Part shown: positions 1-64,000 of the stretch, in pieces
Layout: each line of letters begins with the position of its first letter
Position numbering within the stretch: position 1 is the stretch's first letter
DNA from: Lysobacterales bacterium
GTDB taxonomy: Bacteria > Pseudomonadota > Gammaproteobacteria > Xanthomonadales > SZUA-38
NCBI GenBank assembly: GCA_028285525.1
Contig: JANQOZ010000105.1
Location: forward strand, 62,001-126,000
Direction: 5' to 3'
DNA: 64,000 bases
Position numbers and translations under genes: made by a program
Notes under the pieces: generated by a model
What the model was told of the DNA's origin: nothing
What the model saw: only the letters and a program-made list of their open reading frames with translations
The model's database searches: none

Positions 1-1446
1 GGCCACGGTGAAAGCGACTGCCGCGGTGATCAGCCAGCCGCCGATCACGCTGAGCACCCCCGCAACCCGGTAAACGGCGCTATCACGGCCCCACGCCCGG
101 TCAGCCAGGGAAGTCCCCATAGCCACCATAAAGCTTACGTAGGTCGTGGAAAGCGGCAGCTTGAACGAGGTGGCGAGCGCAATAAGTCCGCTGGCCACCG
201 TCAGGTTGACCGACGCCCGCAGCAGGTCAAAAGCCGGCCCCTGATTGCCGGTGTCGTCGATCCCCTTGAGATGAGAGCGATCAAACTGCCGTTCCAGAAA
301 CCGCGCGACGGCCTCAGGGACAAATCGACTCACCACGTTGGCCACCCCGAGCCACCCGCGTACGAGGGCCCGGGAAAGGGGACCAGGGCGGAACCGTTCC
401 GCCCCGGCATCCTGGCGCCCGAGGCTCACCTCGGTCTCCGTCACCGATCGCGCTTTTTGCGACACCCAGAGCGTAATAATCATCACGCCGCCGGCGGCCA
501 CCAGCCACAGCGTATCGCCTCGCACCGGTTCGAGCAGGCTGGCCATGGCAAGCTGATCGGGTTCCACGCCGGCTTGCGCCCAGCTGCGCCAGGAGGCAAG
601 TCCGGCCAGCGGCACGCCGACGAAATTCACCAGGTCGTTACTCGCAAAAGCCATCGCCAGTGAGAAGGTCCCGAACAGCACTAGCGTCTTCAGGATGCTG
701 AGGTTCGCGAAATAGTGTGCCAGGGTCACCACCGACCATCCGGCAAAGAGCAGGCCGATGAGCTGAACCGTATGGGTCTGGGCCCAGACCTTGAAGTCTT
801 CTGGGATGAAGGTGGCCCCCGACAGTCCCTTGATGAAGAGAAAAAAGCTGATGACCGTGAGCGAGAGGCTTGCCCAGAGACCGGTGAGCATCGGGCTGCG
901 CCTGTCGGCGAGTCGAAAGGTAAACATCGCGCGGGACAGCCACTGCACTGCTGTACCCACGGCAAACGCCACCCCCACAGAAATAAAGATTCCCGAGATA
1001 ATTAAGGCCGCCTGACTGAGATTGATAAAGTCGGTCACACTCAGCTCGCTGCTGGTTGCCGTCCTGACCAGCGCAAGCGCAACCGCGGCACCGAGCAGCT
1101 CAAAAACGATGGAGACGGTGGTCGACGTCGGCAGTGCCAGCGTGTTGAAGGCATCCAGCAACAGTACGTCCGCCAGCATGACGGCGAGGAAGATGATCAT
1201 CACCTCGGTGAACATGAACTGATCCGGGTTGAAGATGCCCTTGCGGGCCACCTCCATCATGCCCGAAGAAAACATGGCGCCGGTGAGAATGCCGAAGCTG
1301 GCAATCATCAGAATCACGCGTCGGGTCGCAACCTGGCTGCCGATCGCCGAATTGAGGAAGTTCACCGCGTCGTTGCTGACCCCCACGCTCAGATCGATCA
1401 GCGCGAGGCCAAACAGCAAAATCACCAGCAGTGAAAAGAGATCCAT
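1..1446 (-). CDS. PiT-family inorganic phosphate transporter, 5' part (runs off the window)
   Basis: Translating the minus strand from the ATG at 1446 gives 482 open codons with no stop before the window edge, so the C-terminus is missing. The start reads MDLFSLLVILLFGLALIDLS, a first membrane helix, followed by GVSNDAVNFLNSAIGSQVA. That matches the PHO4/PiT signature GxNDxxN, which binds phosphate and the coupling cation. Further hydrophobic helices follow, with a second PiT half carrying LPLSTTYVSFMVAMGTSLAD near position 130. PiT proteins are inner-membrane, low-affinity, cation-coupled phosphate importers. The long insert between the two halves suggests the larger PiT form seen in some Bacteroidetes and Gammaproteobacteria. 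No strong Shine-Dalgarno is seen, so the exact start is less certain than the family. Confidence 0.9.
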   Translation of the reverse strand, partial: MDLFSLLVILLFGLALIDLSVGVSNDAVNFLNSAIGSQVATRRVILMIASFGILTGAMFSSGMMEVARKGIFNPDQFMFTEVMIIFLAVMLADVLLLDAFNTLALPTSTTVSIVFELLGAAVALALVRTATSSELSVTDFINLSQAALIISGIFISVGVAFAVGTAVQWLSRAMFTFRLADRRSPMLTGLWASLSLTVISFFLFIKGLSGATFIPEDFKVWAQTHTVQLIGLLFAGWSVVTLAHYFANLSILKTLVLFGTFSLAMAFASNDLVNFVGVPLAGLASWRSWAQAGVEPDQLAMASLLEPVRGDTLWLVAAGGVMIITLWVSQKARSVTETEVSLGRQDAGAERFRPGPLSRALVRGWLGVANVVSRFVPEAVARFLERQFDRSHLKGIDDTGNQGPAFDLLRASVNLTVASGLIALATSFKLPLSTTYVSFMVAMGTSLADRAWGRDSAVYRVAGVLSVIGGWLITAAVAFTVA

Positions 1447-1494
1447 GATCGTGAACCCGGCAGCAGCCCAGGCTCAGTGTGTTTCAGGAGGATG

Positions 1495-2439
1495 TCAGTT
1501 GTGTGAAAGCGGCTCGGGTTCAGTCGGAGGTACTGCCTGGCCTTGCCGCCGATAACGCCCTGGGCTTATGCCGAGGCTTCGACGGAACGCCTTGCGGAAG
1601 GCGACCTCAGATTCATAGCCTGCCGAGGCCGCAATGTCTGACGTCGATCGGCTCGTTTGCGCGAGAGCCCTGGCCGCAAGCTGCAGGCGCCAGTGCTTGA
1701 CGTATTGTCCCGGCGTTGTGCCCACGGCTTTCTTGAAGCGCTGAACGAACGCTGATTCGCTGAGGTTGCAGGCCGCGGCAAGCGCCTTGACTGAGTGAGC
1801 AGCACCCGGCTCGCGGTGGATCGACGCCAGGAGCGGTCCGAGTCTGGGGTCTGTCAGCGCGCTGAAGGCGCCGCCGAGTCGCCCCTCGCGTGCCTCCAGC
1901 CGCAGCATCTCAATGAACACCAGTTCGGCCAGCCGGTCTACCGCAACGTCTCCACCCGGCCTCGGATCTGCTGCTTCGGCCATCCACAGGTCAACCAGCT
2001 GTCGCGCGCTGGGGCTGGCCGCCTCCGCCAGGTTGAGGACCATGGTCGCGGGAAGTGCGGCCAGCAGCGGCGCGGCCGCCAGCCGATCGAAGGTGAAATA
2101 GCCACAGATCAGCCGCGTTGCCGGCTCGGAGATTTGCGGCGGCGGCCCCTGGTTGATGTCCGCAGGGTCTGGCGGAGCTGCGCTGCCGGACAGGACGTGC
2201 TGCTCGTCATGAGGGAACAGCACCAGATGGCCTGGAGCCAGCTTGCGGGGCGGACCACCTGGGTCGTGCAGCCAGCCTTCGCCACGCGAGACCAGGTGGA
2301 AAGGCACCTGATTGGTGCCGGAGGTGTCGACCGCCCAGCGGCCACAATACTCAGCCCGGAATATCACGTTCGCGCCAAAATTGAGCTGGCGCAGGAGCGC
2401 GCTCAAGGGGTCGTCGGAGGAGACAACGGTTTCAGACAT
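1495..2439 (-). CDS. AraC-family transcriptional regulator with cupin sensor domain
   Basis: This 314-residue protein has an N-terminal cupin-like ligand domain (about residues 15-180) containing FHLVSRGEGWLHDPGGPPRK and LVLFPHDEQHVL. The C-terminal AraC double helix-turn-helix (about 200-297) includes SVKALAAACNLSESAFVQRF and the second-helix signature FRKAFRRSLGISPGRYRR. This is the cupin_6 plus HTH_18 layout of regulators that often sit beside small redox or detoxification genes. It is divergent from the YHS gene across about 105 bp, so it probably controls that gene and itself. The effector cannot be read from sequence. Confidence 0.93.
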   Translation of the reverse strand: MSETVVSSDDPLSALLRQLNFGANVIFRAEYCGRWAVDTSGTNQVPFHLVSRGEGWLHDPGGPPRKLAPGHLVLFPHDEQHVLSGSAAPPDPADINQGPPPQISEPATRLICGYFTFDRLAAAPLLAALPATMVLNLAEAASPSARQLVDLWMAEAADPRPGGDVAVDRLAELVFIEMLRLEAREGRLGGAFSALTDPRLGPLLASIHREPGAAHSVKALAAACNLSESAFVQRFKKAVGTTPGQYVKHWRLQLAARALAQTSRSTSDIAASAGYESEVAFRKAFRRSLGISPGRYRRQGQAVPPTEPEPLSHN

Positions 2440-2453
2440 ATTTTAGGTATTTT

Positions 2454-2488
2454 TTGACATAGTTGGGGTGGTTTCTTAAGCCTACGAT
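2454..2488 (+). promoter_or_regulatory. candidate promoter for the YHS gene in the divergent AraC/YHS gap
   Basis: A consensus -35 hexamer TTGACA lies at 2454-2459. No good -10 lies at the ideal distance; TTAAGC at about 16 bp and TACGAT at about 23 bp are the nearest candidates. A weak -10 would fit a promoter needing an AraC-type activator. A rough inverted pair (GTTGGG near 2462, CCCAAC near 2524) is also present. This is position and consensus reading only. Confidence 0.3.
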
Positions 2489-2544
2489 GGTCCCACCTAT
2501 TCAGCAAAGTGTTCCTAACGAAACCCAACTCAGGAGAAAAGACC

Positions 2545-3006
2545 ATGTACGCTCTGATTAGATTGATCGCCGCTGGTGCGCTGCTCACCGTCGCCGCCAC
2601 GGCCACGGCCGGCGTTGAGACCGCCACCGACAGAAATAACGTCATCCTTGCCGGCCACGACGCTGTTGCGTATTTCACCGAAGGACGCCCGGTGCGCGGG
2701 TCAGACAGCTTCACGGTGGAGTACGGCGGCGCGGTTTACCTTTTCGCCTCCGCGGGCAACCGTGACCTGTTCCAGGCCAACCCGGAAAAGTTCGCCCCGG
2801 CATACGGTGGCTACTGCGCTCTCGGAGCTTCTTTCGGCAAGAAGTTTCAGGTGGACGGCAAGGCCTTCGAGATCGTTGACGGTCGACTGTACGTCAACAA
2901 AAACCGCCAGGCTTACAACGTCTGGAAGAAAGACATCCCCGGCAACATCGCCAAGGCAGACGCCAACTGGCCGCAAATCCGCGACGTTGCGGCAAGAGAT
3001 CTTTAA
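2545..3006 (+). CDS. secreted YHS domain-containing protein
   Basis: The protein has 153 residues. The ATG at 2545 is chosen because CAGGAGAAAAGACC sits directly before it; an in-frame ATG at 2509 lacks a ribosome site. The N-terminus MYALIRLIAAGALLTVAATA is a Sec signal peptide with a likely cut after ATA. The mature part carries the YHS core: GHDAVAYFTEGRPVRGS, then YLFASAGNRDLFQANPEKFA and PAYGGYCALG. YHS domains are metal- or heme-binding-like folds found in copper and respiratory proteins; in this secreted class the ligand is unknown. One Cys remains (in GGYCALG). The divergent AraC gene suggests inducible expression. Confidence 0.9.
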   Translation: MYALIRLIAAGALLTVAATATAGVETATDRNNVILAGHDAVAYFTEGRPVRGSDSFTVEYGGAVYLFASAGNRDLFQANPEKFAPAYGGYCALGASFGKKFQVDGKAFEIVDGRLYVNKNRQAYNVWKKDIPGNIAKADANWPQIRDVAARDL

Positions 3007-3150
3007 ACGATATCGCGAAGCCGCTCAACCTCGAGCGGCTTCCTCCCACGATCGCCACAGAAATTACGAAAAAACTGTGATGCACCTCTCACGCATGACG
3101 GATTGATCTAGCGCACACTGCCGTTCGGAAAAAGATCTGATTTGGAATTA

Positions 3151-4785
3151 ATGGCAGTGAAGATATGGCGAGCAGCGGTGCTGGCGGGCGGGCTTGCCTG
3201 TCTGACAATCGGCACGCATGCGCAGGCGCAGGGTGCCCGGTTTGCTGATGGTTTTGAACCCGTAGACCAACGAAGCCTCACGCGCTTCGAGGCGGCACGA
3301 ATCCTGACCCAGGCGACGTTCGGGCCGACACCTGCGGAGATCGCTGCACTTCAGCAGTCCGACCTGGAAACGTGGTTCGACGACCAGCTCAACGCACCGA
3401 TCAGCCTCCAGCGCCCCTTTCTTGAAAATCTGGCGAATACCCAGGGCGCTTCCAACGGCGACCGACGCAGCCGCTGGGGCTCGATTGCGATCTACGGTGA
3501 GGACCAGCTGCGCCAACGCGTGGCCTGGGCCCTGTCCCAGATACTGGTCATCAGCCAGAGAGCCATGGGGAACGATGTTTTTGGCCTGGCGGAATATTAC
3601 GATCTGCTGGCGCGCAACGCGTTTGGCAATTACCGCCAGCTGCTTGAGGAGGTCAGCGTCAGTCCGCAGATGGGTCGCTATCTGAGCCATCTGCGCAATC
3701 GTAAGGCGAATCCGAATCGCGGCACGTTGCCCGATGAAAACTACGCCCGGGAAATTATGCAGCTCTTCAGCATCGGCCTGGTCAAGCTCAATCTCGACCA
3801 CACCCCGATGCTCGACAACCTGGGACAGCCGATCCCCACCTATGACCAGAACGTCATCGGGGAGATGGCCAAGATTTTCACCGGCTGGACGTACGCCAAC
3901 TCTGAGACCTTCTTTCGGGCGGAGATCAATTACCTCCCGATGGTTTGTTTTGAAAATGAACATGAGACGAGCGAAAAGGTGCTGCTGGACGGCGCCGTTG
4001 TGCCGGCCGGTCAGTCCTGCGAAGAGGACCTGAACGATGCGCTGGACATCATCTTCAATCACCCGAACGTAGGGCCGTTTATCAGCCGCCAGCTGATCCT
4101 GAAGCTGGTCACCAGCAATCCGCCGCCGGAATATGTCGCGCGGGTGGCGCAGGTCTTTAACGACAACGGCAGCGGCGTTCGGGGCGATCTCGAAGCCGTG
4201 GTGCGGGCGATTCTTTTCGATCCGGTGGCCCGCGGCATGGCTCAGCCGGCCCCGTTTGGCAGGCCCCGGGAACCGCTGCTCAAGCTGATCGCCATGTATC
4301 GCGCCTTCAACGCAGTACCGGCACCCGACGGCCGTTCGGTCAATATTCCGACAGGTTCTTACGCGCAGAGCCCCCTGTTTGCGCCAACGGTCTTTAACTT
4401 CTACTCCCCCGACTATCAGTCACCGGGGGAGATTCAGCAGGCAGGATTGTTTACTCCCGAGCTTCAGATCGTCGACGAAGGCACCATCGCCACCGCCGCC
4501 AATCACCTGTTCAACCAGGGTTGGAACGGCAACACGGGTCAGACCAATCCGCCAACCAACCGACCCGCAGTGAACGTGGAAGATCTCATCCCGCTGCTGG
4601 ACGATCCCGCGGTGCTGGTCGATGAGCTCGACCTGCGGATGCTTCACGGCAGCATGTCTGCGGCCCTGCGCCAGGCATTGATCGCTACCGTGGAGGCCTA
4701 CCCCAGCTTCGGGAACGACGATCGTAAGGTTTATGGCCTGATCCACCTGGTGCTGATATCCCCAGAATTCGCGGTGCAGAGGTAA
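3151..4785 (+). CDS. DUF1800 exported protein with an N-terminal FADGFE motif
   Basis: The 544-residue protein is read from the ATG at 3151; an upstream TTG at 3142 is possible. A signal peptide (MAVKIWRAAVLAGGLACL, cut near AQA) is followed at once by ARFADGFEPV at residues 30-37. The DUF1800 region then starts with RFEAARILTQATFGPTPAEI and includes DENYAREIMQLFSIGL and YDQNVIGEMAKIFTGWTY. DUF1800 proteins have no settled biochemical role and almost always sit beside DUF1501, as here (the next ATG is 5 bp past this stop). The FADGFE string is the same motif that ends six other exported proteins in this window, here at the mature N-terminus. Confidence 0.93.
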   Translation: MAVKIWRAAVLAGGLACLTIGTHAQAQGARFADGFEPVDQRSLTRFEAARILTQATFGPTPAEIAALQQSDLETWFDDQLNAPISLQRPFLENLANTQGASNGDRRSRWGSIAIYGEDQLRQRVAWALSQILVISQRAMGNDVFGLAEYYDLLARNAFGNYRQLLEEVSVSPQMGRYLSHLRNRKANPNRGTLPDENYAREIMQLFSIGLVKLNLDHTPMLDNLGQPIPTYDQNVIGEMAKIFTGWTYANSETFFRAEINYLPMVCFENEHETSEKVLLDGAVVPAGQSCEEDLNDALDIIFNHPNVGPFISRQLILKLVTSNPPPEYVARVAQVFNDNGSGVRGDLEAVVRAILFDPVARGMAQPAPFGRPREPLLKLIAMYRAFNAVPAPDGRSVNIPTGSYAQSPLFAPTVFNFYSPDYQSPGEIQQAGLFTPELQIVDEGTIATAANHLFNQGWNGNTGQTNPPTNRPAVNVEDLIPLLDDPAVLVDELDLRMLHGSMSAALRQALIATVEAYPSFGNDDRKVYGLIHLVLISPEFAVQR

Positions 4786-4790
4786 CGGCA

Positions 4791-6155
4791 ATGACGAGCA
4801 TTACCAACACAAAACGTCGTCGCTTTCTGCGCCAGATGGCCGGCGTCTTCTCCGCTGGCGGCGCCTACGCGACGCTGGGCCAGCTTGGCATGATGAATCA
4901 GGTCATGGCGCAGAGCGGCGGTGCGGGCTATCGCGCTCTGGTGTGTATTTATCTCACCGGCGGAAATGATTCGTTCAATCTCCTGGTGCCAAGGGACAAC
5001 ACGCGCTACAACCAGTACAGCGCGATCCGCGAGAACCTGGCGATCCCGAGGGAAGACCTTCTATCGGTCTCGCCGTTGAGCGGCGGCAACTACGGATTTC
5101 ATCCAAGCTGTCCGGGTCTGCGGGGCTTGTTCAACTCCGGCGATCTTGCGGTAGTGACCAACGTCGGTCCGCTCGTGGCGCCGATGACCAAGCTAACGTA
5201 TGAAAACGGCAGCGTGCCCCGCCCGCCCCAGCTGTTCTCGCACAACAGCCAGACTGAACTCTGGCAGTCCGGGTCCGCAATCCCCGGCATGGCGCAGGGA
5301 TGGGGCGGACTGGTCGCTGACCAGCTAGTGGCGCTGAATGCTAACCCGGATCTCCCGTTTACGGTTTCGGTCGGGGGTAACAATCGTTTTGCCGTCGGTG
5401 AGGTGACCCGCCCGTACCAGATTGGGCTGGACGGACTGATCGAGATACAGGGTTTTGATACGCAGCTGGCGGCAGCGGCGCGTCAGGCGGGCTTTGACGA
5501 GATTTTTGCCGCCGCCTACGACCATCCGTTTCAGCGCGAGTATCGCGACACGATGACCCGGTCGATCGAGCTGGAGGCGCTGTTTTCCAGCGCGATGGCG
5601 GCCAACCCCATATCGACGGCGTTTCCCGATACCAACCTGGGCGGGCAGCTCGAGACGGTCGCCCGGCTGATCGCAGCCCGTGTCGACACAGGCCAGTCGC
5701 GGCAGATATTTTTTGTCTCGCAGGGCGGCTACGACACCCACAACGCGCAGAACACCGATCAGCCGGAGCTGCTGACAGAACTGAACGACGCGATCACCGC
5801 GTTTCAGTCGGCCCTCGGCGGTGAACTGGGCGTCGCCAACGACGTGACCACGTTTACGATGTCCGAGTTCGGGCGGACGCTCAACTCTAACGGTGACGGT
5901 TCGGATCACGGTTGGGGTGGCCAGCAGATGGTGATCGGCGGTGGCGTGCTCGGGCAGACGCTCTACGGAACCTATCCCGAGATTGCGCTGGACGGCGCCG
6001 ACTCCATTGGTCGAGGAAGGATGATCCCGAGTACCGCCCTCGATCAGTACTGCGCGACGCTGGCCAAGTGGCTTGGCGTCGGAGACTCGGAGCTCAACGC
6101 CATCTTCCCCAACCTGAGCGAGTTCGCAACGGCAGACCTGGGTTTTGTTCTGTGA
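4791..6155 (+). CDS. DUF1501 protein with Tat signal
   Basis: This 454-residue protein begins with a twin-arginine signal (KRRRFLRQMAGVFSAGGAYA), indicating folded export. The body matches the DUF1501 family, an alkaline-phosphatase/sulfatase-like fold: YRALVCIYLTGGNDSFNLLV near the start, SQGGYDTHNAQ in the middle and TMSEFGRTLNSNGDGSDHGW toward the end, rich in Asp, His and Asn that could bind metal. It lies 5 bp after the DUF1800 gene with GAGG ahead of the ATG, and overlaps the next gene by 11 nt, so the three are co-translated. The substrate is unknown. It lacks the DGFE tail and ends TADLGFVL. Confidence 0.93.
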   Translation: MTSITNTKRRRFLRQMAGVFSAGGAYATLGQLGMMNQVMAQSGGAGYRALVCIYLTGGNDSFNLLVPRDNTRYNQYSAIRENLAIPREDLLSVSPLSGGNYGFHPSCPGLRGLFNSGDLAVVTNVGPLVAPMTKLTYENGSVPRPPQLFSHNSQTELWQSGSAIPGMAQGWGGLVADQLVALNANPDLPFTVSVGGNNRFAVGEVTRPYQIGLDGLIEIQGFDTQLAAAARQAGFDEIFAAAYDHPFQREYRDTMTRSIELEALFSSAMAANPISTAFPDTNLGGQLETVARLIAARVDTGQSRQIFFVSQGGYDTHNAQNTDQPELLTELNDAITAFQSALGGELGVANDVTTFTMSEFGRTLNSNGDGSDHGWGGQQMVIGGGVLGQTLYGTYPEIALDGADSIGRGRMIPSTALDQYCATLAKWLGVGDSELNAIFPNLSEFATADLGFVL

Positions 6156-6876
6156 CCGTGCCGGCCCGCTCGGCCGGCTGATCGGAGCAGGGCTGGCGCT
6201 GCTGGCGCCTCTCGCTGAGGCTCAGCTGCTCGAACTTGAGATCGCTCCAACCGCTGACACGAGTATCTATCAGGACGCCAACGACCTGAGCAACGGCGCC
6301 GGGATTTACCTGTTCTCCGGGCGGATCGCGAACGGGCTTCGGCGCCGCGCGCTGCTGCGCTTCGACGACCTCTCCGCCATTCCCGATGACGCCATCATTC
6401 AGGAAGTGGTGCTCCGTCTCACGCTGTCACGAAAGCGCGAGGAGGCTGGGCCCATCACATTTTTTCTGCACCGCCTGCTGGCGCCCTGGGGTGAAGCGAA
6501 CTCCGATGCGGGGGTGCCTGGCGGCATGGGCATCGCCGCGGACGACGGTGATGCAACCTGGTCACACCGGTTTTTTCCAAATGACCTCTGGGCCGAAGAT
6601 GGCGGTGACTTTGATGCGGAAAGCAGCACCAGTCGGCTGGTCGATGATGTCGGCGACTACGAATGGCCGTCGACCGAACGAACGTTAAACGATCTTGCGC
6701 TCTGGCGGGCAGATCCTTCCGCAAACCACGGCTGGGTCGTGGTCGACCGCCTGACGGCGCCGCTGGCGCACGCCCGACGGTTTCACGCTCGCGAGGACTC
6801 AGACCCGGCCCTTCAGCCCAGACTCATCATCCGTTACGACCAGGTGTTGCTGCGCGACGGATTTGAGAGCCCCTGA
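6145..6876 (+). CDS. secreted DNRLRE-domain protein with C-terminal LRDGFESP tail
   Basis: The protein has 243 residues and starts at a TTG (6145) inside the end of the DUF1501 gene; no ATG or GTG is available in frame before the signal peptide, so this start looks translationally coupled. The N-terminus LGRLIGAGLALLAPLAEAQ is a signal peptide. The mature part matches the DNRLRE beta-sandwich class seen in secreted carbohydrate-active and surface proteins: ADTSIYQDANDLSNG, RRRALLRFDDLSAIPDDAII, HGWVVVDRLT. It ends VLLRDGFESP, the shared tail motif. With DUF1800 and DUF1501 it forms a three-gene export operon. The function is not known. Confidence 0.82.
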   Translation: MFCDRAGPLGRLIGAGLALLAPLAEAQLLELEIAPTADTSIYQDANDLSNGAGIYLFSGRIANGLRRRALLRFDDLSAIPDDAIIQEVVLRLTLSRKREEAGPITFFLHRLLAPWGEANSDAGVPGGMGIAADDGDATWSHRFFPNDLWAEDGGDFDAESSTSRLVDDVGDYEWPSTERTLNDLALWRADPSANHGWVVVDRLTAPLAHARRFHAREDSDPALQPRLIIRYDQVLLRDGFESP

Positions 6877-6943
6877 CGACAGTGAGTACTCTGACACTGG
6901 ATTGATTCGGCGTGCTCGGGCGAAGCCAGTGAGCTCAACGCCC

Positions 6944-6973
6944 AAAAAAAGCGCCCCCGGGAAACGGGGGCGC
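6944..6973 (-). terminator. rho-independent terminator of the secreted protease gene
   Basis: A perfect 9-bp stem GCGCCCCCG (6951-6959) pairs with CGGGGGCGC (6965-6973) across a 5-nt loop. On the minus strand the hairpin is followed by seven U residues (A-run 6944-6950 on plus). It lies about 40 bp past the protease stop, a textbook intrinsic terminator. Confidence 0.9.
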
Positions 6974-7010
6974 GAAATAGAGTGACTTGGACGAGACTTA
7001 GCTCGATGGC

Positions 7011-9254
<2,244 letters not shown>

Positions 9255-9580
9255 GAATTCCCCTATGAGAAAACGTCAGAAGGAAACCGGGGTGGTTTCA
9301 AGAGCCCCGGGCGCTGTCGACGACAGCGGGGAGGACGCTATGTAAAGAATTGTGAACGCCATGTTATTTCTGCCTGGGTTGCTCCACGTGTCTAAAAAAT
9401 CTTTTGTGAATCTCGGACAAAGGCTCGCTCGATGGGCTGGGTGCGGGAAAAAGAACGTCGATTTCGGGGGATGGAATTCAGTCAGGGCGCCGGTAGCTCC
9501 TGCGTGCTGCCAGCCTGACGTCCGCGGTCGAGGCCGTGTCCGGCGTTCCCCTGGGAGGCGGAATTCGTCAAACTGAGCTG
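9255..9580. other. 326-bp divergent intergenic region, protease / MalT-like regulator
   Basis: No gene is seen here. It holds the leader of the protease gene, including a short inverted repeat GAAACC (9283-9288) / GGTTTC (9294-9299), and an AT-richer patch near 9345-9415 that probably contains the promoters. A GTG at 9536 preceded by GAGG is an alternative start for the regulator and would add 15 residues. Confidence 0.5.
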
Positions 9581-12292
9581 ATGGATCAGTACCTGCTGAC
9601 AACCAAGCTATCGCCCTCGGCGACGAATCAAGACTTTGTTGCCCGGCCTCGGCTGACTCAGACTCTGGCCAGCAGCGCCGGGCAGCGGCTCAGGGTGATC
9701 CACGCGTCTGCGGGTTATGGCAAGACCAGCCTGTTGAGCCAGTGGCACCACATGCTGGCCGAGGACGGGGTCGCCACCGCCTGGCTCAGCGTCGATCAGG
9801 ACGACAATCGGCCGTCGACCTTCGTGTCTTACCTGCTTAAAGCCTTCGAGCAGGCGGGTGTGGAGCTGCCGTCCAGCCAGGCGCTCCTCGGGGGCAGCCT
9901 TCGAAACACGGCGCTCAAATCGCTTGCCATTGTCCTGATCAACGAAGTCGCTCGCGGCGAGCGACCGGTGCATCTGCTGCTGGACGACTACGAAAACATC
10001 AGCAATCCGGATATCCACGACATGATGGATTTCCTGCTCACCCGAGCCTGCGACGAGCTGAAGTTTACGATCGCGGGCCGCACGGCGCCGCCGCTGGCGC
10101 TGGCCGATCTGGTGGTTCGCAACGAGGTGACGACCCTCACAGCGGCCGATCTCAAGATGGATCTCAAGGAGACGGTGGAGCTGTTTTCCAGCGACGCAGC
10201 GCACCTGTCCATCGAGGACATCACCATGTTGGTGGAGCGAACCGAAGGTTGGGTGATCGCGCTGCGGCTGGCCAACCTGTGGATCTCCAGCCAGCAGGAT
10301 TCAACCGCCCAGATCGCATCGTTCTCGGGCCGGGTGGCAGAGCTCGCCGATTATATGACGGAGCAGATCTTCGCCAGCCGCCCCGAGCAGGATCAGCGTT
10401 TTCTGCTGGTAACCGCACTGCCCAGACGAATTAACGGCGATCTCGCCAACGCGCTGTCTGACCGCTCTGACGGCTGGTCAGTCCTGGAACGGCTGCAGAA
10501 GCAGGACCTGCTGATCGAGGCGGTGGACCGGGAGCGGCGCTGGTATCGCTACCACAACCTGTTCCGGGAATTTCTGGTGGGAAACCTCAGGCGGACCTGT
10601 CCTCATGAGGTCGAGGCCCTCCACGGAAAGGCGGCCGACTGGCATCTAACCCACGGCGACCTTACCGAGGCGCTGCGCCATGCTCACGCAGCCGGCGACA
10701 CGAGCGCCGTGGCCGCTGAGCTGGAGGCGCGCGGCGGCTGGCTGTTGTACCTCAAGGGGCACCTGGACCTCATGGAGCTGGCAGCGGACCTGGTTTCGCC
10801 AGCGGATATCGATGCTCATCTCCGTCTGTCGATGTTTCGCGCGCATGCGCTGCTCAAGCAGCAGGAGATGGCGGCGGCGCGAGAGGTGTTTGAGGGGTTG
10901 CGCGCCAAGACGGAAGGCTTCACGGTCTGGAACGGCCGGCCGATCGTGCCGCTGCAGCAGGCAGAAATTTCCCTGATGGACTGCCTGATCTCGGGTTACG
11001 AAGATCGCCCCTTTACCGCCGCGGATCTCGCAAGCATCGAACAGCTCTGCGAGTCACTGCCTCCCGACGAGTCGCTCCTTCGAGCCACCGCTTTCAACGT
11101 CGCCTGTCTGATTTATCTTCAGGCGGGTCAGCTCGATCGCTGCCAGAGCGCTGGCAACCGGGCCATCGCCTACTTTCGGCGAGTCAACGCGGTCTACATG
11201 GAGAGCTTTATCTACTTCCACCAGGGCAAGTCGCTGCTGATGCAGGGCAAGCTCCGCGATACGGAGATGGTCTACGCGGAGAATGACCACCTGGTAAAGC
11301 AGTACTTCAGCCCCGACAGCGATTTTGCGCTGATCGAATCGGTCTATCGCGCCGAGCTTCTGTATCTCCAGAACAGGCTCGATGAAGCTCGCGAGTGCAT
11401 CAGCGAACCGCTGGCCCGCATGGGCAATTTTGATGCCTGGTTCGATATTCACCACACCACCTTCGGGGTTGCTGCAGGCATCAGCCGCGCGACCGAGGGC
11501 TTCCAGGCTGCTGAGGAAGTCCTGCAGCGCGGCCGCCGCTTTGCCGCGTCTGCCGACGTGCCGCGACTGACCGCCATGATCGAGGTGCAGCAGATCCAGA
11601 ACCTGCTGTGGACGGGTGACGGCGACGCTGCTGTGGCTGCTGCTGACCGCTTCGGGATCGCAAGGTGCTGTGAACAGTTCGATCCGGAAAACCTTTCTAC
11701 ACGCCGGATCTATGTGGCCCATCGACTGCTGCTGGCGCGCCTGGCGCTGTTCGCCGAGCGGCCGGTCGAGGCGTTAGGCGAACTCGATCGGCTGGCGGCG
11801 GAGCTTGAATCGCTCGGTGCCGACTATGGCGAACTGGAGCCGATGCTCCTGCGCGCCATGTGTCTGTTCCAGAGCGACCGGACCGACGAAGCGTTCGCCT
11901 ATGTTGATCGAGCCGTTTCGCTCGCCCTGTTCGACGACCATCAGCGGCCCTTCATCGAGGACGGTGAGCTGATCCTTCCGCTGCTGGAACAGTTTTCGAC
12001 GCAAAGCCAGAGCGCTGGCTCTAATCGCCTGCGGGATCGCTTTCTGCGTGACATCCTTCAGGCGCTGCAGGGCGAGGTGCGTGCTCGAGACCGAGCCCGC
12101 TCGGTGCTTACCAGCCGCCAGATCGAAGTCTTGCAGCACGTCCAGCGAGGCTTCTCGAACAAGGAGATCGCCCGGCGAATCGACGTCGGCGAGAACACGA
12201 TCAAGTTCCACCTTAAGAACATCTATCGAACGCTCGATACAACGACACGGCAGGGCGCCATCGCTGAGGCGATGCGCAGGAATCTCCTGTGA
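9581..12292 (+). CDS. MalT-like LuxR-family ATP-dependent transcriptional regulator
   Basis: The 903-residue protein has the LAL/MalT layout. The N-terminus LLTTKLSPSA resembles MalT-type starts. Walker A is ASAGYGKTSLL (about residues 42-52) and Walker B is HLLLDDYENI. A winged-helix and TPR-like helical middle follows. The C-terminal LuxR helix-turn-helix is LTSRQIEVLQHVQRGFSNKE with IDVGENTIKFHLKNIYRTL. Such proteins bind ATP and a small inducer, oligomerise and activate nearby promoters. It lies 122 bp upstream of the hydantoinase gene in the same direction, so it is the likely activator of the 12415-18770 operon. The ATG at 9581 is preferred over the GTG at 9536 by family likeness; the Shine-Dalgarno evidence is weak for both. 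Confidence 0.9.
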   Translation: MDQYLLTTKLSPSATNQDFVARPRLTQTLASSAGQRLRVIHASAGYGKTSLLSQWHHMLAEDGVATAWLSVDQDDNRPSTFVSYLLKAFEQAGVELPSSQALLGGSLRNTALKSLAIVLINEVARGERPVHLLLDDYENISNPDIHDMMDFLLTRACDELKFTIAGRTAPPLALADLVVRNEVTTLTAADLKMDLKETVELFSSDAAHLSIEDITMLVERTEGWVIALRLANLWISSQQDSTAQIASFSGRVAELADYMTEQIFASRPEQDQRFLLVTALPRRINGDLANALSDRSDGWSVLERLQKQDLLIEAVDRERRWYRYHNLFREFLVGNLRRTCPHEVEALHGKAADWHLTHGDLTEALRHAHAAGDTSAVAAELEARGGWLLYLKGHLDLMELAADLVSPADIDAHLRLSMFRAHALLKQQEMAAAREVFEGLRAKTEGFTVWNGRPIVPLQQAEISLMDCLISGYEDRPFTAADLASIEQLCESLPPDESLLRATAFNVACLIYLQAGQLDRCQSAGNRAIAYFRRVNAVYMESFIYFHQGKSLLMQGKLRDTEMVYAENDHLVKQYFSPDSDFALIESVYRAELLYLQNRLDEARECISEPLARMGNFDAWFDIHHTTFGVAAGISRATEGFQAAEEVLQRGRRFAASADVPRLTAMIEVQQIQNLLWTGDGDAAVAAADRFGIARCCEQFDPENLSTRRIYVAHRLLLARLALFAERPVEALGELDRLAAELESLGADYGELEPMLLRAMCLFQSDRTDEAFAYVDRAVSLALFDDHQRPFIEDGELILPLLEQFSTQSQSAGSNRLRDRFLRDILQALQGEVRARDRARSVLTSRQIEVLQHVQRGFSNKEIARRIDVGENTIKFHLKNIYRTLDTTTRQGAIAEAMRRNLL

Positions 12293-12414
12293 CTACCCGG
12301 TTTTAGGCCTCCCCCTACCCACCCCCAGGAATCCGGCTACTCCACGAAGTCGTTGAAGCTGGCGGAAGCCTCGCGCCAAGATGGAGCCCTCGTGATCTGA
12401 GGGGGTAGACGAGT

Positions 12415-13989
12415 TTGCTGAGAATCGGCGTCGACGTCGGAGGCACCAATACCGACGCGGTGGTGCTGGACGGGAGCAGTATTCTCGCTTCGGTCAAATC
12501 ACCCACCACTGAGGACATCAGCTCGGGCGTGATCAACGCCGTCGGGCAGGTTGTCGGGCAGGCGGGCCTCGACATGGCCGCCATCAGCAGCGTGATGATC
12601 GGCACCACCCAGTTCACCAACGCTTTTGTTCAGGCCCGTGGTCTAACCCGGGTTGGCGTCATGCGGCTCGGCGCGCCGGCGACTCGTTCCCTGCCGCCGC
12701 TGGTGGCGTGGCCGGAGGCCATGCGCGCCGCAGTCTTTGGGGATTCGGAGATCTTGCCGGGCGGCTATCAGGTGGACGGCAGCCCGATCACCGAACTCGA
12801 CGAAGAGGTCGTGCGGCGTACCGCGCGACGCTTCGCGGACCAGGGGTTAAACGCGGTCGCCGTGTCCAGCGTGTTTGGTCCGCTGAACCGGGAAGGTGAG
12901 GCGCAGGCCGCCGCCATCATCGCCGAAGAAATCCCCGGCGTTTCCGTCACGCAGGCGACCGACATCGGGCGCCTCGGCCTGCTGGAACGGGAGAGCGCGG
13001 CGGTGATGAACGCCTCGCTGCGCGAGCTTTCAGCCCACGTGGTGGATGCTTTCGAAATTGCCCTCAAGGAGCTGGGCATTTCGGCGCCGCTCTACATCAC
13101 CCAAAACGACGGGACCCTGATGCAGGCCAGCGCCGTGAAGCAGTTTCCGGTGCTGACCTTTGCCTCGGGTCCGACCAACAGCATGAGGGGGGCGGCGTTC
13201 CTGACCGGCGAGAGCAACGCCATCGTCGTTGATATCGGCGGTACGACGACGGACGTCGGTGTTTTGACCGACGGCTTCCCGCGCGAATCCTCGATCAATG
13301 TCGACATCGGCGGCGTGCGAACCAACTTCCGAATGCCCGATATCTTGTCGATCGGACTTGGCGGTGGCAGCCGGGTGACCAACAGCGACGGCGTCCTCGC
13401 GATCGGGCCCCAGTCGGTGGGTCACGACATCCTCACCGAGGCGAAGGTGTTTGGCGGGCAAACGCTGACCGCCACCGACATCGTGGTCGCGGCAGGTCGC
13501 GCCAGCGTCGGCTCGCAGTGGTCGGTGGCCGATCTGTCGGCAGAGCTGATCGAGGCAGCCGACGATCGTATGCAGAAGATGCTAGAAGAATCGGTCGATC
13601 GCATGAAGACCGGAAAAGGTGACGCCGTCGTGATCATGGTGGGCGGCGGCGCGATCCTGGCAAGAGATGAGCTCAAGGGCGCGGAGAGACTCCTGGTGCC
13701 CGAGCAGTCCGGCGTCGCGAATGCCGTCGGCGCCGCGATCGCTCAGGTCGGGGGTGAAGTCGACCGCGTGGTGTCCTTTGAAGCCGAAGGCCGGGAGCAG
13801 GCGCTGGAGCGCGTTAAAGCGCAGGCCATCGAACAGGCGGTCGCCGCCGGTGCAAGCGAAGACAGCACGCGGGTGGTGGACGTGGAGGAAATTCCGCTGG
13901 CCTACGTACCCGGCCACTCGGTACGGGTCCGCGTCAAAGCGGTGGGAGATCTGGCCCAGGAAACCCATGCTGTGGGAGCCGCGCTATGA
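12415..13989 (+). CDS. hydantoinase/oxoprolinase-family ATPase (short form)
   Basis: The protein has 524 residues and starts at TTG with GAGGGGG about 10 nt upstream. The N-terminus LRIGVDVGGTNTDAVVLDG is the actin-like phosphate-binding loop of the HyuA family. Other marks are MIGTTQFTNAFVQ, ERESAAVMNASLRE, YITQNDGTLM and AIVVDIGGTTTDVGVL. HyuA enzymes open five-membered cyclic ureas (hydantoins, oxoproline) using ATP. At 524 residues it lacks the long C-terminal region of full N-methylhydantoinase A, the form usually paired with DUF917, which follows here with a 4-nt ATGA overlap. It is cytoplasmic. The exact substrate is not set by sequence. Confidence 0.92.
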   Translation: MLRIGVDVGGTNTDAVVLDGSSILASVKSPTTEDISSGVINAVGQVVGQAGLDMAAISSVMIGTTQFTNAFVQARGLTRVGVMRLGAPATRSLPPLVAWPEAMRAAVFGDSEILPGGYQVDGSPITELDEEVVRRTARRFADQGLNAVAVSSVFGPLNREGEAQAAAIIAEEIPGVSVTQATDIGRLGLLERESAAVMNASLRELSAHVVDAFEIALKELGISAPLYITQNDGTLMQASAVKQFPVLTFASGPTNSMRGAAFLTGESNAIVVDIGGTTTDVGVLTDGFPRESSINVDIGGVRTNFRMPDILSIGLGGGSRVTNSDGVLAIGPQSVGHDILTEAKVFGGQTLTATDIVVAAGRASVGSQWSVADLSAELIEAADDRMQKMLEESVDRMKTGKGDAVVIMVGGGAILARDELKGAERLLVPEQSGVANAVGAAIAQVGGEVDRVVSFEAEGREQALERVKAQAIEQAVAAGASEDSTRVVDVEEIPLAYVPGHSVRVRVKAVGDLAQETHAVGAAL

Positions 13990-15080
13990 AGATTACGGTC
14001 GACGACGTCGAAGACTATTCCATCGGCGCAGCGCTTCTGGGCACCGGCGGCGGCGGCGATCCGTATATCGGCAGCCTGCTGCTGAGCGAGTCGCTGTCGA
14101 AAGGCGGCCCGCTGACCCTGCAGCAGGCTGACGACCTTCCCGACGATGCGCTCCTGCTGGTTTCGGCCATGATCGGCGCACCAACCGTCATGATGGAAAA
14201 GCTGCCGAGCGGCGACGAGGCGATCGCCTCGGTTCGCGCGCTTGAGTCCTATCTGGGGCAAAAGGCTTACGGCATTTTGGCGGCGGAAATCGGCGGCCTG
14301 AACGCGCTGTTGCCACTGGTGGTGGGTTCGACCTTGAACCTGCCCGTGATCGACGGCGACGGCATGGGTCGAGCTTTCCCGCAGCTTCAAATGGTGACCT
14401 ACAGCATCGAGGGCAATCCCTCGACGCCTCTGACGCTCACCGATGAATTTGGCAATACGGTGCTGATTAACACCGGTGATGACGAAACCGCCGAGAAGTT
14501 TGCCCGCAGTACCGTTGTGGCGATGGGCGCGAGCGCCCTGATGGCGTGTTATCCGATGACCGGGGCGCAGGTTAAAGCCAGCATTCTGCGCGGCACGCTG
14601 ACGGTTGCGCTAGGAATCGGCCGCGCCATTCGGCAGGCCAGACAGGCGGATGAACCACCAGTGCACGCGCTGCTTGAACACCTGGCGGAGCTTGATTTTT
14701 CAACCAGTGCCCGGCTGCTATTCGAAGGCAAGATTGTCGATTTATTTCGGGAGACCACCGCAGGCTTTGCGGTGGGCACGATCAAGCTGGACGCGCTCGA
14801 CGGCGGTCCGGACCGGATGGAAATCAAGTTTCAGAACGAAAACCTCATCGCGTTACGCAACGGCGAAGTCTGCGCCATCGTGCCGGACCTCATTTGTATT
14901 GTTGACCAGGAAACGGCGGCGCCGATCACCACCGAAGGGCTGCGTTACGGTCAGCGCGTGTCGGTGCTGGGGATCGCCGCCCCGGCCGAGCTGCGGACCG
15001 AGAAAGCGCTCAAGGTTGTCGGTCCAGCCTGCTTTGGTCTGGAGCAACCGTTTGTGCCGCTCGAATCCGCTCATCTGTAA
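13986..15080 (+). CDS. DUF917 / S-methyl-thiohydantoin desulfurase-family protein
   Basis: The protein has 364 residues. MKITVDDVEDYSIGAALLGT and GGGGDPYIGS, then VSAMIGAPTVMMEKLPSGDE and LPVIDGDGMGRAFPQLQM, are characteristic of DUF917. From memory, this family has been renamed for S-methyl-thiohydantoin desulfurase activity, and thiohydantoin desulfurases act in ergothioneine breakdown. The gene overlaps the hydantoinase stop (ATGA), so the two are coupled and probably act in sequence or as a complex. It is cytoplasmic, with no signal peptide. The family assignment is strong; the reaction in this organism is inferred. Confidence 0.88.
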   Translation: MKITVDDVEDYSIGAALLGTGGGGDPYIGSLLLSESLSKGGPLTLQQADDLPDDALLLVSAMIGAPTVMMEKLPSGDEAIASVRALESYLGQKAYGILAAEIGGLNALLPLVVGSTLNLPVIDGDGMGRAFPQLQMVTYSIEGNPSTPLTLTDEFGNTVLINTGDDETAEKFARSTVVAMGASALMACYPMTGAQVKASILRGTLTVALGIGRAIRQARQADEPPVHALLEHLAELDFSTSARLLFEGKIVDLFRETTAGFAVGTIKLDALDGGPDRMEIKFQNENLIALRNGEVCAIVPDLICIVDQETAAPITTEGLRYGQRVSVLGIAAPAELRTEKALKVVGPACFGLEQPFVPLESAHL

Positions 15081-15090
15081 GGAGAATCTC

Positions 15091-17412
15091 ATGACCCATT
15101 CCAATCCAAGGGCCCGGAGCAATAACCCGTTCAAACTGCGGCGCAAGCGCCGGCTCTCGCTAGCGGTCAACGCGGCACTGGCCGGCCTACTGGGCGGGCT
15201 TATCGGCACCCAGCCGGCGCTGGCTCAGCCAGGGTCTGAGGCCATCGAGGAGGTGATCGTCAAAGCGCGGAAGCGGGACGAGAGCATCACCGATATTCCG
15301 GACGCGGTGACGGTGTTCACCGCTGACACAATCGAGCGGGCCGGCATCAACAACGTTAACGACTTTGCAAACCTGACACCCAACCTGATGATCCGGGAGG
15401 GCTTTCGGGACGGGGTGAGCTTCATCACCATGCGCGGTATCAGCACGGCTCAGCAGGGGCTTCCCCCGGTCACCGTGGTCGTGGACGGCGTGCAGGTCGC
15501 AGCCCTCGACTTTATCAACCAGGGCCTGGTGGATATCGAAAGTATCGAGGTGCTGCGCGGTCCGCAGGGTGCGCTTTACGGCGCCGGTGCCATGGCGGGC
15601 GCGATCAACATCACCACGGCGATGCCGTCAGACGAGATGGAAGGGCGCCTGCGGGTGACCGGCGCAAGCGGTAACGACCTGCGGCTCCAGGGCGTGATCT
15701 CCGGCCCGCTGGGTGACAGCGAGAACTGGTCGTACCGCGCCCGTGCCAGCTACCGCGACTTCGACGGCGTGGTCGACAACGTGCGCGGCGACGAAGTCGA
15801 CTTTGACGAAGCGCTGCAGCTGGGGGGACGGCTTCTGTACGAGGGCGATCGTCTCACCGCCGATTTTCGAGCGAGCTTCGGCGCTTACGAGGCCGGCGCG
15901 ATCGAGCAGTCCCGAATCCCGGCGCGGCCGCTGAGCCCCAACGACTCGCCGTTTACCGCTCGCCATGCGATCCCGGATTTCACCGGGGCGCTGTTCGTGC
16001 CGGTATTGAGCATCGATCAGACGGTCAATGACTTCGACGGCACGGCCTTCGATATCCAGAGTGACTTTCTCGGTGCTGAGGAACGAGATTTCGTCAACCT
16101 CTCCATGAAGCTGGACTATGAGTTCGACCAGTTCACGCTGACGTCGATTACCTCGTATGACGACGCGGACCAGGAGCTGGCCGGCGACTCTGATTGGGCG
16201 GCCACGGATATTCTGGGAATCGCCGGCGCTGCGGCCTCTGGCTTTTTCCCGTCGCTGACCGGCTTGACCAACGTCACCGGTCGCGCCCAAAGTCTGGATG
16301 ATGATTTCGAAGCCTTCACGCAGGAATTTCGCCTGACGTCCAACAGCAACGGTCGCTTTCGCTGGCTGGCCGGCGCGTGGTATCAGGACCGAGAGGCCCG
16401 GACCGTCTTGTCCCTCCCCGTAGCGCAAAACACCAATCAGCTTGGGCCCGATTTTTTCCAAGCTGTCGGCGCACCGTTTCCGCGGACGGACTTCAAGAAC
16501 GACGAACTCTGGGCGCTGTTCGGTCAGGTCAACTACGACATCAGCGACCGGCTGGAGCTGACGGTGGGCTTGCGCTACGACGACGCCACCTACGACAACA
16601 CGGGCTACCAGTGTTTCGGCTGTGAGGATGCCGCATTTCTGCTGCCCAGCAACGACGAATTTGGGAACGTGGTCAATACGCCGGAAGAAAGCGACGACGA
16701 CCTCCAGCCCAAGGTCTCGCTGTCATACGACTGGAGCGATCAGCTGATGACCTACGCAACGTATGCGGAAGGCTATCGACCGGGTTTCTTCAACACGGGC
16801 AACCCGACCGCGGCCGAAAGCACCGAGAACATCGAGCTGGGGTTCAAGTATGCGGACGCCAGCAACCGCTGGTCTCTCTACGGCGCAATCTTCCGTATCG
16901 ATTACTCCGAGCAGCAGTTCAGCACCATTATTGGCGGTCCGCCCTTCCGCCTGACCACCAACATTCCGTCGGTGGATATCGACGGGCTGGAGCTGGAAGC
17001 GGCCCTCAGAGCCACGGACGACTGGACGCTGTCCGCCGGCTACGGCTACGTGGACGCTGAGGAAAGCGGTAGCGGGTTGGCTGTGCCGAATGTCCCAGAC
17101 TACACCTTCAATTTATCCAGCGACTATCGGTTCCCGGTGGGCGAGTCACTGGACGGCAGTTTCCGGATTGATTACCGGCGCCAGGGATCGTGGTATCTGT
17201 CGCGGCAGGAGCTGTACGAGGTCACCGACCGTGACTACCTGAACGTTCGTGTTTCGGTCGCGGGAGAGAACTGGATGGTGACTGCCTTTGGCACGAACGT
17301 GCTGGAGGAGTTTCAGGCCAACGAGTTTGGGCTGATCGACGGCGTTGTGGGTTTCGTGAGGTCATGGTCCGGCGGTCGACAGTTTGGCCTGGAGGCCACC
17401 TGGAACTTCTAG
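15091..17412 (+). CDS. TonB-dependent outer-membrane receptor
   Basis: The start at 15091 has GGAG 6 nt upstream, 10 bp past the DUF917 stop, giving 773 residues. A basic signal peptide (LRRKRRLSLAVNAALAGLLG) ends near LAQ. The TonB box region is EEVIVKARKRDESITDIPDA, the plug contains TMRGIS and VEVLRGPQGALYGAGAMAGA, and the barrel includes FRLTSNSNGRFRWLAGAWYQ and YATYAEGYRPGFFN. It ends EATWNF, the terminal aromatic expected for outer-membrane barrel assembly. Such receptors import scarce or large ligands using TonB energy. Its place inside the hydantoinase operon suggests it brings in the substrate or a precursor. Confidence 0.96.
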   Translation: MTHSNPRARSNNPFKLRRKRRLSLAVNAALAGLLGGLIGTQPALAQPGSEAIEEVIVKARKRDESITDIPDAVTVFTADTIERAGINNVNDFANLTPNLMIREGFRDGVSFITMRGISTAQQGLPPVTVVVDGVQVAALDFINQGLVDIESIEVLRGPQGALYGAGAMAGAINITTAMPSDEMEGRLRVTGASGNDLRLQGVISGPLGDSENWSYRARASYRDFDGVVDNVRGDEVDFDEALQLGGRLLYEGDRLTADFRASFGAYEAGAIEQSRIPARPLSPNDSPFTARHAIPDFTGALFVPVLSIDQTVNDFDGTAFDIQSDFLGAEERDFVNLSMKLDYEFDQFTLTSITSYDDADQELAGDSDWAATDILGIAGAAASGFFPSLTGLTNVTGRAQSLDDDFEAFTQEFRLTSNSNGRFRWLAGAWYQDREARTVLSLPVAQNTNQLGPDFFQAVGAPFPRTDFKNDELWALFGQVNYDISDRLELTVGLRYDDATYDNTGYQCFGCEDAAFLLPSNDEFGNVVNTPEESDDDLQPKVSLSYDWSDQLMTYATYAEGYRPGFFNTGNPTAAESTENIELGFKYADASNRWSLYGAIFRIDYSEQQFSTIIGGPPFRLTTNIPSVDIDGLELEAALRATDDWTLSAGYGYVDAEESGSGLAVPNVPDYTFNLSSDYRFPVGESLDGSFRIDYRRQGSWYLSRQELYEVTDRDYLNVRVSVAGENWMVTAFGTNVLEEFQANEFGLIDGVVGFVRSWSGGRQFGLEATWNF

Positions 17413-17468
17413 GCGCCTCCTTAGCTCGCCGCCAGCCAAGCCCTTCGGTCGGCGGCGGGTAGCCAGCC

Positions 17469-18770
17469 ATGGGTAGCGCCGACATTTCCGCTCACCCAGC
17501 CGGCGGTTCGGGCCCGGGGGCGCACATCGCCCGCGATCAGCTGGTCAATGGCCTGCAGCTCTCGCTGGTCATTATCGGGGTGGCGATCACCATCCCGGCG
17601 TTTCTGGTGGGTGGTGAGGTAGTCGCCGGCCTGGGGCTTACGCGCGCCGCGGCGGCGGTCAGTATCGGCAGCCTGGCGGTTGCCGTCATCGCTGCGCTCA
17701 CCATGTCTCTGGCGGCCAAAACCCGCCGCTCAACTTATGAAATCATTCGCGGGCCCTTTGGCGCGCAGGGCTGCCGGCTCGTCACCCTGGTCATGGCAAC
17801 CAGCCTGCTGGGGTGGTTTGGCGTTACGGCCCAGCTCTTCGGGCAGGCGCTCGCCGGTGCGGTCGAACAGGTCGCCAGCATCAGCGCGCCGCGGTGGTCG
17901 ATGACCCTCCTCGGCAGCGCGCTGATGATCGCCACCACCATCTTCGGCTTTCGGGCCATCGAGCGGCTGAGCCGCGTTGTGGTGCCGCTGCTGCTCGTGC
18001 TGCTGGTGGCGGCCGTCTGGCTGAGCCTCGGTCGCCTCTCGTCGGAAGCACTCACCGCCGACGGAACCGGGAGCATCACCTCGCTGGGCACCGGGATATC
18101 GGTAGTGATCGGCGCTTACATGGTGGCCGTAACGATCGCGCCGGATATTGCGCGTTTTGCGAAAACCCGCGGCCAGGCCACGGCTGCCGCCTTCGCCGGC
18201 TATGGTCTGGGTTATGGCGGCGTGCTGATGCTGGCGGGGATTCCTGGGCTGCTGCCGATCGACGGCGGCTACGTGGAGCGGCTCGTGGTGCTGGGGCTTG
18301 GGGTTCCGGCGCTGGCTCTGGTGGTGTTCGCAACCTGGACCACCAACTGCAGCAATCTCTATTCAGCGTCGCTGGCTTTCGACACGCTGATTCCCGGTAA
18401 ACGTTATCGTTTGATCACCGTGCTTGCCGGCGCTGCCGGCACGCTGGCCGGCCTTGCCGGGTTGGCAGATAATCTGGTGCCTTACCTGGTCCTGCTGTCG
18501 ATTGCGGTTCCCCCGATCAGCGGTATCTATCTTTCCCACTATCTGGTGCTGAAGCTCGGTGACGGCAATGAGGCAACGGGCCTTGCCGCAGAGGCGCCTG
18601 CCTTGCTGGCCTGGAGCGTAGCCACCGGCGTCGCCTGGCTTGCCAGCAATGGTTACCTGACGCTCACCGGGGTGGGTTCGCTTGACTCATTCCTGATCGC
18701 CGGCGGCAGCTATGCCCTGCTGCGTCGGCATGTTGGGCGCAGCGCAACGAGTTCAGTCGCGGACCCGTGA
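17469..18770 (+). CDS. NCS1-family permease (cytosine/hydantoin permease type)
   Basis: The 433-residue membrane protein has about 12 hydrophobic helices. DQLVNGLQLSLVIIGVAITI, STYEIIRGPFGAQG and YMVAVTIAPDIARFAKTRGQ resemble the CodB branch of NCS1 transporters, inner-membrane symporters for nucleobases, allantoin and hydantoins. The hydantoin permease Mhp1 belongs to this superfamily. The gene is 56 bp after the TonB receptor and is the last gene of the run; it converges on the molybdenum hydroxylase with a 17-bp gap. In context it should carry the compound from periplasm to cytoplasm for the hydantoinase pair. Confidence 0.9.
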   Translation: MGSADISAHPAGGSGPGAHIARDQLVNGLQLSLVIIGVAITIPAFLVGGEVVAGLGLTRAAAAVSIGSLAVAVIAALTMSLAAKTRRSTYEIIRGPFGAQGCRLVTLVMATSLLGWFGVTAQLFGQALAGAVEQVASISAPRWSMTLLGSALMIATTIFGFRAIERLSRVVVPLLLVLLVAAVWLSLGRLSSEALTADGTGSITSLGTGISVVIGAYMVAVTIAPDIARFAKTRGQATAAAFAGYGLGYGGVLMLAGIPGLLPIDGGYVERLVVLGLGVPALALVVFATWTTNCSNLYSASLAFDTLIPGKRYRLITVLAGAAGTLAGLAGLADNLVPYLVLLSIAVPPISGIYLSHYLVLKLGDGNEATGLAAEAPALLAWSVATGVAWLASNGYLTLTGVGSLDSFLIAGGSYALLRRHVGRSATSSVADP

Positions 18771-18787
18771 CGGCAAGCTGCCTGCGG

Positions 18788-20968
18788 TCAGGTCATCCAC
18801 CCCCAGCCCGCCTTGCTCAGCGGGAGTTCACGGAGGCGCTCGCCGCTCGCCGCGAAGATAGCGTTCACCACCGCCGGAGCAGCCGGCGGCAGGGCGGGTT
18901 CGCCGAGGCCGGTGGGCGAGGGATTATCCTCGAGGAAAACCACCTCTACCGGCGGCGCGCTCGGCATGCGCATCATCGGATAGCGATCGAAGTTGGTTTC
19001 ATTGGCCCGACCGCTGGTGAACGTGATTTCCAGACCCATCATGGTTGAAAGACCGTCGCTGACCGAGCCGACCACCTGATGCTCCGCCATGCTGCGATTG
19101 ATGATGGGCCCGACGTCGCCGCAGGCGAACACTCGATCGACGCGGACCTGCTTGTCCTTGACCGTCACCTCCGCAACCTCGGCGAAGTAGCCCCGATGAC
19201 TGTAGTAGAACGCGAGCCCCTGCCCCTGGCCAGCGGGCATCGTGCGGCCCCAGTTCGACTGCTTCCCAACCGCTTCGATGACCGCCTTAGCCCTGCCGGT
19301 ATCCATGCCCGACCCTCGGCGCCAGGACAGCTGCCGGTCGCGCCCCATCAGTTCAAGCAGAAACTCCAGGTGATCGCGATCCGCAGCGCTCGACAGCTCG
19401 TGCAGAAACCCGTTGCTGACAAAAGCCAGCGCGTTGGAGCCGGGCGCTCGCCACGCGCCGGTCGGAATCCCGCTGGGCAGCAGCGTTTGCTCGACGCGAT
19501 AATTTTTCACCAGGTGCTGGGGAAACGTGCCCAGGCGCATGCCCGCCGTGGATGAAGGTTTTTCGCCGTCGCTCGTAACGGTCACAAAGTGGTTATGCCA
19601 GCCACTCAGCCGCCCCTTCTCATCCAGGCCGCCCTTGAGGTGGTGCAGTCCGCCCGGCCGGTACAGATCGTTGGCCATGTCGTCTTCCCGGGTCCAGGTC
19701 AGCTTTACCGGCACGCCCGCTCGCTGGGAGATGGCCACCGCTTCGACCACGTAGTCGTTGTAGAGCCGTCGGCCGAAGCCGCCGCCGATGCGGGTCTGGT
19801 GCATAACCACCTGATCGGGGTTCAGTCCGCAGACTTCCGCCGCCATGCTCGCGCCTCGGGCGGGCGTCTGGCTCGGTGCCCAGATCTCAGCGGTGTTTCC
19901 CTCGACGCTGGCGGTGCAGTTCTGTGGCTCCAGCGGCGCGTGCGACAGGAACGGATAGACGTAGCTGGCGCTGATTTGCTGGGCAGAAGACGCCAGCGCT
20001 CGTTCGGCGTTGCCGTCATCGAACAACACCTCCCCGCTTTGCCCGGCTCGCTCCAGCCCGTCGCTGCGAAGTGTCTCCCAGCTATCGGTGGCCGCCGCAG
20101 CGAAGTCCCACTCCACCTCGAGCTGGCGCCGTGCCTTTAGCGCTTGCCAGGTGGTCTCCGCCAGAATGGCGACGCCGCCGCGCAGGCCTTTGGGCGGCTG
20201 GACGGGGTCCAGCACAAACGCATCGACAACCCCGGGAAGCGTTTTGACGCCATCAATATTGGCCCGCGCAACCGTCCCGCCGGTGGCGGGAGCTCTCACG
20301 TAGGTGGCGAAGCGCAGGTTCGGGAGCTGCTGGTCGATGCCAAACAGCGGCTGGCCGGTAACGGTTGCGCGGTTGTCGACGCCGCTGATCCGGGTGCCCA
20401 GCAGCCGATATTGGTCCCGGGCCTTAAGCTCGATCTGGCTCTCGGGTGGCGGCTTGAGCATCGACGCACGTTCGACGAGCTCGCCGTAGCCGAGCGACTG
20501 CCCGGTGGCCTGGTGGGAGACCTGCCCATTGCCGGCGACGCATTCATTGACCGGGACGCTCCAGGTCTCGGCGGCGGCCTGACGCAGCAAGGCTCTTGCG
20601 GTTGCGCCCGCGCGGCGCAGCGGCTCCCAGCTGTTGCGAATTGAGGTAGAACCGCCGGCCACCTGACGACCGAAGGTGCTCTCATCGATTGGGGCCTGCT
20701 CGACGGTGACTCGCTCCCAGGGCATATCGAGCTCTTCGGCCACAATCATGGGCAGTGCGGTTTTGACGCCCTGGCCGATTTCAGGGTGCGTGGCAAAGAT
20801 GGTCGCCGAACCGTCCGGTCTTATCGTCAGCCAGGCGTTGCTGGCAAGGTCGGTAGCCGGGGTCTTGGTTTCGCCACCGCAGGCCGGGATCGTAAAGGCC
20901 ACTACGAGCCCACCGCCGGCGCCCAGAAGCTGGCGGCGGGTCAGGCGAATTCCGTTTGCCGCGCTCAC
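18788..20968 (-). CDS. molybdopterin-binding large subunit of a xanthine dehydrogenase-family hydroxylase (IorB-like)
   Basis: The protein has 726 residues and starts at a GTG (20968) that overlaps the small-subunit stop as GTGA. The N-terminus [18 protein letters not shown] is a twin-arginine signal, ending near IPACGG. The periplasmic isoquinoline-1-oxidoreductase beta class carries such a signal. The body has [58 protein letters not shown] and, near the end, [20 protein letters not shown], which holds the conserved Glu of the Mo site. These enzymes hydroxylate N-heterocycles or oxidise aldehydes with water. It is encoded with its iron-sulfur partner. The substrate is unknown. Confidence 0.93.
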
Positions 20969-21465
20969 AGCGAACTCCCGCTGGATTGGTCGTCGGCGGC
21001 GTTCGTAGCCCCGGCGGCCCGGTGGATCGCTGCTCGGATGCGACGATAGGTATGACAGCGGCAAAGGTTGCCGGCCATGGCGCCGTCGATATCGGCATCG
21101 GTGGGCTTGGGATTGCTGGCCAGCAGGGCACTGGCGCTCATGAGCTGACCGGCCTGGCAGTACCCGCACTGGGGGACATCCAGCTCGATCCAAGCCTCCT
21201 GGAGAGCCGTTAGCTGGCTGCCCTCGGCGAGTCCCTCGATCGTCGTGATTTCAGCGTCGGCCGCCGCCGCCAGGGGCAGGCTGCACGACTTGACCGGGCT
21301 GCCGTTCAGATGCACTGTGCAGGCGCCACACTGGCCGATCCCGCAGCCGAACTTGGTGCCGGGCAGCCCCAGCACGTCGCGGAGATACCACAACAGCGGC
21401 ATCTCCGGGTCAGCGTTGCCTGCGCTGACGGCTTTGCCATTGACCGAAAGGGAAATATTGCTCAT
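20965..21465 (-). CDS. (2Fe-2S) small subunit of the molybdenum hydroxylase (IorA-like)
   Basis: The protein has 166 residues. The ATG at 21465 is chosen because [14 protein letters not shown] is the typical start; AGGA lies about 9 nt upstream. The plant-ferredoxin type cluster motif is [20 protein letters not shown], and the second cluster is held by [16 protein letters not shown] and [16 protein letters not shown]. It passes electrons from the Mo subunit to an acceptor, probably a cytochrome. It has no signal of its own, so it would be carried out with the Tat-exported large subunit. The two genes overlap by 4 nt. Confidence 0.95.
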
Positions 21466-21679
21466 AGAAACGATCCTGCGTTGACTGCGCAGGGCTCCTG
21501 CCCTGCCGTGAGACCAGCGTAGATCGACCGTGCTGGCGGAACAAGGGCAACCGTTCGTCGCCCATGTTCGGCCCTGCGGAAGAGCCGGGAGAAAAATGAG
21601 GCATCTTGCCGGGAAGTTCCGAATACAATAGAGAGCCTGCGCTGCCGCAGGCGATCGGATCACGAAAAGGAGCTTGTCG

Positions 21680-24600
21680 GTGAGGGGATCAAAAAAACAA
21701 CAGGACTCGGTTCAAGGTTCAGCTTGCACAAAGCAGGCCTCTCGGTTTGGCCTGGCTCGAACGCTGGCGCTGCTGGCGCTGGCTCTCGCCGTGTTTCCAG
21801 CGGCTGCACTTCAGGTGGCGCTGGAGGTTTATCCGAACAACCCGGTCCCCGGCCAGGTCGTCAACCTGAGATTTACGGCCACCAATGATACGGCGTCGAC
21901 GGCGAACGACCTGCGCATCGAGTTTGTCATCCCCACGGCGCTCGAAAACACCTCGGACGTCCTGCTGTCGGACGGCGGCGACTGTACGCTCATCAGCGGC
22001 GCCTCGACCTGTGATGCGGGTGAGACCGCATTTTGGGATCTAGGATCGCTGGCGGCTGGCACCGGCCGCACGGTGAATATGTACACCACCATCGACAGCG
22101 GTCTGAGCGGCGGTGAGACGATCAATATGGATGTCGACCTGCTCGCCGGCGGTATGGTGGAGGCCACGAGCAACAACGTCATCGACGTGCTCGCTGAGGA
22201 GTTCCTGACGCTGTCGGTGGACGCAAACGCCGAGCCGGTGGCGCCGGGATCGGCGCTGACCTACGAACTGACCTTCGGCAACCGCAGCGCCAGCAGCGCC
22301 AGCAACGCCGAGCTGCGGTTCCCGCTGCCTGCCGGCACAACCTTTGTCTCCGCTGACGGCGGCGGCACGCTGCAGACCACCGACGTGGTTTGGAACCTGG
22401 GAATCATCGGCGACGGCGCGGGCGGCAGCCGTCGGGTCACGGTGCAGCTTGCGGGCAGCGTGCAGGCGGGGGACATCCTGCGGGTCGACGCAGCGGAGCT
22501 GTCCGGCTCCGTCGCGCTGGCGACGCGCACGAGGGTACAGACGGCGACAACCCGGGTTGAAAGCCTGACCGACTTTGCTCTGGCACTCGATACGGATTAT
22601 TCCAGCGTTGGAGGCGGGGACCAGACGCCGCTGCGCCTGACCGTGACCAACCGCTCGGGATCAGCCCTTTCGGGCGTTCAGGTCGAGCTGTTTTATCCGG
22701 TTGGTCTGGCCAGCGGCAGCGAGGTGTTGCTAACCGATGGCGGTAACTGCACGGACTTTGGCACAGCAACAATCTGCAACAGCGGCGAGCGGGCGGTCTG
22801 GACGATCGGTGACCTCGGCGTCGGGGAAGGGAAAACCGTTGCGTTAACGCCATTTACACCCTCCGCTATCACCAACGGAGACCTGGTGTCCCTGGTGGCG
22901 CGGGGTTCAGCCGCGGGAACCACCGAGCGATGGGTGCGCCGCGCGCTGCGCAACGACAGCGGGCGGGCGCTGGACCTCAGGGTGGACGCCAGCCAGGAGC
23001 CCGTAGCTCCCGGTGAAAACCTGACCTACGAACTGAACTTCGGTAACCGCGGCAGCAGCGCCAGCAGCAACACGGAGCTGACCTTTCCGCTCCCGGCCGG
23101 TACCACGTTCGTGTCGGCTGACGGCGGAGGCACCCTTTCCGGCAGCGAGGTGGTCTGGGATCTCGACATTGTTGGCGCAGGCGAGGGCGGCACCCGCCGG
23201 GTCACCGTGCTGCTCGGTGGCGGCATCGCCGCCGGCGACATTCTCGAGGTGAACGCGGCGCAGATCACGGGCGACGCCAACTTCGTCACCCAGGTCACCC
23301 GGCAGTATGCGAGCACGCGGGTCGAGGATCTTGCTGACCTCGCGCTGTCCGTCGATAGCGACATCTCGCTGCTGTCCGCCGACACGTTTACCCCGGTGAG
23401 ACTCACGGTCACCAATCGCAGCGGTTCACCCCTGACCAACGTGGCGGTGGAGCTCTTCTACCCCGACGGACTGCCCTCGGCGGGTGACGTTCTGCTGACC
23501 GATGGCGGTGACTGTACAGACTTTGGTACCCCAACGAGCTGCAACAGCGGCGAAATAGCGGGCTGGGCGATCGGCACGCTGGCGCCCGGCAGCGGCAAGA
23601 CGGTGGCCATTACCCCACGGTCAGCAGCCACCATCCCTGACGGAGAGCTGATCTCGCTGGTTGCCCGAGCGTCCGCCGACAGCACCACGGAACGCTGGGA
23701 GCGCCGTTCCCTGCGTAACGACAGCAATCGGGTGCTGAACCTGAACGTCGACGCCAGGAACGAACCCGTGGCGCCTGGCGACACGCTGACCTATGAACTG
23801 ACATTCGGCAATCAGAGCGGCTCGTCGGCCACCAGCACCGAGCTCCGGTTTCCGCTGCCGGCCGGCACCACGCTGGTGGACGCAGACGGCGGCGGCGCCC
23901 AGGTGGGGAACGAGGTGGTCTGGGATCTTGGGCTGCTCGGCACCGGCGAAGGCGGCTCTCGCCGTGTCACGGTGCAGCTCGGCGGCACCATCCAGGCCGG
24001 CGATGTGCTCGAGGTAGACGCGGCGCAGATTTCGGCAGACGCAAACTTCGTTACCGAGATCAGCCGCCAGTTTGCCAGTACCCGGGTCGAAGACCTGCCC
24101 GATCTCGCCCTGGCGCTGGATACGGACGTCAGCCCCCTGACCGTCGACAGCCAGACGCCCATCCGCCTGACCGTGAGCAACCGGGGCGGAACGCTCCTCA
24201 CGGGTGTCGAAATCGAGCTGTTCTATCCCTTTGGTCTCGCCAGCGCCAACGACGTGCTGCTGACCGACGGCGGCGACTGCACCGAGTTTTCCGGGACCAC
24301 CAGCTGCCGCGACGGAGAACGGGCCATCTGGCCGATCGGCGACCTCGGCCCGGGCACCGGTAAAACCGTGGTGATTGTGCCCTCCACCGCCGGCACGGTC
24401 ACCGACGGGGGCCTCGTGCCGGTCGTCGCCAGGGCGTCAGCCGACACAACAACCGAGCGCTGGCAGGCTCGATCCCTGTTGAATAACGCTTCCCGTCTGC
24501 TGAACCTGGCGGTGGATCCCGCCCAGGAACCCGTGGCGCCGGGTGACACCCTGACGTACTCGCTGACCTTTGGAAACAGCGGCAGCTTCACCGCTACGGG

Positions 24601-26836
24601 CAGCGAGCTTCGCTTTCCGCTGCCGGCGGGCACCACCTTCGTATCCGCCACCGGTGGCGGCACGCTGTCCGGCAGCGACGTGGTCTGGGACCTGGCGGAC
24701 CTTGCGCCGGGACAGGGCGGCAGTCGTGAGGTGACCGTTCAGCTCGAAGCCGGGGTGCTCGCCGGGGACATCTTGGAACTGGACGCGGCGACAATCAGCG
24801 CGGACGCCAACCTGATCAGCCAGCTCAGCCGCCAGAGCGCCAGCACGCGGGTCGAAAGCCTGCCGGAACTCAGCTTTGCGCTCGACGGGGACATGTCGCC
24901 GCTCCTGGCCGATACGATCACCCCGCTGCACCTGGTGGTCTCCAACACCGGCTCAACGGTCCTTACCGGTGTGGCGATCGAGCTGTTTTACCCAGAGGGC
25001 CTGGCCAGCGCCAACGACGTGGTGCTCAGCGACAACGGCGATTGCACCAACGTCAGCGCCAGCACCGACTGCCGAAGCGGCGAGCGAGCGCAGTGGCCCA
25101 TCGGCAACCTCGCGCCGGGCAGCGGTCGCACCGTCACGATCGCTCCCGAAACAGCAGCCGTTTTGCTGGACGGTGATCTCATCACGCTGCTGGCGCGGAC
25201 GTTTTCCGACACCACCACCGATCGCTGGGAGCAGCTCACCCTGCGCAACAACGATGAGCGAGCGCTGACGCTGTCGGTCGATGCCGAACAGGAGCCCATC
25301 GCGCCGGGCGGCACGATCGACTTTGCTGTCAGCTTCGGCAACGCTGGAGACACGTCCCTGCAGAATGGGCAGATCCGCTTCCCGCTGCCGGCGGGAACCA
25401 GCCTGGTAACGGCCACGGAAGGCGGCACGGTCACCGACGGCATCCTGGTCTGGGATCTCGGCCTGTTGACCCCTGGCGAAGTGGGAGTGCGCAGCGCGCT
25501 GCTGCAGTTCGATGCTCCGCTGACCGGCGGAGAGCTGATCGAGTCCAGCGCCGTGGAGATCAGCGCGGACGGCGTGCCTCCGACGCGGGCCAACCGGGTG
25601 ACCCGGGCCAAGACCAGCAACGCGCTCGATCTCACGCTGCCCATTAACCCGGTGCTTGCGACCCAGGGAGACATGCTGGATGTCGACCCGACGGTCAGCA
25701 ACAGCGCCGGCATTCAGGCCACCGACGTGGCGCTGCAGCTCTTTTACGCGCCGTTTCTCAGCGACCTCCCCGATGGCCAGATCTCCGGCGGCGGCGACTG
25801 CACGACTCTGTCCGGTACTACAGTCTGCGACAGCGGCGAGACGGTTTTCTGGCCCAGCAGCCTGCTGGATTCCGGCTTCTCACGGGTGGAGAGCATCGCG
25901 CCCACGATCCGGCTGGGCGCCAACGAACCGCCTGACGGCACCCTGATCAACTTTTTCTCTAGGGTGAGAAGTTCTTCGCTGGACGGTGGTTTTGTGACCC
26001 GAACCGTTCGAGTCGGAAACGCTGAGGTGATCGGTGAGCCGGAGATGGAGGTTCTCGGGAACGGTCAGACCATCGCAGACGATGACGTTGTGACCAGCAC
26101 CACCAACGGGACCGACTTCGGTGGGCTCGCGATCAACGCCTCGCCGCGTGATCAGATATTTGAGATCGAAAACATTGGCAACGCGGCGCTTCAGCTGATT
26201 GGGGATCCGCTGGTCGAGCTGCTTAATTCGGACGGCAGCTTCTCTGTCTTTCAGCAGCCGGTGAGCGCGGTGGCTCCGGCAGAAACGGTGAGCTTCGTGG
26301 TGCGTTTCGATCCTTCGACCGTCGGGATCAAGACGGCCACCGTCTCGATCGACAACAGCGACTTCGACGAAAACCCCTACACCTTTGCCATCGAGGGTCT
26401 GGCTGAAGGCCTGCTGTTTCCCGAGATTGCGGTTTTCGGGAAAGGTCTGGAGATTCCCTTCGGAGATATTTCGCCTCGAACGGCGGACGGCACCGACTTT
26501 GGTGAGGCGGCCGTGGACGGCGACCCGGTGGACCAGGTTTTTGTGATCGAAAACTTAGGCAGCGTCGACCTGGATCTGACCGACATGCCGCCGGTGAGCA
26601 TCGGTGGTGGCAGCACCGCGGCCTTCCTCGTCGTCAATCAGCCAACCACGCCAATCCCGGGCGGCGGCAGCAGCAGTTTCACCATCCGCTTCGATCCGGA
26701 AGTACTCGGCATCCAGACGGCAAACGTGATCTTTGGCAACAACGACCAGGACGAGAGCCCCTTTACCTTCGGTATCCAGGGTTCGAGCGTAACGGAAGTC
26801 AGCGACGTGCTGTTTGCCGACGGCTTTGAGAACTGA
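21680..26836 (+). CDS. giant secreted repeat protein (DUF11-like modules, choice-of-anchor D-like modules, DGFE tail)
   Basis: The protein has 1718 residues. The GTG at 21680 is chosen because AAGGAG lies 7 nt upstream; a TTG at 21674 is too close to it. The signal peptide is [16 protein letters not shown] first half-module ([20 protein letters not shown]) is followed by five tandem two-part units of exactly 255 residues, each opening EPVAPGxxLTYELxFGN and later [20 protein letters not shown]. They resemble DUF11/CARDB beta-sandwiches. Two modules near the end ([12 protein letters not shown] and [12 protein letters not shown], each with TDFG and QxFxIENxG) resemble the choice-of-anchor D domain. 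The last residues are VLFADGFEN. This is probably a long cell-surface stalk or adhesin-like fibre; no enzyme domain is seen. Confidence 0.88.
22232..26056 (+). repeat. five tandem coding repeats with an exact 765-nt period
   Basis: The Glu codon opening each EPVAPG/EPIAPG unit lies at 22232, 22997, 23762, 24527 and 25292, a spacing of 765 nt every time. The units differ clearly at DNA and protein level, so they are old repeats, yet none has gained or lost a codon. The end given is one period after the fifth start; the fifth unit is the most divergent. Confidence 0.9.
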
Positions 26837-26882
26837 GTCAGTGCCCGCCGCCCGATTCCGGTGACACCTGAGAGAGAACTGA

Positions 26883-27704
26883 GTGCAAGCATCATTTAAG
26901 GGCCGGACCGTGATAGTCACAGGGGCGTCCATGGGCGTGGGCGCCGCGGTTGCTCGAGCCTTCGCGCGACTTGGGGCTAACCTGGTGCTTCTGGCGCGAG
27001 GTGAAGAGAAGCTGCAGGAGCTCGTCTTAGAGCTGGATGCGGGAGACCGGGTGTACGCGGTGCCCATGGACGTCACCGACCTTGAGGCTTTCGCCGAGCT
27101 TCTGGCCGAAACCGAAGCCCGTTTCGGTGCCGTTGACGTACTGGTCAACAACGCCGGATTTCATCAGCGCGGCCCGGTTGAACAGATGGACGCAGAAGAC
27201 CTGGGCAGGATGGTGGACGTGAACCTCAAGGCGCCGATCATGGCCACCCGGCTGGCCTTGCCTTACCTGCGTAGAGCAACAACACCAGCGGTGATTAACG
27301 TGGCTTCGCTGGCGGGGCGAACGCCGGTGCCTGGCGCCGCGACGTATTCGGCCAGCAAGTTTGGGGTCCGCGCCTTCGGACTTGCGTTGGCGGAGGAGCT
27401 TCGCGGCTCGGGCATCAAGATCGCGACCGTGTCGCCGGGCCCTATCGATACCGGATTTATCATGGATCAGATCGATCAGGTGACCGACCTCACCTTTTCC
27501 CAGCCGATCAGCACCGCGGAACAGGTCGCGGACGTGGTGGTCGAGCTGGTTACCAGCAGCAAGGCTGAGCAGGCCATGCCGCCGATCAGCGGGGTACTCA
27601 CGACGCTGACCTATCTCATGCCGGGGTTGGGCCGCATGATGCGGCCGCTCCTCGAGCGGAAAGGCCGCCGAACCAAGGCCAGGCTCAAACGCGAGCGCGG
27701 CTGA
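26883..27704 (+). CDS. short-chain dehydrogenase/reductase (SDR)
   Basis: This 273-residue protein starts at GTG with GAGAGA upstream. Classical SDR motifs are VTGASMGVGAAVARAFA (TGxxxGxG, NAD(P) binding), DVTDLEAFAELL, VLVNNAGFH, NVASLAGRTPVPGA with the catalytic Ser region, and ATYSASKFG (Tyr and Lys). PGPIDTGF follows the active site. A basic C-terminal tail (MMRPLLERKGRRTKARLKRE) after a short hydrophobic stretch suggests loose membrane contact. It is a cytoplasmic oxidoreductase whose substrate cannot be read. It stands alone, 46 bp after the giant repeat protein and convergent with the carrier gene. Confidence 0.93.
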   Translation: MQASFKGRTVIVTGASMGVGAAVARAFARLGANLVLLARGEEKLQELVLELDAGDRVYAVPMDVTDLEAFAELLAETEARFGAVDVLVNNAGFHQRGPVEQMDAEDLGRMVDVNLKAPIMATRLALPYLRRATTPAVINVASLAGRTPVPGAATYSASKFGVRAFGLALAEELRGSGIKIATVSPGPIDTGFIMDQIDQVTDLTFSQPISTAEQVADVVVELVTSSKAEQAMPPISGVLTTLTYLMPGLGRMMRPLLERKGRRTKARLKRERG

Positions 27705-27721
27705 CGGGTCGTGTGACCCGT
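27704..27721. terminator. short hairpin shared by two convergent genes
   Basis: ACGGGTC (27704-27710) pairs with GACCCGT (27715-27721) across GTGT. It lies in the 16-bp gap between the SDR and carrier genes and overlaps both stop codons. There is no real U-run, so it is a candidate only. Confidence 0.4.
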
Positions 27722-29061
27722 TAAGTTCCCCTGGCGGGCACCTGCTCCGCCACCGCTGCTTCCGCCGGGGCCTGGTTTTCGGTGGCCGACGCTTCGTAGC
27801 GACGGCCGAGCAGGAAACCGGTGAAGGCCCACAGAGCGGCAATGCCTGCCCCTACCGCCGCGACAGCGGCCAGACCCAGCCCCAGTCCCTGCGTCAGTCC
27901 GGTGAAAAACCAGCCCATGACCACGTCACCGCCTCGATAAGCCACGATGTCGATGACCGGTTTGGCCTTGAAGCGGTCCTCCCGGCTGACCTGAGTGAAC
28001 AGCATCTCCCTTGCGGGTCGGGTCAGCCCGTAGTTGCCGGCCTTTGACACCACGTGGAGGCCAACGGCGACAATCAGCAATGGAGAAAAGGCCAGGACCA
28101 GCATGCCCGCGATAACGAGCACGGGCATCAGCGGCAGCGCCACCGGCATCCCCAGCTTCGACACGATTCGGCCCGTAACAAAAAAAGCGAGCACGTAGGT
28201 GAGCGTGTTGAGCACGGCGTCGCGGTAGCCATAGATTGCCGTACGGGTCTCTACGTCGTACGGCGCCAGCAGGTTTTTCTGCTCCAGATACACGAAGGAT
28301 CCGATCCCGGTATAGAGGATGATGAAGATGCCGATGCCGAGCAGGTAAGGGTTACTGAAAAACGCCTTGAAGCCGCCGAACGGGTTTCCGCCGATGGCGT
28401 TTTTTGCCGCATCAAACTGCAGGTCAGGGTTCTTGAGTTCGGTCACCTTCAGCTTGCCGAGATAGAGAATGATCGGTATCGGCAGCATCAGCATGACGGC
28501 AGAGATGAGCATCAGGTTTTCAACGCCGATGCGGCTGGCGAACAGGCCGGAGATCAGCGGGCCCACGATTGCGCCGAGACTTGCGCCGGCGGCGATGATG
28601 GCGAAAAGGCGCCCGGCCTGGTCCTTGTTGAAGGTGTCGGCCATAAAGCTCCAGAACACCGACACGTGAAATAACGCAAAGACGCTGACCCAGAGATAAA
28701 ACGCCTTGTCGACCAGCACCCCGTCTGACACGCCCTGGACCGCCAGGTAAAACACCACAAACGAAGCGGCAAAGAAGGTGTAAATGGCAGGAACAAGCTT
28801 TCGAAACGGGATCTTTGCGACCGCCATGCCGTAGGCCGCGACGATGCCCGTGCTGATAAAAAAGTTCAGCGTCCAAAGGAAGCTGACCTCGGCATCCGTC
28901 CAGTCACTCGCCAAGGCGTCCCGGACGGGGCGCAGAATGTAGTAGGCGGCCATCAGGATGAACACAAAAGAAAAGGACAGAACGGCCGCTTTGACCTCGT
29001 TGTCCTCGATGGTCGTGATTTTGCGCAGCAGGTTTGCTGGCAAGGAATTACTTTGAGCCAT
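27721..29061 (-). CDS. MFS-like carrier resembling NTP/NDP exchange transporters
   Basis: The 446-residue membrane protein has about 11-12 helices. AAAGG precedes the ATG. The motif AAYYILRPVRDALASDW in the first helix, with FYLWVSVFALFHVSVFWSFM and AGRLFAIIAAGASLGAIVGP, is typical of the TLC/Npt-like ATP:ADP antiporter branch found in many free-living bacteria as well as intracellular parasites. In free-living bacteria the substrate is unproven and may not be a nucleotide. The last residues are polar and Ala/Glu-rich. It stands alone, convergent with the SDR gene. Confidence 0.8.
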   Translation of the reverse strand: MAQSNSLPANLLRKITTIEDNEVKAAVLSFSFVFILMAAYYILRPVRDALASDWTDAEVSFLWTLNFFISTGIVAAYGMAVAKIPFRKLVPAIYTFFAASFVVFYLAVQGVSDGVLVDKAFYLWVSVFALFHVSVFWSFMADTFNKDQAGRLFAIIAAGASLGAIVGPLISGLFASRIGVENLMLISAVMLMLPIPIILYLGKLKVTELKNPDLQFDAAKNAIGGNPFGGFKAFFSNPYLLGIGIFIILYTGIGSFVYLEQKNLLAPYDVETRTAIYGYRDAVLNTLTYVLAFFVTGRIVSKLGMPVALPLMPVLVIAGMLVLAFSPLLIVAVGLHVVSKAGNYGLTRPAREMLFTQVSREDRFKAKPVIDIVAYRGGDVVMGWFFTGLTQGLGLGLAAVAAVGAGIAALWAFTGFLLGRRYEASATENQAPAEAAVAEQVPARGT

Positions 29062-29301
29062 GTTGTGCCTTTCGCCTGGTGATTGGTGAGGGCTGGTTCA
29101 GCTGGAGCCTAAAGCCTACACGCTATTGGACAATAGCGCCGCTGCAGCAGCACCGGCAGAACTATCGTCCTGGGGCCAGGATCTTGTCGACAAAACCCTG
29201 AAAATCGTCGCTGGAGATGAACCGATCCTTGTGCCAGGCACCTTGGAGGCCCGCCGCGTGGCAAGGTCGAGATCGCCAAGTTCTCCGGAGCGACCCATCT
29301 C
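29062..29301 (-). other. intergenic region with a possible gene remnant
   Basis: The 240 bp between the carrier start and the DsrE stop hold no complete gene. On the minus strand an open frame ending at 29162 reads AWHKDRFISSDDFQGFVDKI then LAPGR and stop. It looks like the C-terminal end of a solute-binding protein (compare tripartite tricarboxylate binding proteins), but the frame upstream runs out of phase through the DsrE gene. It may be a relic or chance. Confidence 0.25.
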
Positions 29302-29829
29302 TTAGAACGGATTCAGCGTATAGCCCTGCTGCTGGAGCAGCGCGTGGGCGGTCATCGCCGACAGCGACATGCTTACGCCGGGGAGGAGGTCGGAAGTGGC
29401 GATCCCGCGAGCCGCAGCGGTCTGGCCGCACAGCTCGATCGTTGCGCCCGCATTGGGCAGCGCCGCAACAAGTCCCGCGTTCGGGTTGTCACCGCCGAAG
29501 CGGGCGTTGTTTGCCACGTCCAGCGCTGCCGGGCCGTGGACCACTAGCGCTATCGACAGGTTCTCCGCCGGAACGCCTGCTGCGCTGTGCATGTTGAGGA
29601 AGCGCGCCGCCGATTCCATCGATCGGTTGTGCCGCCCGGCCTTCGCACGCTCGGCAATATCAAACGCGACACGAAAAACCGATTGCGAATTGACGCGGTT
29701 GTCGGGGACGGAGACGACCGGTCCGTAGTCTTTGATCATCGGTCCTTTGGCAAACTCAGCTGAATGGGTCGAAAGGGTGACGACGAACAGCGCCGTGGCG
29801 ATAGAAAAGCGTTGTAGATGAAGCGGCAT
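29302..29829 (-). CDS. periplasmic DsrE-family protein
   Basis: The 175-residue protein has a signal peptide (RFSIATALFVVTLSTHSA). The mature part has the DsrE-like alpha/beta pattern: VFRVAFDIAERAKAGRHN, NLSIALVVHGPAALDVANNA, NAGATIELCGQTAAARGI and PGVSMSLSAMTAHALLQQQG. DsrE/DsrF relatives handle sulfur through a single Cys, here in ELCGQ. In this exported class the role is unclear, though sulfur relay or redox sensing is likely. It lies downstream of the CadC-like regulator on the same strand, 33 bp after its stop. Confidence 0.85.
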   Translation of the reverse strand: MPLHLQRFSIATALFVVTLSTHSAEFAKGPMIKDYGPVVSVPDNRVNSQSVFRVAFDIAERAKAGRHNRSMESAARFLNMHSAAGVPAENLSIALVVHGPAALDVANNARFGGDNPNAGLVAALPNAGATIELCGQTAAARGIATSDLLPGVSMSLSAMTAHALLQQQGYTLNPF

Positions 29830-29862
29830 GATATTTCTCGCTTTGAGTGGCCTGAGCTGAAA

Positions 29863-31773
29863 CTAACGCAGCACAGACTCGAGGTTGAGTCGCCTTGCAA
29901 TGGCTCGAAAGGCGGGATCCGCGTGTAGCTCAAAGAAAACCGAGTCCACGGCGAGATAGAGGAGCCGGTCGTCGCGCGCAGTGACCGCTTCCTCCAGAGC
30001 AGCAATGGCTCGTTCCTTATCACCCAGTCCGAGGTAGGCAACCGCTAGCTTGAAGGGGGGCACGTAGCGCTGCTCGGTCAGGGTTTCCAGCGCCAAGAGA
30101 AGCTTATTGGCCTCGTCGGTGTCGCCGCGGCGCGCAAGCGCATGGATCAGCGGACCGCCGGCGATGGCCAGGCCGAGGTCCGGGATCACCGCCCGGTAGC
30201 TTGCGACGGCGCTGTCGTAGTCCCTGAGTCCGACGTAAGCATGGCCCAGGGAAAGCTGAAGAAAAGAAAAATCCGGCAGCTCAGCGAGGGCCGCCTCGTA
30301 TAGTGCAACCGCCCTCTCGAAATTTCCGGCGTAGAGATCCGGCGAGCCCTGCAGCATACGAAGGACCGGCGACAGGGGATCGAGGCTTGCTGCCGCCGCC
30401 AGCCGCTTTCGGCAAAGCTCAAACTGGCCGCGATAGCAGTGCATCTCTCCCAGCCATTGCTCCGAGGTGGCGTCGTTCAGGTTGAGCGTCAGAGCTCGAC
30501 GAAGGTGTGATTCGGCTCGGTCCCAGTCCCAGTCGTACTGCATGCTGATGACGCCGAGCACGGCGTGAGCCCTTGCCTCGGCTGGGTCGATCGCCAGCGC
30601 CCGCTCGGCTGCTTTCCGTGCCGTCGGAATCGCCTTGCCGGGCGGCATCGCGGCGTAAAGGGGGAGCAACAGCCAGGAGTCGGCTAGCCCGACGAGCGCA
30701 TCGACGTAGTCAGGCTCCAGCTCGAGCGCATCATCGAATGCCTCAATGGCGGTTCGTATCGCCACACTGGAACGCTGATTCCAATAGTAGCGACCGCGAA
30801 GGTATAGACGGCGGGCTTCTGGATTGACGGACTCCGTCCGATCGCGAAGCTGCAGACTCGCCCAGAGACGACCACTGACCGCGCGAGCGAGCTGGCGCAT
30901 TTGGGCATCCCCACTGTCGCCGGTATCTCCAGGTTCGCCGGCGAACGACCACAGCAGGCTCGCGTCACGGGCGGAAACGAGCTCCGATCTCAACAGCGCC
31001 GAGGTGTTCGAGCGAATCAGCTCGCTGATCAGCAGTGCGTCCACACCGAGCCGCTTACCCGCTTCTTTAGGGTCTGAACCAGCGCCAAACTGAGACGCCG
31101 AGCCGTAGGCCACAACCGTCACGCCCTCGACTCTGGACAGCGTGCGAGTAAGCTCCTGCGTCAACTCGTCGGCGGCGACCCGGTCGCTCTCGGCGGCTTC
31201 AATTGGCAACACCGCAAGCCGGTTGACGCTCGCGAGCGGTGTCGACTCGATGGGGCGAAACATCAGCCAACCCAGGCCCGCCGTGGCGAGCACCAAAGCG
31301 GCGATCGACACGAGCAGCAGGCTGCTGACCCGATTCTGACGCTCCTTGCCAGATGCCATTGGTTCCAGCGGAACATCGATAGGCGGTGGTAACGGCTCTG
31401 GGTCGTCCGTTTCCCGAACGGGGGCGATAAAGCGGTAACCCTCGCCCCAGCGAGTCTCGATGAAACGATACGGCTCATCGAGATCGCCCAGCACTTTGCG
31501 CAACGTGCTGACACAGCGTGTCAGCGATTCATCGTTGGAGGAGCGCGGCCAAAACTTTTGGAGCAGCTCATCGCGGCGTACCAGCCGCGTGCGGTGATTG
31601 ACCAGATAAATCAGCAGCCGCAGCGGCTTGTTCTGGATTTTCTGCGCCTCGGCGTGGCGGTACAGGCGTCGGGTGGATTGATCGAGCGTGAAGTCGGCGA
31701 ACCGAAGCAATTTGCCGGAATCTTCTGCGCCCGTTGAGGCGCTGACCGCTGCTGGTTGATCGGAGTCTTCCAA
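29863..31773 (-). CDS. CadC-like membrane regulator with winged helix and TPR repeats
   Basis: The 636-residue protein starts at TTG (31773); no ATG or GTG fits better. Residues about 22-118 form an OmpR/CadC winged helix (LLRFADFTLDQSTRRLYRH, NDESLTRCVSTLRKVLGDL, IETRWGEGYRFIAP). A single membrane helix lies at about 150-172. The periplasmic part holds a FlgO/TolB-like region (RLAVLPIEAAESDRVAADEL) and a TPR array (about 320-630; EAFDDALELEPDYVDALVGL and later repeats). CadC-type proteins bind DNA while membrane-tethered and sense signals outside. It is divergent from the CSLREA surface protein (192-bp gap) and upstream of the DsrE gene, both plausible targets. Confidence 0.9.
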   Translation of the reverse strand: MEDSDQPAAVSASTGAEDSGKLLRFADFTLDQSTRRLYRHAEAQKIQNKPLRLLIYLVNHRTRLVRRDELLQKFWPRSSNDESLTRCVSTLRKVLGDLDEPYRFIETRWGEGYRFIAPVRETDDPEPLPPPIDVPLEPMASGKERQNRVSSLLLVSIAALVLATAGLGWLMFRPIESTPLASVNRLAVLPIEAAESDRVAADELTQELTRTLSRVEGVTVVAYGSASQFGAGSDPKEAGKRLGVDALLISELIRSNTSALLRSELVSARDASLLWSFAGEPGDTGDSGDAQMRQLARAVSGRLWASLQLRDRTESVNPEARRLYLRGRYYWNQRSSVAIRTAIEAFDDALELEPDYVDALVGLADSWLLLPLYAAMPPGKAIPTARKAAERALAIDPAEARAHAVLGVISMQYDWDWDRAESHLRRALTLNLNDATSEQWLGEMHCYRGQFELCRKRLAAAASLDPLSPVLRMLQGSPDLYAGNFERAVALYEAALAELPDFSFLQLSLGHAYVGLRDYDSAVASYRAVIPDLGLAIAGGPLIHALARRGDTDEANKLLLALETLTEQRYVPPFKLAVAYLGLGDKERAIAALEEAVTARDDRLLYLAVDSVFFELHADPAFRAIARRLNLESVLR

Positions 31774-31965
31774 GGTGACGATGGCGAATCTATTGCCTGG
31801 AGCCGTTCCCTAACCACCCAAGAATAACGCAGCCGCGCGTGATTCTCCCGTGACCGCAACTCTGAACTTTTCAGGAAATTTCAGGATTTGGTCAGGAACT
31901 CATCCGATTCGTACCGCAGCCTGAGTGTAAGGAGTCGAGGACTAACGGACTGGGAGCATGTTTCG

Positions 31966-33915
31966 ATGCTGAAACGGGCACTTAGCGCAACAGGTTTTGC
32001 CTTGCTGACGTCAGCGATGGCGGGCCAGGCGGCGGTTTTTTCAGTCGACCGCACCGATGACGACGCCACGGCCTCAGCGTGCACCGAGGCACCGCTGGAC
32101 TGCTCTTTGCGAGGTGCGCTTGAGACCGCAAACCTCAGCGCTGGCCCCGACGAGATTGTCGTTCCGGCCGGAACCTTCACCCTGAGCCAGAATACCGGCA
32201 GTGCTGACGCTTTGCCCGTCGGCAGTGAGGTCGTCATTCGTGGCAGTGGTATCGATCAAACCTTTCTGATCGCTGGCGCCGGTTTTCCTGGATCGGCGGT
32301 GGTGGTCAACGCTGGTGGCACATTAACGCTGGAAGATCTCACGCTGTCCGGTTTTGAACCCAACCCGGCGCAAAGTCCGGCAGGCGCGCTGCACGTCACT
32401 GGCGCGATCGGTGCCAGCGCGCTGCTGCGACGCGTACGGATCGAAAACTCCCGTGGACAGTCGGGTGGCGGCATCCTGGTCAGCCGCTCCGATGGAGGCC
32501 TTGAGCCGGACTTTCGGCTGCAGCTATTTGACTCGATTATTTCTGGCAACGCGGCCACCGCGGACCCAGACGGCCAGGCGTGCGAAGGTGGCGGGCTTGC
32601 GTTGCTCAATGGGCGCGTAGCTATTGAGCGCAGCGCGATAACCGGAAACAGCACCGAAATCCCGGCCAGCGGCGGCGGGGGAATTTGCGCCGACAGCGTA
32701 GCGGAGCTGGTCATCGACGGGAGCACGATCGATGAAAACATGGCCGGTCTTAGCGGCGCGGGGATTCGCTCCGAGGGGACCAACCTGCTGATCAGCAGCA
32801 GCTTTATCCAGGACAACAGGGTTTCGATTACGCTGTTCGGCCAGGGCGGTGCTCTGTTTCTTCGGGCTGGCAGCGCTGTCATTGTCGACAGCGTTCTGCA
32901 GGAAAACATCAACCCTTCAGAGGGTGCAACTGCGATCTACTGCGAAGATTCCGTATCGTTGCAGCTTCGCCGGTCAACCGTCCAGGACACCCTGAACGAT
33001 CGGTTTGCGCTCAGGTTTTTTTCTTGCGTCGTTGAAATCTCCGACACTACTTTTAGCGGCCGCGGAGGGCGGCTGTTCGCCAGCGAAAGCACGCTCGATT
33101 TTCAGCGAGTGGAGATGTTCCCGACTTTCGGTGACGATTCCGCCCTGAGGCTGATCGACTCAACGCTGGTTGGCAGCGACTTGTCCGTCGACGGTTTCCG
33201 CACCGCTGGCGTTCGACGGGGGGGCGCGATTCAGGCCGATGGCAGCACTATCACTATTGACGGGTGCGAACTCAGATTTCTCCGTGCGGAGAGCGATATG
33301 GATCCAGGTGAAAGCGGTCTGGGTGGCGCTGTCTATGCGACGAACAGCACCCTCACCATGAATGGTTGCACGATAGCTAACGCCCAGGCGGAGCTTTTGG
33401 GTGGCGCCTTTGCGTTGGTAGCTGAGTCAATGCTGACATTGACCAACAGCACGGTGAGCGATAACTCGGCTGCCAATGGTGAAGCGCTGTACATGTTCGG
33501 GGATAGCCAGGCGACACTGCAAAATGTGACCATCGCCAACCCGAACGGCGCCAATCAGGTTGAGATTTTTCAGGCGTCGGCGACGATCGACAACAGCGCC
33601 ATTGAGGGGACCTGTTTGCTGTTTTCGTCTGGCGGCAACGCCGAGTCGCTGGGTAACTTGGTGACCGACTCAAGCTGCCAGGTTCAGAATGCTGGAGACC
33701 TCGTCGTTCCCGATCTGTTGATCCACCCACTGACCGATAACGGCGGCGGTTCGCCGAGCCATCTGCCGCGCGTGAACAGCCCGCTGATCGATTTTGCCAT
33801 GAACTGCCCGGATGAGGATCAGCGCGGTGAACTACGCGGCGAGCCCTGCGATGCCGGTGCGATCGAGCGCGTGATCGCCGACAACAATCTGTTCATGGAC
33901 AGTTTCGAGGAGTAG
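31966..33915 (+). CDS. secreted right-handed beta-helix protein (CSLREA and choice-of-anchor Q types) with DSFEE tail
   Basis: The 649-residue protein starts at the ATG at 31966 with GGGAG about 9 nt upstream. The signal peptide is LKRALSATGFALLTSAMAGQ. Just after it, ACTEAPLDCSLRGALETAN matches the CSLREA motif of polymorphic outer-membrane-like proteins. Parallel beta-helix turns follow (SGGGILVSRSDGG, ITGNSTEIPASGGGGICADS, LTLTNSTVSDNSAANGEALY). Near the end, LTDNGGGSPSHLPRVNSPLI with CPDEDQRGELRGEPCDAGAI matches the choice-of-anchor Q pattern. The last residues are NNLFMDSFEE. It is probably surface-attached or released. No catalytic residues can be assigned. Confidence 0.88.
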   Translation: MLKRALSATGFALLTSAMAGQAAVFSVDRTDDDATASACTEAPLDCSLRGALETANLSAGPDEIVVPAGTFTLSQNTGSADALPVGSEVVIRGSGIDQTFLIAGAGFPGSAVVVNAGGTLTLEDLTLSGFEPNPAQSPAGALHVTGAIGASALLRRVRIENSRGQSGGGILVSRSDGGLEPDFRLQLFDSIISGNAATADPDGQACEGGGLALLNGRVAIERSAITGNSTEIPASGGGGICADSVAELVIDGSTIDENMAGLSGAGIRSEGTNLLISSSFIQDNRVSITLFGQGGALFLRAGSAVIVDSVLQENINPSEGATAIYCEDSVSLQLRRSTVQDTLNDRFALRFFSCVVEISDTTFSGRGGRLFASESTLDFQRVEMFPTFGDDSALRLIDSTLVGSDLSVDGFRTAGVRRGGAIQADGSTITIDGCELRFLRAESDMDPGESGLGGAVYATNSTLTMNGCTIANAQAELLGGAFALVAESMLTLTNSTVSDNSAANGEALYMFGDSQATLQNVTIANPNGANQVEIFQASATIDNSAIEGTCLLFSSGGNAESLGNLVTDSSCQVQNAGDLVVPDLLIHPLTDNGGGSPSHLPRVNSPLIDFAMNCPDEDQRGELRGEPCDAGAIERVIADNNLFMDSFEE

Positions 33916-33926
33916 CCGAAACTCGT

Positions 33927-34442
33927 TCAGTTCGGCGGCTTGCCGTCCGCCGCCATGTCGTAATACTCGAATTTCGGGCTTGTAACAAAAGCCTCGAGCT
34001 TTTCGATCTCGCGGGTGAGCTCGGCCTGGCTGGCCGGATCGGAGCTCTGCTTGAGTTCAGCAATTCTTGCCCGGGCGCTGTCGAGATTTTTGCGCGTGTC
34101 CATCAGCTCGGGATCAATTTTTTCCCAGTTGACGCTGGACATGATGGTTACCAGGCTGTCGGTGCGTTCGGCCAGCTGCTGAATCTCGTCACGCGTGTTT
34201 TTCAGGCCGGTGAGCTCTTCCATCTTGCGCTGCTCCCACTTGTGGCCCGTGCCCATCACGGAGAACGCGTGGATCACAATCGCGATGCCCCAGCCCATCA
34301 GCGGAAACAGAAACCACCAGGTGTCCGTACCGGTAATGACGTTAACTCCCAGCAAGAACGCGTTGACCGCGATATACACCGTGATGTGGGTATAGAAGTC
34401 TTTGAGCTCTTTGATGCGCTCCCGCGCCTGTTCTTCGTTCAT
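33927..34442 (-). CDS. 2TM-domain membrane protein with cytoplasmic coiled coil
   Basis: This 171-residue protein is read from ATG 34442 (TAGGAAACAGACCG upstream). RERIKELKDFYTHITVYIAV opens the 2TM fold: one helix (VYIAVNAFLLGVNVI), a short TGTDTWWFLFPLMGWGIAIV turn and second helix, then HKWEQRKMEEL. The C-terminal half (about 75-160) is charged and helical, probably a coiled coil (TRKNLDSARARIAELKQ). 2TM domains also occur fused to histidine kinases and DNA-binding domains; here the domain stands alone. The function is unknown. It follows the diguanylate cyclase gene on the same strand with a 143-bp gap. Confidence 0.82.
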   Translation of the reverse strand: MNEEQARERIKELKDFYTHITVYIAVNAFLLGVNVITGTDTWWFLFPLMGWGIAIVIHAFSVMGTGHKWEQRKMEELTGLKNTRDEIQQLAERTDSLVTIMSSVNWEKIDPELMDTRKNLDSARARIAELKQSSDPASQAELTREIEKLEAFVTSPKFEYYDMAADGKPPN

Positions 34443-34551
34443 CGGTCTGTTTCCTAAGAGGCCACTCCAAAGGTAACAGCAAGAAGTATTCCAGATTTCG
34501 CACCGATATAAATCAGTCACTTACGAGCATGTGCCCCGACAAAAGGCGAGG

Positions 34552-34572
34552 ATTCACCACATGTTGGTGAAT
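34552..34572 (-). terminator. weak hairpin downstream of the diguanylate cyclase gene
   Basis: ATTCACCA (34552-34559) pairs with TGGTGAAT (34565-34572) over a 5-nt loop, about 14 bp past the cyclase stop on the minus strand. A short U-run (UUUU) follows only after several bases, so termination would be weak. Confidence 0.35.
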
Positions 34573-34585
34573 TCTCCGGCGGTGG

Positions 34586-35992
34586 TTAGCTGCTGGCGGA
34601 TTCTCTCGGCGTGCTCGCGACCACGCTCGACTCGGGGGGAGTCGCGCCGGTTTGCCAGACGTCGTCCAGCTCGATCACGGGCTTATCATCACTGTCCAGA
34701 ACGCCCGCCGTGCGGTCGCTCACGACCTGATTGCGGCCGTCGCGTTTCGCCTGGTAGAGCGCTTTGTCGGCATTTTGCAGCAACTGTGATGGGCGGACCT
34801 GTGGGGACGGTCGGACCACGGACAGGCCGGCACTGATGGTGAGATGCGGTGCAACCGGTGAAAACTCGTGGCGTATGCCGGTCACCGCCACGCGGGTGAC
34901 GAAGTTACGGGCGATTTCCAGCGCCTCGAAGTGTGTGGTGTAGGGCAGGAGCACGACAAACTCCTCGCCGCCGTAGCGGGCAACGCAGGATTCCGGGGGC
35001 GCGTAGGCAGAGAGGATCCTGGCAACGTCGACCAGACACTGATCACCCTGCTGATGGCCATAGTTGTCATTGTAGTTTTTAAAGTGATCGACATCCATCA
35101 GGATGAGCCCTAGCTCATGGCCGCGGCGCATCGCTCGGCGCCAGGCTTTCTCCAGCGACAGCTCAAGGTGGCGCCGGTTGGCGATATGGGTCAACGGATC
35201 GGTGGTGCTGAGCTTTTCCAGCTCACGGGCAAAGGCGGCGATCCTTTCCTGTTCCGATTTCAGGTTGCTGTTGGATTCACCCAATTCGGCAATTTTCTCG
35301 TGGAGCGAACGATTCAGGTCGCTGACCTCCTGGTTGCGTTGCTCAAGATCATGCACGAGCTCCTTGTTGGTCAGCGACAGACGCAGAGCCCGGCGATAAA
35401 AGTCCGCGAACTTGTTTGAGCAGGACCAAAGGAACAGAAACCAGGCTGCGGCGAGGGCGGCGCCGAGGACCAGCGGTTCCGGGCGCAGAAGCAATCCAAT
35501 GGTTGGCGGCAAACACATCCCCGAGGAGAACAGCACGTAGGTGGGCTGACGATAGCTGTAGGCCAGCAGTCCGCCGGTCACCAGTCCGGTCATCAGTAGA
35601 ACCGCGACAACAATCTGTTCGGGCGTACCGATCAATACTAGGTACGTTAGCAACACGCCCCACATGGCGCCGGTGGCAAGCTGGATCAGGTCGACCCGGC
35701 GCCGCCAGGCCTCAAGATTGGCTGCCGACCGGTCGGAGTCCGAAGCGCACTCGGCGATTTTGCGAGATCGGTAGAAGACAACCAGTCCATAGCCCGTGAT
35801 CCACACCAGCCACACTATGGAAGGGACCTGCTGCCAGAACGTCAGCGCCGCGATGGAAAAAGCGAACAGCCCGCCGCTCGTGGCGTTGTTGTTCTGCGCG
35901 AACACGGTGTCCAGCAGCCGCCACTGAAGCCGCTCGTTTTCATTGAGCGCCTCGGGTCGATTTTTCACCTTTTTTGCTGACTTCTGGTCCAT
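34586..35992 (-). CDS. membrane diguanylate cyclase (GGDEF)
   Basis: The 468-residue protein has about six N-terminal membrane helices (FSIAALTFWQQVPSIVWLVW onward, residues ~40-200), a coiled-coil linker (LVHDLEQRNQEVSDLNRSLH) and a GGDEF domain. The active-site loop RYGGEEF ends at residue 345, with LILMDVDHFKNYNDNYGHQQ and ISAGLSVVRPSPQV present, so it should make cyclic di-GMP. The allosteric I-site RxxD expected just before the loop is absent (PPESCVA there), so product inhibition through that site is unlikely. The sensor part is of no type I can name. It is divergent from the prolyl oligopeptidase gene. Confidence 0.94.
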   Translation of the reverse strand: MDQKSAKKVKNRPEALNENERLQWRLLDTVFAQNNNATSGGLFAFSIAALTFWQQVPSIVWLVWITGYGLVVFYRSRKIAECASDSDRSAANLEAWRRRVDLIQLATGAMWGVLLTYLVLIGTPEQIVVAVLLMTGLVTGGLLAYSYRQPTYVLFSSGMCLPPTIGLLLRPEPLVLGAALAAAWFLFLWSCSNKFADFYRRALRLSLTNKELVHDLEQRNQEVSDLNRSLHEKIAELGESNSNLKSEQERIAAFARELEKLSTTDPLTHIANRRHLELSLEKAWRRAMRRGHELGLILMDVDHFKNYNDNYGHQQGDQCLVDVARILSAYAPPESCVARYGGEEFVVLLPYTTHFEALEIARNFVTRVAVTGIRHEFSPVAPHLTISAGLSVVRPSPQVRPSQLLQNADKALYQAKRDGRNQVVSDRTAGVLDSDDKPVIELDDVWQTGATPPESSVVASTPRESASS

Positions 35993-36271
35993 AAAACTCG
36001 TGGCGAACCGCCAGATGTACCGCTGCTGTTACCTCCAAATACCTGCCGATTGGGTTCGACTTTCGGCCGGGCGTCTGCGGCACAACAGATCTGGTCGTTC
36101 GCGCAAAGCGCTCCTAAGCGAAATCTATCGGCCTGCTGTTGGTAAACTTAAGGACCTGGCGCCACTGACCTTCGGCACATGGCGTCTGACTAAGAAGCGA
36201 CTAGGCTCGCCGCCCACAAGCGCTGCGGGCTGTTCAGCCCGCGAAATCCATCTCTCGAGGACCATGCTTCC

Positions 36272-38491
36272 ATGAAACGTCTTCCCCTAGTGCTGCTCAG
36301 TGCGGCAATCGTCGGCTGCAGTGATGCTCCCGATTCCTCCTCCAGCCAATCCGCAGACCCTGCAATCGCCGAAAGCGCTGCGACGGTGAACGAAGTGAAT
36401 TCAACGCTCAGCTACCCGGAGACCGCGAAGGTCGATCACGTCGATACCTACCACGGTCAGCAGGTTGCCGACGCTTACCGCTGGCTGGAGGACGACGTGC
36501 GCGAGTCCGAAGAGGTGGCGCAGTGGGTGGATGAGCAGAACGCCGTCACCTTTTCCTACCTGGAGGGTATTGCGGAGCGCGGGCCGATTGCCGAGCGGCT
36601 AACCCAGCTATGGGACTACGAGCGTTTCTCGACGCCTGAAAGAAAGGCCGGGAAGTACTTCTTCACCTACAACGACGGACTGAGCAATCAGCGGCAGGTG
36701 ATGATGCAGGACGGCCTCACCGGCGAGCCGCGCGTCCTGATCGATCCCAATGAATGGTCAGAGGACGGCACCGTGGCGTTGGCTGACTACGAGGTCAGCC
36801 CAAGCGCACGCTACCTCGCGCTGGCGATCCAGGACGGTGGCTCGGACTGGCGAACGCTCAAGGTGCTGGATATTGCCACTGGGAAAACGCTGGAGGACGA
36901 GGTCAGCTGGGCGAAGTTCACGCCGATGGCCTGGGCCTCGGACGACTCGGGGTTTTACTACTCTCGGTACCCTGCGCCTGATGAAGACGGTGCCTTCCAG
37001 GATCTGAACCTCAATCAGCAGGTGTACTTTCACCGGGTCGGAACGCCGCAATCCGAAGACGAGCTCGTTTACGGGAATCCAGATAACCCGGACTGGGGTT
37101 ACTTTGCCTCCGTCACCGATGACGGGCGCTATCTCGTCATCACGATCTGGCAAGGCACTGATTCGCGTTACCAGATTGCGTGGCAGGACCTGACGGCGGC
37201 CGACTCTTCGCCGGCGATGCTGATCGAGGGCTTCAATCACGACTACTCGCTGGTTGGGAACGTCGGCAGCAGGCTGATTTTTCGCACCGACCGCGATGCT
37301 CCGAACGGCCGCCTGATTGCGATTGACGTCAGCCAGCCGAATGATGAACAGCCGCTGGTGGCGGAGCGCGAAGACGTGCTGCAGGGCGCTGCACTCATCG
37401 GCGGGCGGATCATTACCAGCTATCTCAAGGACGCCCGTTCTCAGATAAGGATTCACCAGGAGGACGGCGCTTTTGATCGTGAGCTCAATCTGCCCGGTAT
37501 CGGTACGGTCAGCGGTTTTTCCGGTACGCCGGACAACTCGGAGACCTTCTATACCTACTCTAGTTTCAACATTCCGCCGACAACCTATCGCTACGATGTG
37601 CGCACCGGAGAGCAGGAAACGTTTCGTCAGGCTGACGTCGATTTTGCGCCGGAGGACTACATCGTTCGCCAGGTGTTCTATCAGTCCAAAGACGGCACTC
37701 GCGTGCCGATGTTCATCAGCCATCGCAAGGATCTGGCGCCGGGCGGTCAACACCCGACAATGCTCTACGGCTATGGCGGCTTCAACTCGTCGCAGCGTCC
37801 TTCGTTCTCCGTTACCCGCCTGGCCTGGATGGAGATGGGCGGCATCTATGCGGTGGCCAACATCCGCGGCGGCGGTGAGTACGGCCAGGAATGGCACAAG
37901 GCGGGCACCAAGCTCAACAAACAGAACGTATTCGACGACTTCATTGCGGCGGCCGAGTATCTGATCGCCGAGCGGTGGACATCCGCCCCTCAGCTGGCGG
38001 TATTCGGCGGCAGCAACGGCGGACTGCTGGTGGGCGCGGTGGTCAATCAGCGACCGGAGCTGTTTGGCGCCGCCATTCCCGCTGTCGGCGTGATGGACAT
38101 GCTCCGTTTCCACAAATTTACGGCTGGGCGATTCTGGGTTGACGACTACGGCTCCTCGGATAACCCCGAAGAGTTTGCGGCGCTGCTGAAGTACTCGCCA
38201 TACCACAACATTAAAGAGGGCGTGGACTATCCGGCGATCATGGTCACAACCGCTGACACCGACGATCGCGTCGTGCCGGGCCATAGCTTCAAATACGCCG
38301 CCCGGCTGCAGGCGGCCAACCCGAACGGGAAACCGGCGCTGATTCGCATCGAGTCGCGTGCCGGTCATGGTGCCGGCAAGCCCACCGACAAAACGATTGC
38401 GGAGTATGCAGACCGCTGGGGTTTTCTGGCGGAGCATCTGAATATGACGCTGCCGGAGGGGTATGGGCAGGCAACCCCCGCCGGTACGTAG
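36272..38491 (+). CDS. prolyl oligopeptidase-family serine peptidase (S9A), lipoprotein
   Basis: The 739-residue protein begins MKRLPLVLLSAAIVGCSDAP, a lipoprotein signal with Cys16, so it is periplasmic and lipid-anchored. An N-terminal POP motif (VADAYRWLEDDVRESEEVAQ) leads into a seven-bladed propeller. The C-terminal alpha/beta hydrolase has GGSNGGLLVGAVVNQRPELF (Ser581), TADTDDRVVPGHS (Asp664/665) and RAGHGAGKP (His699), with RGGGEYGQEWHKAG typical of S9A. It cleaves short peptides after proline. The length matches the family. It is a single gene ending in a long hairpin at 38508-38549. Confidence 0.95.
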   Translation: MKRLPLVLLSAAIVGCSDAPDSSSSQSADPAIAESAATVNEVNSTLSYPETAKVDHVDTYHGQQVADAYRWLEDDVRESEEVAQWVDEQNAVTFSYLEGIAERGPIAERLTQLWDYERFSTPERKAGKYFFTYNDGLSNQRQVMMQDGLTGEPRVLIDPNEWSEDGTVALADYEVSPSARYLALAIQDGGSDWRTLKVLDIATGKTLEDEVSWAKFTPMAWASDDSGFYYSRYPAPDEDGAFQDLNLNQQVYFHRVGTPQSEDELVYGNPDNPDWGYFASVTDDGRYLVITIWQGTDSRYQIAWQDLTAADSSPAMLIEGFNHDYSLVGNVGSRLIFRTDRDAPNGRLIAIDVSQPNDEQPLVAEREDVLQGAALIGGRIITSYLKDARSQIRIHQEDGAFDRELNLPGIGTVSGFSGTPDNSETFYTYSSFNIPPTTYRYDVRTGEQETFRQADVDFAPEDYIVRQVFYQSKDGTRVPMFISHRKDLAPGGQHPTMLYGYGGFNSSQRPSFSVTRLAWMEMGGIYAVANIRGGGEYGQEWHKAGTKLNKQNVFDDFIAAAEYLIAERWTSAPQLAVFGGSNGGLLVGAVVNQRPELFGAAIPAVGVMDMLRFHKFTAGRFWVDDYGSSDNPEEFAALLKYSPYHNIKEGVDYPAIMVTTADTDDRVVPGHSFKYAARLQAANPNGKPALIRIESRAGHGAGKPTDKTIAEYADRWGFLAEHLNMTLPEGYGQATPAGT

Positions 38492-38507
38492 ACGAGACCT
38501 TCTATAA

Positions 38508-38549
38508 AGCCGTGCCCCGTCAGCCAGAGTCAGCTGACGGGGCACGGCT
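38508..38549. terminator. 17-bp perfect hairpin between convergent genes
   Basis: AGCCGTGCCCCGTCAGC (38508-38524) pairs exactly with 38533-38549 around an 8-nt loop. It sits midway between the prolyl oligopeptidase stop and the lipocalin stop and can form in either transcript. U-runs are poor on both sides, so it may act as a bidirectional, partly factor-assisted terminator or an mRNA end protector. Confidence 0.7.
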
Positions 38550-38569
38550 GCTGGCGCTCACTTTCGCAG

Positions 38570-39109
38570 TCAGGGTGCTGAAGTCTGCCAGCGCTGAGGG
38601 ACGCGACGCAGCTCGCTGAGGTCGTAGCCCATGGCCTGGACCTGCTCGGTCAGCGCTTCATAGGCTTCCTCCGAGAGCTCCGGCTCGCGAGCCATAATCC
38701 ACACGTAATCGCGCTTATTGCGACCGATGATGGTGGTCCCGTAATCCTCGTCCAGATGCACGATGCGGAAGTCGGAACGAAACGGCCAGACAAACTGCAT
38801 CCCCCAAACGGCGTTCGACTCGGAATCCGTCACGATGGCGTTGGGCTCGTACTGCTTTTCTGGCCCATCAAAACCCTTGTTTCGGAAGGTGAACGTGGTG
38901 TTGATCCGGTTGCCGTTGCGCTCGTAGCTTTCTATCGCGTTGTAGGCGTTGCGCTCGACGAAGGCCGGGATGTGGGCGATGACGTACCAGTCGCCCATAA
39001 AGCGATCCAGATCCACCTCAGGCACGGTAGCCAGCTCGGGGCTGCGCCCCGCGCAGCCGATCAAAGTAGCGAGCAGCATCAGCGGAGCAAACCTGCGCAG
39101 GCGGCTCAT
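38570..39109 (-). CDS. bacterial lipocalin (Blc-like) lipoprotein
   Basis: The 179-residue protein begins MSRLRRFAPLMLLATLIGCA, a lipoprotein signal with a lipobox Cys at 19. The lipocalin core has VDLDRFMGDWYVIAHIPAFV (GxW motif), NAYNAIESYERNGNRINTTF and a C-terminal GTTIIGRNKRDYVWIMAREP that matches Blc-type proteins. These bind fatty acids or lysolipids at the outer membrane. The start codon overlaps the stop of the DUF6134 gene (ATGA), so it ends a four-gene operon. The family assignment is clear; the ligand is inferred. Confidence 0.93.
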   Translation of the reverse strand: MSRLRRFAPLMLLATLIGCAGRSPELATVPEVDLDRFMGDWYVIAHIPAFVERNAYNAIESYERNGNRINTTFTFRNKGFDGPEKQYEPNAIVTDSESNAVWGMQFVWPFRSDFRIVHLDEDYGTTIIGRNKRDYVWIMAREPELSEEAYEALTEQVQAMGYDLSELRRVPQRWQTSAP

Positions 39110-39792
39110 GATCGCACCAGCCGGTAACGGAGCTGACGGCCTTTTTTGACGTTGGACGTCAGGCCCAGCCATTCACCTTCCGGCGAATACCACAGGTCGA
39201 GATCGAGCCCGTCCGACGCCAGACTGTAGCGGTCCGCCACAACCTCTTCACCATCGACCTCAATGGATTCACGACCGACCAGATCGATATCCACCGACTG
39301 GTACACGCCGGTTTGGGAGTTCAGCAGCCGTGCGTCCTTAAGCGCGTCGAGATCCCAGTAGGCAAAGGTATGCACACATCCGGAATCCAATGAGTTGCTG
39401 GTTCCGGTTGCCGCCAGGTCAAACCCCGAGACGTCCCTCTGGCCCGTTACCTTAAGACGGTCGCCGTTGTCATTGGTCCGGGCCTCGATACGCTCCAGGC
39501 ACCCGTCGCGCCAGGTTTCGACGTTCTCATGCTCATAGCGATAGGCCGTGACAAACAGCACCTTCACCTTGAACTCGGCCTCCGTCATAAGCTGGTAGCC
39601 ACCGTCCTGAGGATCCAGCCGGAAGTTGTGATAGCCGATTGGGTCCTCGTTCAGGTACACCTGAAAATTCCACTCGCGCGGTGCTGAGTCACTGTTCAGC
39701 GACGAAAAGCTGCCGTTCGCGGCCGCGATCCCGCCGGTTAACAGCAGTGCGGCGCCGGCGACAGTTGTTGAGAGTTGGTTAATCAGTTTCAT
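39106..39792 (-). CDS. secreted DUF6134-type protein
   Basis: The 228-residue protein has a signal peptide (LSTTVAGAALLLTGGIAAA). The mature sequence is mainly beta: REWNFQVYLNEDPIGYHNFR, LMTEAEFKVKVLFVTAYRYE, HENVETWRDGCLERIEARTN and, near the end, DLDLWYSPEGEWLGLTSNVK. This pattern fits DUF6134, a periplasmic lipid-binding-like barrel family of unknown function. It overlaps its neighbours by 4 nt on both sides (ATGA), so it is tightly coupled with the DUF1295 and lipocalin genes. The family name is given from memory of the pattern. Confidence 0.78.
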   Translation of the reverse strand: MKLINQLSTTVAGAALLLTGGIAAANGSFSSLNSDSAPREWNFQVYLNEDPIGYHNFRLDPQDGGYQLMTEAEFKVKVLFVTAYRYEHENVETWRDGCLERIEARTNDNGDRLKVTGQRDVSGFDLAATGTSNSLDSGCVHTFAYWDLDALKDARLLNSQTGVYQSVDIDLVGRESIEVDGEEVVADRYSLASDGLDLDLWYSPEGEWLGLTSNVKKGRQLRYRLVRS

Positions 39793-40598
39793 GCCATGTC
39801 TCCTTGTTCCAGATCTGAACCGGCCGAACGCCGTCGGGGTCCAGGAAAAAAAGCGTTGGTTTCCCGCACGTAGCGGGCGTAAGCGGGTCGGCGCTGGCCG
39901 ATGTCTTTTTCGAGCAGGGCAACGCCGGATACTCGTAGCAGCAGGCCGGACATCAGCAGCGGTGAAATGAAGGTCCACCAGCCGCCGGCACCGAGGCTCA
40001 GCAGGAAAAAGCCCCACCACACGCAGAAGTCGCCGAAATAGTTCGGATGGCGCGTCAGGCCCCAGAGGCCGCTGTCCAGCACTTTGCCGCGGTTTTCGGG
40101 GTTGGCCTTGAAGCGCGCTAGCTGCCAGTCGCCGCCGGCCTCGAAGATCAGCCCGACGAGCCAAAGCAGTGCGCCCGCGGCGTCCAGCAGCCCGAGCGGC
40201 GCGTCACTCTGAACAGCGACCAGGAGCGGAAGGGAGATCACAAACGCCAGCAGCGCCTGCAGCCCGAAGACAATGTAAAGACTCTTGAGCGCGAAGCCCG
40301 GCTGATTGTTTGCGCGGATCTCCTGGTAGCGGAAGTCTTCACCCTCACCCCAGTTGCGCCAGGTGATGTATGCCGACAGGCGTATCGCCCAGATCGCCAG
40401 CAGGGCCAGCACCAGCAGGACACGAGGGCCGGTCGAACTCAGCGTGACGGCATAGGTCGACACGGTGAGCAGGAACATGAGCGACCACATCGAGTCGACG
40501 ATGCTGACGTCTTTCAGTCGAAGGCTTAACAGCCAGCCCAGCCCGGCGAATGCGACAACGGCGGCCAATGCCGTTAGAAATGCGCTGAGCTCAAACAT
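39789..40598 (-). CDS. DUF1295 membrane protein (steroid-5-alpha-reductase-like fold)
   Basis: The 269-residue protein has about seven membrane helices. WRNWGEGEDFRYQEIR, ENRGKVLDSGLWGLTRHPNY and FGDFCVWWGFFLLSLGAGGW are the family signature, with the ICMT/5-alpha-reductase-like C-terminal motif LTRHPNYFGD that binds NADPH or SAM in relatives. It is probably an inner-membrane lipid-modifying enzyme; the reaction is not known. It overlaps the DUF2878 stop by 8 nt and the DUF6134 start by 4 nt. Confidence 0.92.
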   Translation of the reverse strand: MFELSAFLTALAAVVAFAGLGWLLSLRLKDVSIVDSMWSLMFLLTVSTYAVTLSSTGPRVLLVLALLAIWAIRLSAYITWRNWGEGEDFRYQEIRANNQPGFALKSLYIVFGLQALLAFVISLPLLVAVQSDAPLGLLDAAGALLWLVGLIFEAGGDWQLARFKANPENRGKVLDSGLWGLTRHPNYFGDFCVWWGFFLLSLGAGGWWTFISPLLMSGLLLRVSGVALLEKDIGQRRPAYARYVRETNAFFPGPRRRSAGSDLEQGDMA

Positions 40599-41196
40599 GG
40601 GCCACCTCCTGAGACTCAGCCTGAGACCCGATGCTGGACGCCAGCGCCAACAGACTGGGCAGCAGCACCGACCAGGTGGCTGACAGACTGATCATGGCGA
40701 GCGTGGTGTCGGCGAAGCTCACCGCACCCATCTTGGCGCCCGCGAAGTAGGACAGCGGTCCGGAGACGGCGCCGAGGATCGTCGCCAGCGTCCAGCGGTT
40801 ATGCAGCCAGCGGAAAGCGACGTTGAGCGTGGTACCGAAGCCCACCCAAAGGCCAAAGATCCAAACCGGCGCCAGCCAGGAGGCAGGTTGACCGGACGTG
40901 TACTGCAGCAAGCCGGCAGCGGCAAACAGGCTGTCCGTGCTGAATCCGATCAGCGCGGTGAGCAGCACGAGCCGAAGCTCCTGGTGTTTGTTGGGGACGG
41001 CAAACAGGTGGCCGGTGAGAACGGCAGCGGCGGCCCAGACGCCGAGCCAGGGGCTGAGGTTAGCGGCCCCGAGGATAGCGGCGGCCCATACGCCCTTGAA
41101 CGCTACCGCGTTGGCCAGCACGTGGACGGTGGATGGTGAGCTTGCAACCGGCAGGTCTGCGGTAGGGGTAGCGCCGGTTTCGGTTTGGAACTGCAT
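40591..41196 (-). CDS. DUF2878 membrane protein
   Basis: This 201-residue protein is read from ATG 41196 with GGAGA 7 nt upstream. It has about five helices (FKGVWAAAILGAANLSPWLG, LRLVLLTALIGFSTDSLFAA, APVWIFGLWVGFGTTLNVAF, SGPLSYFAGAKMGAVSFADT). The GPLSYFAGAKxGAV stretch is typical of DUF2878. It is first in the operon DUF2878-DUF1295-DUF6134-lipocalin. In other proteobacteria DUF2878 and DUF1295 occur in stress-linked lipid-modification clusters with a cyclopropane-fatty-acid-synthase-like enzyme, which is missing here. It is divergent from the response regulator gene. Confidence 0.85.
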   Translation of the reverse strand: MQFQTETGATPTADLPVASSPSTVHVLANAVAFKGVWAAAILGAANLSPWLGVWAAAAVLTGHLFAVPNKHQELRLVLLTALIGFSTDSLFAAAGLLQYTSGQPASWLAPVWIFGLWVGFGTTLNVAFRWLHNRWTLATILGAVSGPLSYFAGAKMGAVSFADTTLAMISLSATWSVLLPSLLALASSIGSQAESQEVAHV

Positions 41197-41348
41197 GATG
41201 GTGTCTCCTGTTGTGATGGACACATCCTGCGACTCCGGCGCCTCTCAGAGGTCTCTGTTCCTTTTCCAGTTGTTTCTAAATGTATCTGTGGCCCCGAAAC
41301 TCGGTGTTTAAACGATTTTTTGATGTTGATTGCCGCTATGCTGTGGCC
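41197..41348. promoter_or_regulatory. divergent promoter region, DUF2878 operon / OmpR-kinase pair
   Basis: These 152 bp must hold both promoters. An inverted repeat CCTCTCAGAGG lies near 41241-41251, and an AT-rich stretch with GTTTAAAC and a T6 run lies near 41307-41322. An upstream in-frame ATG at 41280 could start the regulator but would add 23 unusual residues, so 41349 is preferred. Confidence 0.45.
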
Positions 41349-42047
41349 ATGAACCGGGTCCTGATCATCGACGACGACGAGCGCCACTCAGCGCTGCTCA
41401 AGAGCTACTTCGAACGCTTTGGGATCGAGCTGATCTGTGCGGGAGATGCCGAGACTGGTCTGCCGATGATCGACACTGAAAAGCCTGACCTGCTGCTCCT
41501 CGACGTCATGTTGCCCGGCAAAGACGGCTTTGAAATCTGCCGGGAAGTCAGGAAACAGGGACAGCTGCCGGTCATCATGCTCACCGCCCGCGACGACGTT
41601 ATCGATCGCGTCTCGGGCCTCGAACTGGGGGCCGACGATTACATCACCAAACCGTTTGAGCCGCGCGAGCTGGTCGCCCGGATCAGCACGATTCTGCGCC
41701 GAGCCGGCGGCCAGTCCGACGCGGCGGATGACGGTGTACTCCGCTTCGACGGGCTGGAGATCGATCCATCCAAACGTTCGGTGCGCGCTGACGGTGAAGA
41801 GGTCAACCTCACCTCGATGGAGTACGAACTGCTCGTTCTGCTGGCGACCCACCCGGGTCAGAAGCTGTCGCGCGATGAGATTTTGAACCAGCTCAAGGGG
41901 ATCGACTCAACGATCCTCACTCGCTCTGTCGACATCATGATCAGCCGCCTGCGCCAGAAGCTTAAGGACACGGAAAAACCGGGTCGACTGATTCAAACCG
42001 CCTGGGGCTATGGCTATCTCTTCACCGGTCAGCCGGTCAGCGAATGA
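41349..42047 (+). CDS. OmpR-family response regulator
   Basis: The 232-residue protein has a receiver domain (MNRVLIIDDDERHSALLK, phospho-acceptor Asp52 in LLLLDVMLPGKDGFE, ELGADDYITKPFEPRELVAR) and a C-terminal winged helix (about 135-228; VNLTSMEYELLVLLATHPGQ, LTRSVDIMISRLRQKLKD, LIQTAWGYGYLF). It is typical of CpxR/RstA-type regulators. Its stop overlaps the kinase ATG (ATGA), so the pair is co-translated. Probable targets are itself and the divergent lipid/lipocalin operon. Confidence 0.96.
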   Translation: MNRVLIIDDDERHSALLKSYFERFGIELICAGDAETGLPMIDTEKPDLLLLDVMLPGKDGFEICREVRKQGQLPVIMLTARDDVIDRVSGLELGADDYITKPFEPRELVARISTILRRAGGQSDAADDGVLRFDGLEIDPSKRSVRADGEEVNLTSMEYELLVLLATHPGQKLSRDEILNQLKGIDSTILTRSVDIMISRLRQKLKDTEKPGRLIQTAWGYGYLFTGQPVSE

Positions 42048-43387
42048 GCAACCGCCTGACCCGATCGCTGTCGCTGCGGCTGCTGATCATTTTCCTGCTG
42101 TTGGGAGCCCTCTTCGCCTACGGCGCGAGCCTTGCGGTGCGCTGGGTGTACGCCACCGATCAGCTTCGCGAGCTGGTCAGCGGCCACCTGTCGCTGCACG
42201 TGAACTACGTGCGGCAGGACGTGGGTTTCCCGCCGGAGGTCGCGCGAGCAGAGGCCATCACTCAGAAGGTCCCGGTCGATCTTCGTCTCGCCGGACCCGA
42301 ATTGGACTGGGCGTCTCACCCGGCGTTTCCTGAGCTTTCCGAGCTTGAGTTCGGCTCGAGCGAGGCTTTCGGCGCGGACGTGCAGACCTGGCTGCGCGAT
42401 CTCGAGGACGTGACCTTCGCCGTGCTGGACGGCCGAGGCTATCTGCGCATGGACAACGGCCCCTACGCGATTGTGGTGGCCACGCCAGCGCTTAGCCAGC
42501 GCATCGATGACCGCCAGCTCACGCCCCTGATCATTATCATCGGCCTGGCTCTCGTGCTGCTGGCCTACCTGTCGGTCCGCTGGCTGTTCAAGCCGCTGGA
42601 CGCGATTCGAGAGGGGGCGGAGCAGATGGGCGCGGGGCAGCTTCAGCATCGAATCACCGACGTCCGGCAGGATCAGCTCGGCGATCTGGCCAGCGAAATC
42701 AACGCCATGGCCGACCAGGTTCAGCGCATGCTGGATGCCAAGCGACAGCTGCTGTTGGGTATTAGCCACGAGCTGCGCACACCCCTGTCGCGCATGAAGC
42801 TCGCTCTGGAGCTGGCGGAGACGAACGATCAGACCGAGGGCATGAAAGAGGATGCCCTGGAGATGGAAACGATCATCGACGCGCTGCTCGAAGCCGAACG
42901 GCTGAATGATCGACATCGCGCGCTGGCCCGTTCCGAGATCACAATCAGCGAACTGATCGTGGCCATGCTGACAGACTACTTCGCCCGCGACCGGGAGCAT
43001 ATCCGAGCGGTCATCGAGAGTGACGCCACCCTGCAGGCCGACCGGGTACGCCTGACGCTGCTGCTGAAAAACCTGGTGGCGAACTCCCTGCGCTACGGTG
43101 ATCGAGAGCAGGGGCCGGTCGAAATTCATGTTGGCGCGGAAACAAGTCGCGTGCAGATTGCCGTGCAGGACCATGGCCCCGGCCTCGATTCGCAGCAGGC
43201 TGAGGCGCTCGGCGAGCCGTTCTTTCGCAGCGACGCTTCCCGGGCTCGTCAGACAGGCGGCACGGGTCTCGGTCTTTACCTGGCAAGGCTGGTGGCTGAA
43301 GCGCATGGCGGCAACCTGACTCTGGACCGATCGTGGACGTCTGGCGCCCGGCTGGTTGTTACCCTGCCTCTAACTACTGAGGGCTAG
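42044..43387 (+). CDS. sensor histidine kinase
   Basis: The 447-residue protein has two membrane helices (about 12-33 and 165-182) flanking a periplasmic sensor of some 130 residues. HAMP follows (WLFKPLDAIREGAEQMGAGQ), then HisKA with SHELRTPLSRMKLALELAET (His242), and HATPase with NLVANSLRYGD, DHGPGLDS and GGTGLGLYLARLVAEAHGG. It is the partner of the upstream response regulator. Its stop codon overlaps the stop of the opposing hybrid regulator gene by 4 nt, an antisense end-to-end overlap. Confidence 0.96.
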   Translation: MSNRLTRSLSLRLLIIFLLLGALFAYGASLAVRWVYATDQLRELVSGHLSLHVNYVRQDVGFPPEVARAEAITQKVPVDLRLAGPELDWASHPAFPELSELEFGSSEAFGADVQTWLRDLEDVTFAVLDGRGYLRMDNGPYAIVVATPALSQRIDDRQLTPLIIIIGLALVLLAYLSVRWLFKPLDAIREGAEQMGAGQLQHRITDVRQDQLGDLASEINAMADQVQRMLDAKRQLLLGISHELRTPLSRMKLALELAETNDQTEGMKEDALEMETIIDALLEAERLNDRHRALARSEITISELIVAMLTDYFARDREHIRAVIESDATLQADRVRLTLLLKNLVANSLRYGDREQGPVEIHVGAETSRVQIAVQDHGPGLDSQQAEALGEPFFRSDASRARQTGGTGLGLYLARLVAEAHGGNLTLDRSWTSGARLVVTLPLTTEG

Positions 43388-46300
43388 CGGGCGTAGCCGG
43401 CCGGCGACACGCCGAATCGTTCTTTGAAGCGCCGGGAAAAGTACGACACGCTATTGAAACCCACCGTCATCGCCACCTGGCTGACGTTGCCCGCTCTGCT
43501 CTTAAGCAAATTTGCCGCCTGCAGCAGGCGCTGTTCCCGGAGATACTCTTCCGGCGCGAGATCGGTTTCCTTCTTGAGCTGACGGTAAAGCGTGGTTCGG
43601 TCCATATGCAGCGCTTCGGCCCAGTCTCGCGGGCCGAAATCGCCGTCGCCAAGCCGCTCATCGAGTACCTGGTGCGCTTTGGCCATAAAGGCCGACCGTG
43701 TCTCCTCAGGTTCCGCTTTCGCCAGCTCGCGCAGTCGGCGTCGGGAGCTGATCAGGCCTGCGACACGGGCCGCCAGTTCCGCCGTGTCGAAAGGTTTGGC
43801 CAGGTAGTCGTCCGCGCCCAGCTCCAGCCCCGTCACCGTATCGCGCTTGGTGGTCTTGGCGCTGAGCAGCATGATGGGAATGAAGTCGGTTTCCGGATCC
43901 TGCTTTAGCTCGGAAGTCATCTGAAGGCCGTCCTTCACCGGCATCATCACGTCACTGACGATCACGTCCGGCACTTCCGCCCGAGCCGTTTCCAGCCCGG
44001 CCTGACCGTCAGCGGCCTGCAGGATCCGGTAGTTCGCCCCCAGGCGCATGCTCAGGAAACCGCGCAGCTCCTCGTTATCATCGACCAGCAGAATCGTCGG
44101 GATATCGTCGCCGTCGATCGAGGTCAGTTCGACTGATGGATCGACGACAGGGCGTGCTTCCTGACGCAGATCAGGCAGCTCGTCGGGAAACCGCACCTCA
44201 AAGCGAGCGCCGTTGCCGGGCTCGCTGACGACCGAGACCTCACCGCGATGCAGACGTACCAGGTCCCTGACAAGCGCCAGGCCAATGCCGGTGCCCGGCT
44301 CGCTGGCGTGAGTCTGGTCGCCCTGGTAGTAGCGTTCGAAGATCCGGGGCAGATCTTTTTCGGCGATGCCGGGCCCCTGGTCGGCGACAACGAGCACCAC
44401 CTCCTGGTGGTCAGTTCCGGGCTCCGTGGTGAGCGTGACTGTGACCGCGCTTCCGGGCGGGCTGAACTTCATGGCGTTCGAAACCAGGTTTCGAATCACC
44501 TGCTGCATATGTCCTGGATCGTAGTCAGCGATGACTGACTCGCGGATGCCCGCTGCGTCGAGCGTCAGGTCGTTCTTTTCGGCGTGGTTGACGAAACTCA
44601 ACACGCCCTCTTTGATGAGTTTCGCCAGGTTGTCTCGGGCGATCGATACCGGCATCTCGCCGGCTTCCAGGCGTTTCAGGTCCAGGATCTGGCCGATCAG
44701 TCCCTGCAGGGTGTGCGTGTTGCGCAGGGCCATGGCGACATGCTGCTGAGCTTCCTGGCTCAGCTCACCAGCCCGACCACTCGCCAGCTCCTCCAACGGG
44801 CCCCGGGCCAGGGTCAGCGGTGTACGAAATTCATGTGAGACGTTGGCAAAAAACTGCGACTGTGCCTCGTTCAGCGCCTTGAGTTCTCGCGCCTGGCGTC
44901 GAACCTCGCCCGTGCGCTCGGCCACCTCTTTCTCCAGCTCCTGCTGCCGGGCGAGCAGCACCGCCTGGCGTCGTCGCTGGCCCAGCCAGGCGGCGAGCCA
45001 CAGCAGCGCGACGGCCGAACCAGCGTAGGCTGCCAGCGCTGGTGCCGAGAGGTAAGCCGGAGGCTTGACGGAAAACGCGAGCGGCGCTGACCGCGAAACC
45101 TCGCCCAGCACGTTTCGGGCTTCCACCTCGAACCGATAGTCGCCGCCCGGCAGATTGGTATAGTCGCGCCGCGTTTCCTCACTCCACGGGCTGAAGCTGT
45201 CTTCCAGTCCGCTCAGGCGGACCCGGTATTGGTTGCGTTTGGGCTGTTGGAAGCTGGCCAGCGCGTATTCGAAGCGGAGCGCGTCGCGTCGGTTGGGAAG
45301 CACCGACGAGAGCGTGCCGCCGTTCCCTGCCAGCAGCAGCTCGCCCGTATCGCTGTAGCCCATCCGGCGAACGTGCACCTGGCTTGCTGCACGATCGCGC
45401 TGCACGAATTCCTCGGGACTCACGGCCAGCAGGTCAGGCAGCCGGGGCAGCCAGACTTTTCCCCTAAGCAGTCGGAAAAACACCGTCGCGCCCTCGTTGA
45501 TATCACGTAGGACCTGCCCCTCCCAGACAAACTGTCCGCCAGGCTCGATTCTGCCGTACCAGATGTCTGAGACCCCGCCGAGCACTGCCAGCAGCTCACC
45601 GGGCCGAAACTCGCTGAGCCTGAATACGTCTCGGGCCTCGCCCAGCTGATCGTTGCCGAACAGCGGATCGGGTTCGATCGCGTCGCCGTTTGCCGTCAGC
45701 CGGTAGCCGCCTTGAGTGGTGCCAAAAACCAGACGTCCGTCGATACGAAACACGTGGGCGTTGCCGTCTGGGACGCCGTCATCACCAGTCAGCGTCTTGA
45801 CTAACGTCAACAACCCATCCTCCCACCGGAGGTGGTGGAACTGCCCGGTGCCGGACCCCGCCCAGACCGTGCCATCGTCTGCTTCGGCCAGCGGCCCGAT
45901 GCGTTCCTCGATACCGGCTACCTGATCCTGCGCTACCCAACCGCTGCCGTCGTTTGTCAGTACGCCCATCCCGGCATCGAGCTCCACGTAATAGGCGTTG
46001 CGAAATCGCGAGGGAGAAAGGCTATAGGCATAGCTGTGGCTCAGCACCACGCCGCTGCTGGTGGCTGTCCGAGCCTCGCTGTCGATCTGCATCAGTTGGA
46101 CGCCGTTATGCCCCGCGACGAGCAGCCCTTCGGGCGTCGGCGCCAGATCGAACGACTCCTGAATCGGCGCGTCGAGCGACACGAGCTCAGCGACAGATCC
46201 TTCGCCTTCGGTCAGCAATCCAACGCCGATCAGTCCGCCCAGCAGTAGCTCACCCTCTTGCTCGAGGATTGCGCGCGGCGAGCTGACGTTCAGGTCGGCG

Positions 46301-47397
46301 TCGTAAGCGCGCAGCGAGCGCTGCAGCTCAACACGGCTGATTGCAGCATCCTGGGCCAGCCACAGGCCACCCTCGTGATCGACCGTCATGCCGGTTGTCG
46401 TGTTCTGAGTCAGGCCGGCGTCCCGATCGATCCAGTCCAGCAGCTGGCCATCCGGCCCGAACCGGAAAACGCCGCTGTTGATGCTGCTCACCGCAACGCT
46501 TCCATCGCTCAGCAGCAGCCCCTGGTAAGGCCAGGCGTTTCGCAGGGTCTCACTGTCGTTGAAACGCTCGGGTGGTCCGTCGCTCAGCAGATACAACCCG
46601 TCGTCGTAGGTGCCGATCACAACGCGCTGCTGATCGAGCGGCACAAAAAACGTGATCTTGCTGCTTTCGGGCCAGCGCCAGCGATCCAGCGGCTCGGGCG
46701 GTTCTGCAGGAAGCTCCGTCAGGTCGTAAAGCCGATCTTTGGAAAACACGTAGTAACGATCACCCAGCACGAAAGTAATGCTGAACGGGCCGTCCCAACG
46801 GTCCATCGTGCTGAACCCGTCGCCGTCCCAGCGATAGATGCGGTCGATCGTATTGAAGTAGACCTCATCGCCGATAAAGTGAACGTGGCGCGTTTCGCCG
46901 AAGTTTCGTTCGTCCTCGGGCAGCTCGTCGCTGATCGACCGATACACCAGCTCACCGCGAACATCACGACGGAACACCCCAAAGTTGCTGGGCGAGGCGA
47001 CCCAGATGTCGCCCTGCTCGTCGATCTTCAGGTCGCGCACTCGGCCATCGTTGCGGGTCAGAACCACACGCCAGGTTGCGCCGTCATAGACCAGCAGGCT
47101 CGAGCTGTTGCCGACGTAGATCAGACCATCCGGCCCCTGACGAATCGCCCAGTTCTGAGCGTTGCCGCCGTACTCGGCCATGCTCCAGGACTGGATCTGA
47201 GGCTTGCCGGCGGGCGTTTGCGCTATCGCGCTGGCCGTAAGGATGAGGCCAAGCAGCAGAAAAAATAGGGCTGAGCGACGTAAGGCAATGGTCCCCGCTC
47301 CGATGGTGGGCAATCGTTGCCTCAATGATCTCCCTGTTTCTGCCGCTGCCGGGGTGCCGGACTGCGCGGCTGATTCTTTGGTCCTCACGGTCGTCAT
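43384..47397 (-). CDS. hybrid two-component regulator (HTCS): propeller sensor, kinase, receiver and AraC domain in one chain
   Basis: About 1337 residues from ATG 47397; longer starts up to 47580 are open but look poor. A membrane anchor or signal (RSALFFLLLGLILTASAIAQ) precedes a beta-propeller sensor with Reg_prop-like repeats (NWAIRQGPDGLIYVGNSSSL, TGMTVDHEGGLWLAQDAAIS) and a YYY domain (SGLEDSFSPWSEETRRDYTN). A membrane helix follows, then HisKA (SHEFRTPL, His855), HATPase (NLVSNAMKFSPPGS, GTGIGLALVRDL), a receiver (VIVSDVMMPVKDG, Asp1149) and an AraC helix-turn-helix (FNSVSYFSRRFKERFGVSPA). Such proteins sense a periplasmic ligand, often a glycan fragment, and bind DNA from the membrane. 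It is divergent from the FG-GAP surface protein gene. Confidence 0.93.
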   Translation of the reverse strand: MTTVRTKESAAQSGTPAAAETGRSLRQRLPTIGAGTIALRRSALFFLLLGLILTASAIAQTPAGKPQIQSWSMAEYGGNAQNWAIRQGPDGLIYVGNSSSLLVYDGATWRVVLTRNDGRVRDLKIDEQGDIWVASPSNFGVFRRDVRGELVYRSISDELPEDERNFGETRHVHFIGDEVYFNTIDRIYRWDGDGFSTMDRWDGPFSITFVLGDRYYVFSKDRLYDLTELPAEPPEPLDRWRWPESSKITFFVPLDQQRVVIGTYDDGLYLLSDGPPERFNDSETLRNAWPYQGLLLSDGSVAVSSINSGVFRFGPDGQLLDWIDRDAGLTQNTTTGMTVDHEGGLWLAQDAAISRVELQRSLRAYDADLNVSSPRAILEQEGELLLGGLIGVGLLTEGEGSVAELVSLDAPIQESFDLAPTPEGLLVAGHNGVQLMQIDSEARTATSSGVVLSHSYAYSLSPSRFRNAYYVELDAGMGVLTNDGSGWVAQDQVAGIEERIGPLAEADDGTVWAGSGTGQFHHLRWEDGLLTLVKTLTGDDGVPDGNAHVFRIDGRLVFGTTQGGYRLTANGDAIEPDPLFGNDQLGEARDVFRLSEFRPGELLAVLGGVSDIWYGRIEPGGQFVWEGQVLRDINEGATVFFRLLRGKVWLPRLPDLLAVSPEEFVQRDRAASQVHVRRMGYSDTGELLLAGNGGTLSSVLPNRRDALRFEYALASFQQPKRNQYRVRLSGLEDSFSPWSEETRRDYTNLPGGDYRFEVEARNVLGEVSRSAPLAFSVKPPAYLSAPALAAYAGSAVALLWLAAWLGQRRRQAVLLARQQELEKEVAERTGEVRRQARELKALNEAQSQFFANVSHEFRTPLTLARGPLEELASGRAGELSQEAQQHVAMALRNTHTLQGLIGQILDLKRLEAGEMPVSIARDNLAKLIKEGVLSFVNHAEKNDLTLDAAGIRESVIADYDPGHMQQVIRNLVSNAMKFSPPGSAVTVTLTTEPGTDHQEVVLVVADQGPGIAEKDLPRIFERYYQGDQTHASEPGTGIGLALVRDLVRLHRGEVSVVSEPGNGARFEVRFPDELPDLRQEARPVVDPSVELTSIDGDDIPTILLVDDNEELRGFLSMRLGANYRILQAADGQAGLETARAEVPDVIVSDVMMPVKDGLQMTSELKQDPETDFIPIMLLSAKTTKRDTVTGLELGADDYLAKPFDTAELAARVAGLISSRRRLRELAKAEPEETRSAFMAKAHQVLDERLGDGDFGPRDWAEALHMDRTTLYRQLKKETDLAPEEYLREQRLLQAANLLKSRAGNVSQVAMTVGFNSVSYFSRRFKERFGVSPAGYAR

Positions 47398-47566
47398 GAT
47401 ACCCGGGGTGCCGGGTTTTCGACGGTTTTTTGACCCTGAAAGTCGACGGATCACGCCATAGCCAGGTGCGGGTACCAATGCGCCACAGAGCAAAGACCTG
47501 CAACGTTGAAGCATGCGATGAGAAATCTCGGCGTGCAGACTGATCAGCATGCGAAGGAGGGATAAG

Positions 47567-49450
47567 ATGGTTATCGGCACGGTACCAATCGGCAGTCAAG
47601 CTAAACCAGCCCGCAGGCACAGGCTTTGGTGCTTGCAGGTGTTTGTGGTGCTCGCTGCCAGTCACTTCACCAGTACTTCGCGCGCGTCCGTTACCGACTA
47701 CGGCGAGGATATCTACGCGTGGGCGGCGCAGGCGGGCGGTTGGCAGGCGCGGGCGTTCGAGCAGGATTTTGCGCTGCAGCCCGGCAACGGCTGTCTCTCG
47801 GGTGTCGGTACTCAGGTGATCCTGCTGGAGGGTGGTGGAACGATTCAGGTCAGTTTGTCCGACGGGAGCTGCCCGATCCGCGACGGGGTTGCGCTGGAGG
47901 ACGTAGCTGACGCCTACATCACAAACGGAGATACGCTGAGCCTCCGGTTTGATCCGCCGATTCATGCGTTCTACAGCTACTACAGCTCCGTCGCCGCCGG
48001 AGCCCTGGTGACCGTGAAGCTCGTCGATTCGCAGGGCGAGATGATCGATGCGCTGGAGGGCCCTGAGGATCCTTCGTCAGCCTCGCGTATCGGTCATGGG
48101 TTTGTCTCTGAAGTTCCCATTGCCGAGCTGATCTTTGACAGCACCGAGGTCGGATCAACGTTGCTGGGGGCGTTTTACGATTTGAATACCGACCAGCAGC
48201 CGACCTTTGAGGACCTGGGCCTGCGCTGTGCGGCTCGACCCGAATATGGCGGCGCACGCTGCGATTTTGCCTTTAGCTACGCCCTTTCGCCGATCGAAGA
48301 GCTGTCCTCAGGCACTTCCAGGTCGAGCTACCGGAGTGTCGTTGCCCTGGACGCTGACACGCTGCTGGCCACTGAGCAGAACAATCAGGTGGACGTTTTT
48401 GATCGACAGGGGGAACGCTGGGTTGTCTCGCCGTCACCGATCGTGATGCCCGCCACTCGCGGTCTACTGATTACGAATCAATTCGGTCGGGCGCTGGCGC
48501 TTGACGGGAACCGGGCGCTGATCGGGTCTAACCTCAGCCTGGCCGCCGAGATTTTTGATCGCCAGCCAACCGGCGAATTCCTTCGCGATGAGAATTTCCA
48601 GACGCCCTCTGCGCTGCCGGAAAACAATGAATTTGGCACTGGCGTTGCGTTGCGCGGGGACCTCGCCGCCGTCAGCGCGCCGCTATTTACTCCGCCTCCC
48701 GGCAAAGGCATGCCATCGAGCCTGGTTTACATTTTTGAACGCCAGGCGACGGGTGAGTGGGACTTGGTCAGCCGCATCAGTATCCGTCTGGAGGAGCTTC
48801 CCGTGCCTGGCAACAGCTTTGACTCCGGCCAACCCTTCGCCGGTCAGCTCGCGTTCACGGCGGACGATGAGCTGATGGTCAGCGCATTTGATCGAGGCTT
48901 CGCCGGTGGCCTTGGCACTGTTCAAGTCCTTCGCAACAACGGCGTGGCCTGGCGACGCGAACAGACGCTGCGGGCAACTGAGCCGAACAGCCAGGTGTTT
49001 GGCGGACGGCTGGCGGCCGAGGATGGACGCGTTGCTATTGCTGACCCACTGGGTAAGCGCATTTATCTGTTCGAACGAGACGCGTCAGGTGACTGGCAGC
49101 CACAGCAGACGCTCATGCCTGCGGACGAGGACCGGGTCGATGTTTTTGGCCTGAGCCTGGCGCTGGATGAGCAGCGTCTGCTGATCGGTTCTGCGGCAGA
49201 CGTTGGCCTGGTGACTTCAGCCATCTATGTCTTTGAGCAGGATTCGGGCGGCATTTGGCGCCAGGTTGCGAAGATAGCGCCAAGAGATCGCGGCCTGGGG
49301 GCGCCGAGCCTTGGGTTCGCTCGCTCGGTAGCAGCCGGCGGCGGTTCAGTCTTCAGCCCAGGCAGCCCGCGTGGGCTATACCTGTTCGAAGATGCCGCGC
49401 TCGAGTTTCCCGATCTGGGCGCACTTTTCGCCGACAGCTTCGAGGAATGA
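47567..49450 (+). CDS. secreted FG-GAP/propeller surface protein with ADSFEE tail
   Basis: The 627-residue protein starts at ATG 47567 with GGAGGG 7 nt upstream. The N-terminal signal LWCLQVFVVLAASHFTSTSR is followed by a beta-sandwich module (residues ~40-220; NGCLSGVGTQVILLEGGG, IHAFYSYYSSVAAGALVTVK). FG-GAP-like propeller repeats then run to the end (FGTGVALRGDLAAVSAP, VYIFERQATGEWDLVSRI, FGGRLAAEDGRVAIADPLGK, FGLSLALDEQRLLIGSA), similar to integrin-alpha repeats. The end is ALFADSFEE, the shared tail. Its divergent partner, the hybrid regulator, probably controls it. The ligand is unknown. Confidence 0.87.
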   Translation: MVIGTVPIGSQAKPARRHRLWCLQVFVVLAASHFTSTSRASVTDYGEDIYAWAAQAGGWQARAFEQDFALQPGNGCLSGVGTQVILLEGGGTIQVSLSDGSCPIRDGVALEDVADAYITNGDTLSLRFDPPIHAFYSYYSSVAAGALVTVKLVDSQGEMIDALEGPEDPSSASRIGHGFVSEVPIAELIFDSTEVGSTLLGAFYDLNTDQQPTFEDLGLRCAARPEYGGARCDFAFSYALSPIEELSSGTSRSSYRSVVALDADTLLATEQNNQVDVFDRQGERWVVSPSPIVMPATRGLLITNQFGRALALDGNRALIGSNLSLAAEIFDRQPTGEFLRDENFQTPSALPENNEFGTGVALRGDLAAVSAPLFTPPPGKGMPSSLVYIFERQATGEWDLVSRISIRLEELPVPGNSFDSGQPFAGQLAFTADDELMVSAFDRGFAGGLGTVQVLRNNGVAWRREQTLRATEPNSQVFGGRLAAEDGRVAIADPLGKRIYLFERDASGDWQPQQTLMPADEDRVDVFGLSLALDEQRLLIGSAADVGLVTSAIYVFEQDSGGIWRQVAKIAPRDRGLGAPSLGFARSVAAGGGSVFSPGSPRGLYLFEDAALEFPDLGALFADSFEE

Positions 49451-49504
49451 ACGGCAACCAGGTCAGGTCATTCGGTGTTCGCGCATAGGGATGGGCGAAC
49501 GATA

Positions 49505-49540
49505 AGCAGCCCGGTGTTTGCGCGGAAACACCGGGCTGCT
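49505..49540. terminator. 15-bp perfect hairpin between convergent genes
   Basis: AGCAGCCCGGTGTTT (49505-49519) pairs exactly with AAACACCGGGCTGCT (49526-49540) over a 6-nt loop. It lies between the FG-GAP gene stop and the PD40 gene stop. There is no strong U-run on either side. It probably ends both transcripts. Confidence 0.65.
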
Positions 49541-49563
49541 GGTCTTGGGTTGCGTTATGGGCG

Positions 49564-50553
49564 TCAGCCGTCGCCCGGGCACCTCGGCTGGAGCGCGTTA
49601 CGGACGCAGACCACATCCATCTCTTCCCGCAGGCTCTCGTAGATGATGCCGCCGCTGCCGAAGACCAGCCGGCGGCCATCCCGTGAAATCGACGGGCGGG
49701 TTTCGCTCTGCCCCTCCGTGCTGAAGGGAACGCTCTGGCTCAGGTTGATCGGCTCGGAAAAGGGCTGGGTGATGCTCGCTCGGCTCGCGTAGTAAATGTC
49801 GAAGTTTCCGCTGCCCGGATCGTGCCGATCCGAGGCAAATACCATCTCCAGGCCGTCACGGGTCAGGTTGGGCTGCCGGTCGTCAAAGGGCGTGTTGACG
49901 CGTGCCAGCATCCTGCCTGATCGAAAGCCGTTAGCTCCCAGATCGCTCACCATCAGATTTTGATCGCCTCCCGGGCCGTTGGACGAATAGTAGAGGGACA
50001 CCCCTTCTCGACTCACCACCAGCGCTGGACTGAACTCTGTGCCGTCGGAGTTAGGACCGAAAGGCTCACAGTTCAGCGACTGCGGTTCCTCCCAGCCGAT
50101 GAGCGGATCCAAGCGCGCGTAGTAGATGTCGACCGAACTGCCGCAGCCGCCGGGCCGAGCGGAAACAAACAGCAGCGACCCGTCGGGCAGCGGCGTAGGG
50201 CAAAAATCTGGAGCCTCTGCCAGGTTGACCGGTGCAGGCAGCGCGGCACCGGGCTCGAATGGATCAAACACCGACGGGCGCGAGTTCACCCACAGATTGA
50301 GTGCGCCGCTGTTGTCGGTGCGGGCGGTGAACAGCGACAGCGCGTCGGCACTTTCGATGGGGCAGCCACCACCGAATCCGTCCAGGGTGGGTCCGTCAAG
50401 CAGCACCGCGTCCGGCTGCCACGCCGAGAAGGTCGGCAGGTCAAAACTGAATTGGGCCAGCGACGGTGCAGTCGCTGCCAGCAGGACCAGGCCGGCCGCC
50501 AGCTGCCGTGCCCCAGAACACCCCTTTTGGGTTCGGGATTGGTTGATTTTCAT
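49564..50553 (-). CDS. secreted PD40/WD40-like beta-propeller protein
   Basis: The 329-residue protein is read from ATG 50553 (GGAGAGA upstream). The signal peptide is ARQLAAGLVLLAATAPSLAQ. TolB/PD40-type repeats occur: CPTPLPDGSLLFVSARPGGC, GTEFSPALVVSREGVSLYYS, RQPNLTRDGLEMVFASDRHD and TRPSISRDGRRLVFGSGG, each with an S-x-DG-x-x-hydrophobic-F/Y pattern. Propellers of this type bind proteins or peptidoglycan. There is no DGFE tail (ends CVRNALQPRCPGDG); two Cys near the end may pair. The function is unknown. Confidence 0.85.
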   Translation of the reverse strand: MKINQSRTQKGCSGARQLAAGLVLLAATAPSLAQFSFDLPTFSAWQPDAVLLDGPTLDGFGGGCPIESADALSLFTARTDNSGALNLWVNSRPSVFDPFEPGAALPAPVNLAEAPDFCPTPLPDGSLLFVSARPGGCGSSVDIYYARLDPLIGWEEPQSLNCEPFGPNSDGTEFSPALVVSREGVSLYYSSNGPGGDQNLMVSDLGANGFRSGRMLARVNTPFDDRQPNLTRDGLEMVFASDRHDPGSGNFDIYYASRASITQPFSEPINLSQSVPFSTEGQSETRPSISRDGRRLVFGSGGIIYESLREEMDVVCVRNALQPRCPGDG

Positions 50554-50765
50554 GGCAATTTCTCTCCTCTTTAGCAGACATACAGGCTTGTAGCGGCGCC
50601 GACGGCATATCGGCCGCGGCGCTGTCAAACAAGCTAGGGGTCTCTTGCGAGGAGGTCCTGAGGGTTTCCTAAAGAAAACCCGAAGTTTGCCGGGCTACCG
50701 ATGTCTGGGATCGAGAGAGTGACTCTAACTTATTGAACTAAAACGAGTTAATGAGCCTCACGCCG
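50554..50765. other. 212-bp gap with no gene seen
   Basis: The gap lies between the M24-like gene stop (50766) and the PD40 start; both genes read on the minus strand. An AT-richer stretch near 50725-50755 could hold the PD40 promoter. Nothing else stands out. Confidence 0.4.
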
Positions 50766-52121
50766 TCATACGGTGACAACCTTGCTGCCGATGTCGTTCA
50801 GGGGCTCTGCGCCTTCGCTGGTAATCAGCATCAGGTCTTCGAGGTGGGAGGAGCCGCCCATGCCGGTGGCGCCTAGCGGGCAGTCCACGCTCAGCACCAT
50901 GTTGGGTTCAAGCACCATGTCGTTACGCCTTGGTAGGCCGAGATTGCCGACGTGGTCGGAGTGATACAGCCCAACCGAATGGGGCGTAAACGAAATCGGG
51001 AAGTCGGCCCCCAGGCTCTTGAGAGCTTTCTTCCCCATGGCACGGACCCGCGAAAAGCTGAGCCCGGGTTTGAGCTGCTCGCGCAGGATGTCCCACGAAC
51101 GGCCGGTCAATTCGCTGACGCGCCGCATCGATCGGGGGGGCTCTCCAATGTGGATGGCGCGGGCGAAGTCGCCGTGATAACCCATGTAATGGCTCACGCA
51201 GTCGATGGATAGACACTGTCCGTCGCGCAGCGTCGCCTGGTAAGTGGGCGAACTCACGCGGTCGATGACCATGAACACACCCTGCATGCCCCGCCTGGCC
51301 GCCGCCGCGAAGTACTCCGCCCGGAGCTCGCGTACGTCAGCCCCGGCGCGCACCGCCCGCGCCGCTTCGAGAGAGGCGTCAGCGTTCGCCTGCGCGGCGT
51401 AACGCATGAGCCCCAATTCAACCGCGGACTTTACTGGCCGAATGCGGCGCAGCGCGTCGTCCGCGTCCACCACCGACGCCTTCGGTGCAGCTTTCGCGAC
51501 GGCCCGCCGTATCGTCGGCCAGTCGCAGGCGATCCTGCCTCCGGCAACGCCCAGGTCGTCGAACACTTTTTTGAGCGACTGCCTGACGTTTGGGTTGGCC
51601 GGCTTGTCCTTAAGCGCCCGTTCAACGGCTGCTAGCCGTTCGCGTTCAACGGTATCCAGGGGCGACTGTTGCAGGTTTGGATAGAGGGGCAGCTCATCAA
51701 GCGAGAGATCAGCCTCGGGCTCCTCGCCAACGGACGCGTCGTACAGGTAGTTCGGGTAGTCGCTGTGACGCGCGTCCAACGCGACGGTGTAATAGAAGAG
51801 AAACGCCGGAGCGATAATGGAGACACGCTGTTCGGGTCGACGCGACACAACGGCTAGCACAATCGGCGTTCGTCCCATCTTGGTCGCCGTCAGATCCAGG
51901 CCGGATGCGTGATAGACGTTCACACCCTGGCCCAGCACCAGGGCGTCGACTTCAAGCTCAGCCATCACCCTGTCTGCCTGCTCGAAGTTCATCAGCGGCC
52001 CGAATACGGGTGGAGGGAGCCGGGTTTCCCCAGCGGCGTGGGTCACTTGAGGCAAAGCGGCCAAACCGGCGGCTGCGCCGGCACTCGCGAGGGATCCAAA
52101 AAGACGGCGGCGGCTCGGCAT
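50766..52121 (-). CDS. M24-family peptidase-like protein (Xaa-Pro aminopeptidase fold) with Tat signal
   Basis: The 451-residue protein has a twin-arginine type signal (MPSRRRLFGSLASAGAAAGL). The creatinase-like N-domain contains LEVDALVLGQGVNVYHASGL and the catalytic pita-bread domain starts near RIRPVKSAVELGLMRYAAQ. Metal-ligand positions compared with prolidases are Asp307 (SIDCVSHY), Asp318 (YHGDFARA), His381 (FTPHSVGLYHSDH), Asp413 (MVLSVDCP, where Glu is usual) and Glu428 (SHLEDL). The Glu-to-Asp change at 413 could alter metal choice or activity. It is probably a periplasmic dipeptidase or a non-peptidase relative acting on an amide. It is divergent from the mosaic surface protein gene. 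Confidence 0.88.
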   Translation of the reverse strand: MPSRRRLFGSLASAGAAAGLAALPQVTHAAGETRLPPPVFGPLMNFEQADRVMAELEVDALVLGQGVNVYHASGLDLTATKMGRTPIVLAVVSRRPEQRVSIIAPAFLFYYTVALDARHSDYPNYLYDASVGEEPEADLSLDELPLYPNLQQSPLDTVERERLAAVERALKDKPANPNVRQSLKKVFDDLGVAGGRIACDWPTIRRAVAKAAPKASVVDADDALRRIRPVKSAVELGLMRYAAQANADASLEAARAVRAGADVRELRAEYFAAAARRGMQGVFMVIDRVSSPTYQATLRDGQCLSIDCVSHYMGYHGDFARAIHIGEPPRSMRRVSELTGRSWDILREQLKPGLSFSRVRAMGKKALKSLGADFPISFTPHSVGLYHSDHVGNLGLPRRNDMVLEPNMVLSVDCPLGATGMGGSSHLEDLMLITSEGAEPLNDIGSKVVTV

Positions 52122-52312
52122 GGTGAATTCTCCGGTATGGCTCTGTCAGCCACAGCATAACCCGGGCCGAACTTTGCGAAAGATCAGTCCAGAAGTGTAA
52201 TCAATGACTTAGGCGGTTGATGCATCCAGCGTTAAACAATCGGCATCCAGCCGATATTCCGGTGCACTCAACTCGGCTCCAAACTCATAGGACAACATGC
52301 TGAGGGATCGCC

Positions 52313-55300
52313 ATGGGTTTCGGCCGAAATATCGCAGGGGTTTTTCTGGGTTCCTTGCTCAGCACGGCCGCGCTTGCCGTCACGGATGTCATCACCAGCA
52401 AGTCCCGATTTCTGACGCTGACGGGAGCAAGTCATGCCACGGAGCCCTACCCGAGCGGCAACCTGGGCGCGACGTCCTTCGAATCCGGCAGCGTGACCTT
52501 TACACCCATGCAGGGTTCGGGGCTGAATTTCGCCGAGTGGACGTCGCTGTTTCCTGGCAATGACCTGGCGCTGAACGGCTCGACCAATCTAAACCTCGAT
52601 CTCAGCTTTACTGCATCAGCGATCGGAATCGATTTTGCAGACTCCGGCAGCAACTCAACCTTTGCGATTCTCCTGCGGCGTGACGGCCAAACGGTGGCTT
52701 CCGCGTCCGTTTCCACCGGGTCGGCAACGCGTTTTGTTGGGCTCTGGAGCGATCGAACGTTTGACCAGGTTGAGATCCGCGAGACCGCCGGCGGGGCGGA
52801 GAACGAGTTTATTGGCCGGGTCTATGTCGGCAGCCTGAGAAACCGTGATCTGAGCTCAAATACCCCGGCGCTGATCTGCCAGTTTCCGCTGCTCGCGGCG
52901 CATAATTTCTCCCTCGGCGCCTCGCTGGTCGCGCCCGAGCCGCTGGGCTTGGGTTTTGGCCTAGCGGCCCACAGCGCCAATCTGGCGCTGAAGTTTTGCC
53001 TGCCGTTTGCGGTGGCGCCAGCGGACATCATCGCCTACGCCGACGACCCGTTTAACGCGGATCCCAACAGTCCAGGCGCGTGCTTCAAGACCTTCGATCA
53101 CAAGCGGGTGCGTTCGCAGTTCACCAACGTGCTGGGCATTCCGGTGCAGTACGACTATGACTGGGGTGAGCTGGGTACGCCGCAGGTGGTGCACCAGAAC
53201 TCGGACGTTGAGGTCTACATGCTGCGCGGCAAGCTGCCGCCGTTTGTGGACGACGCGAGCCTGGCGGCTTTTCTGGGCGATGAGTTTGCCACCGACGGCA
53301 TTTACTCTGACTGTGACGGCGTCAAAGAGATCAGCAATACGGGTCATCTCTGCCCCTATTCCAGCCAGCGGCAGCTGACACACAAGGTGGGTCGAGGCGG
53401 CAACACCTACCGCTTTGACGTCAACATGGGGCTGCTGGATTTTGTGTTTGTACCGGTGCCGAAGTTTCCCCAGGGCACCAAGAACCCGGCGGTCAAGCAG
53501 TTTGCGCTGGAGGTGCTGGTAGAGGTGACCCAGATCGTCTGGGACATCGCGCTGGGCGGCTGGCGCTTCGGGAACTTCGTCGATCGTAATCAGATTGTGG
53601 CGATCTACGATGTACACCCTCCTGAGATCGACAAGGCCAGCGGCGACTTCAACGGCGACGGGCAGGTCAACAGCGCGGATCTGGCGTTTATCGACAATGT
53701 TGTTATCGAAGCTGACGAAATCGGCGGGGTTTCTGCCAGTCGGTTCCGCAGCTTCCTGCGGGGCATGTACAACGTCTCTGACGCATGTGACCGGGCCACC
53801 AGCTTCGGTCCGACCTTTCCCAGCGACGAACTGCGGGTGTTCTGGCCGGTCGACACAACCACCCAGGACAACTCCTTTGAGATCACCTGGCTTGCCCGCG
53901 ACGCGGGGCCCAACGAGCAAGGGTTGCGTAACGAAGCCTCCACGACTCAGCGCGTCCGCGTCGTGGACACCCGCCCGCCGGTCATCCAGCCGCCGATGGA
54001 TATCGTTGAGCTGACCAGCGAAACGCAGGTGACGCTGGATCTTGGGCAACCGCTGGTGTTTGACCTCGTGGACCTGAACCCCGTAATTACCAATGACGCC
54101 CAGTTTCCGCTATCGCCAGGCATCCACAACATTACCTGGACCGCCACCGACGTCTCGGGCAACGCCGCAACAGCGGTTCAGCGGGTCAACATCAAAAACA
54201 GCAACATCGAGCCTGAGGCGCTGTCTCAGACCGGCGGCGGGCGCGCCAGCGCCGTTTCCTTTGAGCCGACTGAGCTGCGGGTTGAGGGCAGCGACCCCGA
54301 CGGCGACCCGCTCAACTTTTTTATCGAAGACTATCCGGAAAACGGCTTTTTTGTGGCGCCGCTCTATCCGTTTTTCATCGAGGACTATCGGCTGGAGGCG
54401 ACATTAACTGACGAAGACGTCGAGGAGATCTGCGAAAACCGGACGCCCGGTGTGGGCAACTTTCTCGACCTGGAGGTGATTCGCGACCCCAGCTATTTCT
54501 CCGTGCTCGATGATGGCACCACCTATGTGATCGACCGCGGGCTGGTCAACTGCCGAGACGATCGCGGCCTGCCTCCGGGCTTTGATTTTCGCCTCGCTGT
54601 TTTTGACTCCGCCGGCACTTTTATCGCCGCAGAAGTGCGGAACGATGAGCCCGACGATCTGTATATCGATATTCGCACAGACCGGGTCTACAGCACCCTC
54701 GGTGAAATCAGCCGGAGCTCCGTGGAAATGCTGGATGCTGACCTCAACCCGATCCAGTTCTACAACCTGTTCAGCATGCCGACTCGGGACGGCGGTTCAC
54801 GCAACATCCAGTTTGCCCGCGGCGCGGTCGCCGATACTCAGGGTGTGATCTATATTGTTGATAATCAGGGAAACGTCCACGCCATTCGAGCCGAGATTGA
54901 CCCCAACGGCAATGAAATCCGACCCGAGTACCTGGGGCTGGTGCTGAGTATTGACGGCAGCGGCAACAACAATGCTGACCTGGCGATTGACACGGGCGAC
55001 AACGTGTACGCGTCGGTCAATGACCGTATCTACAAAATTCCACGCGCGACGCCGACGGACGACGGCTACTTCGATTTCAGCACCGAAATCCGGTGGATGG
55101 GCCGCTGCACCGTCGACCGGGCGCCGGGTGATCAGGCCGTGTGTGACGTGGCCAACGAGCGGTCCCTGGGTTACAGCTGTACCGACGAGTGGTGTGAAGA
55201 CGGGTTTGGTGTCGCGAGAGGGGGCCAGCCTGGCCAGTTCGACGACCCTCGCGGCATCGCTATCGATCCCAACGACAACCTTTACGTGACAGATTTTCAA

Positions 55301-57820
55301 AACTTCCGTGTGCAGCGCTTTACGCCGGACGGGTTTTTTGCCGGGCAGGCGGAGTCGGAGTGCGACGGCAACTGTTTTGTGATCGGCGATTTCGGCCGCC
55401 CCAGCGACATCGCCGTGAACTCCAACCACTTTTTTATCTTAGATACGTTCACCGAACTCCTTCACGTATCCCAGACCACCCCTTTCAAGGAAATTGGTCA
55501 TGACTTCGCGATCCTGGAGTACTCGTCCAACAACGACTTTGCCTGCGTACTCAGCGCCGATTGTGTCGACACCTTTACCTTCAGCGTTTCTGACGGAGTG
55601 CGGGATCCGGATTCGGGCCAGATGCAGCGCAGCGCGCCGGCGCTGGTGGAAATCGAGGTGGCCAGAAACTTCCGGCCGCCGTTTGCCACGCCCGGCATCA
55701 CGGTAGAGATTCGCGAAGACACGCCGACGCTGATCACGCTGGACGGATCGGACCCCGATCCGCTGGACATGCTGACCTTCACTATCACCGAGATGCCGCA
55801 ACACGGAACGCTGACCCTGAGCGGCAAGCAGGCGACCTATACACCCGATCTCAATTTTGTCGGCGAAGATCACTTCAGCTTCAACACGAGCGACGGTCTC
55901 GATACCTCGGCGAGCGAGGCGGTCACCATCCTGGTGGAAAACGTCAACGATCCCGCCGTCGTAACTTTCGACGACGAACCGATAACGGCAGCGCGGGGTT
56001 TTGACACCCTATTGGAAGGCACGCTGACCGACCCGGACGCGGCGGACAAACACTCCCTGCTGGTGCGATGGAACGACGGCAGCCCGGATGAGCCCGAGGG
56101 CGAGATCACCATGATGGGCATGATTACCGGTCCCATGCTGATGGAGCGCGCCACGGGTGACGGCTCAATCCGGGCCAGTCACGTGTTCGAAAACGCCGGT
56201 TTGTTCAGCGTCCAGTTCTGCGTCACCGACCAGATCGACGACTCCGGCGGGAACAAGGTTCCGACGGCGGACTCGCTCACGCTATGTTCGCCGGTCGATG
56301 TGCAGGTCGAGGACCTCTTGGATCTGACGCTGACCGTTGACGGACCCGACGTGCTTGTGCGGGGTCAGTCCAGCAACTACGAAGTCACGCTCACCAACGA
56401 GCAGCCATCGAGCGGTACTGGCCTGACCGCAACCGGCCTGACCGCCGTCGTCGAGATCGATCCGGTGCTGATCACCTCAGCACCGGCGGGCTGCACGCTG
56501 ACGGGCAGCCGGGCGTCGTGCAGCTTCGGTGATCTTGCGCCAGGCGAAAGCGACACCATCACCATTCCGATCATTGTGCCGGCGGACCCCGGCGGCGCGA
56601 GCAGTGTGACCAGCGAGGTGGACGTGCTTGTGGATCAAGCTGACCGGAAAGGGGCCAACAAGCTGGTTGTCACCACGCCGCTGGCGGCGGATGCGGACAT
56701 CATCATCGGCGGCGCGGGCGATCAGGAGCTGGCGGATGATGCCGATGCGGTTCCGGGCGACGGTCTTTGTGAGGGCAACAGCACCGGGACCTGTAATCTT
56801 CGGGCAGCCGTGATGGAAGCCAACGCGTCTGCGTCGATCAACTCAATTGCGCTGGGCAACGGCGTGTTTGCTTTGACGCAAATGCCCCCGGGCCTGACCA
56901 AGTCGTCAGCCCTGGGCGACCTGGACGTGACCGACGACCTCACGATCACCGGCAACGGCCCGCAGTTCACATTTATCAATGCGGGCGGCGTCGACCGGGT
57001 GCTGGACGTAAGCGCAACCCTCGTGCTGGAAGGCGTGACGCTGTCAGGTGGCCTCTCCGCCGAGGGTGAGGGCGACAACGGCGCCGCAATTCGCGTAACC
57101 GGCGACGGCCGGGTGGTCCTGCGCAACGTGCGCATCACCGGCAACGACGCGGCGGGCGCGGGCGGCGCGATCTGGGTCGACAGCAGTCAGCCGGACGCGC
57201 TGCTGATCGAAAACAGCGTGATCAGCGCGAATACCGCTGCAGAGGGCGCCGGGATTGTCATGGTGAACGGCGGAGCTCAGCTCACAAACGTGACCCTCTC
57301 AGCGAACCGCGCCAGCGGTGATGGCGGGGCATTCCTGCTTCAGGGTGGAACGACAACCTTGCTGAACGTGACGGTAGCGGGGAACTCCGCTATTCGTGGC
57401 GGTGGTGTGCTGCTGGACGGCGGCACGCTGGACACAACCAACACGCTGCTGGCGGACAACCCAGCGAGCACGGGCGCGGACTGTCAGTCGCTTGGCGGCA
57501 GTCTGATCTCCGGCGGCGGTAATCTGGTGGAACGCCCCGACGGCTGCAGCGGCTGGAACGCCGGCCTGGACAAGCTAAGCGCGCCGCCGGGCATTACCGA
57601 GCTGCTGGACAACAGTGGGCCAACCCGAACCTACGCACTGCTGCCTGGCAGCCCGGCGAGGGATGGCGGGGTGTTGGCAACCTGCCCAGGGACCGATCAA
57701 CGTGGCCAGCCGCGAGCGACGGACGGGGTAGGGAACGGCCAACCCGGCTGCGACATCGGCGCCTTCGAGGCGGCCGCGGTGCCGCTGCAGGAGACTATCT
57801 TTGCTGATTCGTTTGAGTAA
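52313..57820 (+). CDS. 1835-residue mosaic surface protein with DSFE tail
   Basis: GAGGGA precedes the ATG. After a signal peptide (NIAGVFLGSLLSTAALA) comes a beta-sandwich module (SGNLGATSFESGSVTFTP). A dockerin-like segment follows (GDFNGDGQVNSADLAFIDNV, near nt 53641). Then come an HYR-like module, NHL propeller repeats (FDDPRGIAIDPNDNLYVTDF), cadherin/Big-type modules (GTLTLSGKQATYTPDLNFVG, ENVNDPAVVTF) and a DUF11 module (VDGPDVLVRGQSSNYEVTLT). A CSLREA-like start (TGTCNLRAAVMEANASASIN, near nt 56780) opens a beta-helix and choice-of-anchor Q-like end (LPGSPARDGG, NGQPGCDIGAFEAA). It finishes TIFADSFE. It is probably exported and surface-displayed, for adhesion or particle binding; no enzyme site is seen. 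Confidence 0.87.
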   Translation: MGFGRNIAGVFLGSLLSTAALAVTDVITSKSRFLTLTGASHATEPYPSGNLGATSFESGSVTFTPMQGSGLNFAEWTSLFPGNDLALNGSTNLNLDLSFTASAIGIDFADSGSNSTFAILLRRDGQTVASASVSTGSATRFVGLWSDRTFDQVEIRETAGGAENEFIGRVYVGSLRNRDLSSNTPALICQFPLLAAHNFSLGASLVAPEPLGLGFGLAAHSANLALKFCLPFAVAPADIIAYADDPFNADPNSPGACFKTFDHKRVRSQFTNVLGIPVQYDYDWGELGTPQVVHQNSDVEVYMLRGKLPPFVDDASLAAFLGDEFATDGIYSDCDGVKEISNTGHLCPYSSQRQLTHKVGRGGNTYRFDVNMGLLDFVFVPVPKFPQGTKNPAVKQFALEVLVEVTQIVWDIALGGWRFGNFVDRNQIVAIYDVHPPEIDKASGDFNGDGQVNSADLAFIDNVVIEADEIGGVSASRFRSFLRGMYNVSDACDRATSFGPTFPSDELRVFWPVDTTTQDNSFEITWLARDAGPNEQGLRNEASTTQRVRVVDTRPPVIQPPMDIVELTSETQVTLDLGQPLVFDLVDLNPVITNDAQFPLSPGIHNITWTATDVSGNAATAVQRVNIKNSNIEPEALSQTGGGRASAVSFEPTELRVEGSDPDGDPLNFFIEDYPENGFFVAPLYPFFIEDYRLEATLTDEDVEEICENRTPGVGNFLDLEVIRDPSYFSVLDDGTTYVIDRGLVNCRDDRGLPPGFDFRLAVFDSAGTFIAAEVRNDEPDDLYIDIRTDRVYSTLGEISRSSVEMLDADLNPIQFYNLFSMPTRDGGSRNIQFARGAVADTQGVIYIVDNQGNVHAIRAEIDPNGNEIRPEYLGLVLSIDGSGNNNADLAIDTGDNVYASVNDRIYKIPRATPTDDGYFDFSTEIRWMGRCTVDRAPGDQAVCDVANERSLGYSCTDEWCEDGFGVARGGQPGQFDDPRGIAIDPNDNLYVTDFQNFRVQRFTPDGFFAGQAESECDGNCFVIGDFGRPSDIAVNSNHFFILDTFTELLHVSQTTPFKEIGHDFAILEYSSNNDFACVLSADCVDTFTFSVSDGVRDPDSGQMQRSAPALVEIEVARNFRPPFATPGITVEIREDTPTLITLDGSDPDPLDMLTFTITEMPQHGTLTLSGKQATYTPDLNFVGEDHFSFNTSDGLDTSASEAVTILVENVNDPAVVTFDDEPITAARGFDTLLEGTLTDPDAADKHSLLVRWNDGSPDEPEGEITMMGMITGPMLMERATGDGSIRASHVFENAGLFSVQFCVTDQIDDSGGNKVPTADSLTLCSPVDVQVEDLLDLTLTVDGPDVLVRGQSSNYEVTLTNEQPSSGTGLTATGLTAVVEIDPVLITSAPAGCTLTGSRASCSFGDLAPGESDTITIPIIVPADPGGASSVTSEVDVLVDQADRKGANKLVVTTPLAADADIIIGGAGDQELADDADAVPGDGLCEGNSTGTCNLRAAVMEANASASINSIALGNGVFALTQMPPGLTKSSALGDLDVTDDLTITGNGPQFTFINAGGVDRVLDVSATLVLEGVTLSGGLSAEGEGDNGAAIRVTGDGRVVLRNVRITGNDAAGAGGAIWVDSSQPDALLIENSVISANTAAEGAGIVMVNGGAQLTNVTLSANRASGDGGAFLLQGGTTTLLNVTVAGNSAIRGGGVLLDGGTLDTTNTLLADNPASTGADCQSLGGSLISGGGNLVERPDGCSGWNAGLDKLSAPPGITELLDNSGPTRTYALLPGSPARDGGVLATCPGTDQRGQPRATDGVGNGQPGCDIGAFEAAAVPLQETIFADSFE

Positions 57821-57977
57821 TTGCCGTGTTGAACGCCCCGGGTTACAACTCGCTCACCCAGCTCCCTCAAGTCTGGCGGCACGCGCCTAATCCGATTATG
57901 GTTGAGGTGGGCGGCAGTTCGACGCTTGCCAGCGCGCAGTCGGCTGACGACGTTCTTCTTTAATTGAGGGTGTGATT
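57821..57977. other. 157-bp gap, no gene seen
   Basis: The gap between the mosaic protein and the DUF1838 gene has no open frame with gene character. GAGGG at about 57965-57969 serves as the DUF1838 ribosome site. Confidence 0.4.
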
Positions 57978-58943
57978 ATGAACAGGCGCGAGATGATGAT
58001 TTTGACGGGTTCCATGGCTGTGGGCCTGGGCGCTTCGACCGAGATCCTGGCGGAGTCCGAGGTGCCGGCGGGCTTCAAGGGTCCTTACATCGATCTCACC
58101 ACACCAAAAGGGAACGTCAATGCAGCGGTCCGGATTGACGCCAATCTGGATGAGAGCAAGCAGAAGTGGGCCAGCGTTAGCGGCGTAGTTTGCGGTGTGC
58201 GCGACGGTGGAGCGCTGCAGGACCTGTTTGGTTTCGAGGTGGTCTCGGTGGCTCGCGCTTGGGCGCAGCCTGACGGCAGCTACCGCGTTCCGCATCGGGA
58301 AGCTATTTTCTACACGGACCTCGAGACCGGAGACGTCCTTCGTACCTGGAAAAACCACTACATCGACGAAGAGGTTGAAGTGGTCGACGTGATCAACGAT
58401 CCATGGAATCACTCATTCGCAGAAGAGGTAAAGCGTTTCGAGCCAAACTACGGCGGGCTCAACAAACCCAAGCCCAAGCCGCCGATTCCGTTCAGTAACG
58501 GCTTTTTTGATGCGGGTAACGGCATGGTGCAGAAGCGCCGGCACATCAATCTCTATTACCCGGCGGCCCTGCAGCCGGACAAGTGGCCGCGTGAAAGCGC
58601 GGGAAAGATGAACCGGGTCAGCGAATTTTTTACCACCTCCGCAAAGCTTGCGGATCTGCAGAATCCGGAGATGACCTCGGTGCATGTCACCGGATCATGG
58701 TCGCGTGTGACCCCTTGGCTCCCCTGGATGCTGATGGGGCAGGCGCCCGGGCACATTGTCTACCACTCGACGTTTCATTCATTTGATTCGCTGGACGGTT
58801 TTAAGCCCAAGGTCCTGGCGCACGCGGAGAAACACCATCCGAAAATGCTGGAGGCGCCGCCGAGAGACGAGTGGGACAAGCCCAATCTTTCCAGCCTCGA
58901 GGTCTACGCTAAAACGCAGAAGCCGAAGCCGCCGAAGACCTGA
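57978..58943 (+). CDS. DUF1838 exported protein
   Basis: The 321-residue protein starts at ATG 57978; a GTG 6 nt earlier is also possible. The N-terminus NRREMMILTGSMAVGLGAST is a twin-arginine type signal. The body (AWAQPDGSYRVPHREAIFYT, DLETGDVLRTWKNHYIDEEV, TGSWSRVTPWLPWMLMGQAP, YHSTFHSFDSLDGFKPKVLA) matches DUF1838, a family of unknown function found in proteobacteria that degrade complex organics. The lysine/proline-rich end (KTQKPKPPKT) is unusual. It appears to be a single gene. Confidence 0.85.
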   Translation: MNRREMMILTGSMAVGLGASTEILAESEVPAGFKGPYIDLTTPKGNVNAAVRIDANLDESKQKWASVSGVVCGVRDGGALQDLFGFEVVSVARAWAQPDGSYRVPHREAIFYTDLETGDVLRTWKNHYIDEEVEVVDVINDPWNHSFAEEVKRFEPNYGGLNKPKPKPPIPFSNGFFDAGNGMVQKRRHINLYYPAALQPDKWPRESAGKMNRVSEFFTTSAKLADLQNPEMTSVHVTGSWSRVTPWLPWMLMGQAPGHIVYHSTFHSFDSLDGFKPKVLAHAEKHHPKMLEAPPRDEWDKPNLSSLEVYAKTQKPKPPKT

Positions 58944-59067
58944 AGCGGGTAGCGGTTTTCCGCTGCTCTTAGTTGTTACCACCGGCCTGTCGGCCATCAG
59001 TGCCGACGGCCACCCAAGACGTTGCCATGTCGCATTCCTGGATACGTTTCAGGACTGTGTATGAGTG

Positions 59068-59093
59068 ATTTTATCTTTACGTAAAGATAAAAT
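59068..59093. promoter_or_regulatory. 26-bp perfect palindrome, likely MarR operator 1
   Basis: The core TTATCTTTACGTAAAGATAA (59071-59090) extends to a perfect 26-bp palindrome centred at 59080.5, just upstream of the hydrolase-MarR operon. MarR proteins bind such AT-rich palindromes as dimers. Its position suggests autorepression of the operon. Confidence 0.75.
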
Positions 59094-59100
59094 TTGCTTA

Positions 59101-59120
59101 TTATCTTTATGTGAAGATAA
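59101..59120. promoter_or_regulatory. imperfect 20-bp palindrome, likely MarR operator 2
   Basis: TTATCTTTATGTGAAGATAA matches the first site in 17 of 20 bases; its own half-sites agree at 8 of 10 positions. Its centre is exactly 30 bp (about three helical turns) from the first site, so two dimers would sit on the same DNA face. It ends 2 bp before the chosen hydrolase start. Confidence 0.7.
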
Positions 59121-59122
59121 AC

Positions 59123-60673
59123 ATGCTGATTGTTTCTCGTTCCCTCTCTTCGCTCGCAGCCGGGCTCGGATTTCTATTGGTCTTTTGCATGGGTCTGAGC
59201 GGATGCTCGACGATCAGCGGGTCGCCTGGTGAGGCGTCCAAACCACTCCCGCGCCTCTCTGACCGTACTGTATCGTTGGAGAGTGGCGGAACCTACCGCT
59301 ACGACCAGGGAATCCTCTCGGTTCCGGAGAACCGCGGCCGTCAAAGTGCTCGCAGCATTGACCTAGAGTTTCATCGCCTCCCGAGGACTGGAGACGGCAG
59401 CAGCAACGTTCCGCCGATCTTTATTCTCAAAGGTGGTCCGGGCTTCGAGGGGCTGGAGGAAGACCTGGCCCGTGTCGGCTACTACGAGTTCTTTCTTGAG
59501 CGCTACACCCGCCTCGCTGACGTTGTCGTGATTGGGCAGCGCGGCTTTGGCAATAGCGGGCCGCTTCCCTGCCCTGATCTGCCTGCGGTCTCGATCGATG
59601 AGGTCGACACCGCCTGGGAACGTCATGAGCGTCTCCGCAAGGGCATGCAGGTATGTCGGGACCTTTATGGAGGCCAGGGCGTCGACTTATCCGGTTACAA
59701 CGTTGTGGAAATGGCGCATGACGTGGCCGCGGTCGCTGACGTATTGGGCTATGAAGAAATCCAGCTGATCGGTAACAGCTTCGGCTCTCACTGGGGCATG
59801 GCCGTACTGCGTGAGTATCCGCAGCTTGTCAGCAGGGTGACCTTGAGCGCGCTGGAGGGCCCCGACCACACCTTCGACCACCCGCTCGAAGTGGACGCTG
59901 CCTTGCGGCGCATCGCTGACGCGACGCGACTCGACGCTGGACAAAACGATCAGCAGTCCGCGCCAAACCTGCTCGATCGATTCCGTGGCGTCGTTGGCAC
60001 GGCCGAGTTGTCACCGATGCCCGTCCAGTGGCAGCCCGATGAAGACGGCCCCGCTCAGGAGATTCTCTTGGATGGAGAGGCGCTGCGGATGCTGAGTCGA
60101 GGTTACTCCCGCGGGACAACCTGGCGTCATTTGCTGCCGGCATGGCCCCAAGATCTTGAAACGATGGTTGAGGGCAATTTTTACGGCGGTGTCCGAAGGC
60201 TCGCTCGCTGGTGGCTCAGCAACGACATGGACGGCGCTGCCTACTTTTCTGTGGAGTGTGGCTCCGGAATCAGTGCCACCAGAGCTGCCGAAATTGCTGC
60301 CAGCGCCGCAGTCAGCGCTTCGTCGATCAACGCGCTCCTGGCAGGCGGGCACTGTGACGCGTGGCCTTCTGACCTTGGCTCCGATTTCCGGGAGCCGTTT
60401 GTGACCGACACGCCCGCTCTTCTGATCCATGGAGATTGGGACACCTCTACGCCCATAGAGAATGCGAAGGTCGTAAGAACCATGTTCAGCAACCATCGCT
60501 TTGTTGCAATTCGCGGCGGTTCGCACGGCGCGCTGCGCGAGGCGGAGGAGAGCTTCCCGCAATTCCGGCAGGCGGTGCTGGCCTGGATGGCAGACGGAAG
60601 TACCGAGCAACTTCCGCAAACGCTGTCGCTGCCGCCGCTCAAATTTTTGTCGACCGAGCAACGCCATGATTAG
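59123..60673 (+). CDS. alpha/beta hydrolase, proline iminopeptidase/TAP-like lipoprotein
   Basis: The 516-residue protein is read from ATG 59123; a GTG at 59111 lies inside operator 2. A lipoprotein signal (AAGLGFLLVFCMGLSGCS) gives a lipid-anchored periplasmic protein. The alpha/beta hydrolase has PPIFILKGGPGFEG (oxyanion HGGPG-like), VVVIGQRGFGNSGPLPC, IQLIGNSFGSHWGMAVL (Ser219), HGDWDTSTPIENAK (Asp438/440) and GGSHGALRE (His468). A cap domain lies between. It resembles tripeptidyl aminopeptidase-like S33 enzymes. A MarR gene follows 17 bp later, so it is probably induced by the compound it hydrolyses. Confidence 0.9.
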   Translation: MLIVSRSLSSLAAGLGFLLVFCMGLSGCSTISGSPGEASKPLPRLSDRTVSLESGGTYRYDQGILSVPENRGRQSARSIDLEFHRLPRTGDGSSNVPPIFILKGGPGFEGLEEDLARVGYYEFFLERYTRLADVVVIGQRGFGNSGPLPCPDLPAVSIDEVDTAWERHERLRKGMQVCRDLYGGQGVDLSGYNVVEMAHDVAAVADVLGYEEIQLIGNSFGSHWGMAVLREYPQLVSRVTLSALEGPDHTFDHPLEVDAALRRIADATRLDAGQNDQQSAPNLLDRFRGVVGTAELSPMPVQWQPDEDGPAQEILLDGEALRMLSRGYSRGTTWRHLLPAWPQDLETMVEGNFYGGVRRLARWWLSNDMDGAAYFSVECGSGISATRAAEIAASAAVSASSINALLAGGHCDAWPSDLGSDFREPFVTDTPALLIHGDWDTSTPIENAKVVRTMFSNHRFVAIRGGSHGALREAEESFPQFRQAVLAWMADGSTEQLPQTLSLPPLKFLSTEQRHD

Positions 60674-60690
60674 TTTCTGTCGACTAAAAT

Positions 60691-61194
60691 ATGGGAATGA
60701 CCCCAGCAAACGCTTCAGACCAAGACGACGTCATTGATCTCCTGCGAAGCCAGTGGAAATCACAGTTTCCGCACCTGGACACCGAGGCGATGGACGTGGT
60801 TGGACGAATCACGCTGCTCGCCAGTCGCTGGGATGCGGAGATTCACCACGCCCTCAAGCCTTTTGCCCTGAGCTACACCGATTTCGACATCATTGCGACG
60901 CTTCGACGCAGCGGAGAGCCCTACGAGTTAACCCCAACCGCACTCATGGAATCGGTAGTGCTGACCTCGGGGGCGATGACAACAGCGCTTACCCGGCTGG
61001 AGAACGCCGGACTCTTATGCCGGAAGCCCGACCCAAATGACGGCAGGGTACGGCGCGCCCGGCTGACCCGGGCTGGCGCAACGCTCGCAGAAAAAGCCGC
61101 CCGCGCCAGGTTCAAAGTCGCCAGCGAACAGATTGCCGAGTTGAGCGGAAAAGATGCGCAAGCGCTGGTCAAACTCCTGCGGAAGCTGGTTTAA
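60691..61194 (+). CDS. MarR-family transcriptional regulator
   Basis: The 167-residue protein has a winged-helix core FDIIATLRRSGEPYELTPTA, then VVLTSGAMTTALTRLENAGL and DPNDGRVRRARLTRAGATLA (wing and dimer region), typical of MarR. It sits 17 bp after the hydrolase and probably represses this pair through the palindromes at 59068-59120. A second ATG at 60697 is possible. Its stop overlaps, on the opposite strand, the stop of a LytTR relic. Confidence 0.93.
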   Translation: MGMTPANASDQDDVIDLLRSQWKSQFPHLDTEAMDVVGRITLLASRWDAEIHHALKPFALSYTDFDIIATLRRSGEPYELTPTALMESVVLTSGAMTTALTRLENAGLLCRKPDPNDGRVRRARLTRAGATLAEKAARARFKVASEQIAELSGKDAQALVKLLRKLV

Positions 61195-61270
61195 GGCTGA
61201 ATGCTTTGGAGTTCCTGGCGCAGCTGTTTGACGCGCCGACGACTCACCGGGAATTCGATTTCGCTTCCCT
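61191..61270 (-). pseudogene. LytTR gene 3'-end relic
   Basis: On the minus strand this segment reads TKGSEIEFPVSRRRVKQLRQ then ELQSIQP and stop (TTA at 61191-61193). It closely follows the end of the LytTR gene at 63638 (GAEYPVSRRRVKHLRQQLSD). Upstream the frame meets a TAA after about 27 codons, so only the tail of a former gene remains. It could be the relic of a duplicated or displaced paralogue. Confidence 0.6.
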
Positions 61271-61390
61271 TTGTTTACCTTTCTTTACCAAACACTTAGT
61301 GGATTTACTGTTTTGCCGTATCACCGGTGATTTATGATTGCCGTGTCGTCAGGGGGCGGTCGCTGTTACTTGGGTAAGAAGGAGCTTACT

Positions 61391-63193
61391 GTGCGGGTAA
61401 GGAAACCCATCGCCATTCTTGCGGTAATCCGATTGGGGGTTGTGGTCCTCGGTCTGGCCGCGGTGAACGTAGCTGCTGCTCAAACAGCGGCCGGTGAACC
61501 CTGGCAAAGCTGTGTCAGCAGCATCGCGTACGATCAGCCGGCGGGCGCGGCGGATTCACTGCGCGTCACCGATCGCTTTGGGCGCGATATATCCAACGCC
61601 GGTATTCCGTTGATGGACTGGGAAGGGTTTGTCGAAAACCCCCAGTTCCGCTTCAACCTCAACCTGCCAGACTCGGCGGTTTACCCGGTGCGCGTTCGAG
61701 TCACTGCGACCGATGCGCCTCGGCTCTACGTCTTTCAACGTCAGCAGGGAGCCGACCCTTACGATATCCGCGATTGGCTCTCGGTTCACAACGAGACCGG
61801 ACCACTCTGGGGCGTGATCCTGAAAACCGCGAGCGACGGTCGCTGGGTAAATGGCGGTGTCCCTCACGACATGCCCGATCAGGCATTGGCTGATATTGGT
61901 CTGGTCCGGGAAGAGCGATTCTTTGGCCCGGAGCAGTTCCCGCTGGAGCTGCATCTCGGCGTTCATCCCGATCGTGAGGCGGGCGATGAGGACTATACGC
62001 TGCAGATCGAGGTAACCGACGCGGCTGCTGCAGTCTTTCAGCGTTCTTTGCCGGTGCATGTATGCGACCAGGACCGCCCCGAGCGGCCGGTCGCGTTTCA
62101 GTTCCTGATCGATTACAGCTACGACTTCGACGGCTACCTTGAAGATACGCCCGACGGTCAGGTGGTCAAAGCAGCGCATGAACGCACGCTGCACGATCTG
62201 GCCTACTTCTTCACCGACATGCAGTTTGACGAGGTTCCGGCCGGCGCGTGCGAGGTGACCGTCAACTTCACGATCGAAACGCGGCCCGCAACCGGCGTCA
62301 ACGGTCAGAGTTATGATCGGGGCCACTACGTCTTCATCACCTCCCACAGCGGCGGTGGCGGTCTTAACGGGCCGGTGATGCACAAGCGCAACGGGATCGA
62401 TACCGATTTTGCGGCCTGCAGTTTCTGGGGTGCGAACCCGAGAAATCAGCTGTCCAGCAACGTCAGTAACCGTCTCTACGTTCCCGAAGATGACTGGTGG
62501 CGGGTGGTCTCCTGGAATTACGGCCAAAACGGCGAGTGTCTTGGGGATGCGCTGGGCGATCCGGGCAGCGGCTGCATTCAGTGTCCGAACGACGAACCCT
62601 GGTGTGCCTATCAGCGAGGCGATCTCTACTGGCCGAATCTGCATGAGCTGAATCATGGTCTCACGATGGCCACAGGATGGCCGCGGTGGCACCGCTGGTT
62701 TTTCAGCGATGACCTTTGTATCGACGACCCTGATCTGATGCGCTATAGCGGTACCTGTTTGCCTATGTATCGCACCGATCACGTTGTGCTTTTTGGCGAA
62801 ACCTTCGAATCCAATAAGCAGGCCGACTGGGGCAGGACGCTGTTCCGAAAATACGATTTTCTGCTGATGAAGGCGGTGGGCTGGGAGCTACGGGATACCA
62901 CCATGCTCGTCAACCTGACCGTAGCGACTGCATCACTGTCTCCGGGCCAGCTGGGCCAAACCTACAATGAAGCGATTGAAGTTTACGGCGGCGTGCCGTC
63001 CTACCGGTTCGTGCTTCAGTCGGGAGAGCTGCCTGCGGGGCTGAAGCTTAACTCTTTCACTGGCCGGCTGTCAGGCACGCCCAGCGCGCCGGGTACCTAT
63101 CGCTTTACGCTCCGCATTGAAGACTCTGATGAGTACAACGTGCTGCGAAAAGGGGGCGAAGAACGAACTTATGAGGTCACCATCAATGGGTAG
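61391..63193 (+). CDS. secreted HExxH protein of unrecognised family with C-terminal putative Ig domain
   Basis: The 600-residue protein uses GTG 61391, chosen for GAAGGAG 7 nt upstream. The signal peptide is LAVIRLGVVVLGLAAVNVAA. Residues ~35-240 look beta-rich (EDYTLQIEVTDAAAAVFQRS). The middle contains NLHELNHGLTMATGWPRWHR, giving HELNH (His418, Glu419, His422), the zinc-protease pattern, with many Cys (CLGDALGDPGSGCIQCPNDE). A He_PIG-like Ig domain closes the chain (LPAGLKLNSFTGRLSGTPSA). I do not recognise the catalytic family; the third metal ligand is not obvious. Its stop overlaps the next gene's start by 8 nt. Confidence 0.78.
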   Translation: MRVRKPIAILAVIRLGVVVLGLAAVNVAAAQTAAGEPWQSCVSSIAYDQPAGAADSLRVTDRFGRDISNAGIPLMDWEGFVENPQFRFNLNLPDSAVYPVRVRVTATDAPRLYVFQRQQGADPYDIRDWLSVHNETGPLWGVILKTASDGRWVNGGVPHDMPDQALADIGLVREERFFGPEQFPLELHLGVHPDREAGDEDYTLQIEVTDAAAAVFQRSLPVHVCDQDRPERPVAFQFLIDYSYDFDGYLEDTPDGQVVKAAHERTLHDLAYFFTDMQFDEVPAGACEVTVNFTIETRPATGVNGQSYDRGHYVFITSHSGGGGLNGPVMHKRNGIDTDFAACSFWGANPRNQLSSNVSNRLYVPEDDWWRVVSWNYGQNGECLGDALGDPGSGCIQCPNDEPWCAYQRGDLYWPNLHELNHGLTMATGWPRWHRWFFSDDLCIDDPDLMRYSGTCLPMYRTDHVVLFGETFESNKQADWGRTLFRKYDFLLMKAVGWELRDTTMLVNLTVATASLSPGQLGQTYNEAIEVYGGVPSYRFVLQSGELPAGLKLNSFTGRLSGTPSAPGTYRFTLRIEDSDEYNVLRKGGEERTYEVTING

Positions 63194-63620
63194 GTTGCTG
63201 CTCGCGATACTGTCGGCCTCCGCTTTTCTCGGGTCGTCGGCTTCAGCGCAAACGCCTCAGCCAGAGATCCTGAGTCCCGCGCCGGGCACGGTTGTCGACG
63301 CAGAGCCGCTGGGAGACGGTGCAATCATGCGTCTAATGTGGAGTTCGCCGGCAGAGGCCAACGTTGAGGACTGGGCCATTTACGTTGGCAGCACGCCCGG
63401 CGCCTGGGACTACCAGCGGATCACGCACATGAACCGGTATTTTAAGTTTCCCGATCAGGAATCTCTGAAAATTGGTGTCCCTGCTGACGGCTCAACTTTC
63501 TACGTGCGCCTGTTCTGGCGCCCACGTGATAGCGGGTTCAGCCACTTGGACGTCAGCTACGTGGCTCCAGATTTCAGCGATATTGCGCTGGGCCGGATAT
63601 TCAGCAGCGGCTTCGAATAA
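63186..63620 (+). CDS. small secreted protein with IFSSGFE tail
   Basis: The 144-residue protein starts at an ATG overlapping the HExxH gene end. The signal peptide is MGRLLLAILSASAFLGSSAS, cut near AQT. The mature part looks like a fibronectin/Ig-like beta domain (PEILSPAPGTVVDAEPLGDG, MRLMWSSPAEANVEDWAIYV, PADGSTFYVRLFWR). It ends ALGRIFSSGFE, the loosest copy of the shared tail. It is translationally coupled to the HExxH protein and may be its partner or surface carrier. No known function. Confidence 0.83.
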   Translation: MGRLLLAILSASAFLGSSASAQTPQPEILSPAPGTVVDAEPLGDGAIMRLMWSSPAEANVEDWAIYVGSTPGAWDYQRITHMNRYFKFPDQESLKIGVPADGSTFYVRLFWRPRDSGFSHLDVSYVAPDFSDIALGRIFSSGFE

Positions 63621-63637
63621 GCCGGGGCCTTCAGCCG

Positions 63638-64000
63638 CTAGCCATCACTGAGTTGCTGGCGCAGGTGCTTCACACGCCTGCGGCTCACGGGATACTCGGC
63701 GCCAGTTTCCATCGTGACGTGGTAGCGGCTACCCGGCCGCGATCGCAACGCCCGGATCGTCGTAAGTCTCAAAATGTGCGACCGGTGCACTCGGACAAAG
63801 TCTTTTGGCAGTATTTTTTCCAGCGCGTCGAGACCTTTTTCGTGAAGCCGGCAGGTGTTGTCGTTGAGCTCGAGCTCCGCGTAGTCGCCGGCGCCGTGGA
63901 TCGCTAGGATCCGCTGCGTGTCAATGATCTCCAGTCTGCCGCGATGTCGAACCGCCAGGCGCGTGGCGGTCGACCGGTCGCCGAGGTTCAGCCGGTCGAG
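63638..64000 (-). CDS. LytTR-family DNA-binding regulator, C-terminal part (runs off the window)
   Basis: Reading the minus strand from the window edge gives 120 open codons ending TAG at 63638-63640. The sequence holds the LytTR fold: RLEIIDTQRILAIHGAGDYA, RLHEKGLDALEKILPKDFVR, VHRSHILRL and EYPVSRRRVKHLRQQL. LytTR domains bind DNA through beta strands, usually behind a receiver or membrane domain, which would lie past 64000. It is convergent with the small secreted protein, 17 bp apart. Confidence 0.9.
   Translation of the reverse strand, partial: LDRLNLGDRSTATRLAVRHRGRLEIIDTQRILAIHGAGDYAELELNDNTCRLHEKGLDALEKILPKDFVRVHRSHILRLTTIRALRSRPGSRYHVTMETGAEYPVSRRRVKHLRQQLSDG

Follow-up and report, generated by a model that had tools for sequence, protein, structure and literature searches.

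The question raised by this locus, which lies towards the right end of the 64,000-nucleotide stretch of Lysobacterales DNA that was analysed (the window), is what kind of protein is encoded by a gene, P0001, whose exported product carries an HExxH motif, and whether that product has any working relationship with the small tailed secreted protein, P0002, encoded directly behind it. We consider it likely that P0001 belongs to a family of exported zinc metallopeptidases without a name in Pfam or NCBIfam, and that it was acquired together with P0002 as a 2.44-kb block. The two genes and the parts of P0001 are laid out as follows.

61391 to 63193, plus strand: P0001, secreted HExxH protein of 600 aa, with a ribosome-binding site, a signal peptide and homologs aligned over residues 50-581
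61391 to 61480, plus strand: predicted signal peptide of P0001, residues 1-30, ending ...AVNVAAA before Q (by eye from the sequence)
61547 to 62062, plus strand: N-terminal beta-sandwich domain, residues 53-224 (alignment A2, AF2 model, Foldseek)
62063 to 62905, plus strand: zincin-like catalytic domain, residues 225-505 (alignment A3)
62531 to 62620, plus strand: Cys-rich insertion (ECLG..GCIQCPNDEPWCAYQRG), ~27-30 residues (alignment)
62642 to 62656, plus strand: HELNH, with His418, Glu419 and His422, invariant in the family and on a helix predicted at low confidence
62780 to 62782, plus strand: His464, candidate third zinc ligand and the only other invariant histidine
62930 to 63154, plus strand: He_PIG (putative Ig) domain, residues 514-588 (Pfam PF05345, E 2e-12)
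63186 to 63620, plus strand: P0002, 144-aa secreted protein with its own signal peptide, ending GRIFSSGFE, with IFSSGFE at the C-terminus

Translation of P0001 starts at the GTG at 61391, preceded by AAGGAG at 61379-61384, 6 nt before the GTG. Much of what the sequence-only reading had described at this locus held up on closer analysis: P0001 is a 600-residue protein with a signal peptide and with HELNHG at residues 418-423 (DNA 62642-62659), and its Ig-like end is a true member of the He_PIG family, an assignment that is uninformative on the catalytic domain. The protein itself terminates in YEVTING and carries no FxxGFE tail. The overlap with the IFSSGFE-tailed gene is likewise exactly 8 nt (63186-63193), and the two genes are likely to be co-translated through it. 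The ATG of P0002 has a GAGG 9 nt ahead of it.

The same reading could not place the HExxH domain in a known protease family, and the library searches bear this out. Nothing named scored above cut-off for residues 30-505 in Pfam or NCBIfam, and a PDB sequence search left the HExxH domain unmatched. Direct sequence searches of ~1,200 Pseudomonadota genomes returned just He_PIG or chance matches, and neither exact 8-mer scans of genome and viral contigs nor tblastn of plasmids gave any match to P0001. Eight homolog candidates (L032, L064, L065, L067, L069, L071, L072 and L076) were set aside on inspection, being antisense, broken by stop codons, limited to short matches within unrelated ORFs, or irreproducibly weak. 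A profile search that included He_PIG was drowned by unrelated Ig repeats, and the Ig domain was left out of the comparison of P0001 with its homologs. For a secreted protein whose HExxH site is conserved and which falls in no Pfam or NCBIfam family, "unrecognised metalloprotease" serves fairly as a working name.

The lead to relatives came from a consensus for a bacterial secreted family, which matched P0001 at E 4e-13 and served as a lead only; the conclusions on the family rest on homologs that were subsequently retrieved. Four of these (L083-L086) were recovered from genome contigs with a DNA pattern for a TKLDLLxAxAxG stretch, and the full-length set numbers five: two from Verrucomicrobia (L083, on a contig of only 4.6 kb, and L085), one from Dehalococcoidia (L084, behind leucine-rich repeats), one from a Chthonomonas sp. 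(L086) and one on a phage-like 59-kb IMG/VR contig (L087). With the Ig domain removed, P0001 matches L083-L087 with E-values from 5e-23 to 3e-15 for a database size of 257 Gb, and the homology is therefore independent of that consensus. The proteins are collinear over their full length, with alignments spanning residues 50-581, and share one domain order, in which an N-terminal DxFGR...DWEG...NP beta domain is followed by the HExxH domain and then by He_PIG, the last found in all five members of alignment A1. P0001 carries the N-terminal signature as DRFGR...G..L.DWEG...NP, with a ~40-residue insertion in this domain relative to the homologs. A profile search of 200 related genomes found no further family member, and among 115 genomes drawn from the phylum of L083 a member was present in L083's own genome alone. 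By sequence comparison, P0001 belongs, as a diverged member, to a sparsely distributed family of bacterial secreted protease-like proteins, one that is without a profile in Pfam or NCBIfam, the two libraries searched.

The settings of two of these relatives merit description. In Dehalococcoidia (L084, 425-3730) the module is preceded by two stretches of leucine-rich repeats and a long Thr/Pro linker. The phage-like IMG/VR contig (L120, 1113-2639) encodes its member of the HExxH family as a secreted protein, and the contig of L087 also encodes long collagen-like YSG-repeat proteins, phage-like in look.

The HExxH motif alone is unremarkable, as 24 of 100 shuffled versions of the window contain the corresponding HExxHG DNA pattern; what lifts it above chance in P0001 is that His418, Glu419, His422 and His464 are kept in all five distant homologs. 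Of the 214 ungapped columns of the catalytic domain, P0001 and the five homologs agree fully in 26 (alignment A3): Asp241, Asp245, Gly248, Asp252, Asp269, Val282, Gly311, Gly321, Gly335, Trp369, Asp411, His418, Glu419, His422, Tyr452, Gly454, His464, Gly469, Arg482, Lys487, Asp489, Leu491, Ala495, Gly497, Leu500 and Arg501. Exactly three of the nine histidines of the P0001 catalytic domain are among them (His418, His422 and His464, the last two separated by 41 residues), and Glu419 is the one invariant glutamate in the alignment. The family pattern, all of it present in P0001, consists of an invariant H-E-x-x-H, a distal H, and K-x-D-x-L-x(3)-A-x-G-x(2)-L-R. Variation at the His/Glu residues of the motif, which had been named in advance as evidence against a metalloprotease, is absent from the five homologs. 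Such conservation supports a three-His zinc site formed by His418, His422 and His464, with Glu419 as the putative base.

The domain had also been described as Cys/Trp-rich, which is correct for the P0001 copy, with 9 Cys in the catalytic region, and does not extend to the family, whose other members have 0-3. The Cys-rich insertion sits just before the HExxH helix and is missing from all five homologs, so that the Cys/Trp-rich look is a local elaboration. P0001 is the most diverged member, with 23-29% identity to the others against 38-58% among themselves, and it is without ~11 residues that the other members keep just after His464. Together, the long branch, the 11-residue loss from the loop after His464 and the private insert could be taken as the marks of a degenerate, inactive copy. 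This we regard as improbable: the gene retains a 600-codon open frame with an intact signal peptide and ribosome-binding site, and every candidate catalytic residue is retained. P0001 is a real, secreted and probably active zinc-peptidase-like protein, although its divergence and the residues lost after the distal His mean that the activity of this copy could differ from that of its relatives.

Structure prediction is informative mainly for the N-terminal half. A single-sequence AF2 model of P0001 reached a pLDDT of 37.7, and a family model built from six sequences a mean of 58.9. In the family model the E-rich N-terminal domain forms a good beta-sandwich, with pLDDT 70-91 across much of its length, whereas the catalytic half (pLDDT ~35-77) places HExxH on a predicted helix and is too poor for ligand geometry. 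Foldseek against the PDB and viral models returned beta-sandwich-type partners alone, with no peptidase partner for the low-pLDDT catalytic half. One alternative is that the domain keeps a zincin-like fold and its metal but is no protease, P0001 being an adhesin or carbohydrate-binding surface protein in which the Ig domains do the work. The two Ig-like domains flanking the HExxH domain, the fusion of the module to leucine-rich repeats in L084 and the failure of named peptidases to match above cut-off are all in keeping with such a role, but the HExxH Glu, the catalytic base, is invariant across distant lineages and a mere structural metal site needs none; we judge this alternative unlikely.

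How the gene came to be here can be seen by comparison with a genome of the same genus (G001), in which the syntenic site has 46 bp where the source genome has ~2,450, between collinear flanks of 87-88% nucleotide identity. The features that define the block are these.

61200 to 63650, no strand: block absent from the syntenic site of G001 (blastn, L127 vs L132)
61209 to 61257, minus strand: remnant of the 3' end of a LytTR gene (GSEIEFPVSRRRVKQLRQELQSI) at the left block boundary, one copy of a 49-nt direct repeat
63650 to 63698, minus strand: matching 3' end of an intact LytTR response-regulator gene at the right block boundary, the other copy

The two copies of the 49-nt repeat are 76% identical and lie 2,441 bp apart, start to start. 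Each specifies the C-terminal end of a LytTR response regulator: on the right stands the intact gene (Response_reg plus LytTR by Pfam), on the left a remnant of 20-odd codons. This mirrored 3' end suggests that the block was inserted at the 3' end of the regulator gene or exchanged through it. Between ~60,650 in the window and ~64,780 (in contig coordinates, beyond the end of the window), identity to G001 drops from 90-98% to only 55-80%, as expected if a divergent tract had been exchanged by recombination. The genes of the block have a GC3 of 0.68, similar to the genes beside them. Because there is no other member in the 200 related genomes, and only that of L083 in the 115 from its phylum, gain of the block by horizontal transfer is the simpler reading, with a direction that two genomes alone do not fix. 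In either direction, a gain or loss event is visible at a regulator gene.

The sequence-only reading had gone further and proposed that the overlapping pair could be a surface metalloprotease and its carrier, and a candidate to process a shared C-terminal tail. P0002 does carry that tail: this exported protein ends in the [LIV]FxxGFE motif. The pattern [LIV]-F-x-[DSN]-G-F-E-stop has 45 DNA-pattern matches in the source genome against one for the reversed control, and 29 of the 30 matches inspected (loci L033-L062) are in-frame ORF C-termini. Tails of this form end ~44 ORFs of the source genome, with no membrane segment after them, and are also present in other families of the order. A literature search of partial coverage found no description of the tail as a sorting signal. 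P0002 itself has only a weak edge match to BiPBP_C in Pfam, no detected relatives in 105 related genomes or in plasmids, and no matches when an Fn3-like consensus was used as query.

The 8-nt overlap and the 45 tail matches are what would commend P0001 as a protease processing FxxGFE-tailed proteins, with P0002 as substrate or carrier. Against it, tails of the same form were met incidentally in five loci from four order relatives (G013, G017, G022 and G026), profile search found no P0001 relative in any of the four, and the same-genus genome is also without P0001. Tailed genomes that have no P0001 relative imply that P0001 is not the general tail-processing enzyme. Its gene is, moreover, a sporadic addition, and inspection of the four bacterial homolog loci (that of L083 on its 4.6-kb contig) showed no tailed small gene next to the homolog; with P0002 lacking detected relatives, a conserved enzyme-carrier pair is not supported. 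We consider the tail-processing role highly improbable, and on these data P0001 and the shared tail have no more than a coincidental link. One candidate handler of the [LIV]FxxGFE tail is thus removed, and the handling of the tail, still unexplained, is probably the more interesting problem in the source genome.

What we propose instead, for P0001 as an exported zinc metallopeptidase, is a protein whose zincin-like catalytic domain is set between an Ig-like DWEG domain at the N-terminus and a He_PIG Ig domain at the C-terminus. His418, His422 and the distal His464 would bind Zn2+ and Glu419 would activate water, and cleavage probably takes place beyond the inner membrane, with a protein or a peptide as substrate. 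Its gene and the downstream tailed secreted gene would have arrived together at the 3' end of the LytTR regulator gene. As a small exported protein, P0002 probably takes the ordinary [LIV]FxxGFE-tail route of the genome, and it may simply be co-translated with P0001 rather than act as its partner.

Comparison with known peptidases places the domain near several zincin groups, although neither solved structures nor named peptidase families gave a match to P0001 above threshold. The best relevant solved match of the family profile is the catalytic region of matrix metalloproteinase-16 (E 0.016, below threshold), in which W..n...nDlysislHElgHal falls on the matrixin active-site segment, nDlysislHElgHal aligns to NDLFLVAVHELGHAL and helix A aligns in the same order but without a score of its own. 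One family member has an E of 0.0036 against Pfam Matrixin, also below cut-off, and, around HExxH, an edge match to the NF038122 metalloprotease family of NCBIfam (E 0.0044), where it scores 17 bits and the cut-off is 80. The likeness to matrixins (MEROPS M10, PF00413) lies in the order of strand, helix A, strands and a W..nDLy...HExxHA helix. In place of the metzincin motif HExxHxxGxxH/D, however, P0001 has HELNHGLTMATG, with Thr at residue 425, and the homologs likewise are without the Gly of HExxHxxG and without a conserved His or Asp at the metzincin positions, the only other invariant His lying 36-41 residues further on. The Met-turn position after the third ligand reads M-P in L083, L086 and L087 and V-P in L084 and L085 and is absent in P0001, so that the family alignment holds no invariant Met-turn. 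Membership in M10 is not claimed because HExxHxxGxxH fails, and a matrixin-like zincin is our best guess for the fold. A downstream Glu as third ligand, as in gluzincins, is not seen in the family, Glu419 being its sole invariant Glu.

In leishmanolysin-type zincins (M8), HExxH is joined by a third His some tens of residues further on, and both the HExxHxxG glycine and a Met-turn are kept. The P0001 family resembles them in pairing HExxH with a distal His and is set apart, on this description, by the missing Gly. We suggest, tentatively, that these proteins may form a new metallopeptidase family outside Pfam and NCBIfam, distinguished by a putative HExxH-x(36-41)-H zinc site without the metzincin glycine or an invariant Met-turn and sporadic across distant phyla and a phage-like genome. 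A secreted family missed by both libraries is thereby given an identity that can be tested, its candidate zinc ligands being named.
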